Positions 1-43,581 of a stretch of 43,581 nucleotides of DNA are shown piece after piece. The translations under genes were made by a program, and so were the position numbers. Numbering within the stretch: position 1 is the stretch's first letter; each line of letters begins with the position of its first letter. The stretch comes from a virus: the IMG/VR virus record IMGVR_UViG_3300011445_000038, positions 1-43,581 of that record. The stretch is one strand, 5' to 3'. The notes beneath the pieces were generated by a model, which saw only the letters and a list, made by a program, of their open reading frames with translations, was not told the DNA's origin and did no database searches.

Positions 1-1437
1 CCGCACGCGTCCGGGATCGGCGACACGATGGTGGACAACGTGGTCGGGACCGGCTTCCGGCCACAGTCCCGCGTCAACCACGAGGAGCTCGGGATCACCG
101 AGAAGAAGGCGGAGGAGTGGCAGACCGCGTGCGAGCGCTGGTTCGAGCGGTGGGTCCCTCACGCTGACTCCACCGAACGCCAGAACTTCTATGGCCTGAC
201 GCGGCTCGCATACCGGTCGCGGATCGACAGCGGCGACGTGTTCGCGCACCACGTGATGATCGACGATCCCAGGCGTCCGCTGAGACACGCCATCGAGCTC
301 ATCGAGGCCGACCGCGTCGACACGCCCAGCGGCAAGGGCGCGGCGTCCACCGTGACCATCTCGCCGTATGCCCTCGAGGAGAGCGAGCTCCTGCGCATGG
401 GCGTGCAGCTCGGCGATCGCGGCCAGCCGCTCGGCTACTGGGTGAGCAAGTTCCACCCGGGAATCATCGGCTTCGTGCCGGAGCGCAACTACGCGTTCGT
501 GCCCCGCTACAACAAGGCCGGCCGCCAGAACATCATCCACCTGTTCCGGCAGAAGCGGGTGGGCCAGACGCGCGGCGAGCCGCTGCTCAGCTCGGCCCTC
601 GAGTCGTTCGAGGACTTCGACCACTACATGGACAACGAGCTGATGGCAGCTCGGATCGCGTCCTGCTACGCGGGGTTCATCAAGAAGGCGTCACCGCTTC
701 CCGCCGCCGAGGGTGCCTTGGACGGAGACGCCGGCACCGACCTCGAGGGCCGCCGGCAGAAGCTGGCACCCGGGATCCTGGAGTACCTCGAGCCGGGCGA
801 GTCCATCGAGTTTGGGAACCCGATGCGCCCGGGCCAGTCGTTCGAGCCGTTCACCGCAGCGGTGCTGCGCACGTTCGCCGCGGCGACGGGGCTCAGCTAC
901 GAGCAGGTGAGCAAGGACTTCCGCCGCTCGACCTACAGCAGCTCGCGCCAGGCCCTGATCGAGGTCCGGCGCATGTTCCGCTGCGAGCAGGTCTACATGG
1001 TCTGCCACTTCTGCGACCCCCAGTGGCAGATGGTGATCGAGGAGGGCTGGCTGCGCGGCGAGCTGCCGGGTGTCCCGCTCTACGACAACTTCGAGGCCTG
1101 GACGCGCGCGCGCTGGAGCCGCCCGGGCATGGGATGGGTCGACCCGGTCAAGGAGGCCCAGGCGGCCAAGCTGCGGATGGACTCGGGCTTCAGCACGCTG
1201 CAGGACGAGTGCGGTGGGCAGGAACTCGACTGGGAGGACGTGCTGCACCAGCTCGCGCGCGAGCAGAAGCGCGTGAAGGAGCTGGGCGTCGTGCTGCAGC
1301 CGCCGGCCGGCGCCGCGGCGCCGGCACCAGGGTCGGCCGCGCCGCCTACCGATGGCGATGAGGAAGACGAGGACCAGCAGCCGGGCGAAGAGACCGAGCC
1401 TGCGGACCAGGTGGAGGAGGAGGCCGCGACGCGATGA
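1..1437 (+). CDS. Portal protein, C-terminal part (5' end cut by window edge)
   Basis: Lambda gpB-type portal: a dodecameric ring at the capsid vertex through which DNA is packaged and ejected, and on which the neck assembles. The frame is open from base 1, and the first residues (PHASGIGDTMVDNVVGTGFR) match the conserved early portal segment around NVVGTG. The next 350 residues keep the family pattern (AHHVMIDDP, RGEPLLSSALE, GLSYEQVSKDFRRSTYSSSRQ). The last 50 residues are an acidic, Pro/Ala-rich tail. The ATG at 28 is an internal Met, not the start. The missing N-terminus is the ORF beginning at 43334. It overlaps the protease gene by 4 bases (ATGA). Family assignment is confident; it rests on motif recall rather than a search. 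Confidence 0.93.
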   Translation, partial: PHASGIGDTMVDNVVGTGFRPQSRVNHEELGITEKKAEEWQTACERWFERWVPHADSTERQNFYGLTRLAYRSRIDSGDVFAHHVMIDDPRRPLRHAIELIEADRVDTPSGKGAASTVTISPYALEESELLRMGVQLGDRGQPLGYWVSKFHPGIIGFVPERNYAFVPRYNKAGRQNIIHLFRQKRVGQTRGEPLLSSALESFEDFDHYMDNELMAARIASCYAGFIKKASPLPAAEGALDGDAGTDLEGRRQKLAPGILEYLEPGESIEFGNPMRPGQSFEPFTAAVLRTFAAATGLSYEQVSKDFRRSTYSSSRQALIEVRRMFRCEQVYMVCHFCDPQWQMVIEEGWLRGELPGVPLYDNFEAWTRARWSRPGMGWVDPVKEAQAAKLRMDSGFSTLQDECGGQELDWEDVLHQLAREQKRVKELGVVLQPPAGAAAPAPGSAAPPTDGDEEDEDQQPGEETEPADQVEEEAATR

Positions 1438-2945
1438 CCAACGCCCAGTGCAGCCCGCTGCTCGACTACCTCCTGGCCAAGGCCTGGGCGATGGACCAGG
1501 GCGTCTTGAAGCAGCTCGCCGCGATCGTCGTTCGCCACGTCCAAGGGGTCCGCCTCTCCGACGAGGAGGTCGCCGCGGTGGTCGCCGGGCGCGAGGACCG
1601 GGTCCCTGCGCCATCCTCCACGCTGGACGTGGTCGGTTCGGTCGCCGTGATCCCGATCGCGGGCGTCATCGCCAAGTACGCCCGCCAGGTGAACGGCGCC
1701 TCCCAGCCGCGCGGCACCTCGACCCAGGCGGTCGGCAAGACCCTGCGCGAGGCGCTCGCGCGCCCGGACGTGAAGTCCATCCTGCTCAACGTCGACAGCC
1801 CCGGCGGGACGGTCGACGGTGTGACCGAGCTCGCCGACCTGGTGCACGCGGCGCGCGAGCAGAAGCCGATCGTCACCTACGCCAACGGCCTGATGGCCAG
1901 CGCCGCCCTCTGGATTGGCAGCCAGGCCAACCGCGTCGTGGCCAGCCGCGACGCCGCGGTCGGGTCGATCGGGGTCTACGTGGCGATCCAGGACCTGAGC
2001 CGCCTCGCCAAGAACGAGGGCGTCGAGGTCCACCTGGTGTCGACCGGCCGCTTCAAGGGCATCGGTGTGCCGGGGACCCAGATCACCGACGACCAGCTCG
2101 GCTCGATCCAGCGCGAGATCGACGCGTACTACGACCTGTTCATCGAGGCCGTCGCGCGCGGCCGCGGGATGTCGACCGAGCGCGCCCGCGAGCTCGGGGA
2201 CGGCGCCGTGCACATCGGCGCCCAGGCCGTGGCGCAGGGCCTTGCTGATGGCATCGGCGAGCTCGCCGCGCTGATCGCAGAACTCAACGGCGGCGCCGCT
2301 TCGGTGCCGTCGTCCGTGGCCGCAACCGCGGCCGTCACCGTGCCCCAGGCATCCGGAGCGCCAGAAGCTGGCGTCCGCGCCACGGCGGCACCACCTCACG
2401 AGGAACCCATGTCAGGGACTTCGAACCAGGGCCCCCAGGAGCCCATGACGGCCGAGCGCTTCAAGGCCGAGCATCCTGGCCTCTACGCGGCGGTCCGCGA
2501 AGCGGCTGTCAAGGAAGGCGCGGCCCAGGAGCGGGCACGCATGTCCGAGCTCTTCGACGCCTGCCCGGACGCTCACCGGGAGCTGCTCGGCAAGCTCGTC
2601 AAGGACGGCTTGTCCGTGGCCGATGGCCTGAAGGCCATCCTCGCCGACGACCGCCGCATGCGCGGCAACCGCCTCGCCGCCATCACCGGCGCCGCCAGCG
2701 ATCCGGTTGGCGTGCCGGCCGAGCCGGCCAAGCCGGCGGCCCCCGGCGCGACCGTCCACGAGTTCGCCAGCGACCAGGAGCGCTGGAAGGCCGAGTTCGA
2801 GAAGCTCGGCGGCGAGCTCGACGGCAAGAAGGTCACGGCCGCGGAGCTCCGCGCGGAGTTCGGCGACCTGAAGTACTACCTCGCGCACCGCGCCGGCGAG
2901 GCCGCGGGCGCGTTCACGCGCGGCGCCAAGAAGGGAAAGAGGTGA
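1434..2945 (+). CDS. S49 (SppA/ClpP-like) head maturation protease with C-terminal scaffold region
   Basis: Lambda gpC-like serine protease that processes the prohead. Residues 60-270 hold the S49 fold: DSPGG at 121-125 (oxyanion region), the nucleophile Ser156 in GLMASAALW, and the general-base Lys208 in STGRFKGIG, giving the Ser-Lys dyad of this family. Residues 270-330 are an Ala/Val/Pro-rich linker. Residues 326-503 are charged and helical, resembling a scaffold. At 503 residues it is the size of a protease-scaffold fusion (lambda gpC is 439). An in-frame ATG at 2409 with an upstream GAGGA could make the scaffold alone. The gene starts in the portal stop (ATGA) and is followed 3 bases later by the cement gene, so all are probably co-translated. 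Confidence 0.92.
   Translation: MTNAQCSPLLDYLLAKAWAMDQGVLKQLAAIVVRHVQGVRLSDEEVAAVVAGREDRVPAPSSTLDVVGSVAVIPIAGVIAKYARQVNGASQPRGTSTQAVGKTLREALARPDVKSILLNVDSPGGTVDGVTELADLVHAAREQKPIVTYANGLMASAALWIGSQANRVVASRDAAVGSIGVYVAIQDLSRLAKNEGVEVHLVSTGRFKGIGVPGTQITDDQLGSIQREIDAYYDLFIEAVARGRGMSTERARELGDGAVHIGAQAVAQGLADGIGELAALIAELNGGAASVPSSVAATAAVTVPQASGAPEAGVRATAAPPHEEPMSGTSNQGPQEPMTAERFKAEHPGLYAAVREAAVKEGAAQERARMSELFDACPDAHRELLGKLVKDGLSVADGLKAILADDRRMRGNRLAAITGAASDPVGVPAEPAKPAAPGATVHEFASDQERWKAEFEKLGGELDGKKVTAAELRAEFGDLKYYLAHRAGEAAGAFTRGAKKGKR
2409..2945 (+). CDS. Possible internal-start scaffolding protein (Nu3-like) nested in the protease gene
   Basis: An in-frame ATG lies at codon 326 of the protease, preceded by ACGAGGAACCC, a Shine-Dalgarno-like stretch 4-5 bases upstream. 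The product would be 178 residues (MSGTSNQGPQEPMTAERFKA onward), helical and charged with a basic end (GAKKGKR). It is Met-initiated just after the Ala/Pro linker that ends the protease domain. Lambda makes its scaffold Nu3 from such an internal start in gene C, and the gene order here is the same. The site is seen; its use is inferred. Confidence 0.5.
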   Translation: MSGTSNQGPQEPMTAERFKAEHPGLYAAVREAAVKEGAAQERARMSELFDACPDAHRELLGKLVKDGLSVADGLKAILADDRRMRGNRLAAITGAASDPVGVPAEPAKPAAPGATVHEFASDQERWKAEFEKLGGELDGKKVTAAELRAEFGDLKYYLAHRAGEAAGAFTRGAKKGKR

Positions 2946-2948
2946 CCT

Positions 2949-3380
2949 ATGACTGCTCTCTCCGCTGAGGGCCAACGGCGCCTCAACCACACCAAGCCGT
3001 TCGCCCTGCACGCCGTACTCACGGCGACGAAGGTCTGGGCCGGCTCCGCCGTCTGCAAGGAGACCGCCGCGACCGGAGTCCGCAAGGTCGCCTCCGGTCT
3101 CACCGCCCCGCTCTTCATGGGGTTCGCGGTCGAGACCGTGGACAACACCGGCGCCACCGGCGCGAAGGACGCCCTCCTGTCTGAGGAGGGCTACGTCGAA
3201 GTCACCACCATCACCGGTGCGGACAGCCTCGACGACGTCGGGACCCAGGTCTACCTGGGCGACGACGGCGACGGGTGGGACACCACCGCCGGCACCAGGG
3301 TCTCCGTCGGGAAGATCGCAAACTTCCGCGACGGCAAGTTCATCGTCTTCTACCAAGCCGCTCACCTGCGGTCGGTCTGA
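2949..3380 (+). CDS. Capsid cement/decoration protein (DUF2190-like, lambda D position)
   Basis: A 143-residue protein rich in Thr, Val and Gly. The pattern is typical of phage capsid cement proteins: a mid-protein segment with VSVGKIANFRDGKFIVF preceded by VYLGDDGDGWDTT. Such proteins sit on the outside of expanded capsids and stabilise them. It lies between protease and major capsid genes, exactly where lambda gpD lies. The start is ATG with AGGTGA overlapping the upstream stop codon, so translation is probably coupled. Family by pattern and position; decoration versus a DUF2190 'recombinase' label is a naming issue only. Confidence 0.75.
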   Translation: MTALSAEGQRRLNHTKPFALHAVLTATKVWAGSAVCKETAATGVRKVASGLTAPLFMGFAVETVDNTGATGAKDALLSEEGYVEVTTITGADSLDDVGTQVYLGDDGDGWDTTAGTRVSVGKIANFRDGKFIVFYQAAHLRSV

Positions 3381-3396
3381 GGGAGGGTCACCTACC

Positions 3397-4323
3397 ATGG
3401 CACTTGGCAACCTTGGCAGCCGGGCGATTCGCGCCCGGCTGTTCCACGACATCACGGCGCCGCGACCCGAGGACTGGGTCACCAAGCTGGCGGGTCCCGT
3501 CCTGGACAGCGATCAGGAATCGGAGACCTACGCCGGCCTGGGCAACATCCGAGGCGTCTCGGAGTGGAAGGGCAAGCGCATGCCGCACGACCTGCGGCCT
3601 GTCGAGTACGTCCTCCGCAACCAGAAGTTCTCGGCCGAGCTCACGGTCTACGGCGACGAGCGCCGGCGCAACAAGACGGGCCAGGTCGAGCGCCGCATCG
3701 GCCAGCTCACCGCACGCGTCAACCAGCACTGGCAGAAGCTGGTGGCGAACCTGCTCAACAACGGCGCGACCAACCTCGCGTACGACGGGGTCGCGTTCTA
3801 CTCCAACGCGCACACGGAGAACGGCAGCGCCAACCAGACCAACATCGTGGCCCAGGGCGGCGGCGCCGACCCGACGGCCGGGGCGATGGAGGCCGGCATC
3901 CTCAACGCCGTCGAGGTCCTGCTCAACCTCAAGGACGACGTGGGCGAGCCGATCAACGAGGACGTCACCGAGTTCCTCGTGACCGTCCCGATCCCGCTCC
4001 TGTCGGCCGCGGCCGCGGCACTCGGTGCGGACGTGATCGTCGACACCGCCGGCGCCGGCGGTCGCACGAACGTGCTCAACGTCCTCGGCGGGCTCAACTT
4101 CACGTTGGCCTGGACCTCGCGGCTGACCAACGCCGCGCGCGCCTTCGTCTCGGTCGCGGACGGCCAGGCGCTCATCCGCCAGGACGAGTTCATCGAGATC
4201 ACCAGCAAGGCGGAGAACTCCGACTACGAGCACGACAACGACGCCCACGAGCACGGCGTCCTCCTGTCGCGCGGCGCGGGCTACGGCTCGTGGCAGAAGT
4301 CGTCACAGGTCACGTTCTCGTGA
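3397..4323 (+). CDS. Major capsid protein, Mu gpT-type
   Basis: The capsid shell subunit, 308 residues. The segment YDGVAFYSNAHTENGSANQT near residue 130 is the hallmark of the Mu-like major head subunit gpT family. The first third (ARLFHDITAPRPEDWVTKLA, then WKGKRMPHDLRP) also fits. I chose the ATG at 3397 because GGGAGGGTCACC lies just upstream. The frame stays open 60 codons further 5', but that stretch overlaps the cement gene in another frame. A gpT-type shell inside an otherwise lambda-ordered module, with a lambda-type portal and S49 protease, is a recurrent but mosaic combination. Confidence 0.87.
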   Translation: MALGNLGSRAIRARLFHDITAPRPEDWVTKLAGPVLDSDQESETYAGLGNIRGVSEWKGKRMPHDLRPVEYVLRNQKFSAELTVYGDERRRNKTGQVERRIGQLTARVNQHWQKLVANLLNNGATNLAYDGVAFYSNAHTENGSANQTNIVAQGGGADPTAGAMEAGILNAVEVLLNLKDDVGEPINEDVTEFLVTVPIPLLSAAAAALGADVIVDTAGAGGRTNVLNVLGGLNFTLAWTSRLTNAARAFVSVADGQALIRQDEFIEITSKAENSDYEHDNDAHEHGVLLSRGAGYGSWQKSSQVTFS

Positions 4324-4340
4324 CCAGGAGCTGATCCCCG

Positions 4341-4613
4341 ATGAAGATCGAGATCCTGTTCTCTCGGCGGCGCCGCGGGCCCGACGGCCTGTGGTGCCCG
4401 ACCGAGGTGCCGCTCATGGTCGGCCACGTGCCGCCAGGCATCGACCCGGAGGAGGCGCTGGAGCTGCTCAAGCGACACGGCCTCATCGTCCGCAAGGTGC
4501 CCGATGGCGATGCCGATGCCGACACCGGCGACGCGGCCGACGAGGGCGATCCGCCTCCCCCGCCAGGTGCCCCTCCCGCCCCTCCCCGGAAGGAGAAGAA
4601 GCGCAAGCCGTGA
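4341..4613 (+). CDS. Small acidic/proline-rich protein at the lambda FI position
   Basis: A 90-residue protein of unknown family. Residues 1-53 look folded (MKIEILFSRRRRGPDGLW onward). Residues 54-75 are Asp/Ala-rich and acidic, followed by a Pro run and a basic tail (KEKKRKP). AGGAG precedes the ATG. It lies between the capsid gene and the FII-like neck gene, with which it shares a GTGA overlap. A head or packaging accessory role is an inference from position only. Confidence 0.6.
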   Translation: MKIEILFSRRRRGPDGLWCPTEVPLMVGHVPPGIDPEEALELLKRHGLIVRKVPDGDADADTGDAADEGDPPPPPGAPPAPPRKEKKRKP

Positions 4614-4969
4614 CGCTGGCGGACCTCATCCGCGAAGACGCTCTGCGGGTCTTCCTCAACGAGGACGACTTCGCAGAGCCGGTCACGTACTACCTGGAGG
4701 GCCACCTGTACAAACCGCGCCAGATCTCGGCGCTGGTCGATCGCGACCCGCCGGCGGTGGTCGGGCCTGACGATGGCGGCTCTCCCCGCAACGAGATCAC
4801 CATCCGGGTCGGCAACGACCCGACCGGTGCGCGGGGGATCGCGGAGGTCCAGGTCCAGGTCGACCTGGTGGACTGCCCCGCGCAGAAGGGCGGCGAGCCG
4901 GTGCGCTGGCGCGTGCTCGAGCTGCTCAACCAGGATGCCGGCACGTGGACCCTCCGGTGCGCGCAGTGA
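4610..4969 (+). CDS. Putative head-tail joining protein (FII position)
   Basis: A 119-residue protein starting at a GTG that overlaps the upstream stop (GTGA). It opens MTLADLIREDALRVFLNEDD, then FAEPVTYY, RQISALVDRDPP, and a beta-rich second half ending RVLELLNQDAGTWTLRCAQ. This pattern is seen in small neck proteins of lambda-like head modules that complete the head vertex and dock the tail. Lambda FII is 117 residues and occupies the same slot before Z and U. The family is assigned by length, position and pattern. Confidence 0.6.
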   Translation: MTLADLIREDALRVFLNEDDFAEPVTYYLEGHLYKPRQISALVDRDPPAVVGPDDGGSPRNEITIRVGNDPTGARGIAEVQVQVDLVDCPAQKGGEPVRWRVLELLNQDAGTWTLRCAQ

Positions 4970-5613
4970 GCAGCATCGCCCTCAAGATGGACACCGCCAC
5001 GATCGAGCGGGGCTTCCGCGAGTGCCCCAAGATCATGGCGAAGTACGTCACGGAGGGCATCAAGCGCGTCCTGCTGGGCTTCCGGAAGGACTTCTTCGCC
5101 AAGACCCCGGTCAACCTGACGCGGCTCGGCAGGACGCGCTTCTGGCCGATCGACGTCAAGAACGTCACCAAGCTCGGGGACATCTCGGGCAGCCTGCGGA
5201 CGGGCTCGCCAGTGGCGTTCGCGCACGAGACCGGCGCGACGATCAAGCCGACCGGCGGCCGCAAGAAGATCGCGGAGCCGATCATGGGGGCCCGCGGGAA
5301 GGGACTCCGGCGGAAGAAGGAGTTCAGCTCGCCCTTCAATGTCCGGCGGCAGCTCCTCACGAAGTACGTCACGATCCGCACGCGCCGGGGCAACCTGGTG
5401 CTCAAGCCGAAGGAGTTCTCCCGGGGCCGGAAGTGGGTGCTCGGCAAGGCGGCCTGGCTGCTGGTCGACGAGATCAAGCTGAAGCCGCGGCTGCAGTTCA
5501 TCGAGCAGTGGGAGAAGGGGCTGCCGGAAGCCGAGCGCCGCTTCGGCGAGCGCATCGACGACGCGGTCAAGGAGGCCTTCGAGAAGAAGGGGATCAGCCT
5601 CCGTGCCGGCTAG
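4966..5613 (+). CDS. Minor tail protein Z / HK97 gp10-like tail completion protein
   Basis: A 215-residue protein from a GTG at 4966 that overlaps the previous stop (an ATG at 4945 is also in frame). FAHETGATIKP in the middle followed by GGRKKIAEPI is the usual core of gpZ/gp10-type proteins, which act at the head-proximal end of the tail. The N-terminal half (FRKDFFAKTPVNLTRLGRTR) is also typical. It is strongly basic. It sits between the FII-like and U-like genes, as in lambda. Confidence 0.68.
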   Translation: MSSIALKMDTATIERGFRECPKIMAKYVTEGIKRVLLGFRKDFFAKTPVNLTRLGRTRFWPIDVKNVTKLGDISGSLRTGSPVAFAHETGATIKPTGGRKKIAEPIMGARGKGLRRKKEFSSPFNVRRQLLTKYVTIRTRRGNLVLKPKEFSRGRKWVLGKAAWLLVDEIKLKPRLQFIEQWEKGLPEAERRFGERIDDAVKEAFEKKGISLRAG

Positions 5614-6136
5614 CCCGAGCATCCTCGAGGGGATCCTGCAGAGCGTCGCGGCCGCGGTGCAGGGCATCAACCAGGACGACGGCTACGCCCACGACATGCC
5701 GGCCAAGAGGGTGTTCCGCCTGCGTCACCGCGGCGAGCCCAACGTCGGCGAGGGCGTGTCGGCGAACGTGGCCTGGCTCAACGAGACCAGCGAGGAGGAG
5801 TCCACCACGGCCCACGACGCACAGGCCCCGGGCGGCGAGGTGCGCTTCTTCGGCCAGGCACGGACCATCGCTCAGGTGGTGGTGGACGTGTTTGCCTTGC
5901 CGCGCGCGCAGGGCATCCCGGCCAAGAACCATGACGCCGACCTGGTGGCCTGGGTCGCCGACGTGGTCAGGGCCGTCATGCTGGACAAGCACCGCACCGT
6001 GCCAGGCGGGACGGCGCGGGCGCTCCAGACCGTGGCCGGCGATCGCTCGCCCTGGCGCACGCCGAAGTACTTCGGGGTCTCCGTGGCGTTCGCCGTCCAC
6101 TACATCCACCGGGAGGAGGACCCGTCGCACCCATGA
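5603..6136 (+). CDS. Putative tail terminator protein (U position)
   Basis: A 177-residue protein from a GTG start, overlapping gene Z by 11 bases. It has the layout of siphophage tail terminators: an N-terminal helix (ILEGILQSVAAAVQ), a beta core, and a closing strand FGVSVAFAVHYIHREEDP, where the family usually ends in H-Y-x-H-x-x-D-P. Terminators cap the tail tube at the length set by the tape measure. Assignment rests on the C-terminal motif and on lying just before the tail tube region. Confidence 0.6.
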   Translation: MPASPSILEGILQSVAAAVQGINQDDGYAHDMPAKRVFRLRHRGEPNVGEGVSANVAWLNETSEEESTTAHDAQAPGGEVRFFGQARTIAQVVVDVFALPRAQGIPAKNHDADLVAWVADVVRAVMLDKHRTVPGGTARALQTVAGDRSPWRTPKYFGVSVAFAVHYIHREEDPSHP

Positions 6137-6477
6137 GCGACCTCATCGCTCCCTTCGCCCGGTACGTCGTCGCGCGCGAGCTGCCGCTCGCCGCGAGCGA
6201 CTTCGAGCAGGGCTGCAGCATCGCCGAGGCGACCGACGACCGGGTGCCGCGCCGCTGGCAGCTGGACTTCACCGGCATGCCCGACACCGTCATCGACCTG
6301 CTCGAGCAGGCGTTCGACAACCCGGACCACCGGCACGGCGGAGGGGAGCTCAGTTTCCACGCCCCGGACGGGACCGTGGTGACCGCCCGCACCGGGAGCT
6401 CGCTGCGGTGCGTGCGGCACGGGGTGGTGAACAACGACGCGAGTGTCGAGGTGATCGAACTTCTCTCGAGGGACTGA
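6133..6477 (+). CDS. Unknown small tail-module protein
   Basis: A 114-residue protein of no recognised family, starting in the U-like gene's stop (ATGA). It is mixed alpha/beta, with an HRHGGGELSFHAPDG segment in the middle and no membrane segment. It sits directly before the tail tube gene, where some phages carry an extra tail-completion or adaptor protein. Function is unknown. Confidence 0.6.
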   Translation: MSDLIAPFARYVVARELPLAASDFEQGCSIAEATDDRVPRRWQLDFTGMPDTVIDLLEQAFDNPDHRHGGGELSFHAPDGTVVTARTGSSLRCVRHGVVNNDASVEVIELLSRD

Positions 6478-6480
6478 CCT

Positions 6481-7887
6481 ATGCCGCACGCCTCACAGCA
6501 AATCCTGGTGATGCCGGAGACCATCGAGGGCACGACGCCGGCGTTCTCGGCCCCGGCCGCGGTCTACGCCTACGACGTCGACCACACCCACGATGCCGAC
6601 CTGATCGAGCTCTCGCCGGTCGGCAACACCATGTCCAAGCCGATCGCCCTGCTCGGCGGCCGACGGACGCAGATCACCTACGGGGTGGACCTCAAGCCGG
6701 GCGGCAACGGCGGCACCAGCCACCCGGTGGCGCCGGAGTTCGATTCGTCGTACCGCGCCTGCGGCGTCCGGCGGTGGCAGCTCTACGAGGTGAACATCGG
6801 CGCCATCGCCAGCGGGCCGATCGTGGACTTCGCCGCTTACACGGCCGCCACCAGCGGATCGGTCGGCTTCATCATGGGCGACTACGCCACCAGCGTGCCG
6901 AAGGTCTGCTACTGGCCGACGAACGGGGTGCCGATCGCCAACGCTGAGGTGGTGACCGTCGGCGCCGCCAGCTTCACCTCGAGCTCGGTCTCGACGGCAC
7001 ATGGGTTCATCTACGCGCCCACGTCGCGCGTGTGGGCGTCGGCGAACCGCGGCGCGTGGACCGGCACGCCTTCGGTGGGCGAGATCGTCAAGGGCGCACC
7101 GAGCGGCGGCATCGGCCGGCTGCTCGACCGCGGGATCCCGCTCGGCGGCGCCAGCGCGATCATGGTCGAGCCGATCCCGGGCTTCCCGATGCTGGCCAAC
7201 GCCGACGTCATCACCGCGCAGGCCTCGGGTGCCACGGCCACGCTGAGCAGCGGTGCGGCCGTGGTCGAGAACTACAGCGTCTCGCAACTGTTCAACATCG
7301 ACGGGATGGGCTTCCTGTCGTACGGCTGCCGCGGCAACGCGAAGTTCGACTGGAAGACCGGCGGCGTGTGCCGGCTCGAGTTCGCCTTCCAGGGCTACGA
7401 ACTCGCGGTGCTCGACACGCCGATGCTCAGCGGCACCTCCTACGACACGTCCATGCCGCCGCGGCTGGTCAGCGCGAGCGGATCCATCGACGCGGCGACG
7501 CTCGCGTGCGCCGGGCTGAGCATGGACCTGCAGAACGCGTTCTCGGCCATCCCGGACTGGAACACGCCGGAGGGCGCGCGGGTGACGCGCGTCGTGAACC
7601 GCAATCCGACCGGCCAGCTCGACTTCGATCTGGTGCCGGTGGCCGCCTACGACTTCTGGTCGAAGTGGCGGGCCGGCACGACGGCCAACCTCCGGCTCCG
7701 GTTGGGAACCGCGCAGAACCTGCCCTTCGGCAACATCGGCGGCGCGCTGTGGATCGACGCGCCGAGGGTCCAGTACCGCAAGCCCAAGGTGGGCAACCGC
7801 GACGGCAACGCCAACGTGGTGATCGACGTCGGCTACACCCGCAACACCGACGACGGGGACAACGAGCTCTTCATCCGCTGCCTCTGA
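6481..7887 (+). CDS. Major tail tube protein (V position) with inserted repeats
   Basis: The tail tube subunit, 468 residues. The N-terminus (MPHASQQILVMPETIEGTTP) and the block GNAKFDWKTGGVCRLEFAFQ followed by the C-terminal NPTGQLDFDLVPVAAYDFW and IDVGYTRNTDDGDNELF are typical of phage major tail proteins. It is about twice the usual length. Residues about 150-260 look like an insertion with two similar beta units (VGEIVKGAPSGGIGRLLDRG and NADVITAQASGATATLSSG), which may be displayed on the tube surface. The ATG follows a stop (CTGACCTATG). The next gene is the tail chaperone, as expected. Confidence 0.8.
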   Translation: MPHASQQILVMPETIEGTTPAFSAPAAVYAYDVDHTHDADLIELSPVGNTMSKPIALLGGRRTQITYGVDLKPGGNGGTSHPVAPEFDSSYRACGVRRWQLYEVNIGAIASGPIVDFAAYTAATSGSVGFIMGDYATSVPKVCYWPTNGVPIANAEVVTVGAASFTSSSVSTAHGFIYAPTSRVWASANRGAWTGTPSVGEIVKGAPSGGIGRLLDRGIPLGGASAIMVEPIPGFPMLANADVITAQASGATATLSSGAAVVENYSVSQLFNIDGMGFLSYGCRGNAKFDWKTGGVCRLEFAFQGYELAVLDTPMLSGTSYDTSMPPRLVSASGSIDAATLACAGLSMDLQNAFSAIPDWNTPEGARVTRVVNRNPTGQLDFDLVPVAAYDFWSKWRAGTTANLRLRLGTAQNLPFGNIGGALWIDAPRVQYRKPKVGNRDGNANVVIDVGYTRNTDDGDNELFIRCL

Positions 7888-7907
7888 AAGGAAGGACCGA
7901 CCGCACC

Positions 7908-8360
7908 ATGGCAATCGCAACCAGACCCGGCCAGACCTGGCCCTACATCCTGCGCCGGGAGCGCGTGCCGGACGGTGCGAAGCCCGAGGAGGCGCAGCGG
8001 ATCAAGGCCGAGCAGACCGTGTGGAAGCTCGGCCACGTCAGCCTGACGGATCGCGCGGCGCTCGAGGACCAGGCCTACCTGCTCGACGCGCCCACGAAGC
8101 AGGTCACGTCGAGCGCTGGCAGCAACCGGCTGACCGTCCTCCGCCTCGGCCTGAAGGGCTTCGAGAACTTCCGGGTTCGCGAGGACGACGGCAAGCTGAC
8201 GCAGGTCGAGTGGCAGACGCGGAGCGCCATCGAGCTCGGGCGGCGTCGGGATGTGCCCACGGACGAGATCCTCGATCTCATCGATCCCGAAGACCGGGAC
8301 GAACTCGCGGAGGCGATCAAGGAGGGGCAGAGGCTGACGACGGAGGAAAAAAAAGGCTAG
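7908..8360 (+). CDS. Tail assembly chaperone, short form (gpG-like)
   Basis: A 150-residue protein between tail tube and tape measure. In siphophages this slot holds the chaperone that coats the tape measure and recruits tube subunits. AAGGAAGG lies upstream of the ATG. It ends GQRLTTEEKKG, where the codons for EKKG run through eight consecutive A residues immediately before the stop. That is the classic place for the -1 slip that makes the long GT form. Start chosen at 7908 because 5' codons overlap the tube gene. Confidence 0.78.
   Translation: MAIATRPGQTWPYILRRERVPDGAKPEEAQRIKAEQTVWKLGHVSLTDRAALEDQAYLLDAPTKQVTSSAGSNRLTVLRLGLKGFENFRVREDDGKLTQVEWQTRSAIELGRRRDVPTDEILDLIDPEDRDELAEAIKEGQRLTTEEKKG
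8348..8354 (+). other. Slippery heptamer A AAA AAA for -1 frameshifting
   Basis: Eight consecutive A residues (8347-8354) are read in the 0 frame as GAA AAA AAA GGC TAG. Tandem slippage of two lysine tRNAs by one base keeps full pairing and moves the ribosome into the long open frame downstream. A homopolymer of this length is exceptional in such GC-rich DNA, and its position 3 bases before a codon that is followed by a stop, between tail tube and tape measure, matches siphophage G/GT sites. Confidence 0.75.
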
Positions 8361-8770
8361 CGCTGGCCGCCGAGCTGGCCTGGAGCCGAGTGCCCCAGGA
8401 CTGCCGGCGGTGCAGGGGCGACGACGACGAGACCAGGCAGAGGCGGAGCGAGTGGGGCTGCGACGGACCGGCGAGCAAGCCCTGGGGCAGCATCCGGTGC
8501 GTGGAGTGCGATGGCGACGACGAGAAGTGCGCAGCGTGCGGAGGCAGCGGAAAGACCCCGCTGGATCTCTGCCCGTACGCCGCCGTCCGGGCCACCGAGC
8601 GCCTCATGGTCGACGCCGCGGAGCTCGCCGGCGCCGGCGTCCTCGCGTGCGAGGGGGCATGGTTTGAGCAGCCGGCCACGTTTATCGACGCCCTCAAACT
8701 CCTGCTCCGCGCGCGCAAGCGCATCGACGACGAAGCTGCCCGCCGGCGGAAGGAGCTGACCGGTGGCTGA
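8354..8770 (+). CDS. Tail assembly chaperone T extension, made by -1 frameshift (gpGT-like)
   Basis: An open frame lying -1 to the gpG-like gene and continuing past its stop. A slip on the A8 run would join residue 149 of the short form to RLALAAELAWSRVPQD and give a product of about 287 residues. The extension has Cys pairs: CRRC, CVEC and CAACGGSG. The last matches the CxxCxGxG of DnaJ zinc modules, suggesting a zinc-binding unit. It overlaps the tape measure start by 8 bases. No ATG starts this frame; a GTG at 8390 is the only alternative and has weak signals. Confidence 0.72.
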   Translation, partial: RLALAAELAWSRVPQDCRRCRGDDDETRQRRSEWGCDGPASKPWGSIRCVECDGDDEKCAACGGSGKTPLDLCPYAAVRATERLMVDAAELAGAGVLACEGAWFEQPATFIDALKLLLRARKRIDDEAARRRKELTGG

Positions 8771-10505
8771 GAAGAAGACCCAGCTCAAGATCGAGGTCTC
8801 GGTCAAGGACCAGGCCACCAAGGCGTTCGAGACCATGGGCGCCGCGGTGAAGCGGTTTGGCGGTGGGGCCCTGGCCTCGATCGCCGGGTTCGCGGCGAAG
8901 TTCACCGGCCTGGGGGCCCTGCTGAGCGGTGCCGGCCTGGCGTCGTTCGTCAAGTCATCGATTGAACTCGCCCAGGCGGTCGAGGACCTGGCGGGCGCGT
9001 TTGGCACGACCATCGAATCCATGAGCGCCGTGGTGGCGGCGTCGAAGGCCTACGGCATAGAGACCGAGACCCTGACCACGCAGCTCAAGACCTACGCCCA
9101 GGTGGTGGAGGATGCGGCGACCGGCAACAAGAAGGCCCAGCAGACACTGCAGCGGCTCGGCGTGACGGCGGCCGACCTCGAGGGCGCTGGCGGGGACCTG
9201 GTCGCCCAGCTCGCGCAGGTCGCGGACGGCTTCGGCCGGCTCGATGGGTCGGCCGCTAAGGCCACGCTCGCGACGCAGATGTTCGGGCGGCAGGGCATCA
9301 AGATGCTCGAGCTGCTCGGTGATGGCAGCGAGAAGTTCAAGGGAATCATCGGCGATGCGGAGAGGTTCGGCGCGGTGCTCACCCGCGAGGGGGCAAAGAA
9401 GGCCGCCGAGGTCGAGGCCGAGATGGCCAAGCTCGACCTGCGCTTCCAGGGGATGGGCAACAAGCTGTCGCAGAACCTGGTGCCGGCCCTGAAGAAGGCC
9501 GCCCTTGGGCTGCTCGATTTCCTGACCGTCGAGAGCAAGGCCGCCGAGACCTTCGAGAGGATCGAGGGCGGGACGAGCATGGCTGAGATCCTGGCCAAGA
9601 GAGGCGCTGGCTCACCAATCCGCTCGTTCGCCGAGGTCTTTGAGGACCAGGAGCGGCGCGACAACGCGCTGATGGCGCGACTGGCGGCGGCGGGCGTCGG
9701 CTCCGAGAAGATCATCGATCAGTCCCTGCGCCTCGAGGAGCAGGTCTATGCACGCAGCGCCCAACTCCGCGAGCGGAAGCGGCGCGAGTCGTTCATCGAC
9801 CGGGACCGTGAGATCCGCCAGGTCCAGGAGCTCGCTGCCCATAGCGTGATCAGCAAGGAACAGGAGTTTCGGGCGATCGAGTCCCTCAAGGAGGAGCACG
9901 TCCGCCGGATGCGGGAGCTCGACGGCAGCATCCTGGAAGGCCTCGAGGACGGGCTTGCCGAGGTCGCCGACAAGTGGACCGACTTCTACGCTCAGGGCAA
10001 GCAGGCCGCGGTCGACCTGGCGAACGGCCTGCAGGCCGCGTTCCTGGCTGCATCCGACGCGATCATCCAGGACATCAAGAACATCGAGGGCGCCTGGAAG
10101 GCGTTCCGGGACGTGTTCATCCGCGTGCTCGCGGACATGATCGCGAAGCTGCTCTCGGCGCAGGCCGTGGGCTTCGTGTTCAGTTTGTTCACGGGCGGCG
10201 GTGGCGGCGTGCCCGGAGCGACGACGCCAGGCCAGCCCGGCGGAGGACCGAAGATCCCCGCTCCACGGGGGGGCGGAGGGGGTGGAGGTGGCGGGAGCGG
10301 CCCCGAATCGCTCGGTCTCGGCGGTGGCGTCGGTAGCGGCGCCGGCACCACGAACAACAACGTCACCGTCGTCATCAACAAGGACGCCAAGTCGTTCTCG
10401 CAGGACATCGCCGCCCACAGGAAGCAGATCCAGGAGGCGGTGTTGGAGGGTGTCACGAAGGGCACGAACCGCAACCTCAGACTTGAGATCGGGAGGCAGC
10501 GGTGA
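8763..10505 (+). CDS. Tape measure protein (H position)
   Basis: A 580-residue protein that sets tail length and is ejected with the DNA. By the usual rule of about 1.5 angstrom per residue the tail would be near 85-90 nm. Residues 35-66 form a hydrophobic Gly/Ala segment. Residues 75-420 are largely helical. The segment LADGL-like 398-475 (VADKWTDFYAQGKQAAVDL, then FIRVLADMIAKLLSAQAVG) resembles the C-terminal domain of lambda-family tape measures. Residues 488-530 are a Gly/Pro-rich linker encoded by G-runs. The GTG start overlaps the chaperone extension; the end overlaps the next gene (GTGA). Confidence 0.88.
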   Translation: MAEKKTQLKIEVSVKDQATKAFETMGAAVKRFGGGALASIAGFAAKFTGLGALLSGAGLASFVKSSIELAQAVEDLAGAFGTTIESMSAVVAASKAYGIETETLTTQLKTYAQVVEDAATGNKKAQQTLQRLGVTAADLEGAGGDLVAQLAQVADGFGRLDGSAAKATLATQMFGRQGIKMLELLGDGSEKFKGIIGDAERFGAVLTREGAKKAAEVEAEMAKLDLRFQGMGNKLSQNLVPALKKAALGLLDFLTVESKAAETFERIEGGTSMAEILAKRGAGSPIRSFAEVFEDQERRDNALMARLAAAGVGSEKIIDQSLRLEEQVYARSAQLRERKRRESFIDRDREIRQVQELAAHSVISKEQEFRAIESLKEEHVRRMRELDGSILEGLEDGLAEVADKWTDFYAQGKQAAVDLANGLQAAFLAASDAIIQDIKNIEGAWKAFRDVFIRVLADMIAKLLSAQAVGFVFSLFTGGGGGVPGATTPGQPGGGPKIPAPRGGGGGGGGGSGPESLGLGGGVGSGAGTTNNNVTVVINKDAKSFSQDIAAHRKQIQEAVLEGVTKGTNRNLRLEIGRQR

Positions 10506-12235
10506 CCGTCGTCATGGGCGCGTTCGAGAGCCAGCGGCGCATGGCCGAGGTGGACCCCGTGTTCAAGGCGATCCGCTCGAACGTCACGGGGTTCTGGCAG
10601 AGCATCGTCACCATGCCCGGCTCACGCTTCGTGACGGGGCACACCTACGTCGCGGTGGTCTTCGGCATCCTCGGGAACATGGAGCCCGAGAACGTCAACC
10701 AGCCACCGCTCTCGGCGACGCTCTCGATCCGCCGAGGAGGGGGCACCAACTACGGGCTCTACAACCGGATCACGATGCGCGAGCCACGGCTGTGGCGCAG
10801 CCGCACGCCCCCGGGCGGCTGGAACGGCATGCCGTTCATCTTCGACTACACGTGGACGCAGATTGCCGGCGAGAGTCTCGAGGTCATCGGCCGCACCGAG
10901 ATCCAAAACCTGGGCGACCCGGGCGCCCGGTGGGTAGTGGACGAGATCAACGTGCACGCCTGGGACGTGACCGCCATCGGCGGCGTCTCGGACATGCGGT
11001 ACTTCCACCAGTCCGCATTCACTCCGCAGCCGCTGACCAGCACGCTCGCCTATCCGATCGACTTCACGCTCTCGAGCCAGCCGGCTGGCACCTGGCTGGT
11101 TTACTACGGGGCGCACCTGACACCCGGTGAGGCCTCCGCAGCCTCCGAGGTCCGTCTCGAGGACGCAACCTCGGGGACCACGCGGCTGCTCACGCACTAC
11201 CTGCCGCGCCTGGGCCAGCTCGCTGACAACGAGCAGCCCATCGGCGGCTTCCGCGGGGTCGGCCTGGGGACGAGCTTTCGGCTCAAGCTCGGGGTCGTGA
11301 ACCAGCACGCCGTGGCAAACGGCACGTTCCTGCGCGGGTTCGTGTTCGGCGTGCTGATGCCGCCCCTGACGCTGTTCGGCCAGACCACCGGCCAGGACCT
11401 GGCGCCGGCGCAGGCCGACTTCTTCGGCCAGTACGGCCAGTCCAACTTCACGAGCGTGCAGCACGTCCAGGCGGCAACGAGCTACTACGACACGGTGATC
11501 GCGGCGCATGCCTGCTCCTTCCTGGGGCCGGTGAACGGCCAGAATCCCAGTGTCGGTTTCACGGGCTTCCTGGACGTGGACGGCGGCCGCGCCCACCCGA
11601 ACTACCCCGCCATCCTCGGGGTCTACACGCCCAACACCATCTCCTTCCTGCCGGTCATGCGGGGCATGGTGTACGCGCTGGGCGGCGGCACCCACCGGTT
11701 CCGCTACCAGGGCGAGACCAACCCGTACACCCTGAGCTCGTACGACCAGAAGACGAAGGCCTTCGACGTGTTCGTCTGTAACTGGTCCACGACCTATGAC
11801 CCGATCCAGGCGATCGCGCAGCCTGCGCCGGGCCCGACGATCATCGTGGTGCCCGGGCGCGAGGTGACCCTCAACGTCTCGGCGCTGCCGCTCCTGCCGT
11901 TCGAGCCACATGAGCCGCTGCAGTTCGAGTTGCTCGGCGGAGAGACCCGAGGCACCAAGTTCCCGCGCCGGGGCTACGAGATCACGCACTCCCGGTTCCT
12001 GGTGCCGTACCGGCGCTTCCGCAAGACGTGGAGCCTGAAGGACGCCGACGCGACCACGCTCCTGGCGTTCCTCGGCGCCCTGCGCACCACCGAAGGCTGC
12101 TACCGCTGGAAGGCACCCGACCGGCCCGCGCAGAAGCCGTATCGCGTGCAGGGCTTCCGGGAGGCGTGGTCTGGGCAGGCAGGCATCAGGCGGGTCGAGG
12201 CCGAGGCCCTCGAGCTTGTGTGGTTCACGCCATGA
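10502..12235 (+). CDS. Distal tail protein: long beta-rich domain fused to a gpM-like domain
   Basis: A 577-residue protein directly after the tape measure. The last 110 residues (FEPHEPLQFELLGGE, DADATTLLAFLGALRTTEGCYRWKAP, ending EALELVWFTP) resemble lambda gpM, a 109-residue tail-tip protein: an edge strand, a 'shape of the mould' helix and a W-x-x-P turn. The first 450 residues are beta-rich with no family I recognise, and look like two similar sandwich units joined near residue 230. It could form the ring that links tube and tip, with the extra domain on the outside. GpM resemblance is inferred from pattern and synteny. Confidence 0.65.
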   Translation: MTVVMGAFESQRRMAEVDPVFKAIRSNVTGFWQSIVTMPGSRFVTGHTYVAVVFGILGNMEPENVNQPPLSATLSIRRGGGTNYGLYNRITMREPRLWRSRTPPGGWNGMPFIFDYTWTQIAGESLEVIGRTEIQNLGDPGARWVVDEINVHAWDVTAIGGVSDMRYFHQSAFTPQPLTSTLAYPIDFTLSSQPAGTWLVYYGAHLTPGEASAASEVRLEDATSGTTRLLTHYLPRLGQLADNEQPIGGFRGVGLGTSFRLKLGVVNQHAVANGTFLRGFVFGVLMPPLTLFGQTTGQDLAPAQADFFGQYGQSNFTSVQHVQAATSYYDTVIAAHACSFLGPVNGQNPSVGFTGFLDVDGGRAHPNYPAILGVYTPNTISFLPVMRGMVYALGGGTHRFRYQGETNPYTLSSYDQKTKAFDVFVCNWSTTYDPIQAIAQPAPGPTIIVVPGREVTLNVSALPLLPFEPHEPLQFELLGGETRGTKFPRRGYEITHSRFLVPYRRFRKTWSLKDADATTLLAFLGALRTTEGCYRWKAPDRPAQKPYRVQGFREAWSGQAGIRRVEAEALELVWFTP

Positions 12236-12876
12236 AGAGCGCGGCCGCCACCACCATCCGGGAGGTCCTCCGCCAGCACAACGCCTACCCGTGGGCCTGG
12301 CTCTACGACCTGCAGCTCGAGTACTCGACCGCCAACGTGCTGCGGTTCCTGTGCACCAACGTCAACACGCCGGTGACCTGGAACGCGGAGACCTACGTGC
12401 CATTCCCGGTCTCGCAGGGCCTGCAGCAGGAGGACAGCGAGGGCAACCTGCCACAGTTCCAGGTCACGTTCAGCAACGTGCGCAAGGACCTGGCCCGCTA
12501 CGTCTGGATGGCCAAGGGCTTCATTGGCCTGCAGCTCAAGTGCACCTCGATCAATCTGCGCGCCACGAGCCCCACCGACGGTCTGCGGTCGGATTACGAG
12601 ATCACCGGCTGCCAGGTCACGGAAGAGGGCATCGGCCTGGCCTGCGAGGTCCCGAACTTCGTGTCGCTCCCCATGCCGGAGGCGGCCTATGCGGCGCTGC
12701 TCTGCGGCTGGGACTACATGAGCGAGGAGTGCGGCTACCGCGGCTCGCTGCCCACCTGTCGCTTCGACGTCGTCGACTGCGAGGCGCACGGCATTGACGA
12801 GGGCGCCACGGGGCGGCCGGTCATGCACCCGCGCCGCTTCGGCGCCTGGCTCAGCCTGCCGAGGCAGCTCGCATGA
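12232..12876 (+). CDS. Minor tail protein L-like, Fe-S cluster candidate
   Basis: A 214-residue tail-tip protein of the lambda gpL family. Four C-terminal cysteines, Cys158 (LLCGW), Cys167 (EECGY), Cys176 (TCRF) and Cys183 (DCEAHG), sit in the order used by lambda gpL to hold an iron-sulfur cluster, and the motif H/NPRRFGAW near residue 200 follows as in the family. The N-terminal two thirds are beta-rich. It starts in the stop of the M-like gene and its own stop overlaps the K-like gene (ATGA). Confidence 0.85.
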   Translation: MKSAAATTIREVLRQHNAYPWAWLYDLQLEYSTANVLRFLCTNVNTPVTWNAETYVPFPVSQGLQQEDSEGNLPQFQVTFSNVRKDLARYVWMAKGFIGLQLKCTSINLRATSPTDGLRSDYEITGCQVTEEGIGLACEVPNFVSLPMPEAAYAALLCGWDYMSEECGYRGSLPTCRFDVVDCEAHGIDEGATGRPVMHPRRFGAWLSLPRQLA

Positions 12877-13304
12877 TGCGCCGGCCTGGCATCGACCTGT
12901 CGGACGCGGCGGTCCTGAGGCGGCTCCAGGACCTGGTCGGGATCCCGTTCGTCGAGGGCGGGCGGACCCTCGATGGTGTCGACTGCCTGGGGCTCGCGCT
13001 CATGGGCCTCGACGTGGGCTTCGGCATTCTGTCTGAAGATCCGTGGCTTTCGATCGAGCAGCGGTGGAAGGCCGGCGAGCGCGAGCTCGAGCAGCTCTTC
13101 CCCGCCGGCTGGCGGCGCGTGGTCGACGGGCCGCCGCGGCCTGGTGACTTCCTGTCGATCCTCGAGGATGGCACGCCGTCACACATCGCGCTCATGGCGC
13201 CGATCGGCTTGACGCTCAGCGCGCAGCGCAAGACGCGGAGCCAGTACGTGCGGTTCGAGGTGTGGGAGCCGCGGCTCCACTCGGTCTGGAGGCCGCAGGT
13301 ATGA
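12873..13304 (+). CDS. NlpC/P60 tail peptidase (gpK C-terminal domain only)
   Basis: A 143-residue cysteine peptidase of the NlpC/P60 fold. DGVDCLGL places the nucleophile at Cys38, and PRPGDFLSI followed by SHIALM places the general base at His104. Lambda gpK has an extra N-terminal JAMM/MPN metalloprotease domain, which is absent here. The protein probably cuts peptidoglycan cross-links at the tail tip during entry or helps tip assembly. No other lysin was recognised in the window. It overlaps both neighbours by ATGA. Confidence 0.83.
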   Translation: MMRRPGIDLSDAAVLRRLQDLVGIPFVEGGRTLDGVDCLGLALMGLDVGFGILSEDPWLSIEQRWKAGERELEQLFPAGWRRVVDGPPRPGDFLSILEDGTPSHIALMAPIGLTLSAQRKTRSQYVRFEVWEPRLHSVWRPQV

Positions 13305-16300
13305 CGACCCTGGTCAACGCCAACGCCCCCGTCACGATCCATTTCCTGACCACGGTCCTCGGGCCCATGGACCGGATGCAGCGAGAGGTTGCGGCTGGCC
13401 TGACCGGGCGCGACATCCTGGCCATGTGGCCGGAGCGCTGGGGGCCAGGGCCCCTGCGGGTGATGGTGAACGGCTCGCCGCTCGAGGACTTCGACGCGCC
13501 GATCCTGCCTGGTGCGACCTGCATCGTGGCGCCGCGGCTCGGGGGAATCGAGCTCGGGACCATCCTGCTCACGGCCCTGATCACCTCGCTGGTGTCGACG
13601 GCGGTCGGGTTCGGCGTGCAGGCGATCCTCGGCAAGCCCAAGCCCCCGCGCCTCCGCTCGGACCAGGAGTCGCCGACCTACGACGGGCGCGGGATCCAGA
13701 CGACCTACGGCCAGGGCGCCAGGATCCCGGTCCTGCTCGGGCGCCACCGCGTCGGCGGGCAGGTCGTTGCGTCCAATGCCTACGAGCTCGGCGCCGGCCG
13801 CGACGTGGTGGCCTTCCTGCTGAGTCTCGGGGAAGGGCCGCTGACGTCGATCGCGGGCCTCGACCTGGTGACCCGACCCGAGATCAACGACATGGGCGGG
13901 TTGTACAACACGAACTGGCTGACGTCCCTGCAGCCCGTGGGGCTCCGGATCAACGGCACCAACGTCAACCTGGCCGAGGCCTCCGTCTCCGTGCGCAGCG
14001 GCACGATCTGGCAGAACCCCATGCCGCGCCAGGTGCGGAGCTGGACGCTCTACAACGTCGAGAAGGGCCTCGCCTTCAACATCCCGCAGACCCACGAGAC
14101 CGTGGGCGAGGTCACGTCCGCCCGCGTGCGCATCCGCTTCGATGCCCTGTTCCAGGGGAATGGCGTGGCGAAGTTCGTGCGGTTCTCCTACCGATTCCGG
14201 GAGGCCGGCACACCCACCTGGGGCAGCGAGCTCTTGGTCCAGGAGACCAACGCCCGGCGCAGCTCCTTCGTCTGGTCGTTCATCGTCCAGTTCCCGAGCC
14301 GCAAGCGCTGGGAGATCGAGGTCAAGAGGACCACGCCGGATGACGACGCCAACTCCCTGAGCAGTTCGACGTGGATCCAGCTCGCCGAAGGCACGGGCTT
14401 CGACTTCAGCTTCCCGCGCCGCGCGCTGCTGCAGCTCGAGACCATCGCCACCCAGCAGATCCAGGGCACCCAAGTCAACATCAGCACAATCGCCGATGGG
14501 CCAGCGGTTGCGTGGAAGACCGGCGGCACCTGGCAACCCAGGGCCTTCACGACGGGCGGCGGCGACGTGCCGGGGCGCAGCCCGGCGTGGCTCGGGTACG
14601 AGGTCCTGACCAACAAGAAGTGGGGCCTCGGCCGGTGGATGAAACCGGAGCACATCGACGAGCAGAGCTTCGAGGACTGGGGCCTCTACTGCGCCGAGCT
14701 CGTCGACGACGGCCGCGGCGGCACCCACCCGCGCCACCAGTGCGACCTCAACGTCGACGACGGCGAGGGCGCCCACGAGAAGCTGCTGCGGATCTTCCGG
14801 GCCGGCCAGGCCATCCCGCTCTGGACCGGCCGGAAGCTCAAGGTGAAGTTCGAGCACCCGGACTCGGTCGCGCTCCCGCGGCCGATCCTGGCGGTGTTCA
14901 GCGAGGCCGACGTCGCCGACGTCGAGGTAGTCTTCCGCGACACCCGCAACCGCCCCACCATCCTCGAGGCGCAGATCTACAACGAGGAGCGGGACTACGA
15001 GCCGATGCCGGTCGAGCTCCCCGACCAGGTCTCGAGCAACTTCAACGGCAACGTGCTGATGCCGCTGGCCTCCAGGCGGGAGCAGCAGGATCTGACCGGC
15101 GTCACCAGGCCCGCTCACGCGCGCCGGCTCCTGTCGTTCCAGCACGGGGTCAACCGGCTCTGGTATGCCACCCTGAAGTTCAAGGCCGACGCCGACGCCG
15201 TGCTGCGCGAGGTGGGCGACCTGGTTGCGTTCCAGCACACGGTGGTCAAGCCGTTCGACACGCCGTCCGCAGGCTACCGCACCGCGCGCGCGACGGCCGC
15301 GGGCACCGACATCTACCTCGACCACCAGGTCACGCTGGCGTCCGGGAAGACCTACCACGTCCACGTGATGGGGACCGACGGCAAGCTGAGCTCGATGGTG
15401 GTCACCGCGGCCGCGGGCACCTACCCGATCGACACCGCGATCGCCGTCAACCAGACCTTCACCTGCCACCGCGGCGCGGTCCTGGCCTTCGGCGAGCAGG
15501 ACAAGGTGGTGGTCACCTACGAGTGCACCAGCCTCACGCTCGATCAGAACATGCAGCGGACGGTCGAATGCATCCTCTACGACGAGGACGCCTTTACCCC
15601 GCCACCGCCCCAGGTCCTGGCCGAGGACTACACGTACTCGAGCGAGGATCTGAGCGCGAGCCGGGAGCTCCCATCGGCCGACGACGCCCAGATCGTGCTC
15701 GACCACATGGGAGCCGCGACCGTCACCTGGTCGGTGCCGCCCGACTACCGCGACGCCGTGCGGGTCTACTGGCGGCGCAAGCCCGAAGCGGCGACGCCGA
15801 CCGATGCGCCCTGGCTGCCGGAGTGGATCCGCATCTACGAGGGGCCGGCGACCTCGGTCCCGGTGCCCAACGGCCTCGCGCCCGGCGAGGTCTACGAGCT
15901 CGCGGTGTGCGTGGTCGACCCGGCCACGGGGCAGTTCGCCGTCCCCGGTGCAGTCACGCCGATCGAGGCCACGGTCGAGGAGTTCCCGCCGTTCTCGCCC
16001 CCGGACTGCGCGCGGTTCACGGCGCAGCAGGTCGCTGCCGGCCTGCAGCTCTCGTGGGCGGCCGTGCGCGACGACGTGCTGGCCTACTACGAGGTCCGCC
16101 GCGGCTGGACCTGGACCGGCGCCGAGCTCGTCGGGCGCACCACCCGGCCGACGCTGCTCGTGACCGACCCGGCGATCGGCACCCAGAAGTACCTGCTCGC
16201 CGCCCGCCACCACAACGGCCTGTACTCCAGCGCGCTCGCCGAGCTCGAGGTGACCACCGCAGCGCCGTTCGAGTACCCGGCCACCCTCGCGACCATCTCC

Positions 16301-16960
16301 GACCTGAGCCCTTCCATGGGCGGCGCCGGCGTCGACGTGGAGCTCGACGCCGAGGGTCGGCTGGTGCTGTCCGCCGGCAAGCTCCGGGGCACCTACGAGA
16401 CCCCGCCGCTCGACGCCGGCGCGGCCGGCATCTACCACTGGTCCCTGCTCTGGTCGGGCTACGGCCACGACTCCACGCCCGTGTCCGAGTGGCCGGCGCT
16501 CGGGTCCGGGGAGGGCCGCTGGCGGCGGATGTCCGGGCGCGACCCGACTCTGCACCAGCCCGGCTTCGACTTCGACCTGACGATCGACGAGTTGTTCATC
16601 CTGGGCGACCCGAACATGAGCTTCGCCGGCAAGAAGGGCGCGGTCGGCCAGCACGTGCGGATCAAGGTCGAGGCCGCGTTCGATGCCGGGGGCGGCAGCT
16701 GGGGCGCGTGGGCGCCGTTTCGGTCGGGCGTGTGGCCGGCCGCGCAGCGGGTCAAGTTCCGGTTCACCCTGCAGCGCGGCTCCACGATCTGGTCCGTGCG
16801 CCTTCTGCCCAATCTCGTCGCCGAGGTCTGCGCACGGGAGGAGCCGGCTCCAGCACCATCCACCTGCAGCCTGGCCGAGAGCGCCGTGCTGCTCGCCGAA
16901 GCAATCAAACAGGACGGGGATCTCCGCGAGCTCCTCGTCGAGGCCCTGCTCAAGGACTGA
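13301..16960 (+). CDS. Tail tip attachment protein J with an N-terminal gpI-like domain
   Basis: The 1219-residue central tip protein that contacts the host receptor. Residues 1-75 form a ubiquitin/ThiS-like beta-grasp unit (RVMVNGSPLEDFDAPIL), then a hydrophobic segment (IELGTILLTALITSLVSTAV), the two parts of lambda gpI. From about residue 120 the J core begins (SPTYDGRGIQTTYGQGARIP, NDMGGLYNTNWL, then WGLGRWM and RPAHARRLLSFQHGVNRLW). Two fibronectin III-like repeats follow at about 800-990, and a variable C-terminus. In lambda I and J are separate genes, so this is a fusion. ATGA overlap with the K-like gene. Confidence 0.88.
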   Translation: MTTLVNANAPVTIHFLTTVLGPMDRMQREVAAGLTGRDILAMWPERWGPGPLRVMVNGSPLEDFDAPILPGATCIVAPRLGGIELGTILLTALITSLVSTAVGFGVQAILGKPKPPRLRSDQESPTYDGRGIQTTYGQGARIPVLLGRHRVGGQVVASNAYELGAGRDVVAFLLSLGEGPLTSIAGLDLVTRPEINDMGGLYNTNWLTSLQPVGLRINGTNVNLAEASVSVRSGTIWQNPMPRQVRSWTLYNVEKGLAFNIPQTHETVGEVTSARVRIRFDALFQGNGVAKFVRFSYRFREAGTPTWGSELLVQETNARRSSFVWSFIVQFPSRKRWEIEVKRTTPDDDANSLSSSTWIQLAEGTGFDFSFPRRALLQLETIATQQIQGTQVNISTIADGPAVAWKTGGTWQPRAFTTGGGDVPGRSPAWLGYEVLTNKKWGLGRWMKPEHIDEQSFEDWGLYCAELVDDGRGGTHPRHQCDLNVDDGEGAHEKLLRIFRAGQAIPLWTGRKLKVKFEHPDSVALPRPILAVFSEADVADVEVVFRDTRNRPTILEAQIYNEERDYEPMPVELPDQVSSNFNGNVLMPLASRREQQDLTGVTRPAHARRLLSFQHGVNRLWYATLKFKADADAVLREVGDLVAFQHTVVKPFDTPSAGYRTARATAAGTDIYLDHQVTLASGKTYHVHVMGTDGKLSSMVVTAAAGTYPIDTAIAVNQTFTCHRGAVLAFGEQDKVVVTYECTSLTLDQNMQRTVECILYDEDAFTPPPPQVLAEDYTYSSEDLSASRELPSADDAQIVLDHMGAATVTWSVPPDYRDAVRVYWRRKPEAATPTDAPWLPEWIRIYEGPATSVPVPNGLAPGEVYELAVCVVDPATGQFAVPGAVTPIEATVEEFPPFSPPDCARFTAQQVAAGLQLSWAAVRDDVLAYYEVRRGWTWTGAELVGRTTRPTLLVTDPAIGTQKYLLAARHHNGLYSSALAELEVTTAAPFEYPATLATISDLSPSMGGAGVDVELDAEGRLVLSAGKLRGTYETPPLDAGAAGIYHWSLLWSGYGHDSTPVSEWPALGSGEGRWRRMSGRDPTLHQPGFDFDLTIDELFILGDPNMSFAGKKGAVGQHVRIKVEAAFDAGGGSWGAWAPFRSGVWPAAQRVKFRFTLQRGSTIWSVRLLPNLVAEVCAREEPAPAPSTCSLAESAVLLAEAIKQDGDLRELLVEALLKD

Positions 16961-16963
16961 CCC

Positions 16964-17635
16964 ATGCTCGAAACCAGAACCACTCTCCCGGTCCGCGGCT
17001 CGATGAGGCCCAACTTCGGCGAAGGCGTTGAGAAGCCGCCGTACATCAACCAGCGCGGCGAGCAGCTCGTCGCCGCAGGCCTGCCCCCGCTCACGAGCCT
17101 CGTGGCGCTGGGCGATTCGTGGATGGCCAAGACCGCGACGGCCGCCGCGCCAGTGATCGCGATCCCGACCACGGGCAGCCTGATCGCGCTCTACAACGCC
17201 GAGCCCGAGAACGGCAAGAGCTACGTGATCGACAGCCTGTTCCTGTTGGTGGTGGCCAACACCGCTGCGGTGCAGAGCCACTGCCTCCTCGCGAACCTCG
17301 CCCCCAACCCGTCCACGATCGTGGCGCCGGCAATCGGCATCACGCCGAATCCCATGCGCGGGTCGCGGGCGTACGGAGGCCTGGCGCGGGTCGCGGTTGG
17401 CCTTGCGCTCGACGCGACGAACGGCGTCGCTGCCAACTGGTTCCCGCTGGGCCCGAGCATCCCCAACTCCAACACCCCGCAGATCGGCTCGGCGATCGAC
17501 TGGCCGCTGGACGGCTCGATCATCGTCCCCCCGAAGGGCCTCTTCGCCCTGACGGCGCTGGCCGGCGCGGCGACCGCGTCGAGCGTGCAGATCGGCTTCC
17601 GGTGGCACGAGCTCCTCCTGCCGCCGATCACCTGA
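16964..17635 (+). CDS. Putative virion protein, beta-rich, unknown family
   Basis: A 223-residue protein with no recognised family. It opens MLETRTTLPVRGSMRPNFGE and is rich in Ala, Leu, Pro and small residues. It has the strand-rich look of small virion or tail-fibre accessory proteins (GSLIALYNAEPENGKSYVID, then FRWHELLLPPIT). AAGGA just before the upstream stop serves as ribosome site for the ATG. Located directly after the tip protein, so a receptor-binding or tail accessory role is likely but unproven. Confidence 0.62.
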   Translation: MLETRTTLPVRGSMRPNFGEGVEKPPYINQRGEQLVAAGLPPLTSLVALGDSWMAKTATAAAPVIAIPTTGSLIALYNAEPENGKSYVIDSLFLLVVANTAAVQSHCLLANLAPNPSTIVAPAIGITPNPMRGSRAYGGLARVAVGLALDATNGVAANWFPLGPSIPNSNTPQIGSAIDWPLDGSIIVPPKGLFALTALAGAATASSVQIGFRWHELLLPPIT

Positions 17636-17648
17636 GCCCGGTGAACCA

Positions 17649-18257
17649 ATGACCCAACTCTTGGCATGGCCGCTTCCGCTCTCCGCCGGCGCGGACGGCG
17701 CGGTGCTGCTCGAGGCGCTGAACGGCACGATCTCGGCGATCCTGACCGAGAACGCCGGCGCGGCCGCACCGCCGTACACGTTCCCGGGGATGAAGTTCGC
17801 GGACGAGACCACCTGTCTGTCGAAGCGGCGCAACGCCCTCAACGACGACTGGTTGATCGAGCACGCGATCCGAACCCGCATCGACTACGGCTACCCGCCG
17901 GTGCAGTTCGGGTCGGTGAGCGCGAGCATCAACCGCTACGCCGTGGTGCCGCCCGGGCCGTGGTCGGCGGTCGACCTGGTGGTGGTGTCGAACACCCTGA
18001 CCTCGGGCAGCGGCGGCGGCACCAACTGGGCGTTCCAGGTCCGCAACCTCACCGCCAGCCAGAACCTGTTCGCGACCGCGAAGAGCACCAACGGCGACGA
18101 GCTCGCCGTCGACACGCCGAAGGTGTGGACCTTCGACCAGAACCAGGCGATCGCGCAGAACGCCGTCCTGCAGATCCAGATCACCAAGACCGGGTCCCCG
18201 TCCTCGCCGCTGACGGACGTGATCTGTGTCGTGCGCGGCGTCCCGAGGGGAGTGTGA
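17649..18257 (+). CDS. Tail-fibre-type protein
   Basis: A 202-residue protein. The N-terminal pattern (NAGAAAPPYTFPGMKFADET, then LSKRRNALNDDWLIE) is the common ending of phage tail-fibre repeats, where a P-x-T-x-x-G-M-x-W/F-x-D box is followed by K-R-R-N-x-x-N-x-x-W. The C-terminal 120 residues are a predicted beta sandwich. It probably forms part of the receptor-binding apparatus. The start ATG follows GGTGA. Family pattern is clear, exact role is not. Confidence 0.65.
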   Translation: MTQLLAWPLPLSAGADGAVLLEALNGTISAILTENAGAAAPPYTFPGMKFADETTCLSKRRNALNDDWLIEHAIRTRIDYGYPPVQFGSVSASINRYAVVPPGPWSAVDLVVVSNTLTSGSGGGTNWAFQVRNLTASQNLFATAKSTNGDELAVDTPKVWTFDQNQAIAQNAVLQIQITKTGSPSSPLTDVICVVRGVPRGV

Positions 18258-18260
18258 CCC

Positions 18261-18602
18261 ATGCTGCTCCAGTCCCTCACCAGCGTCGAAGTCCAGGCCG
18301 CCGACAAGCTCCTCGAGCGGGGCGCGCTCGGCGTCGTGGTCGTCTTCGCGATCGCGTGCGCGTGGTTCATCTGGAAGCTGATCTGCAAGTTCACGGCGAG
18401 CGCGGAGAAGGCCGCGGAGCAGTGCGACGTGCGCGCGGACAAGCGCAGCGCGGAGTTCCTCGGGCACAACAAGCAGATCGTGGAGGAGAACAGCGAACGC
18501 ATGTGCGAGATCGCCGAGAGGTTCTCGGCGGAGCAGACCCAGACCCGCCTCACCCTCGACCGGGTCCTCAACAAGCTGGACCAGCACAAGTTGACCCAAT
18601 GA
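18261..18602 (+). CDS. Membrane protein with N-terminal TM and coiled coil (holin or i-spanin candidate)
   Basis: A 113-residue protein with one strong transmembrane segment at about residues 22-42 (ALGVVVVFAIACAWFIWKLI) followed by a charged helix to the end that should form a coiled coil (ERMCEIAERFSAEQTQTRL). This architecture fits an inner-membrane spanin, a class III-like holin or a tail-associated membrane protein. Its stop overlaps the start of a lipoprotein gene (ATGA), the usual pairing of inner and outer spanins. Function is inferred. Confidence 0.55.
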   Translation: MLLQSLTSVEVQAADKLLERGALGVVVVFAIACAWFIWKLICKFTASAEKAAEQCDVRADKRSAEFLGHNKQIVEENSERMCEIAERFSAEQTQTRLTLDRVLNKLDQHKLTQ

Positions 18603-19027
18603 CCAACGATCGATCCCGGTGGCTCGTCGTGCTCCTCGTGTCCACCGTCCTTGCGCTCCAGAGTTGCGCCGGCGGTCCGACGCCGTCCCAGGACCTCGCC
18701 CAGGCGCGCCGGGTCTACACCGAGCTCCGCGCCATCCTGACCGTCGGGCAGTCGGTCGCGGTCGCGCGCGGCTACCTCACCCCAGACCAGGGGGACCAGT
18801 CCCTGCGCATGCTCCAGGTCGTCCAGGACGGCCTCGACGCCGGCGCCGTCGGCGTGCCAGCAGACGCCTTCCTGGTCGTGGCCGACGCGCTGCTCGACGC
18901 GCTGCTACGCGAAGGGCGCTACCGACCAGAGGAGGTCGCGGCGTTCAAGGACCTGGCGCGGCACCTGGTGCTCCTGGTTGCCGAGCTGCAGGCGGCGAGC
19001 CGGCCGGCGAGTCAGCCAGGCGGGTAA
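18599..19027 (+). CDS. Lipoprotein (o-spanin or surface-exclusion candidate)
   Basis: A 142-residue protein with a type II signal: basic start MTNDRSRW, hydrophobic stretch, lipobox L-Q-S-C at Cys24, then a helical body of about 115 residues. Lipid anchoring places it in the outer or inner membrane of a Gram-negative host. Coupling to the upstream TM coiled-coil gene suggests a two-component spanin. Against that, it is not proline-rich as Rz1-type proteins are and is longer. A superinfection-exclusion lipoprotein is the main alternative. Confidence 0.6.
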   Translation: MTNDRSRWLVVLLVSTVLALQSCAGGPTPSQDLAQARRVYTELRAILTVGQSVAVARGYLTPDQGDQSLRMLQVVQDGLDAGAVGVPADAFLVVADALLDALLREGRYRPEEVAAFKDLARHLVLLVAELQAASRPASQPGG

Positions 19028-19031
19028 GCCG

Positions 19032-21557
19032 ATGCCCACCCCGCAGCTCGACGGCGTGTTCGGCGCGGTGCCGGTCCTCGAGGGCCGGCTGGTGCCGTTC
19101 GTGGGCGGCGGCGCGGCCGCTGCGCTGCCGCTCGAGCTGGACAACGGGATCATCCGGCTGCGCTTCGTGGCGCACGCTGCCCACGGGGTCGCCCTCGAGG
19201 AGCAGGAGGACTTGGCCGGCGATGGGTTCACCTGGCGGTGCGCCACCGGGACGGCCGACGGCAAGCATGACGGCAGCCTCTGGCGCATCGTGACCCAGGC
19301 GGCCAGCGGCTGGAGCGACGGCTTCTCCGATGGGTTCGGGGCCGGCTTCCGCGACACGGCGCCGCCGGCGGCCGTCGAGGTGAGCACCACCGCTGACCAG
19401 GACGGCCGGCCCGCGGTCATGTTCCGGTGGGCCGCCGTCCCCCTGCCGACCGAAGGCACGGTCACGGTCACTGTGGTCGTGGCGCTCGGCGCCGACGACC
19501 AGGTGGCGCGCTGGTGGATCTCGGTCGCGCGCGCCGGCGCGGAGGCGGACGGGATCGAGTACGTCGAGTTCCCGCGCCTGGCCTTCGTCGCCCCCGTTGC
19601 CACACGTTCCGGGCTGACGCACACCGAGAGCCAGGTCCGGGCCCGCCACCTCCTGCCGGCGTTCGACCGGCCGGCGCTCAACGGCACGAACACGCCGCTG
19701 TCCCGCTGGGCCGGCCTCGAGCTCGTCACCCACCACCCATCCGGCGCCGCGGGCACCACCACGCAGCCGATGCAGTTCGAGGCCCTGGCCGCGGTCGACC
19801 CGCAGGACACGGCCAGCCTCAACAGGATCCTGTTCCTGGCGACCGGCGACGGGGAGGGCCACCACAAGCGGTTCGTGCGCGGCGGCGGGGCCGCGGGCGG
19901 AGAGATGGTCTTCCGCTGGGCGCACCGCCACGTACCGCCCTGGGCCCGCCACCCGGCCGTCGGGAACGACGACGCCAGCCGGTTCGGCAACGTCCTGTAT
20001 CCGCCCTACCCGACCCTCGTCGGCTGCCTGCAGGCGGTCTCCGGGGCCTGGTGGCACACGGCCGCGGCGTTCTACCGCGACCACGTCGCCGCCCGGGTCG
20101 TGCCCAAGCGGGTCGACGCCAAGCGGACCGACCTGGCGCGCGGCACGCCGTGGATCGGCGCGGTCCGGCAGACGCCGAACCTAGACGGCGCCACCGTGGG
20201 CCGGATCGCGGTCGACTGGGCCGAACAGCACCGGGAGCTCCTCCGTGCACCGCGCATCGCCGCGCAGGTTGGGGCGCTCAAGCCGCAGATCGTCCGGGCG
20301 GTGCCGGCGTTCCCGTTCGACCAGACCCGCGGCGTCAACTACCTGCCGCTCGCGTCGACCACGTCGCACTGCCTGCACCTGTCCATGGACCCGCTCGTCG
20401 GCGAGCCGTACGCGGACCAGTCGGGCGGGTTCTGGTACGAGAAGCACGCCGAGCAGGAGATCAACGCGCTGCACACGCTGCTCCCGGGCATCAACGCCAT
20501 CCGCTTCTGGGGCAGCTTCGGCAACTGGTTCCTCGATCCGGCGCAGTACCTCGCAGGCCTCCGCTTCTACTGCCGCCTGCTCCGGGCGCGCGGGATGCGC
20601 ATGTGCTTCATCCTGTTCAGCGTGATCCCGGCGGGGGCAGCGAGCCAGGGGCTGGGGATCCATGACCTGATGGTGGCCGCTGGGTACGACCCCGCGACAT
20701 TCCGCAGCGCCATGTGGACGCTCTGCAACATCTGGAACGACAACGTCGCCGGACCGTCGTACCCGCTGCCGGCCAACGACACCGACTTCACCCACTGGCC
20801 CGAGCCCATGACGCACGCCGGCTGGCTCGCGCAGGGGCGGTTCGGGCAGTGGAAGGACACCCAGCTGCAGGAGCTCGTGGGCCGGTACATCCGGGACATC
20901 GCCCGCTTCTTCGCCCAGGACGACGACGGCAAGGCAGTGTTCCACAGCTACGACCTCCAGAACGAGGTCAACCTCCACTTCGCCCCGAACGAGACGCCCA
21001 ACGCGACGTTGCGGGAGTACCACCTCGACTTCTGCGGGCAGATGGCGCGGGCGATCCGGGACATCCAGCCGGCCGCGGCGATCACCGTCGGCTGGGCCGG
21101 CAACCCCACTGGCCTCACCACCGAGCTGCAGCGCCACGGCTGCGTGATCGACTACCTCTCGATGCACGCGTACAACTACTCCATCGAGACGCCGGCGGCG
21201 TACGAAGCGACCTGGCAGATCATCGAGGAGGCGATGGTGCGGGCCAGGGACGAGGCGGCTTCGCTCGGGATCCCGTGGGCGCTCTCCGAGTTCTTCGTCC
21301 TGGGTGAGAACGACGGCGAGATGCACCGCTACCTGACCCCGCTCGCGGCCAACGGCGGCGGCGGGTTCGACTGGACGCCCCTGCGCAGCAACGCCTACCG
21401 GAAGGAGCTCACGCCCGGTTCGGGCGTGAGGATCTTCGATGGCCTCTGGGTGTGCAGCACGCCGGCGAAGCTGATTCGCCGCGACGACCTGGCGCTGCAG
21501 TTCGACCTCGAGTACCCGACGGACGCGGCCGCGCTGCAGGCGTGGATGCTCACATGA
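19032..21557 (+). CDS. Glycoside-hydrolase-like protein (clan GH-A TIM barrel) with N-terminal beta domain
   Basis: An 841-residue protein. The N-terminal 430 residues are beta-rich, starting PTPQLDGVFGAVPV and containing an aromatic-Ser-x-Gly repeat at residues 93-107. From about 432 a TIM barrel is likely (RGVNYLP, GINAIRFWGSFGNW, then YDLQNEVNLHF and ALSEFF). Glu645 after Asn644 fits the acid/base of clan GH-A, and Glu753 fits the nucleophile strand. Such an enzyme would depolymerise host capsule or exopolysaccharide, carried on the virion or released. The substrate cannot be told. It sits among tail-fibre genes and overlaps the next gene (ATGA). Confidence 0.68.
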   Translation: MPTPQLDGVFGAVPVLEGRLVPFVGGGAAAALPLELDNGIIRLRFVAHAAHGVALEEQEDLAGDGFTWRCATGTADGKHDGSLWRIVTQAASGWSDGFSDGFGAGFRDTAPPAAVEVSTTADQDGRPAVMFRWAAVPLPTEGTVTVTVVVALGADDQVARWWISVARAGAEADGIEYVEFPRLAFVAPVATRSGLTHTESQVRARHLLPAFDRPALNGTNTPLSRWAGLELVTHHPSGAAGTTTQPMQFEALAAVDPQDTASLNRILFLATGDGEGHHKRFVRGGGAAGGEMVFRWAHRHVPPWARHPAVGNDDASRFGNVLYPPYPTLVGCLQAVSGAWWHTAAAFYRDHVAARVVPKRVDAKRTDLARGTPWIGAVRQTPNLDGATVGRIAVDWAEQHRELLRAPRIAAQVGALKPQIVRAVPAFPFDQTRGVNYLPLASTTSHCLHLSMDPLVGEPYADQSGGFWYEKHAEQEINALHTLLPGINAIRFWGSFGNWFLDPAQYLAGLRFYCRLLRARGMRMCFILFSVIPAGAASQGLGIHDLMVAAGYDPATFRSAMWTLCNIWNDNVAGPSYPLPANDTDFTHWPEPMTHAGWLAQGRFGQWKDTQLQELVGRYIRDIARFFAQDDDGKAVFHSYDLQNEVNLHFAPNETPNATLREYHLDFCGQMARAIRDIQPAAAITVGWAGNPTGLTTELQRHGCVIDYLSMHAYNYSIETPAAYEATWQIIEEAMVRARDEAASLGIPWALSEFFVLGENDGEMHRYLTPLAANGGGGFDWTPLRSNAYRKELTPGSGVRIFDGLWVCSTPAKLIRRDDLALQFDLEYPTDAAALQAWMLT

Positions 21558-23131
21558 TCGACCCAACGGCAGCCGTCCTGACCGCGCCGCTCGCCGACGC
21601 CATCGACCCGGACCTGCGCGCTGAGCTCGCCGCGGCGCCGGCGACTGTCACCCCCATCGTTCCTGTCGACGCGCTGCAGGTGGCCGAGGCCAGCGGCTGG
21701 CCGGCCGCCACGGACCTGGCCGGGCCCGCGCGCCTGGTGGCGCGGGGCGGGCGGCCGGCCGTCGCCGGCGAGTTCCGGATCGACTACGGCTCCGCCGCCG
21801 GCCAGGCGCTCCTGGCGGACGGGCTGTTCGCCGAGCTGCTCGAGGACTGGCCCTTCGGCGGGCTCCAGCTCGGCGGTCTCCTGAGCGGCCGCGGCGAGCC
21901 CGGCTACGACCCGCGCGAGGGCGACCCGGGCCACCTGGCGCACGGCGGCGCCTACCGCACCGCGGGGATCCGGGCGGCCGTGGCGCGCACGCGGGCGCTG
22001 CGGGATCCCATCCCGGACCTGACCTCGGACGCGGTCCGGGAGCCGCTGGTCGACGCGGCCGACCTGGTGACCGAGGGCGCCGGCTGGCTGCCCAACCACG
22101 CCGAGCTCGCCGAGGAGCAGCTCCTGGGCCTGGGCGTGAGCGACGTCGACCCGGTGGCGCGGCACATGTCCCCGCCGCTGGTGGCCATCGTCTACGGGGA
22201 ACAGGTCCAGGCCGGCCGCCTGGTGCAACCGTTCACGCGCGCGCCGCGGTCCGACAGCCTGCACCACCCCTATCACCGCTGGCCCGGGCTGACCGACGAC
22301 GAGTGGAACCAGCTCCTGGCCTTCCAGGTCGCGTGCGTGGGGATCTCGGGGCACCTGCCGCTCCTGGGCATGCCGCTCGAGCACTGGAACGACCGGCTGC
22401 AGGACGGCGGCGTGACGCCCCGGTGCGCGCGCTTCGCACGGAAGGTGTTCGCAGCGCTGCGGGACACGACTTGGTGCGCCCAGTTCCTGGGGCTCGGCCG
22501 CATGGAGCTGCCGCTGATCCACAAGGCGGCCCGCGAGACGACGACGAACCCGTTCACGTGGGTGCGCAAGATCAGCCCGCGGATCGTCGAGGCGGTTGGG
22601 CCGCCGGACCTTCCGGTATTCAAGGAGGGCGGCGGCTGGTCCGACGGCTGGTCCCACGGCTTCTCCCGCGGGCCCGCCACAGACGCCAGCGGCGCCGGCG
22701 CGGCGCACCTGGCCTTCGACGTGCCCAAGGTCCTGGCCAGCTTCTGGGGCGCTCCGGGCACGACCGACCTCTGCGCGATGTTCATGAACTGGACCAAGGA
22801 CCCCGCCGGGTGGCAGGGCCAGTTCGTCCCCGGACGCTACGCCAGCTGGGGCGCGCACGGGACCGGCATGTTCTCGGACGGCTGGAGCGACGGCTGGTAT
22901 CGCGGGCCCGGCTACCGCATCGACCAGTTGCGCGGCGAGGGCTCCGGCTGGAGCGACGGCTGGTCCGCCGGCTGGGGCGGGTCGCGCGGCGAGCTCGCCA
23001 TCGCCTCCGGCCTGCACGCCCCCATCTCGGTCGAGTGCTCCGGCACCGCCGGCACCAGGACCGGGCAGCAGATCTTCCTCGGCGCGATGCCGCCGTACTC
23101 AGTTCACGCGTACCGATTCCGACAGGAGTGA
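21554..23131 (+). CDS. Unknown 525-residue protein with [WF]SxG repeats, partner of the GH-like protein
   Basis: No family recognised. Residues 1-350 are mixed alpha/beta (GLTDDEWNQLLAFQVACVGI). From 360 on, three blocks of an aromatic-Ser-x-Gly tetrad repeat occur: GWSDGWSHGFSRG near 361-373, FSDGWSDGWYRG near 440-451, and GWSDGWSAGWGG near 465-476. The GH-like protein encoded just upstream has one such block. The C-terminus (FLGAMPPYSVHAYRFRQE) looks like the closing beta domain of carbohydrate-active enzymes. The two genes overlap by ATGA, so they are probably made together and may bind each other or the same glycan. Confidence 0.62.
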   Translation: MIDPTAAVLTAPLADAIDPDLRAELAAAPATVTPIVPVDALQVAEASGWPAATDLAGPARLVARGGRPAVAGEFRIDYGSAAGQALLADGLFAELLEDWPFGGLQLGGLLSGRGEPGYDPREGDPGHLAHGGAYRTAGIRAAVARTRALRDPIPDLTSDAVREPLVDAADLVTEGAGWLPNHAELAEEQLLGLGVSDVDPVARHMSPPLVAIVYGEQVQAGRLVQPFTRAPRSDSLHHPYHRWPGLTDDEWNQLLAFQVACVGISGHLPLLGMPLEHWNDRLQDGGVTPRCARFARKVFAALRDTTWCAQFLGLGRMELPLIHKAARETTTNPFTWVRKISPRIVEAVGPPDLPVFKEGGGWSDGWSHGFSRGPATDASGAGAAHLAFDVPKVLASFWGAPGTTDLCAMFMNWTKDPAGWQGQFVPGRYASWGAHGTGMFSDGWSDGWYRGPGYRIDQLRGEGSGWSDGWSAGWGGSRGELAIASGLHAPISVECSGTAGTRTGQQIFLGAMPPYSVHAYRFRQE

Positions 23132-23135
23132 CCCA

Positions 23136-23720
23136 ATGGCAGCCACGCAAGCCGTACAGACCAAGGCGCAGCTCCTTGCGCAGGTCGACGCTCTCTTCCC
23201 CGACAACCACGACGATGCGATCGAGCCCGAGCACGCCCGAGACTTTTTTCTCGATCTGATCGCCAGCGCGTTCGGCTGCTACGCCGGCATGCTCATCAAC
23301 GGCGGAAGCGCCCCGACCAACCAGTTCACCCTGGCCGCGGCGACCTTCCAGGACCTGAAGCCGCTGACGTTCCCCATGCCGACCGACACGCTGGTGGTCA
23401 GCCTGGCGAACGGCACCATCACCGTGCCGAGCGCGGCCGCGGCCGGCGACTACATGGTCGAATTCAACGTCGTGCTCGAGCGCGACGCGGTCGTGCCGGG
23501 CGCCGGCGAGGATCAGTTCTTCATTCGGCTGGTGAAGAACGGGGTCGAGGTCATCGCTCGGAACGCCAACATCGGCGCCAACGACAAGTGGGGAACGTTC
23601 TCCGCGAAGGTCCCCATCGCGCTGGTCAACGGCGACGTGATCAAGCTGCAGATCGCGCACTTCACCGGTGGCCAGGCTACCGCAGTCTCCGTCGACTTCA
23701 CCGCGGAGCGCCGGGGCTGA
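23136..23720 (+). CDS. Tail-fibre protein with C1q/TNF-like beta head
   Basis: A 194-residue protein. The first 45 residues (AQLLAQVDALFPDNHDDAIE, then ARDFFLDLIASAF) are the common N-terminal helix of phage fibre proteins, where T-x-A-x-L-x-x-Q ... F-P-D-N ... I-x-P ... R-D-x-x-x-D-L-I is repeated across families. The remaining 150 residues are a jelly-roll-like domain (DYMVEFNVVLERDA, DKWGTFSAKVPIALVNGDVI), likely trimeric and receptor-binding. The start follows AGGAGTGACCCA, with the ribosome site overlapping the upstream stop. Confidence 0.7.
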   Translation: MAATQAVQTKAQLLAQVDALFPDNHDDAIEPEHARDFFLDLIASAFGCYAGMLINGGSAPTNQFTLAAATFQDLKPLTFPMPTDTLVVSLANGTITVPSAAAAGDYMVEFNVVLERDAVVPGAGEDQFFIRLVKNGVEVIARNANIGANDKWGTFSAKVPIALVNGDVIKLQIAHFTGGQATAVSVDFTAERRG

Positions 23721-23722
23721 CC

Positions 23723-24061
23723 GTGACCATGCTGCTCACGCTTCCCGACCAGGACCTGGTCACGCCGGCTGGCGCCGACGCGGTCTTCCTGGTCGAGCTC
23801 ACTGAGGGCGACGCGATCGGCTGCATCGCGGCGACGTATTGCGCCAGCTTGTTCGCCACCGGCGAGAAGAAGATCGTGCTCACGCTCGGCGCCGGCGTGG
23901 ACGTGGTCGACGCCACCCACTTCCGCGTGACCATCCCGGCCGCGCTGCTGGCCCCGCTCGGCGGGCTGAACCTGTTCCACGAGCTCAAGTGCTGGGACGC
24001 CATCGGCAAGGCCGGAGTGGCGATGTCCGGCACCCTGCTCGTCAAGAAGTCCAACGCCTGA
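23723..24061 (+). CDS. Small beta-rich protein, probable virion accessory
   Basis: A 112-residue protein from a GTG at 23723 (an ATG at 23729 is equally possible). The sequence alternates hydrophobic strands and polar turns (KIVLTLGAGVDVVDATHFRV), as in BppU-like or Ig-like structural domains. It has no signal peptide. The gene lies within the fibre cluster and has the same short leader as its neighbours. Function unknown. Confidence 0.6.
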   Translation: MTMLLTLPDQDLVTPAGADAVFLVELTEGDAIGCIAATYCASLFATGEKKIVLTLGAGVDVVDATHFRVTIPAALLAPLGGLNLFHELKCWDAIGKAGVAMSGTLLVKKSNA

Positions 24062-24075
24062 ACGGAGCCTGACCA

Positions 24076-24429
24076 ATGCCCCCGCAAACACTCGACCCGA
24101 TCAACCTGCTGGACGTCGTCCCCGACGTCCTGTTCGCCAAGCTGATCACGACCGCGGCCGCGACGCAGCAGCAGCAGGTCGCCGCCGTGGCCGGCAAGAA
24201 GATCCGCGTCCTGTCCTACGTGCTCACGTCGCAGGGCGCGAACAACCTCGCCTTCCGCTCGGCGGCCAACGACATCACCGGCCTGCTCGCGTTCGCCGCC
24301 TCCGGCGAGAAGGTCGCGGCGCCGTTCAACCCGGCGGGCCACTTCGAGACGGTGGCCGGCGAGGCGCTCAACACCATCTCGTCCGGCGCGGTGATCATGG
24401 GCGGCCACGTCGCCTACATCCTGGTATGA
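24076..24429 (+). CDS. Small virion-type protein, paralogue A
   Basis: A 117-residue protein with a compact beta-rich body (AGKKIRVLSYVLTSQGANNL, then NPAGHFETVAGEALNTISSG, ending HVAYILV). The next gene encodes a divergent relative with the same block order (AG-x-R-V-x-V, a central D-I-G/T-G region, P-V/A-G-H-F and a closing aromatic strand). Proteins of this type are common as small surface or fibre-associated subunits of phages, but no specific function is established. ATG preceded by CGGAGCCTGACCA. Confidence 0.62.
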   Translation: MPPQTLDPINLLDVVPDVLFAKLITTAAATQQQQVAAVAGKKIRVLSYVLTSQGANNLAFRSAANDITGLLAFAASGEKVAAPFNPAGHFETVAGEALNTISSGAVIMGGHVAYILV

Positions 24430-24839
24430 GCCTCGCGCGAGATCGCCGGCGCGGAAGCTACCAGGCGCGCCGCCTGTTCGGCCTGCAGAAGCCGCTGGGC
24501 GACGTCGTGCCCACGATCCAGCGCGCGACCGTCCTGTCCTTCGACGCTGTCCCGAAGCTGGTGGCGGCCGCGCAGGCCGGCATGCGGGTCCGCGTGTACC
24601 AGTACGAGCTGTTCGTGATCGGGCTCGACGTCGTGAAGTTCCAGAGCTGGGACGGCGCCGCCGCTTTCACCGACGCCACGGGCGACATCGGGATCGACGC
24701 GGCGCGCAACAGGGGCCTGCCGCTACATGTGGGGTATTCGCCCGTGGGCCACTTCCAGTCGCTGGTCGGCCAGCACCTGGTGCTCGCTCCGGTGCTCGGG
24801 ACGGTCACCACGGGCAACGTCTGGTACGCGTACGTCTAG
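24426..24839 (+). CDS. Small virion-type protein, paralogue B
   Basis: A 137-residue protein starting in the stop of paralogue A (ATGA). It carries an extra basic N-terminus (MSLARDRRRGSYQARRLF). From about residue 50 it matches the neighbour in layout: AGMRVRVYQYELF, TDATGDIGID, YSPVGHFQSLVGQHLVLAP, and a final VWYAYV. It is the last gene of the long structural operon on this strand. No clear terminator with a T-run follows. Confidence 0.62.
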   Translation: MSLARDRRRGSYQARRLFGLQKPLGDVVPTIQRATVLSFDAVPKLVAAAQAGMRVRVYQYELFVIGLDVVKFQSWDGAAAFTDATGDIGIDAARNRGLPLHVGYSPVGHFQSLVGQHLVLAPVLGTVTTGNVWYAYV

Positions 24840-24861
24840 CGGAGGCGCGGGGAAACCCTTG

Positions 24862-25017
24862 ATGCGCTTGGGCCTGCTGGCCGCTGGGTCTTGCGCCCTC
24901 GCGCACGGCATGGCCATACTGGCGGCGTGTCTCCCCCCGGAGAAGGTGGGCAGGGAGGGGAACACTACCAGGTGCTCGGCGCGCGCGGCCCCTGCGGCCA
25001 CCGCCATGCGTACCTGA
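24862..25017 (+). CDS. Possible 51-residue lipoprotein, overlapping the next gene (doubtful)
   Basis: A short open frame from ATG 24862 with a signal-peptide-like start (MRLGLLAAGSCALAHGMAIL) and a lipobox-like L-A-A-C at Cys23, followed by 28 polar residues. Small lipoproteins with this shape act as outer spanins. However, the downstream half overlaps the gene at 24927 in another frame whose codon bias looks better, and no ribosome site is evident. Kept at low confidence. Confidence 0.25.
   Translation: MRLGLLAAGSCALAHGMAILAACLPPEKVGREGNTTRCSARAAPAATAMRT
24891..24920 (+). promoter_or_regulatory. Candidate promoter for the gene at 24927 (leaderless)
   Basis: TTGCGC at 24891-24896 and CATACT at 24915-24920 are separated by 18 bases. 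The expected start of transcription, about 7 bases after the -10 box, falls on the GTG at 24927. There is no ribosome site directly before that GTG, so the message could be leaderless. The boxes match the sigma-70 consensus in 4 of 6 positions each, which in GC-rich DNA is suggestive only. Confidence 0.3.
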
Positions 25018-25481
25018 TCGCGGCGGCGATCTGCCTGGGCAACCGCAAGGCGAAGATGGAGGCGGCCGGAATGACCACCTGGGGCCTTGCCATTGTCGGG
25101 CCCGGCGGCCGGGTGCTCACCGTCGAGGAGAACCAGCACCTGACCGCGTGGGAGCGTCGCGCCGAGGATGTCGCGGTCGATCCGACCTACGGGCTGCCGC
25201 TGGACGTGGGCCTGATGCGTCGGCTGCGCCTGCTGGTCACCGAGGGCATGATGGCCGCTGGGCTGGCGTCGATCGAGGCCGCGGCGCAGTTCGTCGAGGA
25301 CGCGGGGATCGCAGGCGACGCGGCCGCCGTGGCGGCGCTGATCCGGAAGCAGGCTGGCGAGATGGCACGGGCTGCGGTGAAGGTCGCGGCGATGCGCGTC
25401 GCGCGGGAGCCCCTGGTGGCCACGCGGAAGGGACCGGCGCAGTCGGGGTGGCGGCGCGACTCGGGGTGGGAGGCGGGCTAG
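24927..25481 (+). CDS. Unknown protein in the accessory region (moron candidate)
   Basis: A 184-residue protein of no recognised family, from GTG 24927 (alternative GTG at 24972, 11 bases after GGAGGGG). The body has GPCGHRHAYLIAAAICLGNR, then a probable beta-strand region (TTWGLAIVGPGGRVLTVEEN) and two long Ala-rich helices (AAQFVEDAGIAGDAAAVAALI onward in parts). It stands alone between the structural operon and the minus-strand operon, with its own possible promoter. Its stop shares the CTAG with the stop of the convergent lipoprotein gene. Confidence 0.58.
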   Translation: MSPPGEGGQGGEHYQVLGARGPCGHRHAYLIAAAICLGNRKAKMEAAGMTTWGLAIVGPGGRVLTVEENQHLTAWERRAEDVAVDPTYGLPLDVGLMRRLRLLVTEGMMAAGLASIEAAAQFVEDAGIAGDAAAVAALIRKQAGEMARAAVKVAAMRVAREPLVATRKGPAQSGWRRDSGWEAG

Positions 25482-25942
25482 TGCCCCGTGGTCCCGTAGT
25501 TGTCCTGGCTCGACGGATCGCTCGGCGGCCTGCGCCGGATCTGCGGCGCTGGCCGCGTACTCGGCCGCGTACTCGGCCGCGCCAGGTCCTCGTCCACCAC
25601 CTCGGCCGCTGGGACCTTCATTGAGTTGCCGGCGATGCCGTCGATGATGACGCCGATGACGCCGCCGAAGAGGATGTTCCCGAAGATCCAGCCATTGCAG
25701 ACGCGGCCGATCACGACCTCGCGGGACTCGAAGCCGTCCGCCTGAAGCTGCAAGTGGAACCAGTCGCCGCCGCCGCGCTGAATCGGCAGCAGCATCGGCG
25801 TCAGGCCCACCACGGCGCCGTTGACCACGACCCGAGCACCCGGCGGCGTACTGTTCACTGGCACCAAGTCCGGGCCCGGCGCGACGAGGGTGGCGCAGCT
25901 GGCACAGGCCAGCAGGAAAATGAGGGCCTCGGCGCGGTTCAT
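25478..25942 (-). CDS. PEGA-domain lipoprotein coupled to the repressor
   Basis: A 154-residue lipoprotein. The signal is MNRAEALIFLLAC with a perfect L-L-A-C lipobox at Cys13. Residues 29-75 form a PEGA domain (STPPGARVVVNGAVVGLTPM and a partner strand QADGFESREVVI), a surface-protein module. A Gly-rich hydrophobic stretch follows (GWIFGNILFGGVIGVIIDGI), which may be a membrane hairpin. The C-terminus holds RPSTRPSTRP, made by a 12-base tandem repeat. Its ATG overlaps the repressor stop (ATGA), so it is likely expressed in lysogens. A role in surface change or superinfection exclusion is an inference. Confidence 0.75.
   Translation of the reverse strand: MNRAEALIFLLACASCATLVAPGPDLVPVNSTPPGARVVVNGAVVGLTPMLLPIQRGGGDWFHLQLQADGFESREVVIGRVCNGWIFGNILFGGVIGVIIDGIAGNSMKVPAAEVVDEDLARPSTRPSTRPAPQIRRRPPSDPSSQDNYGTTGH
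25551..25582 (-). repeat. 12-base tandem repeat in the PEGA lipoprotein gene
   Basis: The unit GGCCGCGTACTC occurs twice in a row and is followed by GGCCGCGC, a partial third copy. On the minus strand it encodes the tandem tetrapeptide RPST. Such an in-frame repeat can expand or contract by slippage without breaking the reading frame. Confidence 0.8.
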
Positions 25943-26328
25943 CCCGCCTTCTGCGCGGCGCCCGCCAACGCTTCGGCGATCTCGTCGCTGACGCGGTTCG
26001 GGTCCACGACGCGCCTGGCTGCAAGCGCCGCAACCTGGCCCGGCCTGACCATCTCGCCGCTGGCGCCGGACATGGCCGAAGAGATGGCGTCCAGTGTGCT
26101 TGCGCGCGCCCGTTCCGGGTAGTCGATCAGGTTGTAGATCGACTTGCGGTCCACGTCGGCCGACTCCGCGATCGTGCCGAGCGCGATCCCGCGGGTGGCA
26201 AGCCACACTTCGAGGAGGGAAACCCCGGAGCGCTCCGTTTCCCTGTTTGTGGAATTCGCCTTGACGCCATCGGTGCGGACCGCTCTACTGCCGCCGCGAT
26301 GTCGAGCGACGGTGGTGTTGCTGCTCAT
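25939..26328 (-). CDS. HTH DNA-binding protein, repressor candidate
   Basis: A 129-residue protein with an XRE/lambda-repressor-like helix-turn-helix at about residues 42-72 (ATRGIALGTIAESADVDRKS then IYNLIDYP). The C-terminal part (MVRPGQVAALAARRVVDPNR) is helical and could dimerise. ATG 26328 is chosen because AGAAGG lies 8 bases upstream on the minus strand. An in-frame GTG at 26493 would add 55 residues, and that GTG is where a predicted promoter would start transcription. It is transcribed away from the early genes and co-transcribed with the lipoprotein, the layout of an immunity region. No peptidase domain is present. Confidence 0.7.
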   Translation of the reverse strand: MSSNTTVARHRGGSRAVRTDGVKANSTNRETERSGVSLLEVWLATRGIALGTIAESADVDRKSIYNLIDYPERARASTLDAISSAMSGASGEMVRPGQVAALAARRVVDPNRVSDEIAEALAGAAQKAG

Positions 26329-26500
26329 GGTGCTGACCTTCTGGTGCCCAACCGCCCCAGCAGAATCGGTGCCATCTCGAAGAGCGTCAACCCCCACCGC
26401 TGCGCCGATAGCGCTGGGGCCGCGCCGGGGTGACTTCCCGACGCGGCCCGCACGGTGACCCCGAGTGTTCTTGTTCTTTTCCAAAGTGGTCACGATCGAG

Positions 26501-26530
26501 AGTATCTATCTGATCTAGGGGGCGCGTCAA
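26501..26530 (-). promoter_or_regulatory. Candidate promoter for the repressor-lipoprotein operon
   Basis: Read on the minus strand, TTGACG (26530-26525) and GATACT (26506-26501) are separated by 18 bases. The -35 box is near consensus. Transcription would begin around 26494, next to a GTG at 26493 that is in frame with the repressor, as in the leaderless lambda PRM message. The -35 box overlaps one arm of the inverted repeat at 26526-26544. Confidence 0.45.
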
Positions 26531-26544
26531 GGTGGAAACTTGAC
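26526..26544. promoter_or_regulatory. Operator-like inverted repeat
   Basis: GTCAAG and CTTGAC form perfect 6-base arms around 7 bases (GTGGAAA). It overlaps the -35 box of the minus-strand promoter and lies between repressor and early genes. More CAAGG/CCTTG half sites lie at 26583-26587, 26598-26602 and 26608-26612; the last two form a palindrome with a 5-base centre. Repressor binding is inferred, not shown. Confidence 0.4.
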
Positions 26545-26813
26545 TGTCCGCTACGGCCGCATCGACACCATGATTATCAGAACCTTGCTTGTGGGTGCCT
26601 TGAGCGGCAAGGGTTTGCGGGCGGTTCGGTTTTGCCGCCCAGTGAGGATCGCGGAACTAGATTGGGTCCGCCACGCCACGCGACTGAACGCCAGCGCGTT
26701 ACCCTGCCGAGCAGCGATTGAGCCTTTCGACTGACCGCTTCGGGAGTGTCTGTCTGGTTGCCAAGTGACATTGGCAGCTGTTCCCCGAGTGCCTTTGTCG
26801 GAGGGTTAGCGAA

Positions 26814-27368
26814 GTGTCCTCAACGGCCCTGAGTCCCGCGGCGGATGCCGCTTTGCAGAAAGCACCGGACGGCGCCGTCGCCATCCGGCTCAGCGACGGC
26901 CAGCCCTGCTGGGTCGACCCCGCCGATGCGCCCGCGCTGCGCGGCTTCCGGTGGCACGCGATGCCATGCGGCGCCACGGTCTACGCCTACCGGCACGACG
27001 GCCAGGCCACCGTCTACATGCACCGGCAGATCATGGCGCTGGGCGGCGGCCGGCAGCGGCAGGTCGACCACTGGGACCGGAACGGCCTGAACAACACGCG
27101 CAAGAACCTCCGCGTCGCCACGCCGTCGGAGAACCAGGCCAACCGGCCCGCGCAGCGTCGCAACAGGCGCGGACTGCGTGGTGTGTGTGATGTCTCGAAC
27201 TCGTCGTCCTTCCGGGCCAAGATCCGGGTCAAGGGCCATGACGTCCACCTGGGCACCTTCGACACGCCAGAGGAGGCCGCCCGCGCCTACGACCGCAAGG
27301 CGCGGGAGCTCTACGGCGACTTCGCCCGCCTGAACTTCCCCGCGCCCGCGGAGGTGGCCCATGGATAG
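26814..27368 (+). CDS. HNH endonuclease with AP2 DNA-binding domain
   Basis: A 184-residue protein of the phage HNH-AP2 type, related to free-standing homing endonucleases. The HNH core is at about 69-102: [11 protein letters not shown], then [20 protein letters not shown] with His86 and Asn94. The AP2 domain is at about 120-175 ([20 protein letters not shown] followed by [23 protein letters not shown]). The GTG start follows GGAGGG. It is the first gene of the rightward early operon and may be a mobile element of the phage rather than an essential gene. It overlaps the next gene by 8 bases. Confidence 0.88.
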
Positions 27369-27579
27369 CGCCACCGAGCCGGAAGCTCTGCGCAGCAGCA
27401 GCGCCGTGATTCATGCCAGCGTGGTGCGGAACTCGGGCATCCGACGCGCCATGGCCAAGACCATCCAGGCGCTCGGCGAGATGCAGCGCCAACTCGATGC
27501 CGGCTGCGGCAGCCTCGGCGCTGCTGACGAGCTCCTGACCGCCGCGCGCGAGCGCCTGGTGGAGGCCGAGCGGTCATGA
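27361..27579 (+). CDS. Small early protein, unknown
   Basis: A 72-residue mostly helical protein of no known family ([20 protein letters not shown]). It overlaps the HNH gene by 8 bases, and its stop overlaps the next start (ATGA). Codon bias matches its neighbours. Function unknown. Confidence 0.55.
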
Positions 27580-27896
27580 AGAAAGCCACCACCAAGCCGA
27601 CCACTCCCCCGGAGTCGTCGATCCCCGGACCCGATCCGAAGGCGAAGGCTGGCGGATCCTGGAGCTGCACCGTCCAAAGCCAGCAGGATGAGAAGGTCCA
27701 CGTCCTCAAGCAGGTGCTGGGCGACATCGCAGTGTCCAGTCCGGCAAGCGCCCGCTTCGTGATCAGCGCCCTCGTGGACCACCTCGGGATGCGTAGCTGG
27801 CTCAAGCGCGCGGACGGAGCCCTGGAGGAGGTCTGGAGCGCCGCGTTCAAGATGGAAGCGCCGGCGGGGGCTGACGACGCGAGGTCGCGCCAATGA
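27576..27896 (+). CDS. Small early protein, unknown
   Basis: A 106-residue protein with a disordered Lys/Thr/Pro-rich N-terminus ([20 protein letters not shown]) and a helical body (VHVLKQVLGDIAVSSPASAR onward). No family recognised. ATGA overlaps on both sides place it in the early operon. Confidence 0.55.
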   Translation: MKKATTKPTTPPESSIPGPDPKAKAGGSWSCTVQSQQDEKVHVLKQVLGDIAVSSPASARFVISALVDHLGMRSWLKRADGALEEVWSAAFKMEAPAGADDARSRQ

Positions 27897-28087
27897 TCGC
27901 CCACCCCAAGGTCTTCTTGCACGCGTGCCGGCGTGGGCTCGCCGCGACCAACCGCGCGGCGAGCTCCGATGCGCCGCCGGCGCGCGTGCTTCCCCCTGCC
28001 CACCGGCCGACTTGGCTGACCGTAGCAGGCCACCTCCTCCTGCTCGCCATCCTCGGCGCGCTGGTCCTCCTCGCGTGCCTGTCATGA
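27893..28087 (+). CDS. Small C-terminally anchored membrane protein
   Basis: A 64-residue protein with one strong hydrophobic segment at the C-terminus (WLTVAGHLLLLAILGALVLL), after a basic N-terminal 40 residues. Tail-anchored small membrane proteins in early operons can act in exclusion or lysis timing, but nothing specific can be said. ATGA overlaps on both sides. Confidence 0.5.
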   Translation: MIAHPKVFLHACRRGLAATNRAASSDAPPARVLPPAHRPTWLTVAGHLLLLAILGALVLLACLS

Positions 28088-28431
28088 GCCACTGCCGCCC
28101 GCCGCTGTTCCTCCCGACCACCGCGGAGCTGCTCGCTCAGGCTGACCGCGACTGCGCAGCCATGTTCGGGTCGCTCGAACGGATCCGCGACGAAGCCCGG
28201 GCCGCCCTGGCCGGCCGCGGCGTTCGCCCCGTGCAGGCGGCCCTCGCCCAGGCGTTCGTGCTCGCACGCCTAGTGCAGGACCACCTCGGCAAGCCGCCGG
28301 AGGCCATCCGCAACGCGGCCGCTGCGCTGCTCGGCCTCCTGGAGAAGGTCGGAGTCGTCCAGCTGGAAGCGCCGGCCTCGCCTGACCTGCCCTGCTGCTA
28401 CGCGGACATGCCCGCAGGAGGTGGCGCTTGA
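28084..28431 (+). CDS. Unknown helical protein
   Basis: A 115-residue, largely helical protein (ADRDCAAMFGSLERIRDEAR, QAFVLARLVQDHLGKPPEAI). ATG 28084 is chosen because it overlaps the upstream stop; the frame is open further 5' but within the preceding gene. No family recognised. The C-terminus carries AGGAGGTGG, the ribosome site of the next gene. Confidence 0.55.
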   Translation: MSHCRPPLFLPTTAELLAQADRDCAAMFGSLERIRDEARAALAGRGVRPVQAALAQAFVLARLVQDHLGKPPEAIRNAAAALLGLLEKVGVVQLEAPASPDLPCCYADMPAGGGA

Positions 28432-29075
28432 CCATCGTGCTGCAGACGTTCACCGGCCGGCGCTTCGACTACACCTCGCCGGCGGTCGATCAGATCTCCA
28501 TCCTGGACATCGCCCACGGCCTGGCGCTCCAGAACCGGTTCAACGGCCACACCGCGCTGCCCTACTCGGTGGCCGAGCACTCGGTGCGCGTGGCGCTGCG
28601 CGTGAAGCAGCTCGCCATGGACAACTGGATCGAGCAGCGCATCGGGTCCGCCACGCGGCCGCTGGATGCAGTGCGGGTGGCCCTGCTGCACGACGCCGGC
28701 GAGGCCTACGTCGGGGACCTGGTCCGGCCGCTGAAGCAGCGCGCCGACTTCGCGTCCTTCGGCTGGCTCGAGCAGCGCATCCAGCGCGTCATCCACGAGC
28801 GGTTCGACCTGGACAAGGTGGCGCTGGACTCCCACGAGCTGGTGAAGCGCGCCGACCGCGAGCTGCTCCACACCGAGGCCCGCGACCTCCTGCCCGGTGG
28901 CCCGCGCGGGTGGATCGCTGCCGAGGCGCTGCCGGCCCGCATCGAGCCGATGCCCTGGCACCAGGCGGAACGGTGGTTCCTGTTGCAGTTCGCCGAGCTG
29001 TTCCCGGTCGACCAGGAGATCGGCAACGTGCGACGGGATCTCGCGCCGGCCCAGGCCGCGGAGACCGAGTCGTGA
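28428..29075 (+). CDS. HD-domain phosphohydrolase (YfbR-like 5'-nucleotidase candidate)
   Basis: A 215-residue metal-dependent phosphohydrolase. The HD signature is His51 (AEHS), His88-Asp89 (LLHDAGEAYVGDL) and a later Asp in the helical core; the spacing fits phage and bacterial YfbR-like deoxynucleoside 5'-monophosphatases. It may shape the nucleotide pool during infection. The start is a TTG that overlaps the upstream stop (TTGA), directly after a perfect AGGAGGTG ribosome site, which makes the rare start believable. The end overlaps the phosphatase gene (GTGA). Confidence 0.8.
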   Translation: MTIVLQTFTGRRFDYTSPAVDQISILDIAHGLALQNRFNGHTALPYSVAEHSVRVALRVKQLAMDNWIEQRIGSATRPLDAVRVALLHDAGEAYVGDLVRPLKQRADFASFGWLEQRIQRVIHERFDLDKVALDSHELVKRADRELLHTEARDLLPGGPRGWIAAEALPARIEPMPWHQAERWFLLQFAELFPVDQEIGNVRRDLAPAQAAETES

Positions 29076-30175
29076 TCGGCGCGCTCCTGCTGCTGATGCA
29101 GATCACCTGGGGCCCGTTCCTCCACAACCCCCGCGACGGCGCCGTCACGGTCAACCTCGAGGCCCCCACCGCGACCGCGGCCGAGGCCTGGGTGCTGGAC
29201 GAGGCCGGCCCCACCCTGAACGTCTTCCCGCTCGCGCGCGCGGGCGGGGCCTGGCGCGGCGAGATCCAGCTCGCGCCCGGCCGGATCCACTGGTGGGCGG
29301 CACGCGCCACAGGTCCCAAGGGAGACTCGTGGTCTCCTCTGGGCGCGTGCCGCCTGCCTGTCTCTTCGTACCGGGTCGGCATCTGGGGGGACAACCAGCT
29401 CGGCGTCGCGCCGTTCCGGCAGGTCCTCGCGGGCTTCGTCGCCGAGGGCGCCGAGCTCCTGCTCGGCACCGGCGACTACATCCAGAACGAGGGCTCGGAT
29501 GCCGACTGGCGCGCGCAGTTCGCGGCGCCGATCGGGATGCTGGCCCGCTACCTGCCGCTCATGGGCTGCAGGGGCAATCACGACGGCGAAGATCAGCTCG
29601 CACAGAACAGGTGGCCGGTCCCAGGTCCGAATGCCCAGCCGGCTTCACCCGGCTGGCGTTCCTCCTCCCTGGGGCCGGCCTTTTTCATCGTGCTGGACTC
29701 CAACCAGCAGACCTACGACCTCCGGGTCAGCATGCGGCCGGGCGGTCCGCAACGGGTGTGGCTCGAGCAGGAGGTCCGGAGCGCGGCGTGCCAGGCTGCC
29801 ACCTGGCGCGTCGCGGTCTTTCACCACCCGCCGAAGACCGAGCAGTGGGACGGCGGTTGCTTCTACCCCGAGCTCACCGACTGGTCGGCGGCCATGGACC
29901 TCCTGGCCGGCGCCGGCGTCCACCTGGTGCTGAACGGCCACGCGCACAGCTACCAGCGCGGAGCCTGGCGCGGCATGGCCTGGGTGGTCACGGGTGGCGG
30001 CGGCGGATGGCTCGACCAGGCGCACTGCCGCGACCTCCCCGAGATCTCGGTCAACGCCGGCGGTGGCCGGCAGGTCCACCACTTCCTGACGCTGGACGTC
30101 GGGCCCGAGCGGCTCCTGCTGCGCGCGCTCGACCTGCAGCGGCGGGAGTTCGATCGGGTCGAGGTGCGACGGTGA
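29072..30175 (+). CDS. Purple-acid-phosphatase-like metallophosphoesterase
   Basis: A 367-residue calcineurin-like phosphoesterase. Residues 13-95 form the fibronectin-like domain typical of purple acid phosphatases (WGPFLHNPRDGAVTVNLEA). The metal-binding blocks are GDN with Asp107, GTGDY with Asp135, GNHD at 168-171, HHPP with His251-252, and NGHAH with His290 and His292. All five are intact, so an active dinuclear enzyme is expected. The hydrophobic start MIGALLLLMQITWG may be a short export signal. The GTG start overlaps the HD gene. Its place in a phage, next to an HD phosphatase, is unusual. Confidence 0.82.
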   Translation: MIGALLLLMQITWGPFLHNPRDGAVTVNLEAPTATAAEAWVLDEAGPTLNVFPLARAGGAWRGEIQLAPGRIHWWAARATGPKGDSWSPLGACRLPVSSYRVGIWGDNQLGVAPFRQVLAGFVAEGAELLLGTGDYIQNEGSDADWRAQFAAPIGMLARYLPLMGCRGNHDGEDQLAQNRWPVPGPNAQPASPGWRSSSLGPAFFIVLDSNQQTYDLRVSMRPGGPQRVWLEQEVRSAACQAATWRVAVFHHPPKTEQWDGGCFYPELTDWSAAMDLLAGAGVHLVLNGHAHSYQRGAWRGMAWVVTGGGGGWLDQAHCRDLPEISVNAGGGRQVHHFLTLDVGPERLLLRALDLQRREFDRVEVRR

Positions 30176-30399
30176 GGCTGCACCACTGCCACGCGCTCGA
30201 CTGCAGGACGCCGGTCAAGCCCGAGCTGCTGATGTGCTTGAAGCACTGGCGCATGGTGCCGAGGCACCTGCAGCAGGAGGTCTGGCGCACGTACCGCCCG
30301 GGCCAGTGCGACGACATGCAGCCGAGCGAGGAGTGGCACGCGGCTGCCGATGCAGCGATCGCCGCGGTGGCCGCCAAGGAAGCGCAGGTGCGGCGGTGA
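30172..30399 (+). CDS. Small Cys/His protein (phage zinc-binding type)
   Basis: A 75-residue protein beginning MRLHHCHALDCRTPVKPELL followed by MCLKHW. The spacing C-x4-C-x10-C-x2-H is that of a small phage zinc-finger-like family in early regions, with a W-R-x-V-P-x-x-L-Q helix after it. The GTG start overlaps the phosphatase stop. Metal binding is inferred and the function unknown. Confidence 0.6.
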   Translation: MRLHHCHALDCRTPVKPELLMCLKHWRMVPRHLQQEVWRTYRPGQCDDMQPSEEWHAAADAAIAAVAAKEAQVRR

Positions 30400-30713
30400 A
30401 GCGCGACAAGATGAAGATCGAGGACCCGCGCCTCCGCAAGATCGCGGAGCGAATCGGGACGGCATGCGACTTCTCGCTCGACAGGATCCAGGAGGACATC
30501 CAGGAGGCGGCTGAGGCCGCGGCGTTCCGGGTGCTCACGAACCTCGACGAGCCGCTCGCCTTCGAGGACCGTCCGTCCGACGTGGTGCGCGGGATGGGCC
30601 CGACGCACCCGTTCCTGACCTGCATCTGCGAACTGTGCTGCTTCCGGCGCGCGGTGGTGGAGCGCCTCGAGGAGGTCGAGCGCGATGCCGTCATGTTCGG
30701 AGACTTCGGATGA
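30396..30713 (+). CDS. Unknown early protein
   Basis: A 105-residue protein from a GTG overlapping the upstream stop. It is helical (RIQEDIQEAAEAAAFRVLTN) with a Cys cluster (CICELCCF) near residue 80. No family recognised. Its stop codon ends at 30713 and the tRNA begins at the next base. Confidence 0.55.
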   Translation: MKRDKMKIEDPRLRKIAERIGTACDFSLDRIQEDIQEAAEAAAFRVLTNLDEPLAFEDRPSDVVRGMGPTHPFLTCICELCCFRRAVVERLEEVERDAVMFGDFG

Positions 30714-30788
30714 CGCAGGGTGGAGCAGAGGCAGCTCGCCGGGCTCATAACCCGGAGGTCGCGGGTTCGACTCCCGCCCCTGCTACCA
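30714..30788 (+). tRNA. Initiator tRNA-fMet (CAU anticodon)
   Basis: A complete cloverleaf of 75 bases including an encoded CCA. The acceptor stem CGCAGGG/CCCTGCT has an unpaired first position (C1, U72). The D stem is GAGC/GCTC with A11-U24. The anticodon stem CCGGG/CCCGG has the three consecutive G-C pairs next to the loop CTCATAA, with the anticodon at 30746-30748. The T arm is GCGGG-TTCGACT-CCCGC. The 1-72 mismatch, A11-U24 and the G-C triplet are the bacterial initiator marks, and the sequence closely resembles the E. coli initiator. Phages rarely carry initiator tRNAs. Confidence 0.93.
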
Positions 30789-30936
30789 ACTTGAACGCCC
30801 GTTGTAGGGCAACAAAGGATGGCCTGGCCGTCTCCCCGCGCGAGACCGCGGGTGGCTGGGCGGATTGTGGCCCCGGGACCTGGAGCCTGAAGAGGGCGGA
30901 CCGGGGATCCCGGGGCCATCGTCTTCGCGGGGCGCC

Positions 30937-31764
30937 GTGACCACCGCGCACGACATCATGGCGTCGCTGCGTCGCGGCCCGTTCCGCGCGCCCGCGCACG
31001 TGCTCCTGGAGAACGTCGCCAACGGGACCGGCTTCAACGTCAACCGCTGGGCGGACGCGATCGCGCTTTCACTGTGGCCGTCCCGCGGGGTCTACCTGGC
31101 GGGGATCGAGATCAAGATCTCCCGAGGCGACTGGAAGCGCGAGCTCGACGAGCCCGCCAAGGCAGCCGAACTGCAGCGCTTCTGCCGGTACTGGTGGATC
31201 GCGACGCCGCCGAAGCTGGTCGAGATCTCCGAACTGCCCGAGACCTGGGGGCTCCTCGAGGTGCACGGCAAGGCGGTGCTCACGGTCCGCAAGGCGCCCA
31301 AGCTTGAGGAGCAGCCTCCGACGACGGCCATCATGGCGGCGATCCTGCGCCGGGCAGGCGAGAACTGGGAGGCCGCCACCCTGGCCCGGCTCAAAGCGGC
31401 CCGCGAGGAGCTGAAGCCGGCCCCGAGCGACCGTGAGCTCGCGGCGCGTGCGATCAGCGCCGAGCACAACGCCAAGTCGCTGCAGCGCCAACTCGATGAC
31501 ATGCGCGCGGCCGCGGACGCGTTTGAGAAGGCCTCCGGCGTGTCCCCGTTCTCCCGTTGGGACCCCGCGGGCGGCGACCCGGGCCAGCGTGGCCATGCCT
31601 TCCGGTTCACGCTGGAGCTCGAGCGCGACCTGGAGCGCTCGGCCGACACCTTCGGCCACCAGGCCACGCAGCTCGCGAAGGTCATTGACCGGCTGCGCAC
31701 ATCCCAGGCGGAACTGATCCAGATGCTCATCCGTGGCCGTCCGGCTGCGACGGAGGCGGTCTGA
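30937..31764 (+). CDS. PD-(D/E)XK-like nuclease (MmcB-type) with helical C-terminus
   Basis: A 275-residue protein. Residues 25-110 fit an MmcB/VRR-like nuclease core: NRWADAIALSLWPSRGVYLA, then GIEIKISRGDWKREL and FCRYWWIATPP, with an acidic residue before the E-x-K pair as in PD-(D/E)XK enzymes. A role in DNA repair or processing is plausible. Residues 150-275 are long charged helices, likely a coiled coil. The GTG start has no strong ribosome site and follows a 148-base gap after the tRNA. It overlaps the next gene by one base. Confidence 0.65.
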   Translation: MTTAHDIMASLRRGPFRAPAHVLLENVANGTGFNVNRWADAIALSLWPSRGVYLAGIEIKISRGDWKRELDEPAKAAELQRFCRYWWIATPPKLVEISELPETWGLLEVHGKAVLTVRKAPKLEEQPPTTAIMAAILRRAGENWEAATLARLKAAREELKPAPSDRELAARAISAEHNAKSLQRQLDDMRAAADAFEKASGVSPFSRWDPAGGDPGQRGHAFRFTLELERDLERSADTFGHQATQLAKVIDRLRTSQAELIQMLIRGRPAATEAV

Positions 31765-32054
31765 TGTCGCGCGGGTCCCGGTTCTGGAACGGCGTCCTGA
31801 TGCGCCTGGGCCTGCGCCGGTGCCGGCACTGCCGCGGCATCCCGACCAGCACGCTGAAGTGCAGCCGCGGCACGCGCACCCGCGCCTGGGGTCGGGAGCA
31901 CTGCCAGTGCGACTGCCACGCGATCCCGCCGGGTGGCGCTGAGAAGACCCTGCGGGACTGCATCGCCCACGGGGAAGGCGATCCAAGGCTGGCACGGGTC
32001 CACCCGCGCCGGCTCAGGCGCCTCCCCAACATCAACAGGAGGAACGACCCATGA
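31764..32054 (+). CDS. Cys-rich small basic protein
   Basis: A 96-residue basic protein with three Cys groups (RRCRHCRG, LKCSRG, HCQCDCH), a probable zinc-binding module, and an Arg-rich C-terminus (RRLRRLPNINRRNDP). It may bind DNA or RNA. No family recognised. Overlaps the ParB-like gene by 4 bases. Confidence 0.52.
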   Translation: MSRGSRFWNGVLMRLGLRRCRHCRGIPTSTLKCSRGTRTRAWGREHCQCDCHAIPPGGAEKTLRDCIAHGEGDPRLARVHPRRLRRLPNINRRNDP

Positions 32055-33820
32055 CCGAGACCACGTCCGCGGCGCCGCCGGCGCCGACCATCTCGCGCCA
32101 GATCGCGCTCGAGGCGATCCGCGAGTCCCCCACCAACCCCCGCCGCGACTTCGGCGACATGACCGAGCTCGAGGCCTCGATCCGCCGGCTGGGCGTGCTG
32201 CAGCCGGTCCTGGTCCGACCGCTCAACGGCGCTGGTACCTACGAGCTCGTGTTCGGGCACCGGCGGTTCCGGGCCGCGCGCCAGGCCGGCCTGGCCGAGG
32301 TGCCGTGCCTGGTGCGCGCGATGGACGACGTCGAGGTCCTCGAGGCGCAGCTCGTCGAGAACTGCCAGCGCCACGACATCCACCCGATGGACGAGGCCGA
32401 GGCCTACGAGCAGCTCCACAAGGTCCACCACCACTCGGTCGAGGACCTGGCGGCCAAGGTCGGCAAGAGCAAGGCGCACGTCTACGGCCGGCTCAAGCTC
32501 TGCGACCTGTGCAAGTCGGCTCGCAAGGCGTTCCTCGAGGGCAAGCTCTCGGCCTCGACCGCGCTGCTGATCGCGCGGATCCCGGACGCGAAGCTGCAGG
32601 ACAGCGCGACCCGCGAGATCACGAACTGGGGCCCCGAGGGCATGTCCTTCCGCTCCGCCTCGGACCACATGCAGCGACGGTACATGCTGCGCCTGGCCGA
32701 GGCGCCGTTCTCGACCAAGGCCGCCGATCTCGTGCCGGCCGCCGGCCCGTGCACCACGTGCCCGAAGCGCACGGGCAACGAGAAGCTCCTGTTCGCCGAC
32801 GTGCGAAGTGCAGACGTTTGCACTGACCCGGCGTGCTACGCGCGCAAGGTCGACGCTACCTGGGTGCTGAAGAAGGCGGCGGCGAAAGCGGCCGGCCAGG
32901 AGGTCCTCGAGGGCAAGGCCGCCGACGCGGCGCGTCGGCACGGCGGTGCCTACGTCGACCTCAACAACGCGTGCTACGAGGACCCGAAGATGCGCAACTA
33001 CCGCGACCTGTTGCGCAGGGTGAAGCCGCCGCTCCCCGTCGTGCTGGCGCGCGGCAGCGACGGCGTGGTCCACGAGCTCGCCGCGGCCAGCGCCGCCAAG
33101 AAGGCGCTGAAGGCCCTGGGGGTTCTCAAGAAGGCCTCGATCGACGCCCGGCCCCTCGACCATGACGACGCGGCTTGGAAGCGCCGGCAGGAGGCGGACA
33201 AGGCGAAGCGCGCGCGCGTGGCGGCGCTGAACGCCGAACTGGTCAAGCGGATCGTCGCGAAGGAGTGTCTCGACAACGCGGGCAGGCCGCACCCGGACGC
33301 GTGGCTGCTCATCGCGATCGCCTCATGCCGCAGCGCCGGCTTCGCCGAGGAGCTGCTCGCGCGGCGCGGCTGGCTGCCGGAGCAGAAGAACGCAGACCCG
33401 TGGAAGATCCTCGAGGAGCGCGTCCGCGAGCTCGTGGTCGGGAACGAGGCGTTCGCCACGCGGCAGCTGCACGGCGTCATGCTCGAGCTGGCGCTCGCGC
33501 CTGGCGACTACCACCCGGGCAAGGACTCTCTCATCGACGAGGCCTGCAGGCTGTTCAAGATCGACCAGGAGCAGGTGGCAAAGGAACTCGCCGCCGCCGA
33601 GCAGGCGAAGCCCAAGGGCGGCAAGAAGAAGCCCGGCAAGGCCGCGGCCACGCCGGCGGAGCCCACCTGCCGCAAGTGCGGCTGCACCGAGGACAAAGCC
33701 TGCGACGGCGGCTGCAGCTGGGTCGAGCCTGACCTCTGCAGCGCCTGCGCTGAGAAGACACCCCCCCCCGTGGCGGCGCCGCCGGCGAAGCGGCCGCGGA
33801 AGGCCAAGGGTGCCCGGTGA
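32051..33820 (+). CDS. ParB/RepB-like protein with C-terminal zinc ribbon
   Basis: A 589-residue ParB-family protein. The N-terminal nucleotide-binding domain carries SPTNPRRDF, the GHRRFRAARQAG box (GxRRxRA type) and the VENCQRHDIHPMDEAEAY box at about 98-116. A ParB helix-turn-helix follows (SVEDLAAKVGKSKAHVYGRL). Residues 205-250 hold a CTTCPKR/CTDPACYARK Cys group. The C-terminus has CRKCGCTEDKACDGGC and CSACA, the zinc ribbon common in phage ParB-like proteins. No ParA is encoded nearby, so a regulatory or DNA-binding role in replication or packaging is as likely as partition. Confidence 0.83.
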   Translation: MTETTSAAPPAPTISRQIALEAIRESPTNPRRDFGDMTELEASIRRLGVLQPVLVRPLNGAGTYELVFGHRRFRAARQAGLAEVPCLVRAMDDVEVLEAQLVENCQRHDIHPMDEAEAYEQLHKVHHHSVEDLAAKVGKSKAHVYGRLKLCDLCKSARKAFLEGKLSASTALLIARIPDAKLQDSATREITNWGPEGMSFRSASDHMQRRYMLRLAEAPFSTKAADLVPAAGPCTTCPKRTGNEKLLFADVRSADVCTDPACYARKVDATWVLKKAAAKAAGQEVLEGKAADAARRHGGAYVDLNNACYEDPKMRNYRDLLRRVKPPLPVVLARGSDGVVHELAAASAAKKALKALGVLKKASIDARPLDHDDAAWKRRQEADKAKRARVAALNAELVKRIVAKECLDNAGRPHPDAWLLIAIASCRSAGFAEELLARRGWLPEQKNADPWKILEERVRELVVGNEAFATRQLHGVMLELALAPGDYHPGKDSLIDEACRLFKIDQEQVAKELAAAEQAKPKGGKKKPGKAAATPAEPTCRKCGCTEDKACDGGCSWVEPDLCSACAEKTPPPVAAPPAKRPRKAKGAR

Positions 33821-34083
33821 ACCTCGTCGAGCTCGAGGTCCAGGTCCTCAAGCTGCCGGTGCGCCGGCAGCGCTTCGTGGGCATGCTGCGCAAGCCGGAC
33901 GGCCAGGTCACGCACTGGGAGGCCTTCGGCAGCGAGAAGGCCCTCCGCGAGTGGGCGCGCCTGTGTCAGGTGGGCGGCGTGCACGCGGACGGCTCGCTGC
34001 CGTTCCAGGCGCGGATGCACGAGGGCGAGCTCCGTGCCTTCCGCATCGAGCTGGCTGAGCAGGCCGGCAAGGGGGCCCGGTGA
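33817..34083 (+). CDS. Unknown small protein
   Basis: An 88-residue alpha/beta protein from a GTG overlapping the ParB-like stop (GTGA). VQVLKLPVRRQRFVGMLRKP looks like paired strands, then WEAFGSEKALREWARLC a helix. No family recognised. Confidence 0.55.
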   Translation: MNLVELEVQVLKLPVRRQRFVGMLRKPDGQVTHWEAFGSEKALREWARLCQVGGVHADGSLPFQARMHEGELRAFRIELAEQAGKGAR

Positions 34084-34325
34084 CCGTGGCCCACGAGACC
34101 CTCTGCGCCGGCTGCGGGAAGCCCATCGTCTGGGCGGTGAACCCCGACACCGGGACGCCCATGCCGCTGGATCCGCGGCCGCCGGTCTACCGCGTGGTCG
34201 ACGGCAAGGCGATCCGCGTGCCCGACGTGCTGGTGCTGCACTTCGCGACCTGCTCGGACGCCAATCGGTTCAGCAAGGGGGCCAAGCCCAAGGCGCGGGC
34301 GCCGCGGAAGGACCTGTTCTCGTGA
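34080..34325 (+). CDS. Small zinc-ribbon-type protein
   Basis: An 81-residue protein with CAGCGKPIVWAVNPDTGTPM, then PLDPRPPVY and a closing HFATCSDANRF. The order C-x2-C ... P-L-D-P ... H-x3-C is that of a common small phage zinc-binding protein. The GTG start overlaps the preceding stop. Function unknown. Confidence 0.6.
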   Translation: MTVAHETLCAGCGKPIVWAVNPDTGTPMPLDPRPPVYRVVDGKAIRVPDVLVLHFATCSDANRFSKGAKPKARAPRKDLFS

Positions 34326-34570
34326 TGCTCACCGAGCGGGAACGAGCGCGACGGGCGCTGGCGAGGATGACTCGGCTGGCAGAGGCGAACAGCCTCAAGG
34401 GCCTGCTCCCCGTCTTCGCGGAGGTGCGCGCCGAGGGTCTGGACCTGGCCATCGAGGCCATCCGCGTCCGGGAACCGATCCACCCGGGCGCGTGCCCATG
34501 CGCCACGTGCCGAGACCGCCGGGGCATCATCCAGGACCTGCAGCGGCTTCTGCGCCAGGAGCGCGGCTGA
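34325..34570 (+). CDS. Unknown small helical protein with Cys pair
   Basis: An 81-residue helical protein (ERERARRALARMTRLAEANS). It contains CPCATC near residue 60, in IHPGACPCATCRDRRG. It starts at ATG 34325, one base inside the previous stop; a GTG at 34322 directly before it would give the 4-base overlap seen elsewhere. No family recognised. Confidence 0.5.
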   Translation: MLTERERARRALARMTRLAEANSLKGLLPVFAEVRAEGLDLAIEAIRVREPIHPGACPCATCRDRRGIIQDLQRLLRQERG

Positions 34571-34571
34571 C

Positions 34572-34919
34572 ATGGGCAAGCCCGTCACCTGCCCCTACTG
34601 CCAGAAGTCGTTCGACCGGATCACCGGCGGCTCACGCCGCGCGAAGGCCGAGGACCCGCTCGCCAGCGCGGTCGCCAGGTCCCTCGAGGACCAGCTGGCG
34701 CAGGCGCTGAACGCCCTGCGCCGCACCAAGGACAACGAACGCGTGCTCCTGGCGCAGCTCGCCGAGGCGGAGCGCCGGGGCTTCCGACCCACGAACACGC
34801 CAACCGCGGTAACGCCCCCGCGCACGGAAGACCTGGCGGGCGGCCCCGAGGAGCGGAGCTCTCCCCCCGCCCCGGCGCCGCCCGCGGGGCATGCCAGAGG
34901 AGGAACGCCATGGACCTGA
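34572..34919 (+). CDS. Small zinc-finger-like coiled-coil protein
   Basis: A 115-residue protein beginning MGKPVTCPYCQKSFDRITGG, half of a zinc finger, then a helix of about 45 residues likely to coil (SLEDQLAQALNALRRTKDNE) and a Pro/Thr-rich disordered C-terminus. Its end overlaps the next gene by 10 bases. Function unknown. Confidence 0.52.
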   Translation: MGKPVTCPYCQKSFDRITGGSRRAKAEDPLASAVARSLEDQLAQALNALRRTKDNERVLLAQLAEAERRGFRPTNTPTAVTPPRTEDLAGGPEERSSPPAPAPPAGHARGGTPWT

Positions 34920-35227
34920 TCCGACCGATCCGACCCGCGCACATCGAGACCGACCTCTCCACCGAGGAGTTCGTCTGCCGCGTCTGCGGCGAGCGCCGGG
35001 CCTGGCAGTCGCGCGCCGGCGCCGACATGCCCATCGGCGAGATCGTGGTGCGCGGGGCCCAGTTCGTCGAGGCGCACGAGAAGTGTGGCCGGCACGTCAA
35101 GCTCATCGAGTTCCTGCGCCGCGGCAAGCGCGCGCAGGAGGCGGTTGACGCGCGCATCGAGGAGGCCGTCGGCGAGCGTCTCGACTCGCTCCAGGACCTG
35201 GTGACCGGCCTGGAGCAACACCCATGA
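34910..35227 (+). CDS. Small zinc-binding protein before the replication gene
   Basis: A 105-residue protein with CRVCGERRAW near residue 24 and a partner AHEKCGRHVK near 58, together a C2HC-type zinc site, then a helical C-terminus. GAGGAACGCC precedes the ATG. It overlaps the replication-initiator-like gene by 4 bases, so the two are probably made together; a loader or accessory role is only a guess. Confidence 0.55.
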   Translation: MDLIRPIRPAHIETDLSTEEFVCRVCGERRAWQSRAGADMPIGEIVVRGAQFVEAHEKCGRHVKLIEFLRRGKRAQEAVDARIEEAVGERLDSLQDLVTGLEQHP

Positions 35228-36315
35228 GCAACTGGTTCAGGAGCGATGAGAACTACCTCGCGAACGGGAAGGTGGTCGCGGCCGGCGAAGATGCAGCGAT
35301 CCTGTTCTGGCAGGTGCTCGGGGTCAACCACCGCGGCGCGCGCGACGGCATCCTGGAGCCCCAGGAGTCGACACCGCGCTTCCTGGGCATGAACATGCGC
35401 GGCAACTGGGGCTGGGACGATGCGCGCTGCCAAGCGGCCTTCGACGCGTGCATGCGCACCCGCCTCATCGCCCTCCGCGAGGAGGACGGCCGTCTGGAGA
35501 TCGTCGGCTGGACCGATGAGTGGCGACCCACCAACCCTCCCAAGACCAGCACGGAGCGGTCACGGTCGCTCCGGCAGCGGAGGAAGGACGCGGAGGAGGA
35601 GAAGCTGAGGCAGGCCGGCGGCGCCGCCGCGGAGCCGTTGCGCGGCAACGAGGACCGCAACGCCAGTGCAACGCAACCAGCGTTGCATGGCCCGTTGCGC
35701 TGCAACGCGGATGCAACGGATGGTCCGTTGCATGGCAACGCAGACAGCAACGGCAACGGCAACGGCCGCAACGGCCCTCGTTCGTCCGTTCGTCCGTTCG
35801 TTCGTTCGTCCGTTCGTCCACCACCAACGCGCGGGCGCGCTGGCGAACGAACGCACGAGACGCCCGCGACAATCGCGGCGATCGACCAGGCGCTCGTCCG
35901 CGCGGGCGTCGGATCGGCCGCGGCGCGCGAGCGATCGCTCGCAGCGCTCCTGCAGTTCGACGACCCGCGCGACACGCTCGATCGCGTCGCCGCGCACTGC
36001 CGCGGCCGCAACGAGCGCAACCCCGGAGCGCTCCTCGCGACCGTGCTCGCGGATCCGGTTTCGATCCAGGCGGCGCTGGTCGACCGGGACCAAGGACGCG
36101 CTGCCATGAACCCGGATGAGACCCAGAAGACCCTGAGAGCGCAGAGGCACCTGGACGCGGTCGCCGAGTGGGAGGCTCGCTTCCTGCCCAAGCCGCCGGG
36201 CCCGAGAGCCGGCCGGCAGAAGGTCGAGCAGTGGCAGGCCGACTGCGAGCGGGTCCGCCAGGAGCTGGCCGCCCAGGGCCAGGTGCCGCCCGAGCTGCCC
36301 CAGGAGGCCCCGTGA
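35224..36315 (+). CDS. Replication-initiator-like protein (lambda O type organisation)
   Basis: A 363-residue protein. The N-terminus (MSNWFRSDENYLANGKVVAA, then AILFWQVLGVNHRGARDG) resembles the winged-helix domain of phage replisome organisers. Residues 110-215 are a low-complexity linker encoded by palindromic and tandem repeats that look like origin iterons. The C-terminal domain (IDQALVRAGVGSAAARERSL onward) is helical. Lambda O has the same plan: a DNA-binding N-terminus, iterons inside the gene, and a C-terminus that recruits the helicase loader. No helicase or loader gene was recognised, so host functions would be recruited. Confidence 0.62.
   Translation: MSNWFRSDENYLANGKVVAAGEDAAILFWQVLGVNHRGARDGILEPQESTPRFLGMNMRGNWGWDDARCQAAFDACMRTRLIALREEDGRLEIVGWTDEWRPTNPPKTSTERSRSLRQRRKDAEEEKLRQAGGAAAEPLRGNEDRNASATQPALHGPLRCNADATDGPLHGNADSNGNGNGRNGPRSSVRPFVRSSVRPPPTRGRAGERTHETPATIAAIDQALVRAGVGSAAARERSLAALLQFDDPRDTLDRVAAHCRGRNERNPGALLATVLADPVSIQAALVDRDQGRAAMNPDETQKTLRAQRHLDAVAEWEARFLPKPPGPRAGRQKVEQWQADCERVRQELAAQGQVPPELPQEAP
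35636..35855. other. Candidate replication origin (iterons inside the initiator gene)
   Basis: Three copies of CGTTGC-NNN-GCAACG lie at 35636-35650, 35693-35707 and 35726-35740, each with perfect 6-base arms, plus degenerate or half copies at 35681 and around 35666-35675 and 35712-35719. Five 8-base units CGTTCGTC (one with a final T) follow in tandem at 35779-35818, and an inverted version GCGAACGAACGC lies at 35843-35854. Dense binding-site-like repeats in the middle of an initiator gene are how the lambda origin is built. Confidence 0.6.
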
Positions 36316-36761
36316 ATACCACGTGGAATAATCTGCCCCCGAAACGCGCGATCGGGGCGCCAGGCTGGTTCCGCCTCGACATGAGCCAGGTGGTCACTCC
36401 CCAGGGCTGCGCCGAGGCGTGGCGCAACCTGGACCTGGGCCTGCAGGTGATCACCTCGGTTGAGCTCGTGGAGCGCAATCCGCCCGGGTCCGGCATCGTG
36501 GCGCCGCACTTCCACGTGAGCGCGATCCACCGGTCGGGGATGGGTGGGCAGCGCGCGTGCACCGACCAGGAGCTCGAGCTGGTGCGTGCGGCGTTCGGGA
36601 TGGGCGCCGCCGAGGAGGACAACCACGGCCCCGGGATCGCGCGGCACCTGTGGATCCTGGTCGGCGCTGACCGCGAGCCGGCGTGCCCGTGCAAGGCCGC
36701 CGAGGTGCGCACGGTCGAGGGGCCGCGCGTGCGCCATGACGCACACGAGGAGGCCCCTTGA
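36312..36761 (+). CDS. Conserved phage protein (DUF7694-like)
   Basis: A 149-residue protein from a GTG overlapping the replication gene stop. The core HFHVSAIHRSGMGGQRACTD, ELELVRAAFGMG, and the ending IARHLWILV resembles a small family often found in phage replication regions (a L/F-H-V-S ... F ... H-L-W layout). It ends CPCKAAE with a Cys pair. Function of the family is not known to me. Confidence 0.55.
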   Translation: MNTTWNNLPPKRAIGAPGWFRLDMSQVVTPQGCAEAWRNLDLGLQVITSVELVERNPPGSGIVAPHFHVSAIHRSGMGGQRACTDQELELVRAAFGMGAAEEDNHGPGIARHLWILVGADREPACPCKAAEVRTVEGPRVRHDAHEEAP

Positions 36762-39001
36762 AGCTCCTGGCCGCGTTCGAGTTCCGCGGCGGGCGCCACG
36801 ATGGCGTCGAGTGGAACATCTTCTGCCCCGTGCGGGATGGCGAGCTCACCCCACCGCCGCAGGTCTGGTTCGTCCCACGCGAGATCCGAACGCTGCAAGG
36901 CCCAGGCACGATGTTCACGCTCGACCTCGAGCCCAGCGGCCCTCGCAGCGAGCCCTACCACCTGGCCGGCGACCACTACGCGGCCGGCCCCGCATCCATC
37001 GACGAGTTCCCTGTCCACGTTTCCCAAGGAGACCCGATCGTGCAGCACCCTGCCCCGACCGCCCCCGCGTTCCGTCTCACCCTGTTCGACCTGCTCATGC
37101 TCGCGATGGTGGCCCTCGGCCTGGTCGCGGTGGCCACAGGCCAGCAGGTCCGCGTCCACAACCCGACCCCGTACGCCCGCACCGAGTGGGTCACCTACGG
37201 GTCTGAGAAGGCCACGCCCGGCACCTACCGCACCAACCTGATCGGCTGCCTCAACGTCGCCCGGGTCAGCGTGCCGGCGAACTTCACCGGCTCGGTGGAC
37301 GCGGCCCCGGACGTCACCGACGAGCCGTTCGTGATGCACGAAGCCATCATCGCGAGCATGAGCAAGTGGCCGCTGCAGCCCTACGTGGTCGTCAACGGCG
37401 ATCGGGTCAACCTCCAGCCGATTGCGCTCCACGCCGCGACCTCGCGCATGGCGCTGGCGGTCTGGGGCGGGCGGACGGCCGATGGGATCGTCGAGCTCGC
37501 CACCGGGGTGTTCCACCGTCAGGCCACCATCCGCTGGGAGCTTGGCTTCTGGTGCGAGTCGCCGGCGGCCGCGCAGACCCGGATCACCCTCGACCTGGGC
37601 TTCGATGCCGGCCCCCGCAACCTGAACGTGGTGTACGACCTGCCAGGCGTCGCAGCGCCCGAGCGGCGCCTGTTGACCGACAAGCTGATCGGCGACAGCC
37701 AGGGCGCGGGCTGGACCGGTGTCCTCGCGTTCTTCTCCGACGCGATGGAGGCCAACCCCCAGCACCCGGAGACCCAGACCGCCCTGGCCCAGGCCGCGCA
37801 CCCGCTCTTCGCCCTGGGCGAGTGGAAGACCTGGGGCATCTGGGCCAGGACGCCGCCGGCGGTCAGCCAGGCCACGCTCGACGCGGAGTTCAACAAGGGC
37901 TACCCCTACCAGGACCCGTTCGCGCACTGCGGCTATCTGCTCAGCCTGCAGCCGGGCAGCACCGGCGAGCAGGAGGAGTTCGGGGCCGCGGGCCACGGCA
38001 CCACGATCGGGCACCCGCACGGGGTCAAGCTCCTCTGGAAGCAGCAGCGCGCCGCGCTGCGGGACTTCTGCCGGCCGGGCCACTACTTCGAAGCCGACGG
38101 CTCGTGGGTGCGCACGGCGGCCCATCCGCGCTGGGTGACCTGGAGCCAGACCACGCACTGGTCGACCGGCGTGAGCCAGGACCGGCTCGGGCGGACGTAC
38201 CCGGCCATGAAGCGCACCGACGGCTGGGGCGAGTACGACGACCAGCACCAGGGCGGCATCCACGGGGCGGAGCAGTTCCGGCTGACGGGCTCTGTGCTGC
38301 TCGAGCGGATGTTCCGGAGGATGGTCCAGAACCGCCTGGCCGGCTGGACGCTGCCCTCGACGCACCCGAACTACGCCACCAACGACCCGGGCCCGGGCAG
38401 GGACGTGGGCAGGACCTTCGAGCAGTGCGCGCAGCTGATCGCGGGGCTGCCGGCCGGCGACCAGGACGCGCTGGCGCTGATGGCGCGCGCGAAGGCCCGG
38501 TTCACGCAGTGCATCGATCGGGAGTGGCGGAAACGCTGGCAGGCCGGGTGGCTGATCCGGCCCTACACCGTGATCGGGCCCGACGCGCGCACCACGTTCC
38601 CCACGCAGGCGAGCTGGGCGCCGTGGCAGGACTCTATCGGCGCGATGGGCCTAGACGCGATGGCCCGGGTGATGGCGATGTCTGGCCAGGTGCAGGAGGC
38701 CGAGCCACTGGTCGCGATGGGCAAGGAATGGGCGACCACGGTGCTGGTGCACGGGTTCACGGCGGACTGCCGGCAGTCGGTCGCGTACATGCCCACGCCA
38801 GGCGGCAACCCGCCGGCGAACTACTTCGACCCGGCCCTGTGCCGGCTCGACGTGGGGACGGACTTCGCACGCTGGGATCTCATGTCCATCGGCGTGCTCG
38901 AGCGGCGGAACACGGACTCGCAGCTCGCGGCGAGGATCGCAGCGGCGCGGGCGATCCACGAGCCCCTGGCGCGGATCAGCTACACGTGGACGCTGCCGTG
39001 A
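36758..39001 (+). CDS. Membrane-anchored putative carbohydrate-active protein (fusion of two parts)
   Basis: A 747-residue protein from a TTG after GAGGAGG, overlapping the previous stop (TTGA). Residues 1-94 are a separate soluble domain (FRGGRHDGVEWNIF). Residues 107-128 form a strong TM or signal segment (FRLTLFDLLMLAMVALGLVA). From 130 on, a beta-rich part and an alpha/alpha-toroid-like helical part follow (FALGEWKTWGIWA, GAAGHGTTIGHPHG, TTHWSTGVSQDRLGR). This recalls exo-rhamnogalacturonan-lyase/YetA-type proteins. A GTG at 37040, behind AAGGAGA, could start the second part alone (653 residues). No substrate can be named. Confidence 0.6.
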   Translation: MKLLAAFEFRGGRHDGVEWNIFCPVRDGELTPPPQVWFVPREIRTLQGPGTMFTLDLEPSGPRSEPYHLAGDHYAAGPASIDEFPVHVSQGDPIVQHPAPTAPAFRLTLFDLLMLAMVALGLVAVATGQQVRVHNPTPYARTEWVTYGSEKATPGTYRTNLIGCLNVARVSVPANFTGSVDAAPDVTDEPFVMHEAIIASMSKWPLQPYVVVNGDRVNLQPIALHAATSRMALAVWGGRTADGIVELATGVFHRQATIRWELGFWCESPAAAQTRITLDLGFDAGPRNLNVVYDLPGVAAPERRLLTDKLIGDSQGAGWTGVLAFFSDAMEANPQHPETQTALAQAAHPLFALGEWKTWGIWARTPPAVSQATLDAEFNKGYPYQDPFAHCGYLLSLQPGSTGEQEEFGAAGHGTTIGHPHGVKLLWKQQRAALRDFCRPGHYFEADGSWVRTAAHPRWVTWSQTTHWSTGVSQDRLGRTYPAMKRTDGWGEYDDQHQGGIHGAEQFRLTGSVLLERMFRRMVQNRLAGWTLPSTHPNYATNDPGPGRDVGRTFEQCAQLIAGLPAGDQDALALMARAKARFTQCIDREWRKRWQAGWLIRPYTVIGPDARTTFPTQASWAPWQDSIGAMGLDAMARVMAMSGQVQEAEPLVAMGKEWATTVLVHGFTADCRQSVAYMPTPGGNPPANYFDPALCRLDVGTDFARWDLMSIGVLERRNTDSQLAARIAAARAIHEPLARISYTWTLP
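37040..39001 (+). CDS. Alternative internal start of the membrane-anchored protein
   Basis: In frame with the longer gene. CCCAAGGAGACCCGATC precedes a GTG with ideal spacing, and the product would begin MQHPAPTAPAFRLTLFDLLM, putting the hydrophobic segment at the N-terminus as expected for a signal anchor. The site is seen; whether both forms are made is not known. Confidence 0.45.
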   Translation: MQHPAPTAPAFRLTLFDLLMLAMVALGLVAVATGQQVRVHNPTPYARTEWVTYGSEKATPGTYRTNLIGCLNVARVSVPANFTGSVDAAPDVTDEPFVMHEAIIASMSKWPLQPYVVVNGDRVNLQPIALHAATSRMALAVWGGRTADGIVELATGVFHRQATIRWELGFWCESPAAAQTRITLDLGFDAGPRNLNVVYDLPGVAAPERRLLTDKLIGDSQGAGWTGVLAFFSDAMEANPQHPETQTALAQAAHPLFALGEWKTWGIWARTPPAVSQATLDAEFNKGYPYQDPFAHCGYLLSLQPGSTGEQEEFGAAGHGTTIGHPHGVKLLWKQQRAALRDFCRPGHYFEADGSWVRTAAHPRWVTWSQTTHWSTGVSQDRLGRTYPAMKRTDGWGEYDDQHQGGIHGAEQFRLTGSVLLERMFRRMVQNRLAGWTLPSTHPNYATNDPGPGRDVGRTFEQCAQLIAGLPAGDQDALALMARAKARFTQCIDREWRKRWQAGWLIRPYTVIGPDARTTFPTQASWAPWQDSIGAMGLDAMARVMAMSGQVQEAEPLVAMGKEWATTVLVHGFTADCRQSVAYMPTPGGNPPANYFDPALCRLDVGTDFARWDLMSIGVLERRNTDSQLAARIAAARAIHEPLARISYTWTLP

Positions 39002-39528
39002 CCCCAACGCCGCGGATCGAGACCCCAGAGCAGGTGGCGTTGCAGTTCGCGATCCAGCGCACGATCAACGAGGCGCGCCCGCACGAGGCCGCGATGCTGC
39101 GGTTCGTGCTCACGCGCCTCGAGCAGCTCTGGACGCGGGTGGGCCAGCTCGAGCAGCAGGTGAGGCACATGCCCAGGCTGGCCCAGACCGTGGGCGCGAT
39201 GCTCTCGGTGCTGCCGGTCTTCAAGTGTGCGAACGGGCACGACATGGTCGGGCCAGTGCAGCCAGCAGGGCCAGACACGCAATGCCCAGCGTGTGGAGGG
39301 CTGGCAGTGCACGTGCCCAAGGAGGAGCAGCAGCATGGCAACCAAGAAGGGAGTGGCGATCCAGGTCACGCTCACCACCACCAAGGCATGGAGGGATGCG
39401 CTGAAGGAACACAGGGACCAGATCGATCAGATCATCAAGGACTCGATGGGCAAGCTGCTTCGACCGAAGCGACGCAAGAAGAAGGGCAACAAGAAGGGAG
39501 GCAGGTAGATGGACAGCAACGACGTTGA
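38998..39528 (+). CDS. Zinc-ribbon protein with a long overlapping 3' end
   Basis: A 176-residue open frame from a GTG overlapping the upstream stop. Residues 1-75 are helical (QVALQFAIQRTINEARPHEA, RFVLTRLEQLWTRVGQLEQQ). Residues 77-108 form a zinc ribbon (FKCANGHDMVG, then CPACGG). From residue 113 the sequence becomes a Gln/Gly/His-rich stretch that looks non-coding, and a better gene begins there in another frame at 39335. The true product may need only the first 112 residues, but no stop occurs before 39528. Confidence 0.55.
   Translation: MTPTPRIETPEQVALQFAIQRTINEARPHEAAMLRFVLTRLEQLWTRVGQLEQQVRHMPRLAQTVGAMLSVLPVFKCANGHDMVGPVQPAGPDTQCPACGGLAVHVPKEEQQHGNQEGSGDPGHAHHHQGMEGCAEGTQGPDRSDHQGLDGQAASTEATQEEGQQEGRQVDGQQRR
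39335..39508 (+). CDS. Small basic protein nested out of frame
   Basis: A 57-residue protein, MATKKGVAIQVTLTTTKAWR then helix EHRDQIDQIIKDSMGKLLRP and a Lys-rich tail. A strong AAGGAGGAGC precedes the ATG. It lies wholly inside the zinc-ribbon frame and has the better coding look of the two. The basic tail suggests nucleic-acid binding. The next gene starts directly after its stop. Confidence 0.58.
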   Translation: MATKKGVAIQVTLTTTKAWRDALKEHRDQIDQIIKDSMGKLLRPKRRKKKGNKKGGR

Positions 39529-39739
39529 GCCAGGCCAGATCATCGAAGTGAGTCGGCTCGAGCACCGCTTCGAGCGCGTGTTCGATCGGTTGTGCGTGTC
39601 GCGTGTGAGCCCGGACGTCGCGGCACAGGTCGCGCTCGCGCTGGTCACCGAAGAGGACGACGCAGCGGCGCGCGAGGGTGCGGCCAGCTCGGGGCCATCG
39701 GGGGGTGGCGTCGTGCCCCCCGGGGCAGAGGCAACATGA
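39509..39739 (+). CDS. Small protein before the terminase
   Basis: A 76-residue protein (SRLEHRFERVFDRLCVSRVS) with an acidic, Gly/Ala/Ser-rich C-terminus. GGGAGGCAGGTAG precedes the ATG. No family recognised. It is the last gene before the packaging module. Confidence 0.52.
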   Translation: MDSNDVEPGQIIEVSRLEHRFERVFDRLCVSRVSPDVAAQVALALVTEEDDAAAREGAASSGPSGGGVVPPGAEAT

Positions 39740-39856
39740 GGCGCGGCATGCCATTATGGCGGGTCCTTCCGGGCCGCCGACGCCGTTCTCGGGTCGGCAC
39801 GCGACGTCGATCCGCAGATTTGTGCGCGAAAAACGCCTTCGGAGGAGGAGGCATCC
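39740..39856. other. Untranslated stretch before TerS, possible cos region
   Basis: This 117-base stretch separates the early region from the packaging genes, the place where lambda-type phages keep cos. It is open in the TerS frame but has no ATG, GTG or TTG. It contains the GC-rich block CCGGGCCGCCGACGCCG near 39770-39786 and ends with the TerS ribosome site. There is no direct sequence proof of a cohesive end here. Confidence 0.3.
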
Positions 39857-40402
39857 CTGGCTGGTAAGCGAAAGCGCAAACAGGACGAGCTCGAGCGCGG
39901 ACCCGCGGCTGCCGCAACGATTGGCGCCGCGGCGCGGAAGCTCGGCATCGCGGAGCGCACGCTCGAGACGTGGCTCCGCGCCGGCGCGCCGCCGCGTGGC
40001 CCGGACGGCTTCGACACCGAGGCGATCCTCGACTGGCGCCGCGAGCGTGACGAGCTCGACGCGGATGACGACGAAGACGATGACAGTGGCACCCGCGCGG
40101 CGTGGCGCGCGCGTCGCGAGCGCGCACAGGCGCTGCGCGAGGAGCACAAGCTCAAGGTCGAGCTCGGCGACGTGATCCCGCGCGCCGAGGTCGCGAAGCT
40201 GTTCGCCGAGCGGTGCGTCGTCTTCCGCCGCGGCCTCGAGAAGATCGCGCGCAAGACCGCGCCGCGGCTGGTCGGCCTGACCACGCCGGCCGAGGCCTCG
40301 GCCATCCTGAGCTCCGAGCACCGGCAGCTGCTCGAGGACTACTCGCGCGACGATCCGGTGCTGCGAGGTGAGGTGCGCCGGCGTGGCAAGGGCAGGCGCT
40401 GA
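39857..40402 (+). CDS. Terminase small subunit (Nu1-like), CTG start
   Basis: A 181-residue DNA-recognition subunit of the packaging motor. Residues 20-61 carry the Nu1-type winged helix (AAARKLGIAERTLETWLRAG, then GFDTEAILDWRRERD). An acidic hinge at 68-77 follows, and a C-terminal part (IPRAEVAKLFAERCVVFRRG) of the usual TerS type. The frame has no ATG, GTG or TTG between the stop at 39737-39739 and a GTG at 40172, which would remove the DNA-binding domain. CTG 39857 lies 6 bases after GGAGGAGGAG and gives M-AGKRKRKQDELERG, a natural start. It overlaps TerL by up to 35 bases. Confidence 0.78.
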   Translation: MAGKRKRKQDELERGPAAAATIGAAARKLGIAERTLETWLRAGAPPRGPDGFDTEAILDWRRERDELDADDDEDDDSGTRAAWRARRERAQALREEHKLKVELGDVIPRAEVAKLFAERCVVFRRGLEKIARKTAPRLVGLTTPAEASAILSSEHRQLLEDYSRDDPVLRGEVRRRGKGRR

Positions 40403-42311
40403 ATGCGCGGTGTTCTGGCCGGAGGAGAGGTCGGCGCTCCGGCCCCCTGCCAAGGCCACCGTGAGCGAGTGGGCCAACGCGTCCGTCGTGCTCGACGAGC
40501 TCGACGCCGCGCCAGGTCCCTACAACGTGGACCTCACGCCGTACTGCCGCGAGATCCAGGACGCGTGGACGGATCCCATCGTCGAGCAGCTCACGGTCAT
40601 GAGCAGCACGCAGATCGGCAAGACGCGCACGCTGCTCAACTGCGTCGGCTATTCGGTCGACCAGGCGCCGGGCCCGATCATGATCGTGCAGCCCAAGGAG
40701 GAGGACACGATCAGCTTCTGCCTCCGCAAGGTGAAGCCGCTGTTCGAGAAGAGCCCGGTCCTCAACCGGCACATCACCGGGTGGGCGCAGGACTGGAAGG
40801 CGAAGGAGCTCAACTTCGGGCGCGCGATCATCTACCTCGCCGGCGCCAACAGCCCGAGCGACCTGGCGGGCAAGTCGATCCGCGTCCTGGTCATGGACGA
40901 GGTCGACAAGTACCCGCCGTTCAGCGGCCGCGAGGCAGACCCGATGAAGCTCGCGCGCGAGCGCGTGCGCACCTTCTGGGACCGCAAGATCTTCGTCTGC
41001 AGCACGCCGACCACACGCGCCGGCATCATCGCGCGGGAGTTCGAGTCATCGGACCAGCGGCGCTACTGGGTGCCGTGCCCACACTGCCGGCGCTACCAGG
41101 TCCTCGACTTCCACCAGATCCGCTACCCCGACGACCGCACCGCGGACGAGGTGCAGACCCAGCGCCTGGCGCAGTACTTCTGCCTGCACTGCGCCGCGGC
41201 GATCGCGGACGCCGACAAGCCCCGCATGCTGCGCGCCGGCGTGTGGGTGCAACGGTGCGCGACGCTGCGAGACGATGGCGTGGTCGAGGGCGCGCGGCCG
41301 AGCTCACACCGCGGCTATCACCTGTCCGCGCTGTACTCGCCGTGGCTCCGGTGGAGCGAGGTCGCCGCGGAGTGGATCCGCTCCCAGGGCGATCCGGCCG
41401 CGTTGATGAACTTCATCAACAGCTGGCTCGGCGAGGTGTGGGAGAACCGGGTCAACGACACGCGCGCCGAGGACGTGGCGCGCCTGGTCGAGAGCTACGA
41501 GGCCAAGGTCGTGCCCGCCGGCGTGGTCGCGCTCACCGCCGGCGTCGACGTCCAGAAGGACCGGCTCGTGTTCGTGGTGCGCGGCTGGGGCAAGGACGAG
41601 GAGAGCTGGCTGATCGCCGGCGGTTTCCTGCAGAAGGCCGGTGCCGTGCAGCAGCCGGGCGAGCCGCCGCGATTCCAGCCGGACTGGGAGGCGCTCGAGG
41701 CGCTCATCTGCCGCGGCACGTTCGGCACGCATCGCGTGCGCCTGGCGTGCATCGACATGGGCTACGACACCGACAAGGTGTACGCGCTCTGCCGGCGGTG
41801 GCGCGATCGCGTCCGCCCGGTGAAGGGGCAGTCCACGCCGAACCCCGCGCCGTTCTTCCCCACGTCCGTCGATCGCCACCCGGTGACGGGCGCCCGCTAC
41901 CCAGGGGGCCTCGTGCTCTGGAACGTCAACACCGGGATGTACAAGGACCGCATCGCTCGCGCGGTGCAGGTTGAGCCTGGTGGAGTCGGGCGCTTCCACG
42001 TGCACAGGGACCCGCCGGCGGGCTACCTGCAGCAGCTCTCGAGCGAGCACAAGGTCGCCATCGTGAACCGGCGCAACAAGCGGAGCGGCCTCGAGGAGTG
42101 GGTGCTCAAGCCGGGCCATCGCGCGAACCACTTCCTGGACTGCGAGGTCTATGCGTGGGCAGCCGGCCACATGATCGGCACGCGGTCGTTGCGGTCGGAT
42201 GTGCCTCCCAGGCCGCCGCGGCGGCGCCGCCCGGCCGGAGAGACGGGCGACTTCTGGGATCGGAAGGCGGGCAACGACTGGCTCGGCGGGGATCGAGGTG
42301 ACCGGCGATGA
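40368..42311 (+). CDS. Terminase large subunit (lambda gpA family)
   Basis: The packaging ATPase and nuclease, up to 647 residues. Residues 78-86 (SSTQIGKTR) are the Walker-A-like loop, and VLVMDE at 173-178 is Walker B. CPHC near 242 and FCLHC near 278 form the zinc ribbon usual in this family. AGVDVQKDRL near 395 begins the RNase-H-like nuclease with an active-site Asp, followed by CIDMGYDTDKVY and a C-terminal FLDCEVYAWA. The GTG at 40368 lies inside TerS; GTGs at 40383 or 40410 are other possible starts, all before the first conserved block (SEWANASVVL). Confidence 0.93.
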   Translation: MRCAGVARAGAECAVFWPEERSALRPPAKATVSEWANASVVLDELDAAPGPYNVDLTPYCREIQDAWTDPIVEQLTVMSSTQIGKTRTLLNCVGYSVDQAPGPIMIVQPKEEDTISFCLRKVKPLFEKSPVLNRHITGWAQDWKAKELNFGRAIIYLAGANSPSDLAGKSIRVLVMDEVDKYPPFSGREADPMKLARERVRTFWDRKIFVCSTPTTRAGIIAREFESSDQRRYWVPCPHCRRYQVLDFHQIRYPDDRTADEVQTQRLAQYFCLHCAAAIADADKPRMLRAGVWVQRCATLRDDGVVEGARPSSHRGYHLSALYSPWLRWSEVAAEWIRSQGDPAALMNFINSWLGEVWENRVNDTRAEDVARLVESYEAKVVPAGVVALTAGVDVQKDRLVFVVRGWGKDEESWLIAGGFLQKAGAVQQPGEPPRFQPDWEALEALICRGTFGTHRVRLACIDMGYDTDKVYALCRRWRDRVRPVKGQSTPNPAPFFPTSVDRHPVTGARYPGGLVLWNVNTGMYKDRIARAVQVEPGGVGRFHVHRDPPAGYLQQLSSEHKVAIVNRRNKRSGLEEWVLKPGHRANHFLDCEVYAWAAGHMIGTRSLRSDVPPRPPRRRRPAGETGDFWDRKAGNDWLGGDRGDRR

Positions 42312-42613
42312 TGCGGCACCGCGATGGCGAGGAGTGGCTGGACGGGTTCGTCGAGAACGGGCCGCGCCGTCGTCCGTCGAGAACCCGGCCAGTGCCAGAG
42401 GTTCCGCCGACGGCGCCCGCCGTGGAGCTTGGACCAGATGGCGTGGTCACCATCGCGATCCACCCTTGCGGGCACTGCGGGCACCTGACGATGCCGCCGT
42501 GCCCCCACTGCGGTCGCCCGACCGGAAAGGTCGAAGGCCGTTCTCGCGAGGGCGGCGTGCGCTACCATTGCTGCCGGTTCTGCAAGCGCAGGTTCAAGTC
42601 GGTGGAGCGATGA
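42308..42613 (+). CDS. Double zinc-ribbon small protein
   Basis: A 101-residue protein with a Pro/Arg-rich first half. Four Cys pairs follow in the second half: PCGHCGHL, PPCPHCGR and, after RYH, CCRFCKRRF. These could fold as two zinc ribbons. ATGA overlap with the terminase. Position between TerL and gpW suggests a head or packaging accessory, or a late regulator; nothing more can be said. Confidence 0.58.
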   Translation: MMRHRDGEEWLDGFVENGPRRRPSRTRPVPEVPPTAPAVELGPDGVVTIAIHPCGHCGHLTMPPCPHCGRPTGKVEGRSREGGVRYHCCRFCKRRFKSVER

Positions 42614-42879
42614 AGAAGCGAAAGATCATGGTCGAGGAGACTCCCGGAACGCTGCCCGAGTTCCTGAAGTCGGCGCCTGTCACCCTGGGCAGCGCGACGC
42701 TCTCCGGCCGACATGGTCCGAGCGTGATCCAGGTGTCATTCACCTGCTCCACCGAGGCGCTCGACGTGGCCTTGCGGGATCTCAAGGCCGCGGTGCTTGC
42801 GCACGCGGAGAAGCTCGATCGTGTCCCGCGTGCGTGGGAGTTCAACGTGCGAGTGCCCCTGGTCGGGCTGTTCGCATGA
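42610..42879 (+). CDS. Unknown small protein
   Basis: An 89-residue alpha/beta protein (MKKRKIMVEETPGTLPEFLK, STEALDVALRDLKAAVLAHA). ATG 42610 overlaps the upstream stop. No family recognised. Lies between terminase and gpW. Confidence 0.52.
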   Translation: MKKRKIMVEETPGTLPEFLKSAPVTLGSATLSGRHGPSVIQVSFTCSTEALDVALRDLKAAVLAHAEKLDRVPRAWEFNVRVPLVGLFA

Positions 42880-43031
42880 CCGAGCCAGCTGACCTCCCCG
42901 CGGGACGCAGCCGGTTTGACCACCGGGCCTCGGTTGGACGGAGCAACCCGGAGAGGTTTGGGCAAGCCCGCGGGGAGACCATCGCCCTCGCGATCTGCCA
43001 CGCCGCCCTGAGGGCGATGGCGTCTTCCTGA
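42876..43031 (+). CDS. Very small protein, weakly supported
   Basis: A 51-residue frame from an ATG that overlaps the upstream stop (ATGA), the only strong sign that it is real. The sequence is polar and basic (RSRFDHRASVGRSNPERFGQ) with a short hydrophobic end (IALAICHAALRAMASS). No family. Confidence 0.38.
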   Translation: MTEPADLPAGRSRFDHRASVGRSNPERFGQARGETIALAICHAALRAMASS

Positions 43032-43042
43032 TCGAGTAGCCG

Positions 43043-43112
43043 CGGATTTCTGTTCAGCGGCGCTGAACGAGATCCGTGATTTCCCCTTGACGCCCGGGCA
43101 TCACATTGCCCG
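43043..43112. promoter_or_regulatory. Two strong palindromes before gpW
   Basis: GTTCAGCGGCGCTGAAC (43052-43068) is a perfect 8-base palindrome around one base. CGGAT at 43043-43047 and ATCCG at 43072-43076 extend it as an outer stem. A second hairpin, CGGGCA/TGCCCG with a 6-base loop (43095-43112), ends at the base before the gpW start codon. There is no T-run, so a classical terminator is unlikely. A protein-binding site, an RNA processing site or a translation control hairpin is possible. Confidence 0.5.
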
Positions 43113-43334
43113 ATGGCGCTCACCGAGCAGCAGCTCAACGCGGAGATCGCGGCCCTCAGCGCGGCGATCCTCAGGGCCGGCACGGACCCGGTCGTGGAGT
43201 ATCAGTCGCCCAGCACGGGCGCCGCGAAGCGCACGCCGGTCCTCGACCTGATCGAGGCGCGCAACAAGCTGCTCTCCCTCCTGGGCTCGGTCCGGGGCGG
43301 CACCCGCAACCTCGCCACGTTCGGGGGCTGCTGA
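43113..43334 (+). CDS. gpW-like head-tail joining protein
   Basis: A 73-residue protein between terminase and portal, the gpW position in lambda (lambda gpW is 68 residues). It has the expected plan: a helix (LTEQQLNAEIAALSAAILRA), a short hairpin (DPVVEYQSPSTGAAKRTP) and a second helix (VLDLIEARNKLLSLLG). gpW seals the packaged head below the portal. The ATG is covered by the hairpin described above, and its stop overlaps the portal start. Confidence 0.75.
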   Translation: MALTEQQLNAEIAALSAAILRAGTDPVVEYQSPSTGAAKRTPVLDLIEARNKLLSLLGSVRGGTRNLATFGGC

Positions 43335-43581
43335 TGCGTTTCACCCGGGCGGTGCAGACGGCGCGCGCGGTCCTGGCTGCGATTCCGCGCGTCGCCGGCG
43401 ATGCCGCGACGCACGTGGTCGACGGCGCGGTCGAGGTGTTCTCGCCGGCGCGCGCCTGGCGGCGCCGCATGATCCGCGACGCCATGGAGCGCGACGGCAA
43501 GCGCGGCCGCGGGCGCGCGAGCCGCGGCGGCTACCGGGGCGCCACCCGCAACCGCCCGCGCGAGAACTGGCTCCCCGGGAC
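43334..43581 (+). CDS. Portal protein, N-terminal part (3' end cut by window edge)
   Basis: The first 82 codons of the portal gene, starting in the stop of the gpW-like gene (TGATG). The sequence has the helical, Ala/Arg-rich start of lambda-type portals and ends RGATRNRPRENWLPG, the usual block about 30 residues before the segment with which base 1 of this window begins. The last two bases (AC) leave the codon unfinished. Joining the window ends directly does not keep the frame, so 3n+1 bases must be missing between them. Confidence 0.8.
   Translation, partial: MRFTRAVQTARAVLAAIPRVAGDAATHVVDGAVEVFSPARAWRRRMIRDAMERDGKRGRGRASRGGYRGATRNRPRENWLPG

Follow-up and report, generated by a model that had tools for sequence, protein, structure and literature searches.

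A lone initiator-type tRNA gene, tRNA-fMet(CAU), in the genome of a lambda-like siphovirus

Phage tRNAs are usually explained by codon compensation. That account fails for an initiator tRNA that stands alone, since start codons are not among the rare ones and no host lacks an initiator. What, then, might a phage gain from a single gene of this kind at positions 30714-30788 (+ strand) of the 43,581-base viral record analysed here (the window)? A small phage with one initiator tRNA offers a clean test case for asking whether phages are held back by initiation or use the gene against defences that target the initiator.

Identity and setting of the tRNA gene

ARAGORN calls a tRNA-Met (CAT) at exactly 30714-30788 on the + strand, the sole tRNA in the window, and covariance-model scoring, a check named with the original prediction, gives 61.7 bits against Rfam RF00005 (E 4e-11; gathering score 29). 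The cloverleaf has a folding energy of -33.7 kcal/mol, 0.8 kcal/mol above the predicted minimum (-34.5 kcal/mol), and the minimum fold is an imperfect cloverleaf. The fold energy is not significant against shuffles (z -1.4), so the tRNA identity is based on the covariance-model score and on the family comparison given below.

In bacteria the textbook marks of an initiator are a 1-72 mismatch, A11-U24, three G-C pairs in the anticodon stem, the loop CUCAUAA, A73 and CCA. These determinants let methionyl-tRNA formyltransferase and IF2 recognise the tRNA and bar it from elongation. Read by position, the acceptor strands of the window tRNA are C1-GCAGGG and CCCUGC-U72, which include A4-U69 and are followed by A73 and an encoded CCA; C1 and U72 form no Watson-Crick pair. 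The D stem (GAGC/GCUC) has A11-U24 and closes a 7-nt loop, AGAGGCA. The anticodon stem CCGGG/CCCGG places consecutive G-C pairs at 29-41, 30-40 and 31-39 under the bacterial consensus loop CUCAUAA, and the variable region AGGUC and a T stem of GCGGG/CCCGC complete the structural parse. By its predicted cloverleaf with CAU, its 1-72 mismatch, A11-U24 and the G-C pairs, the sequence is a bacterial-type initiator tRNA, as had been claimed from C1-U72, A11-U24, the three G-C pairs and CCA, all of which are present. It departs from the usual initiator in the GCAGGG/CCCUGC acceptor (A4-U69) and the 7-nt D-loop. The tRNA-fMet of E. coli (metZWV/metY) shares the 1-72 mismatch, A11-U24, the three G-C pairs, CUCAUAA and CCA, and is identical in 63 of 77 aligned columns; where the window tRNA has C1xU72, A4-U69 and a 7-nt D-loop, that of E. 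coli has C1xA72, G4-C69 and 9 nt.

The record is 70% G+C and carries the gene set of a lambda-like siphovirus (portal, head protease, major head protein, tape measure and central tail fibre J), together with a terminase large subunit (TerL), an HNH endonuclease, a dNMP phosphatase and a ParB-like protein. One end reads ...NWLPG in an open frame (43330-43581) and the other starts PHASGIGDTMVDNVVGTGF in the portal frame (1-60). Both ends appear to come from a single portal gene that lacks a short piece between them, and the record therefore probably represents an almost complete genome, circularly permuted.

The tRNA follows an operon on the same strand, whose first gene listed here, with a roughly chosen TTG start, encodes an HD-domain, YfbR-like dNMP phosphatase (28428..29075; phrog_318, 1e-46; PF12917). 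It is followed by a GTG-start gene with no assigned function (29072..30175; the longer frame has no PHROGs hit), a second GTG-start gene in phrog_18063, of unknown function (30172..30399), and a gene whose longer frame matches no family (30396..30713). With these rough start choices, 4-nt overlaps join the genes that end at 29075, 30175, 30399 and 30713. There is no spacer between the TGA stop of the last gene (30711-30713) and the tRNA, and the tRNA would share the operon transcript and need processing at both ends. No promoter or terminator was recognised near the tRNA in a scan with E. coli-type consensus sequences. Downstream lies an MmcB-like gene of the phrog_5429 DNA repair family (30865..31764, +; phrog_14517, 5e-39; phrog_5429, 4e-22), for which a pattern scan found no viral relatives.

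Probable retention in a distant relative

The TerL relatives of the window phage are at most 42% identical to it in the terminase. A tRNA is present in two of the 12 whole records among them, one a tRNA-Cys and the other a tRNA-Met(CAU); the remaining ten have none, and the gene is therefore dispensable in the wider group. The record with the tRNA-Met(CAU) (L028/L379; 42.5 kb, TerL 39% identical to that of the window) likewise holds a single tRNA of the initiator type, with U1/U72 unpaired, A11-U24, CCA, the same anticodon and T stems, and 64 of 76 aligned columns identical to the window tRNA. It has U73 in place of A73, a change that could make charging or formylation less efficient.

The two phages share portal, capsid, J, terminase and four more genes at 25-43% identity and in the same circular order. 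In both, the tRNA lies between the J and 17649 genes and the 34080 gene, a small gene (34080..34325, +; phrog_5984; 42% identity to its counterpart) that marks the synteny 3' of the tRNA. Since the same position in the gene order is found in phages whose proteins are only 25-43% identical, the comparison argues for long retention of the tRNA at one place; independent gain is the alternative.

We compared 85 distinct viral initiators that have the acceptor type of the window tRNA with shuffled sequences. Positions 29-41 are paired in 98% (44% when shuffled), 50-64 in 95% (49%) and 51-63 in 98% (40%), and the helices are maintained through compensatory changes. Positions 1-72 are unpaired in 68% of the 85, with many base combinations, and pair in 32% against 29% when shuffled. 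The search pattern had preset 11-24, 30-40 and 31-39 (G-C), and these positions count as no evidence here. The kept helices and the unpaired 1-72 fit selection for an initiator over an elongator.

These comparisons bear on whether the gene is merely a passenger, brought in by transduction or recombination and of little or no benefit. Recombination often occurs at tRNA genes, and the tRNA is missing from most TerL relatives, as a passenger might be. However, the window gene is whole, bears CCA and keeps its position in the distant relative, and the compensatory changes across the viral family also speak against a passenger, which we regard as quite unlikely.

The gene could also be an attachment-site copy of a host tRNA, or could complement a host gene broken by integration. 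The latter, tRNA-dependent lysogeny (PMC10865867), predicts a lone tRNA and, like the window, involves a phage-encoded tRNA that is often alone; integrases also occur among the genes that flank a few other viral initiators. But this system needs an integrase and attP, and we found no tyrosine or serine integrase (PF00589 or PF00239, E<=1) in six frames of the window, though the two ends of the record both seem to fall within the portal gene. tRNA-dependent lysogeny is thus disfavoured. The core of the window tRNA has 17 matches in 84,980 species genomes, and none of the 17 has its C-G pair at 27:43. Because the gene is complete, not a 3' fragment, and its 27:43 pair is in none of these matches, an attachment-site origin is unlikely, all the more so with no integrase match, and we would give both forms of the idea very little weight. 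The label of a phage-encoded initiator tRNA held up, given the viral operon, the lack of an integrase match, the syntenic tRNA in a distant relative and the lack of any core with the same 27:43 pair in the 84,980 genomes.

Supply of initiator tRNA and other possible roles

On balance we lean modestly towards a functional, virus-maintained gene that would top up fMet-tRNA in infection. Host RNase P and 3' nucleases would release the tRNA from the polycistronic transcript, host MetRS would charge it and formylation would follow. The phage tRNA could in this way add to the cell's fMet-tRNA at a time when most mRNA is of phage origin, and a bigger pool would raise the capacity for initiation at ordinary AUG, GUG and UUG starts. 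The benefit might be greatest where the host has few initiator genes or a single one, or where its translation has slowed. We favour this role because of the initiator marks, the position as sole tRNA of a probably near-complete genome, the operon setting, the synteny with the distant relative and the compensatory changes. It is weakened by U73 in that relative, by the ten of 12 TerL relatives that have no tRNA, and by the lack of a recognised promoter or terminator.

The original prediction had linked the tRNA to the many GTG and TTG starts and one likely CTG start of this genome, which the phage might thereby promote. Our rough picks hold 30 ATG, 20 GTG and 5 TTG starts (n=55), i.e. ~36% GTG and 9% TTG, several of them just 5' of the tRNA. 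GTG- and TTG-rich start usage is commonplace in GC-rich phages, and in our judgement this mix looks ordinary for 70% GC. The CAU anticodon is the same in every initiator and serves all three starts, and no feature of the tRNA is able to tell them apart. For this reason we reject a preference for GTG and TTG starts as highly improbable.

The tRNA could instead replace a host initiator destroyed or blocked by defence, e.g. through VapC-type cleavage, acetylation of Met-tRNAfMet or similar attacks. Initiator tRNA is a known VapC toxin target (cited in PMC10264068), and the window acceptor (A4-U69) and D-loop are unlike the textbook host form. Phages are reported generally to do without tRNA-fMet where VapC attacks that tRNA, and nuclease-evading phage tRNAs have an altered anticodon loop (PMC10264068). 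The window tRNA keeps the consensus loop CUCAUAA and thus shows no sign of evading an anticodon nuclease, and with this loop and the three G-C pairs of the bacterial consensus a VapC-like enzyme should still cut. We consider replacement of a damaged host tRNA possible but unlikely, and supply of fMet-tRNA remains the role that we prefer.

Initiator tRNAs in other phages and their acceptor stems

Of 50,697 phage records searched with 75 bases, 332 have an initiator-like match, which in 268 lies at 80-90% identity, and the full initiator core is present in well over 100 viral contigs, a lower bound. The original prediction held that phage tRNAs are usually elongators, which may be true, but initiators are not rare among them, as these 332 records and published cases (PMC12429752, PMC9686651) indicate. 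Exactly one tRNA match was found across the whole record in 28 of 36 whole records, which had been selected for a single tRNA in the fetched stretch and are biased towards loneness. Among the largest neighbour genes of 65 distinct lone cases, the named family found most often is the terminase large subunit, and few of these genes encode integrases.

Lone tRNA-fMet genes are known in phiLM21-like prophages of Sinorhizobium, of which four of 15 carry tRNA-fMet(CAU) (PMC12429752). As in the window, the tRNA gene is single; these are prophages of a known host, and the likeness is by description, not by sequence. A tRNA-fMet is carried by another prophage (PMC10460002), and one in an Erwinia jumbo phage was proposed as a source of surplus initiators (PMC7760394, PMC9686651). 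We found no experimental study of phage initiator tRNAs in the literature. The phage initiator tRNA, also as a lone gene, is an already known kind, and the window provides a further case.

Pseudomonas phage D3 and its relatives have a tRNA-Met that shares with the window the CGCAGGG acceptor, C1xU72, A11-U24, CCGGG/CCCGG and CCA (66 of 76 columns identical). D3 differs from the window in that the anticodon loop has C33, the D-loop is 8 nt long and the phage has three further tRNAs. In both D3 (L164:20001-20076) and its relative BUCT566 (L163:44547-44622) the initiator-type tRNA has C33, not U33, in the loop CCCATAA, which is unusual for bacteria; in BUCT566 it is the sole tRNA, and that phage bears an integrase. 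The tRNA-fMet of Stenotrophomonas phage QDWS359 and a tRNA of Erythrobacter phage R6L, both mid-sized tailed phages, are also initiator-like with CCA. Unlike the window tRNA they adjoin the terminase, and the R6L tRNA has C11-G24 in place of A11-U24. This last tRNA (L165:4001-4077; C1xA72) is unannotated and lies between the terminase gene and a gene noted as portal. Another unannotated tRNA-Met lies under an ORF annotated as a transcriptional repressor in Mesorhizobium phage vB_MseS-P1 (L161:6210-6284), and mixes initiator and elongator features: A1/A72 is unpaired, but it has G11-C24 and just two G-C pairs.

In 110 viral contigs the GCAGGG acceptor is combined with the initiator core. The acceptor is also in D3, BUCT566, R6L and vB_MseS-P1, the last two of which deviate at other initiator marks. 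On the cellular side, surveyed in Bacteroidota and Chloroflexota, A4-U69 (GCAGGG) was found in none of 396 Bacteroidota and one of 301 Chloroflexota genomes, i.e. 1 in ~700. With GCGGGG as the control pattern, 13 of 41 Bacteroidota and 26 of 41 Chloroflexota genomes gave a match. The one Chloroflexota copy (L382:4839-4913) is a second initiator tRNA, which has the CGCAGGG acceptor and the C1xU72 of the window tRNA; it lies amid ordinary chromosomal genes, and a standard initiator is encoded elsewhere in the same genome. A generic scan for viral initiators, with previously collected loci excluded, gave A4-U69 in four of 89 distinct newly fetched sequences among the matches listed, and A4-U69 thus probably belongs to a minority of initiators even in viruses.

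We speculate, tentatively and with more doubt than belief, that phages propagate an initiator-tRNA lineage of their own, which moves between unrelated phages instead of being acquired from each host, and which acts as a virus-side factor of translation initiation. Its marks would be GCAGGG/CCCUGC (A4-U69), a free and mostly non-pairing 1-72 and often a short D-loop. It is only a lead, because the cellular survey covers two phyla other than Pseudomonadota and Actinomycetota, the likely hosts of many such viruses, and because A4-U69 is found in just the four of 89. We dropped the 7-nt D-loop as a viral mark, since it is ordinary in Chloroflexota initiators and present in Bacteroidales. The recurrent A4-U69 acceptor of viruses offers an inexpensive sequence signature by which further cases could be found.

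Six viral contigs hold an initiator-type tRNA ~6 bases from a phage-encoded tmRNA, the ribosome-rescue RNA; the pairs are at L116:906-1373, L117:8594-9050, L120:1587-2043, L123:5496-5964, L133:11743-12247 and L140:6219-6675.
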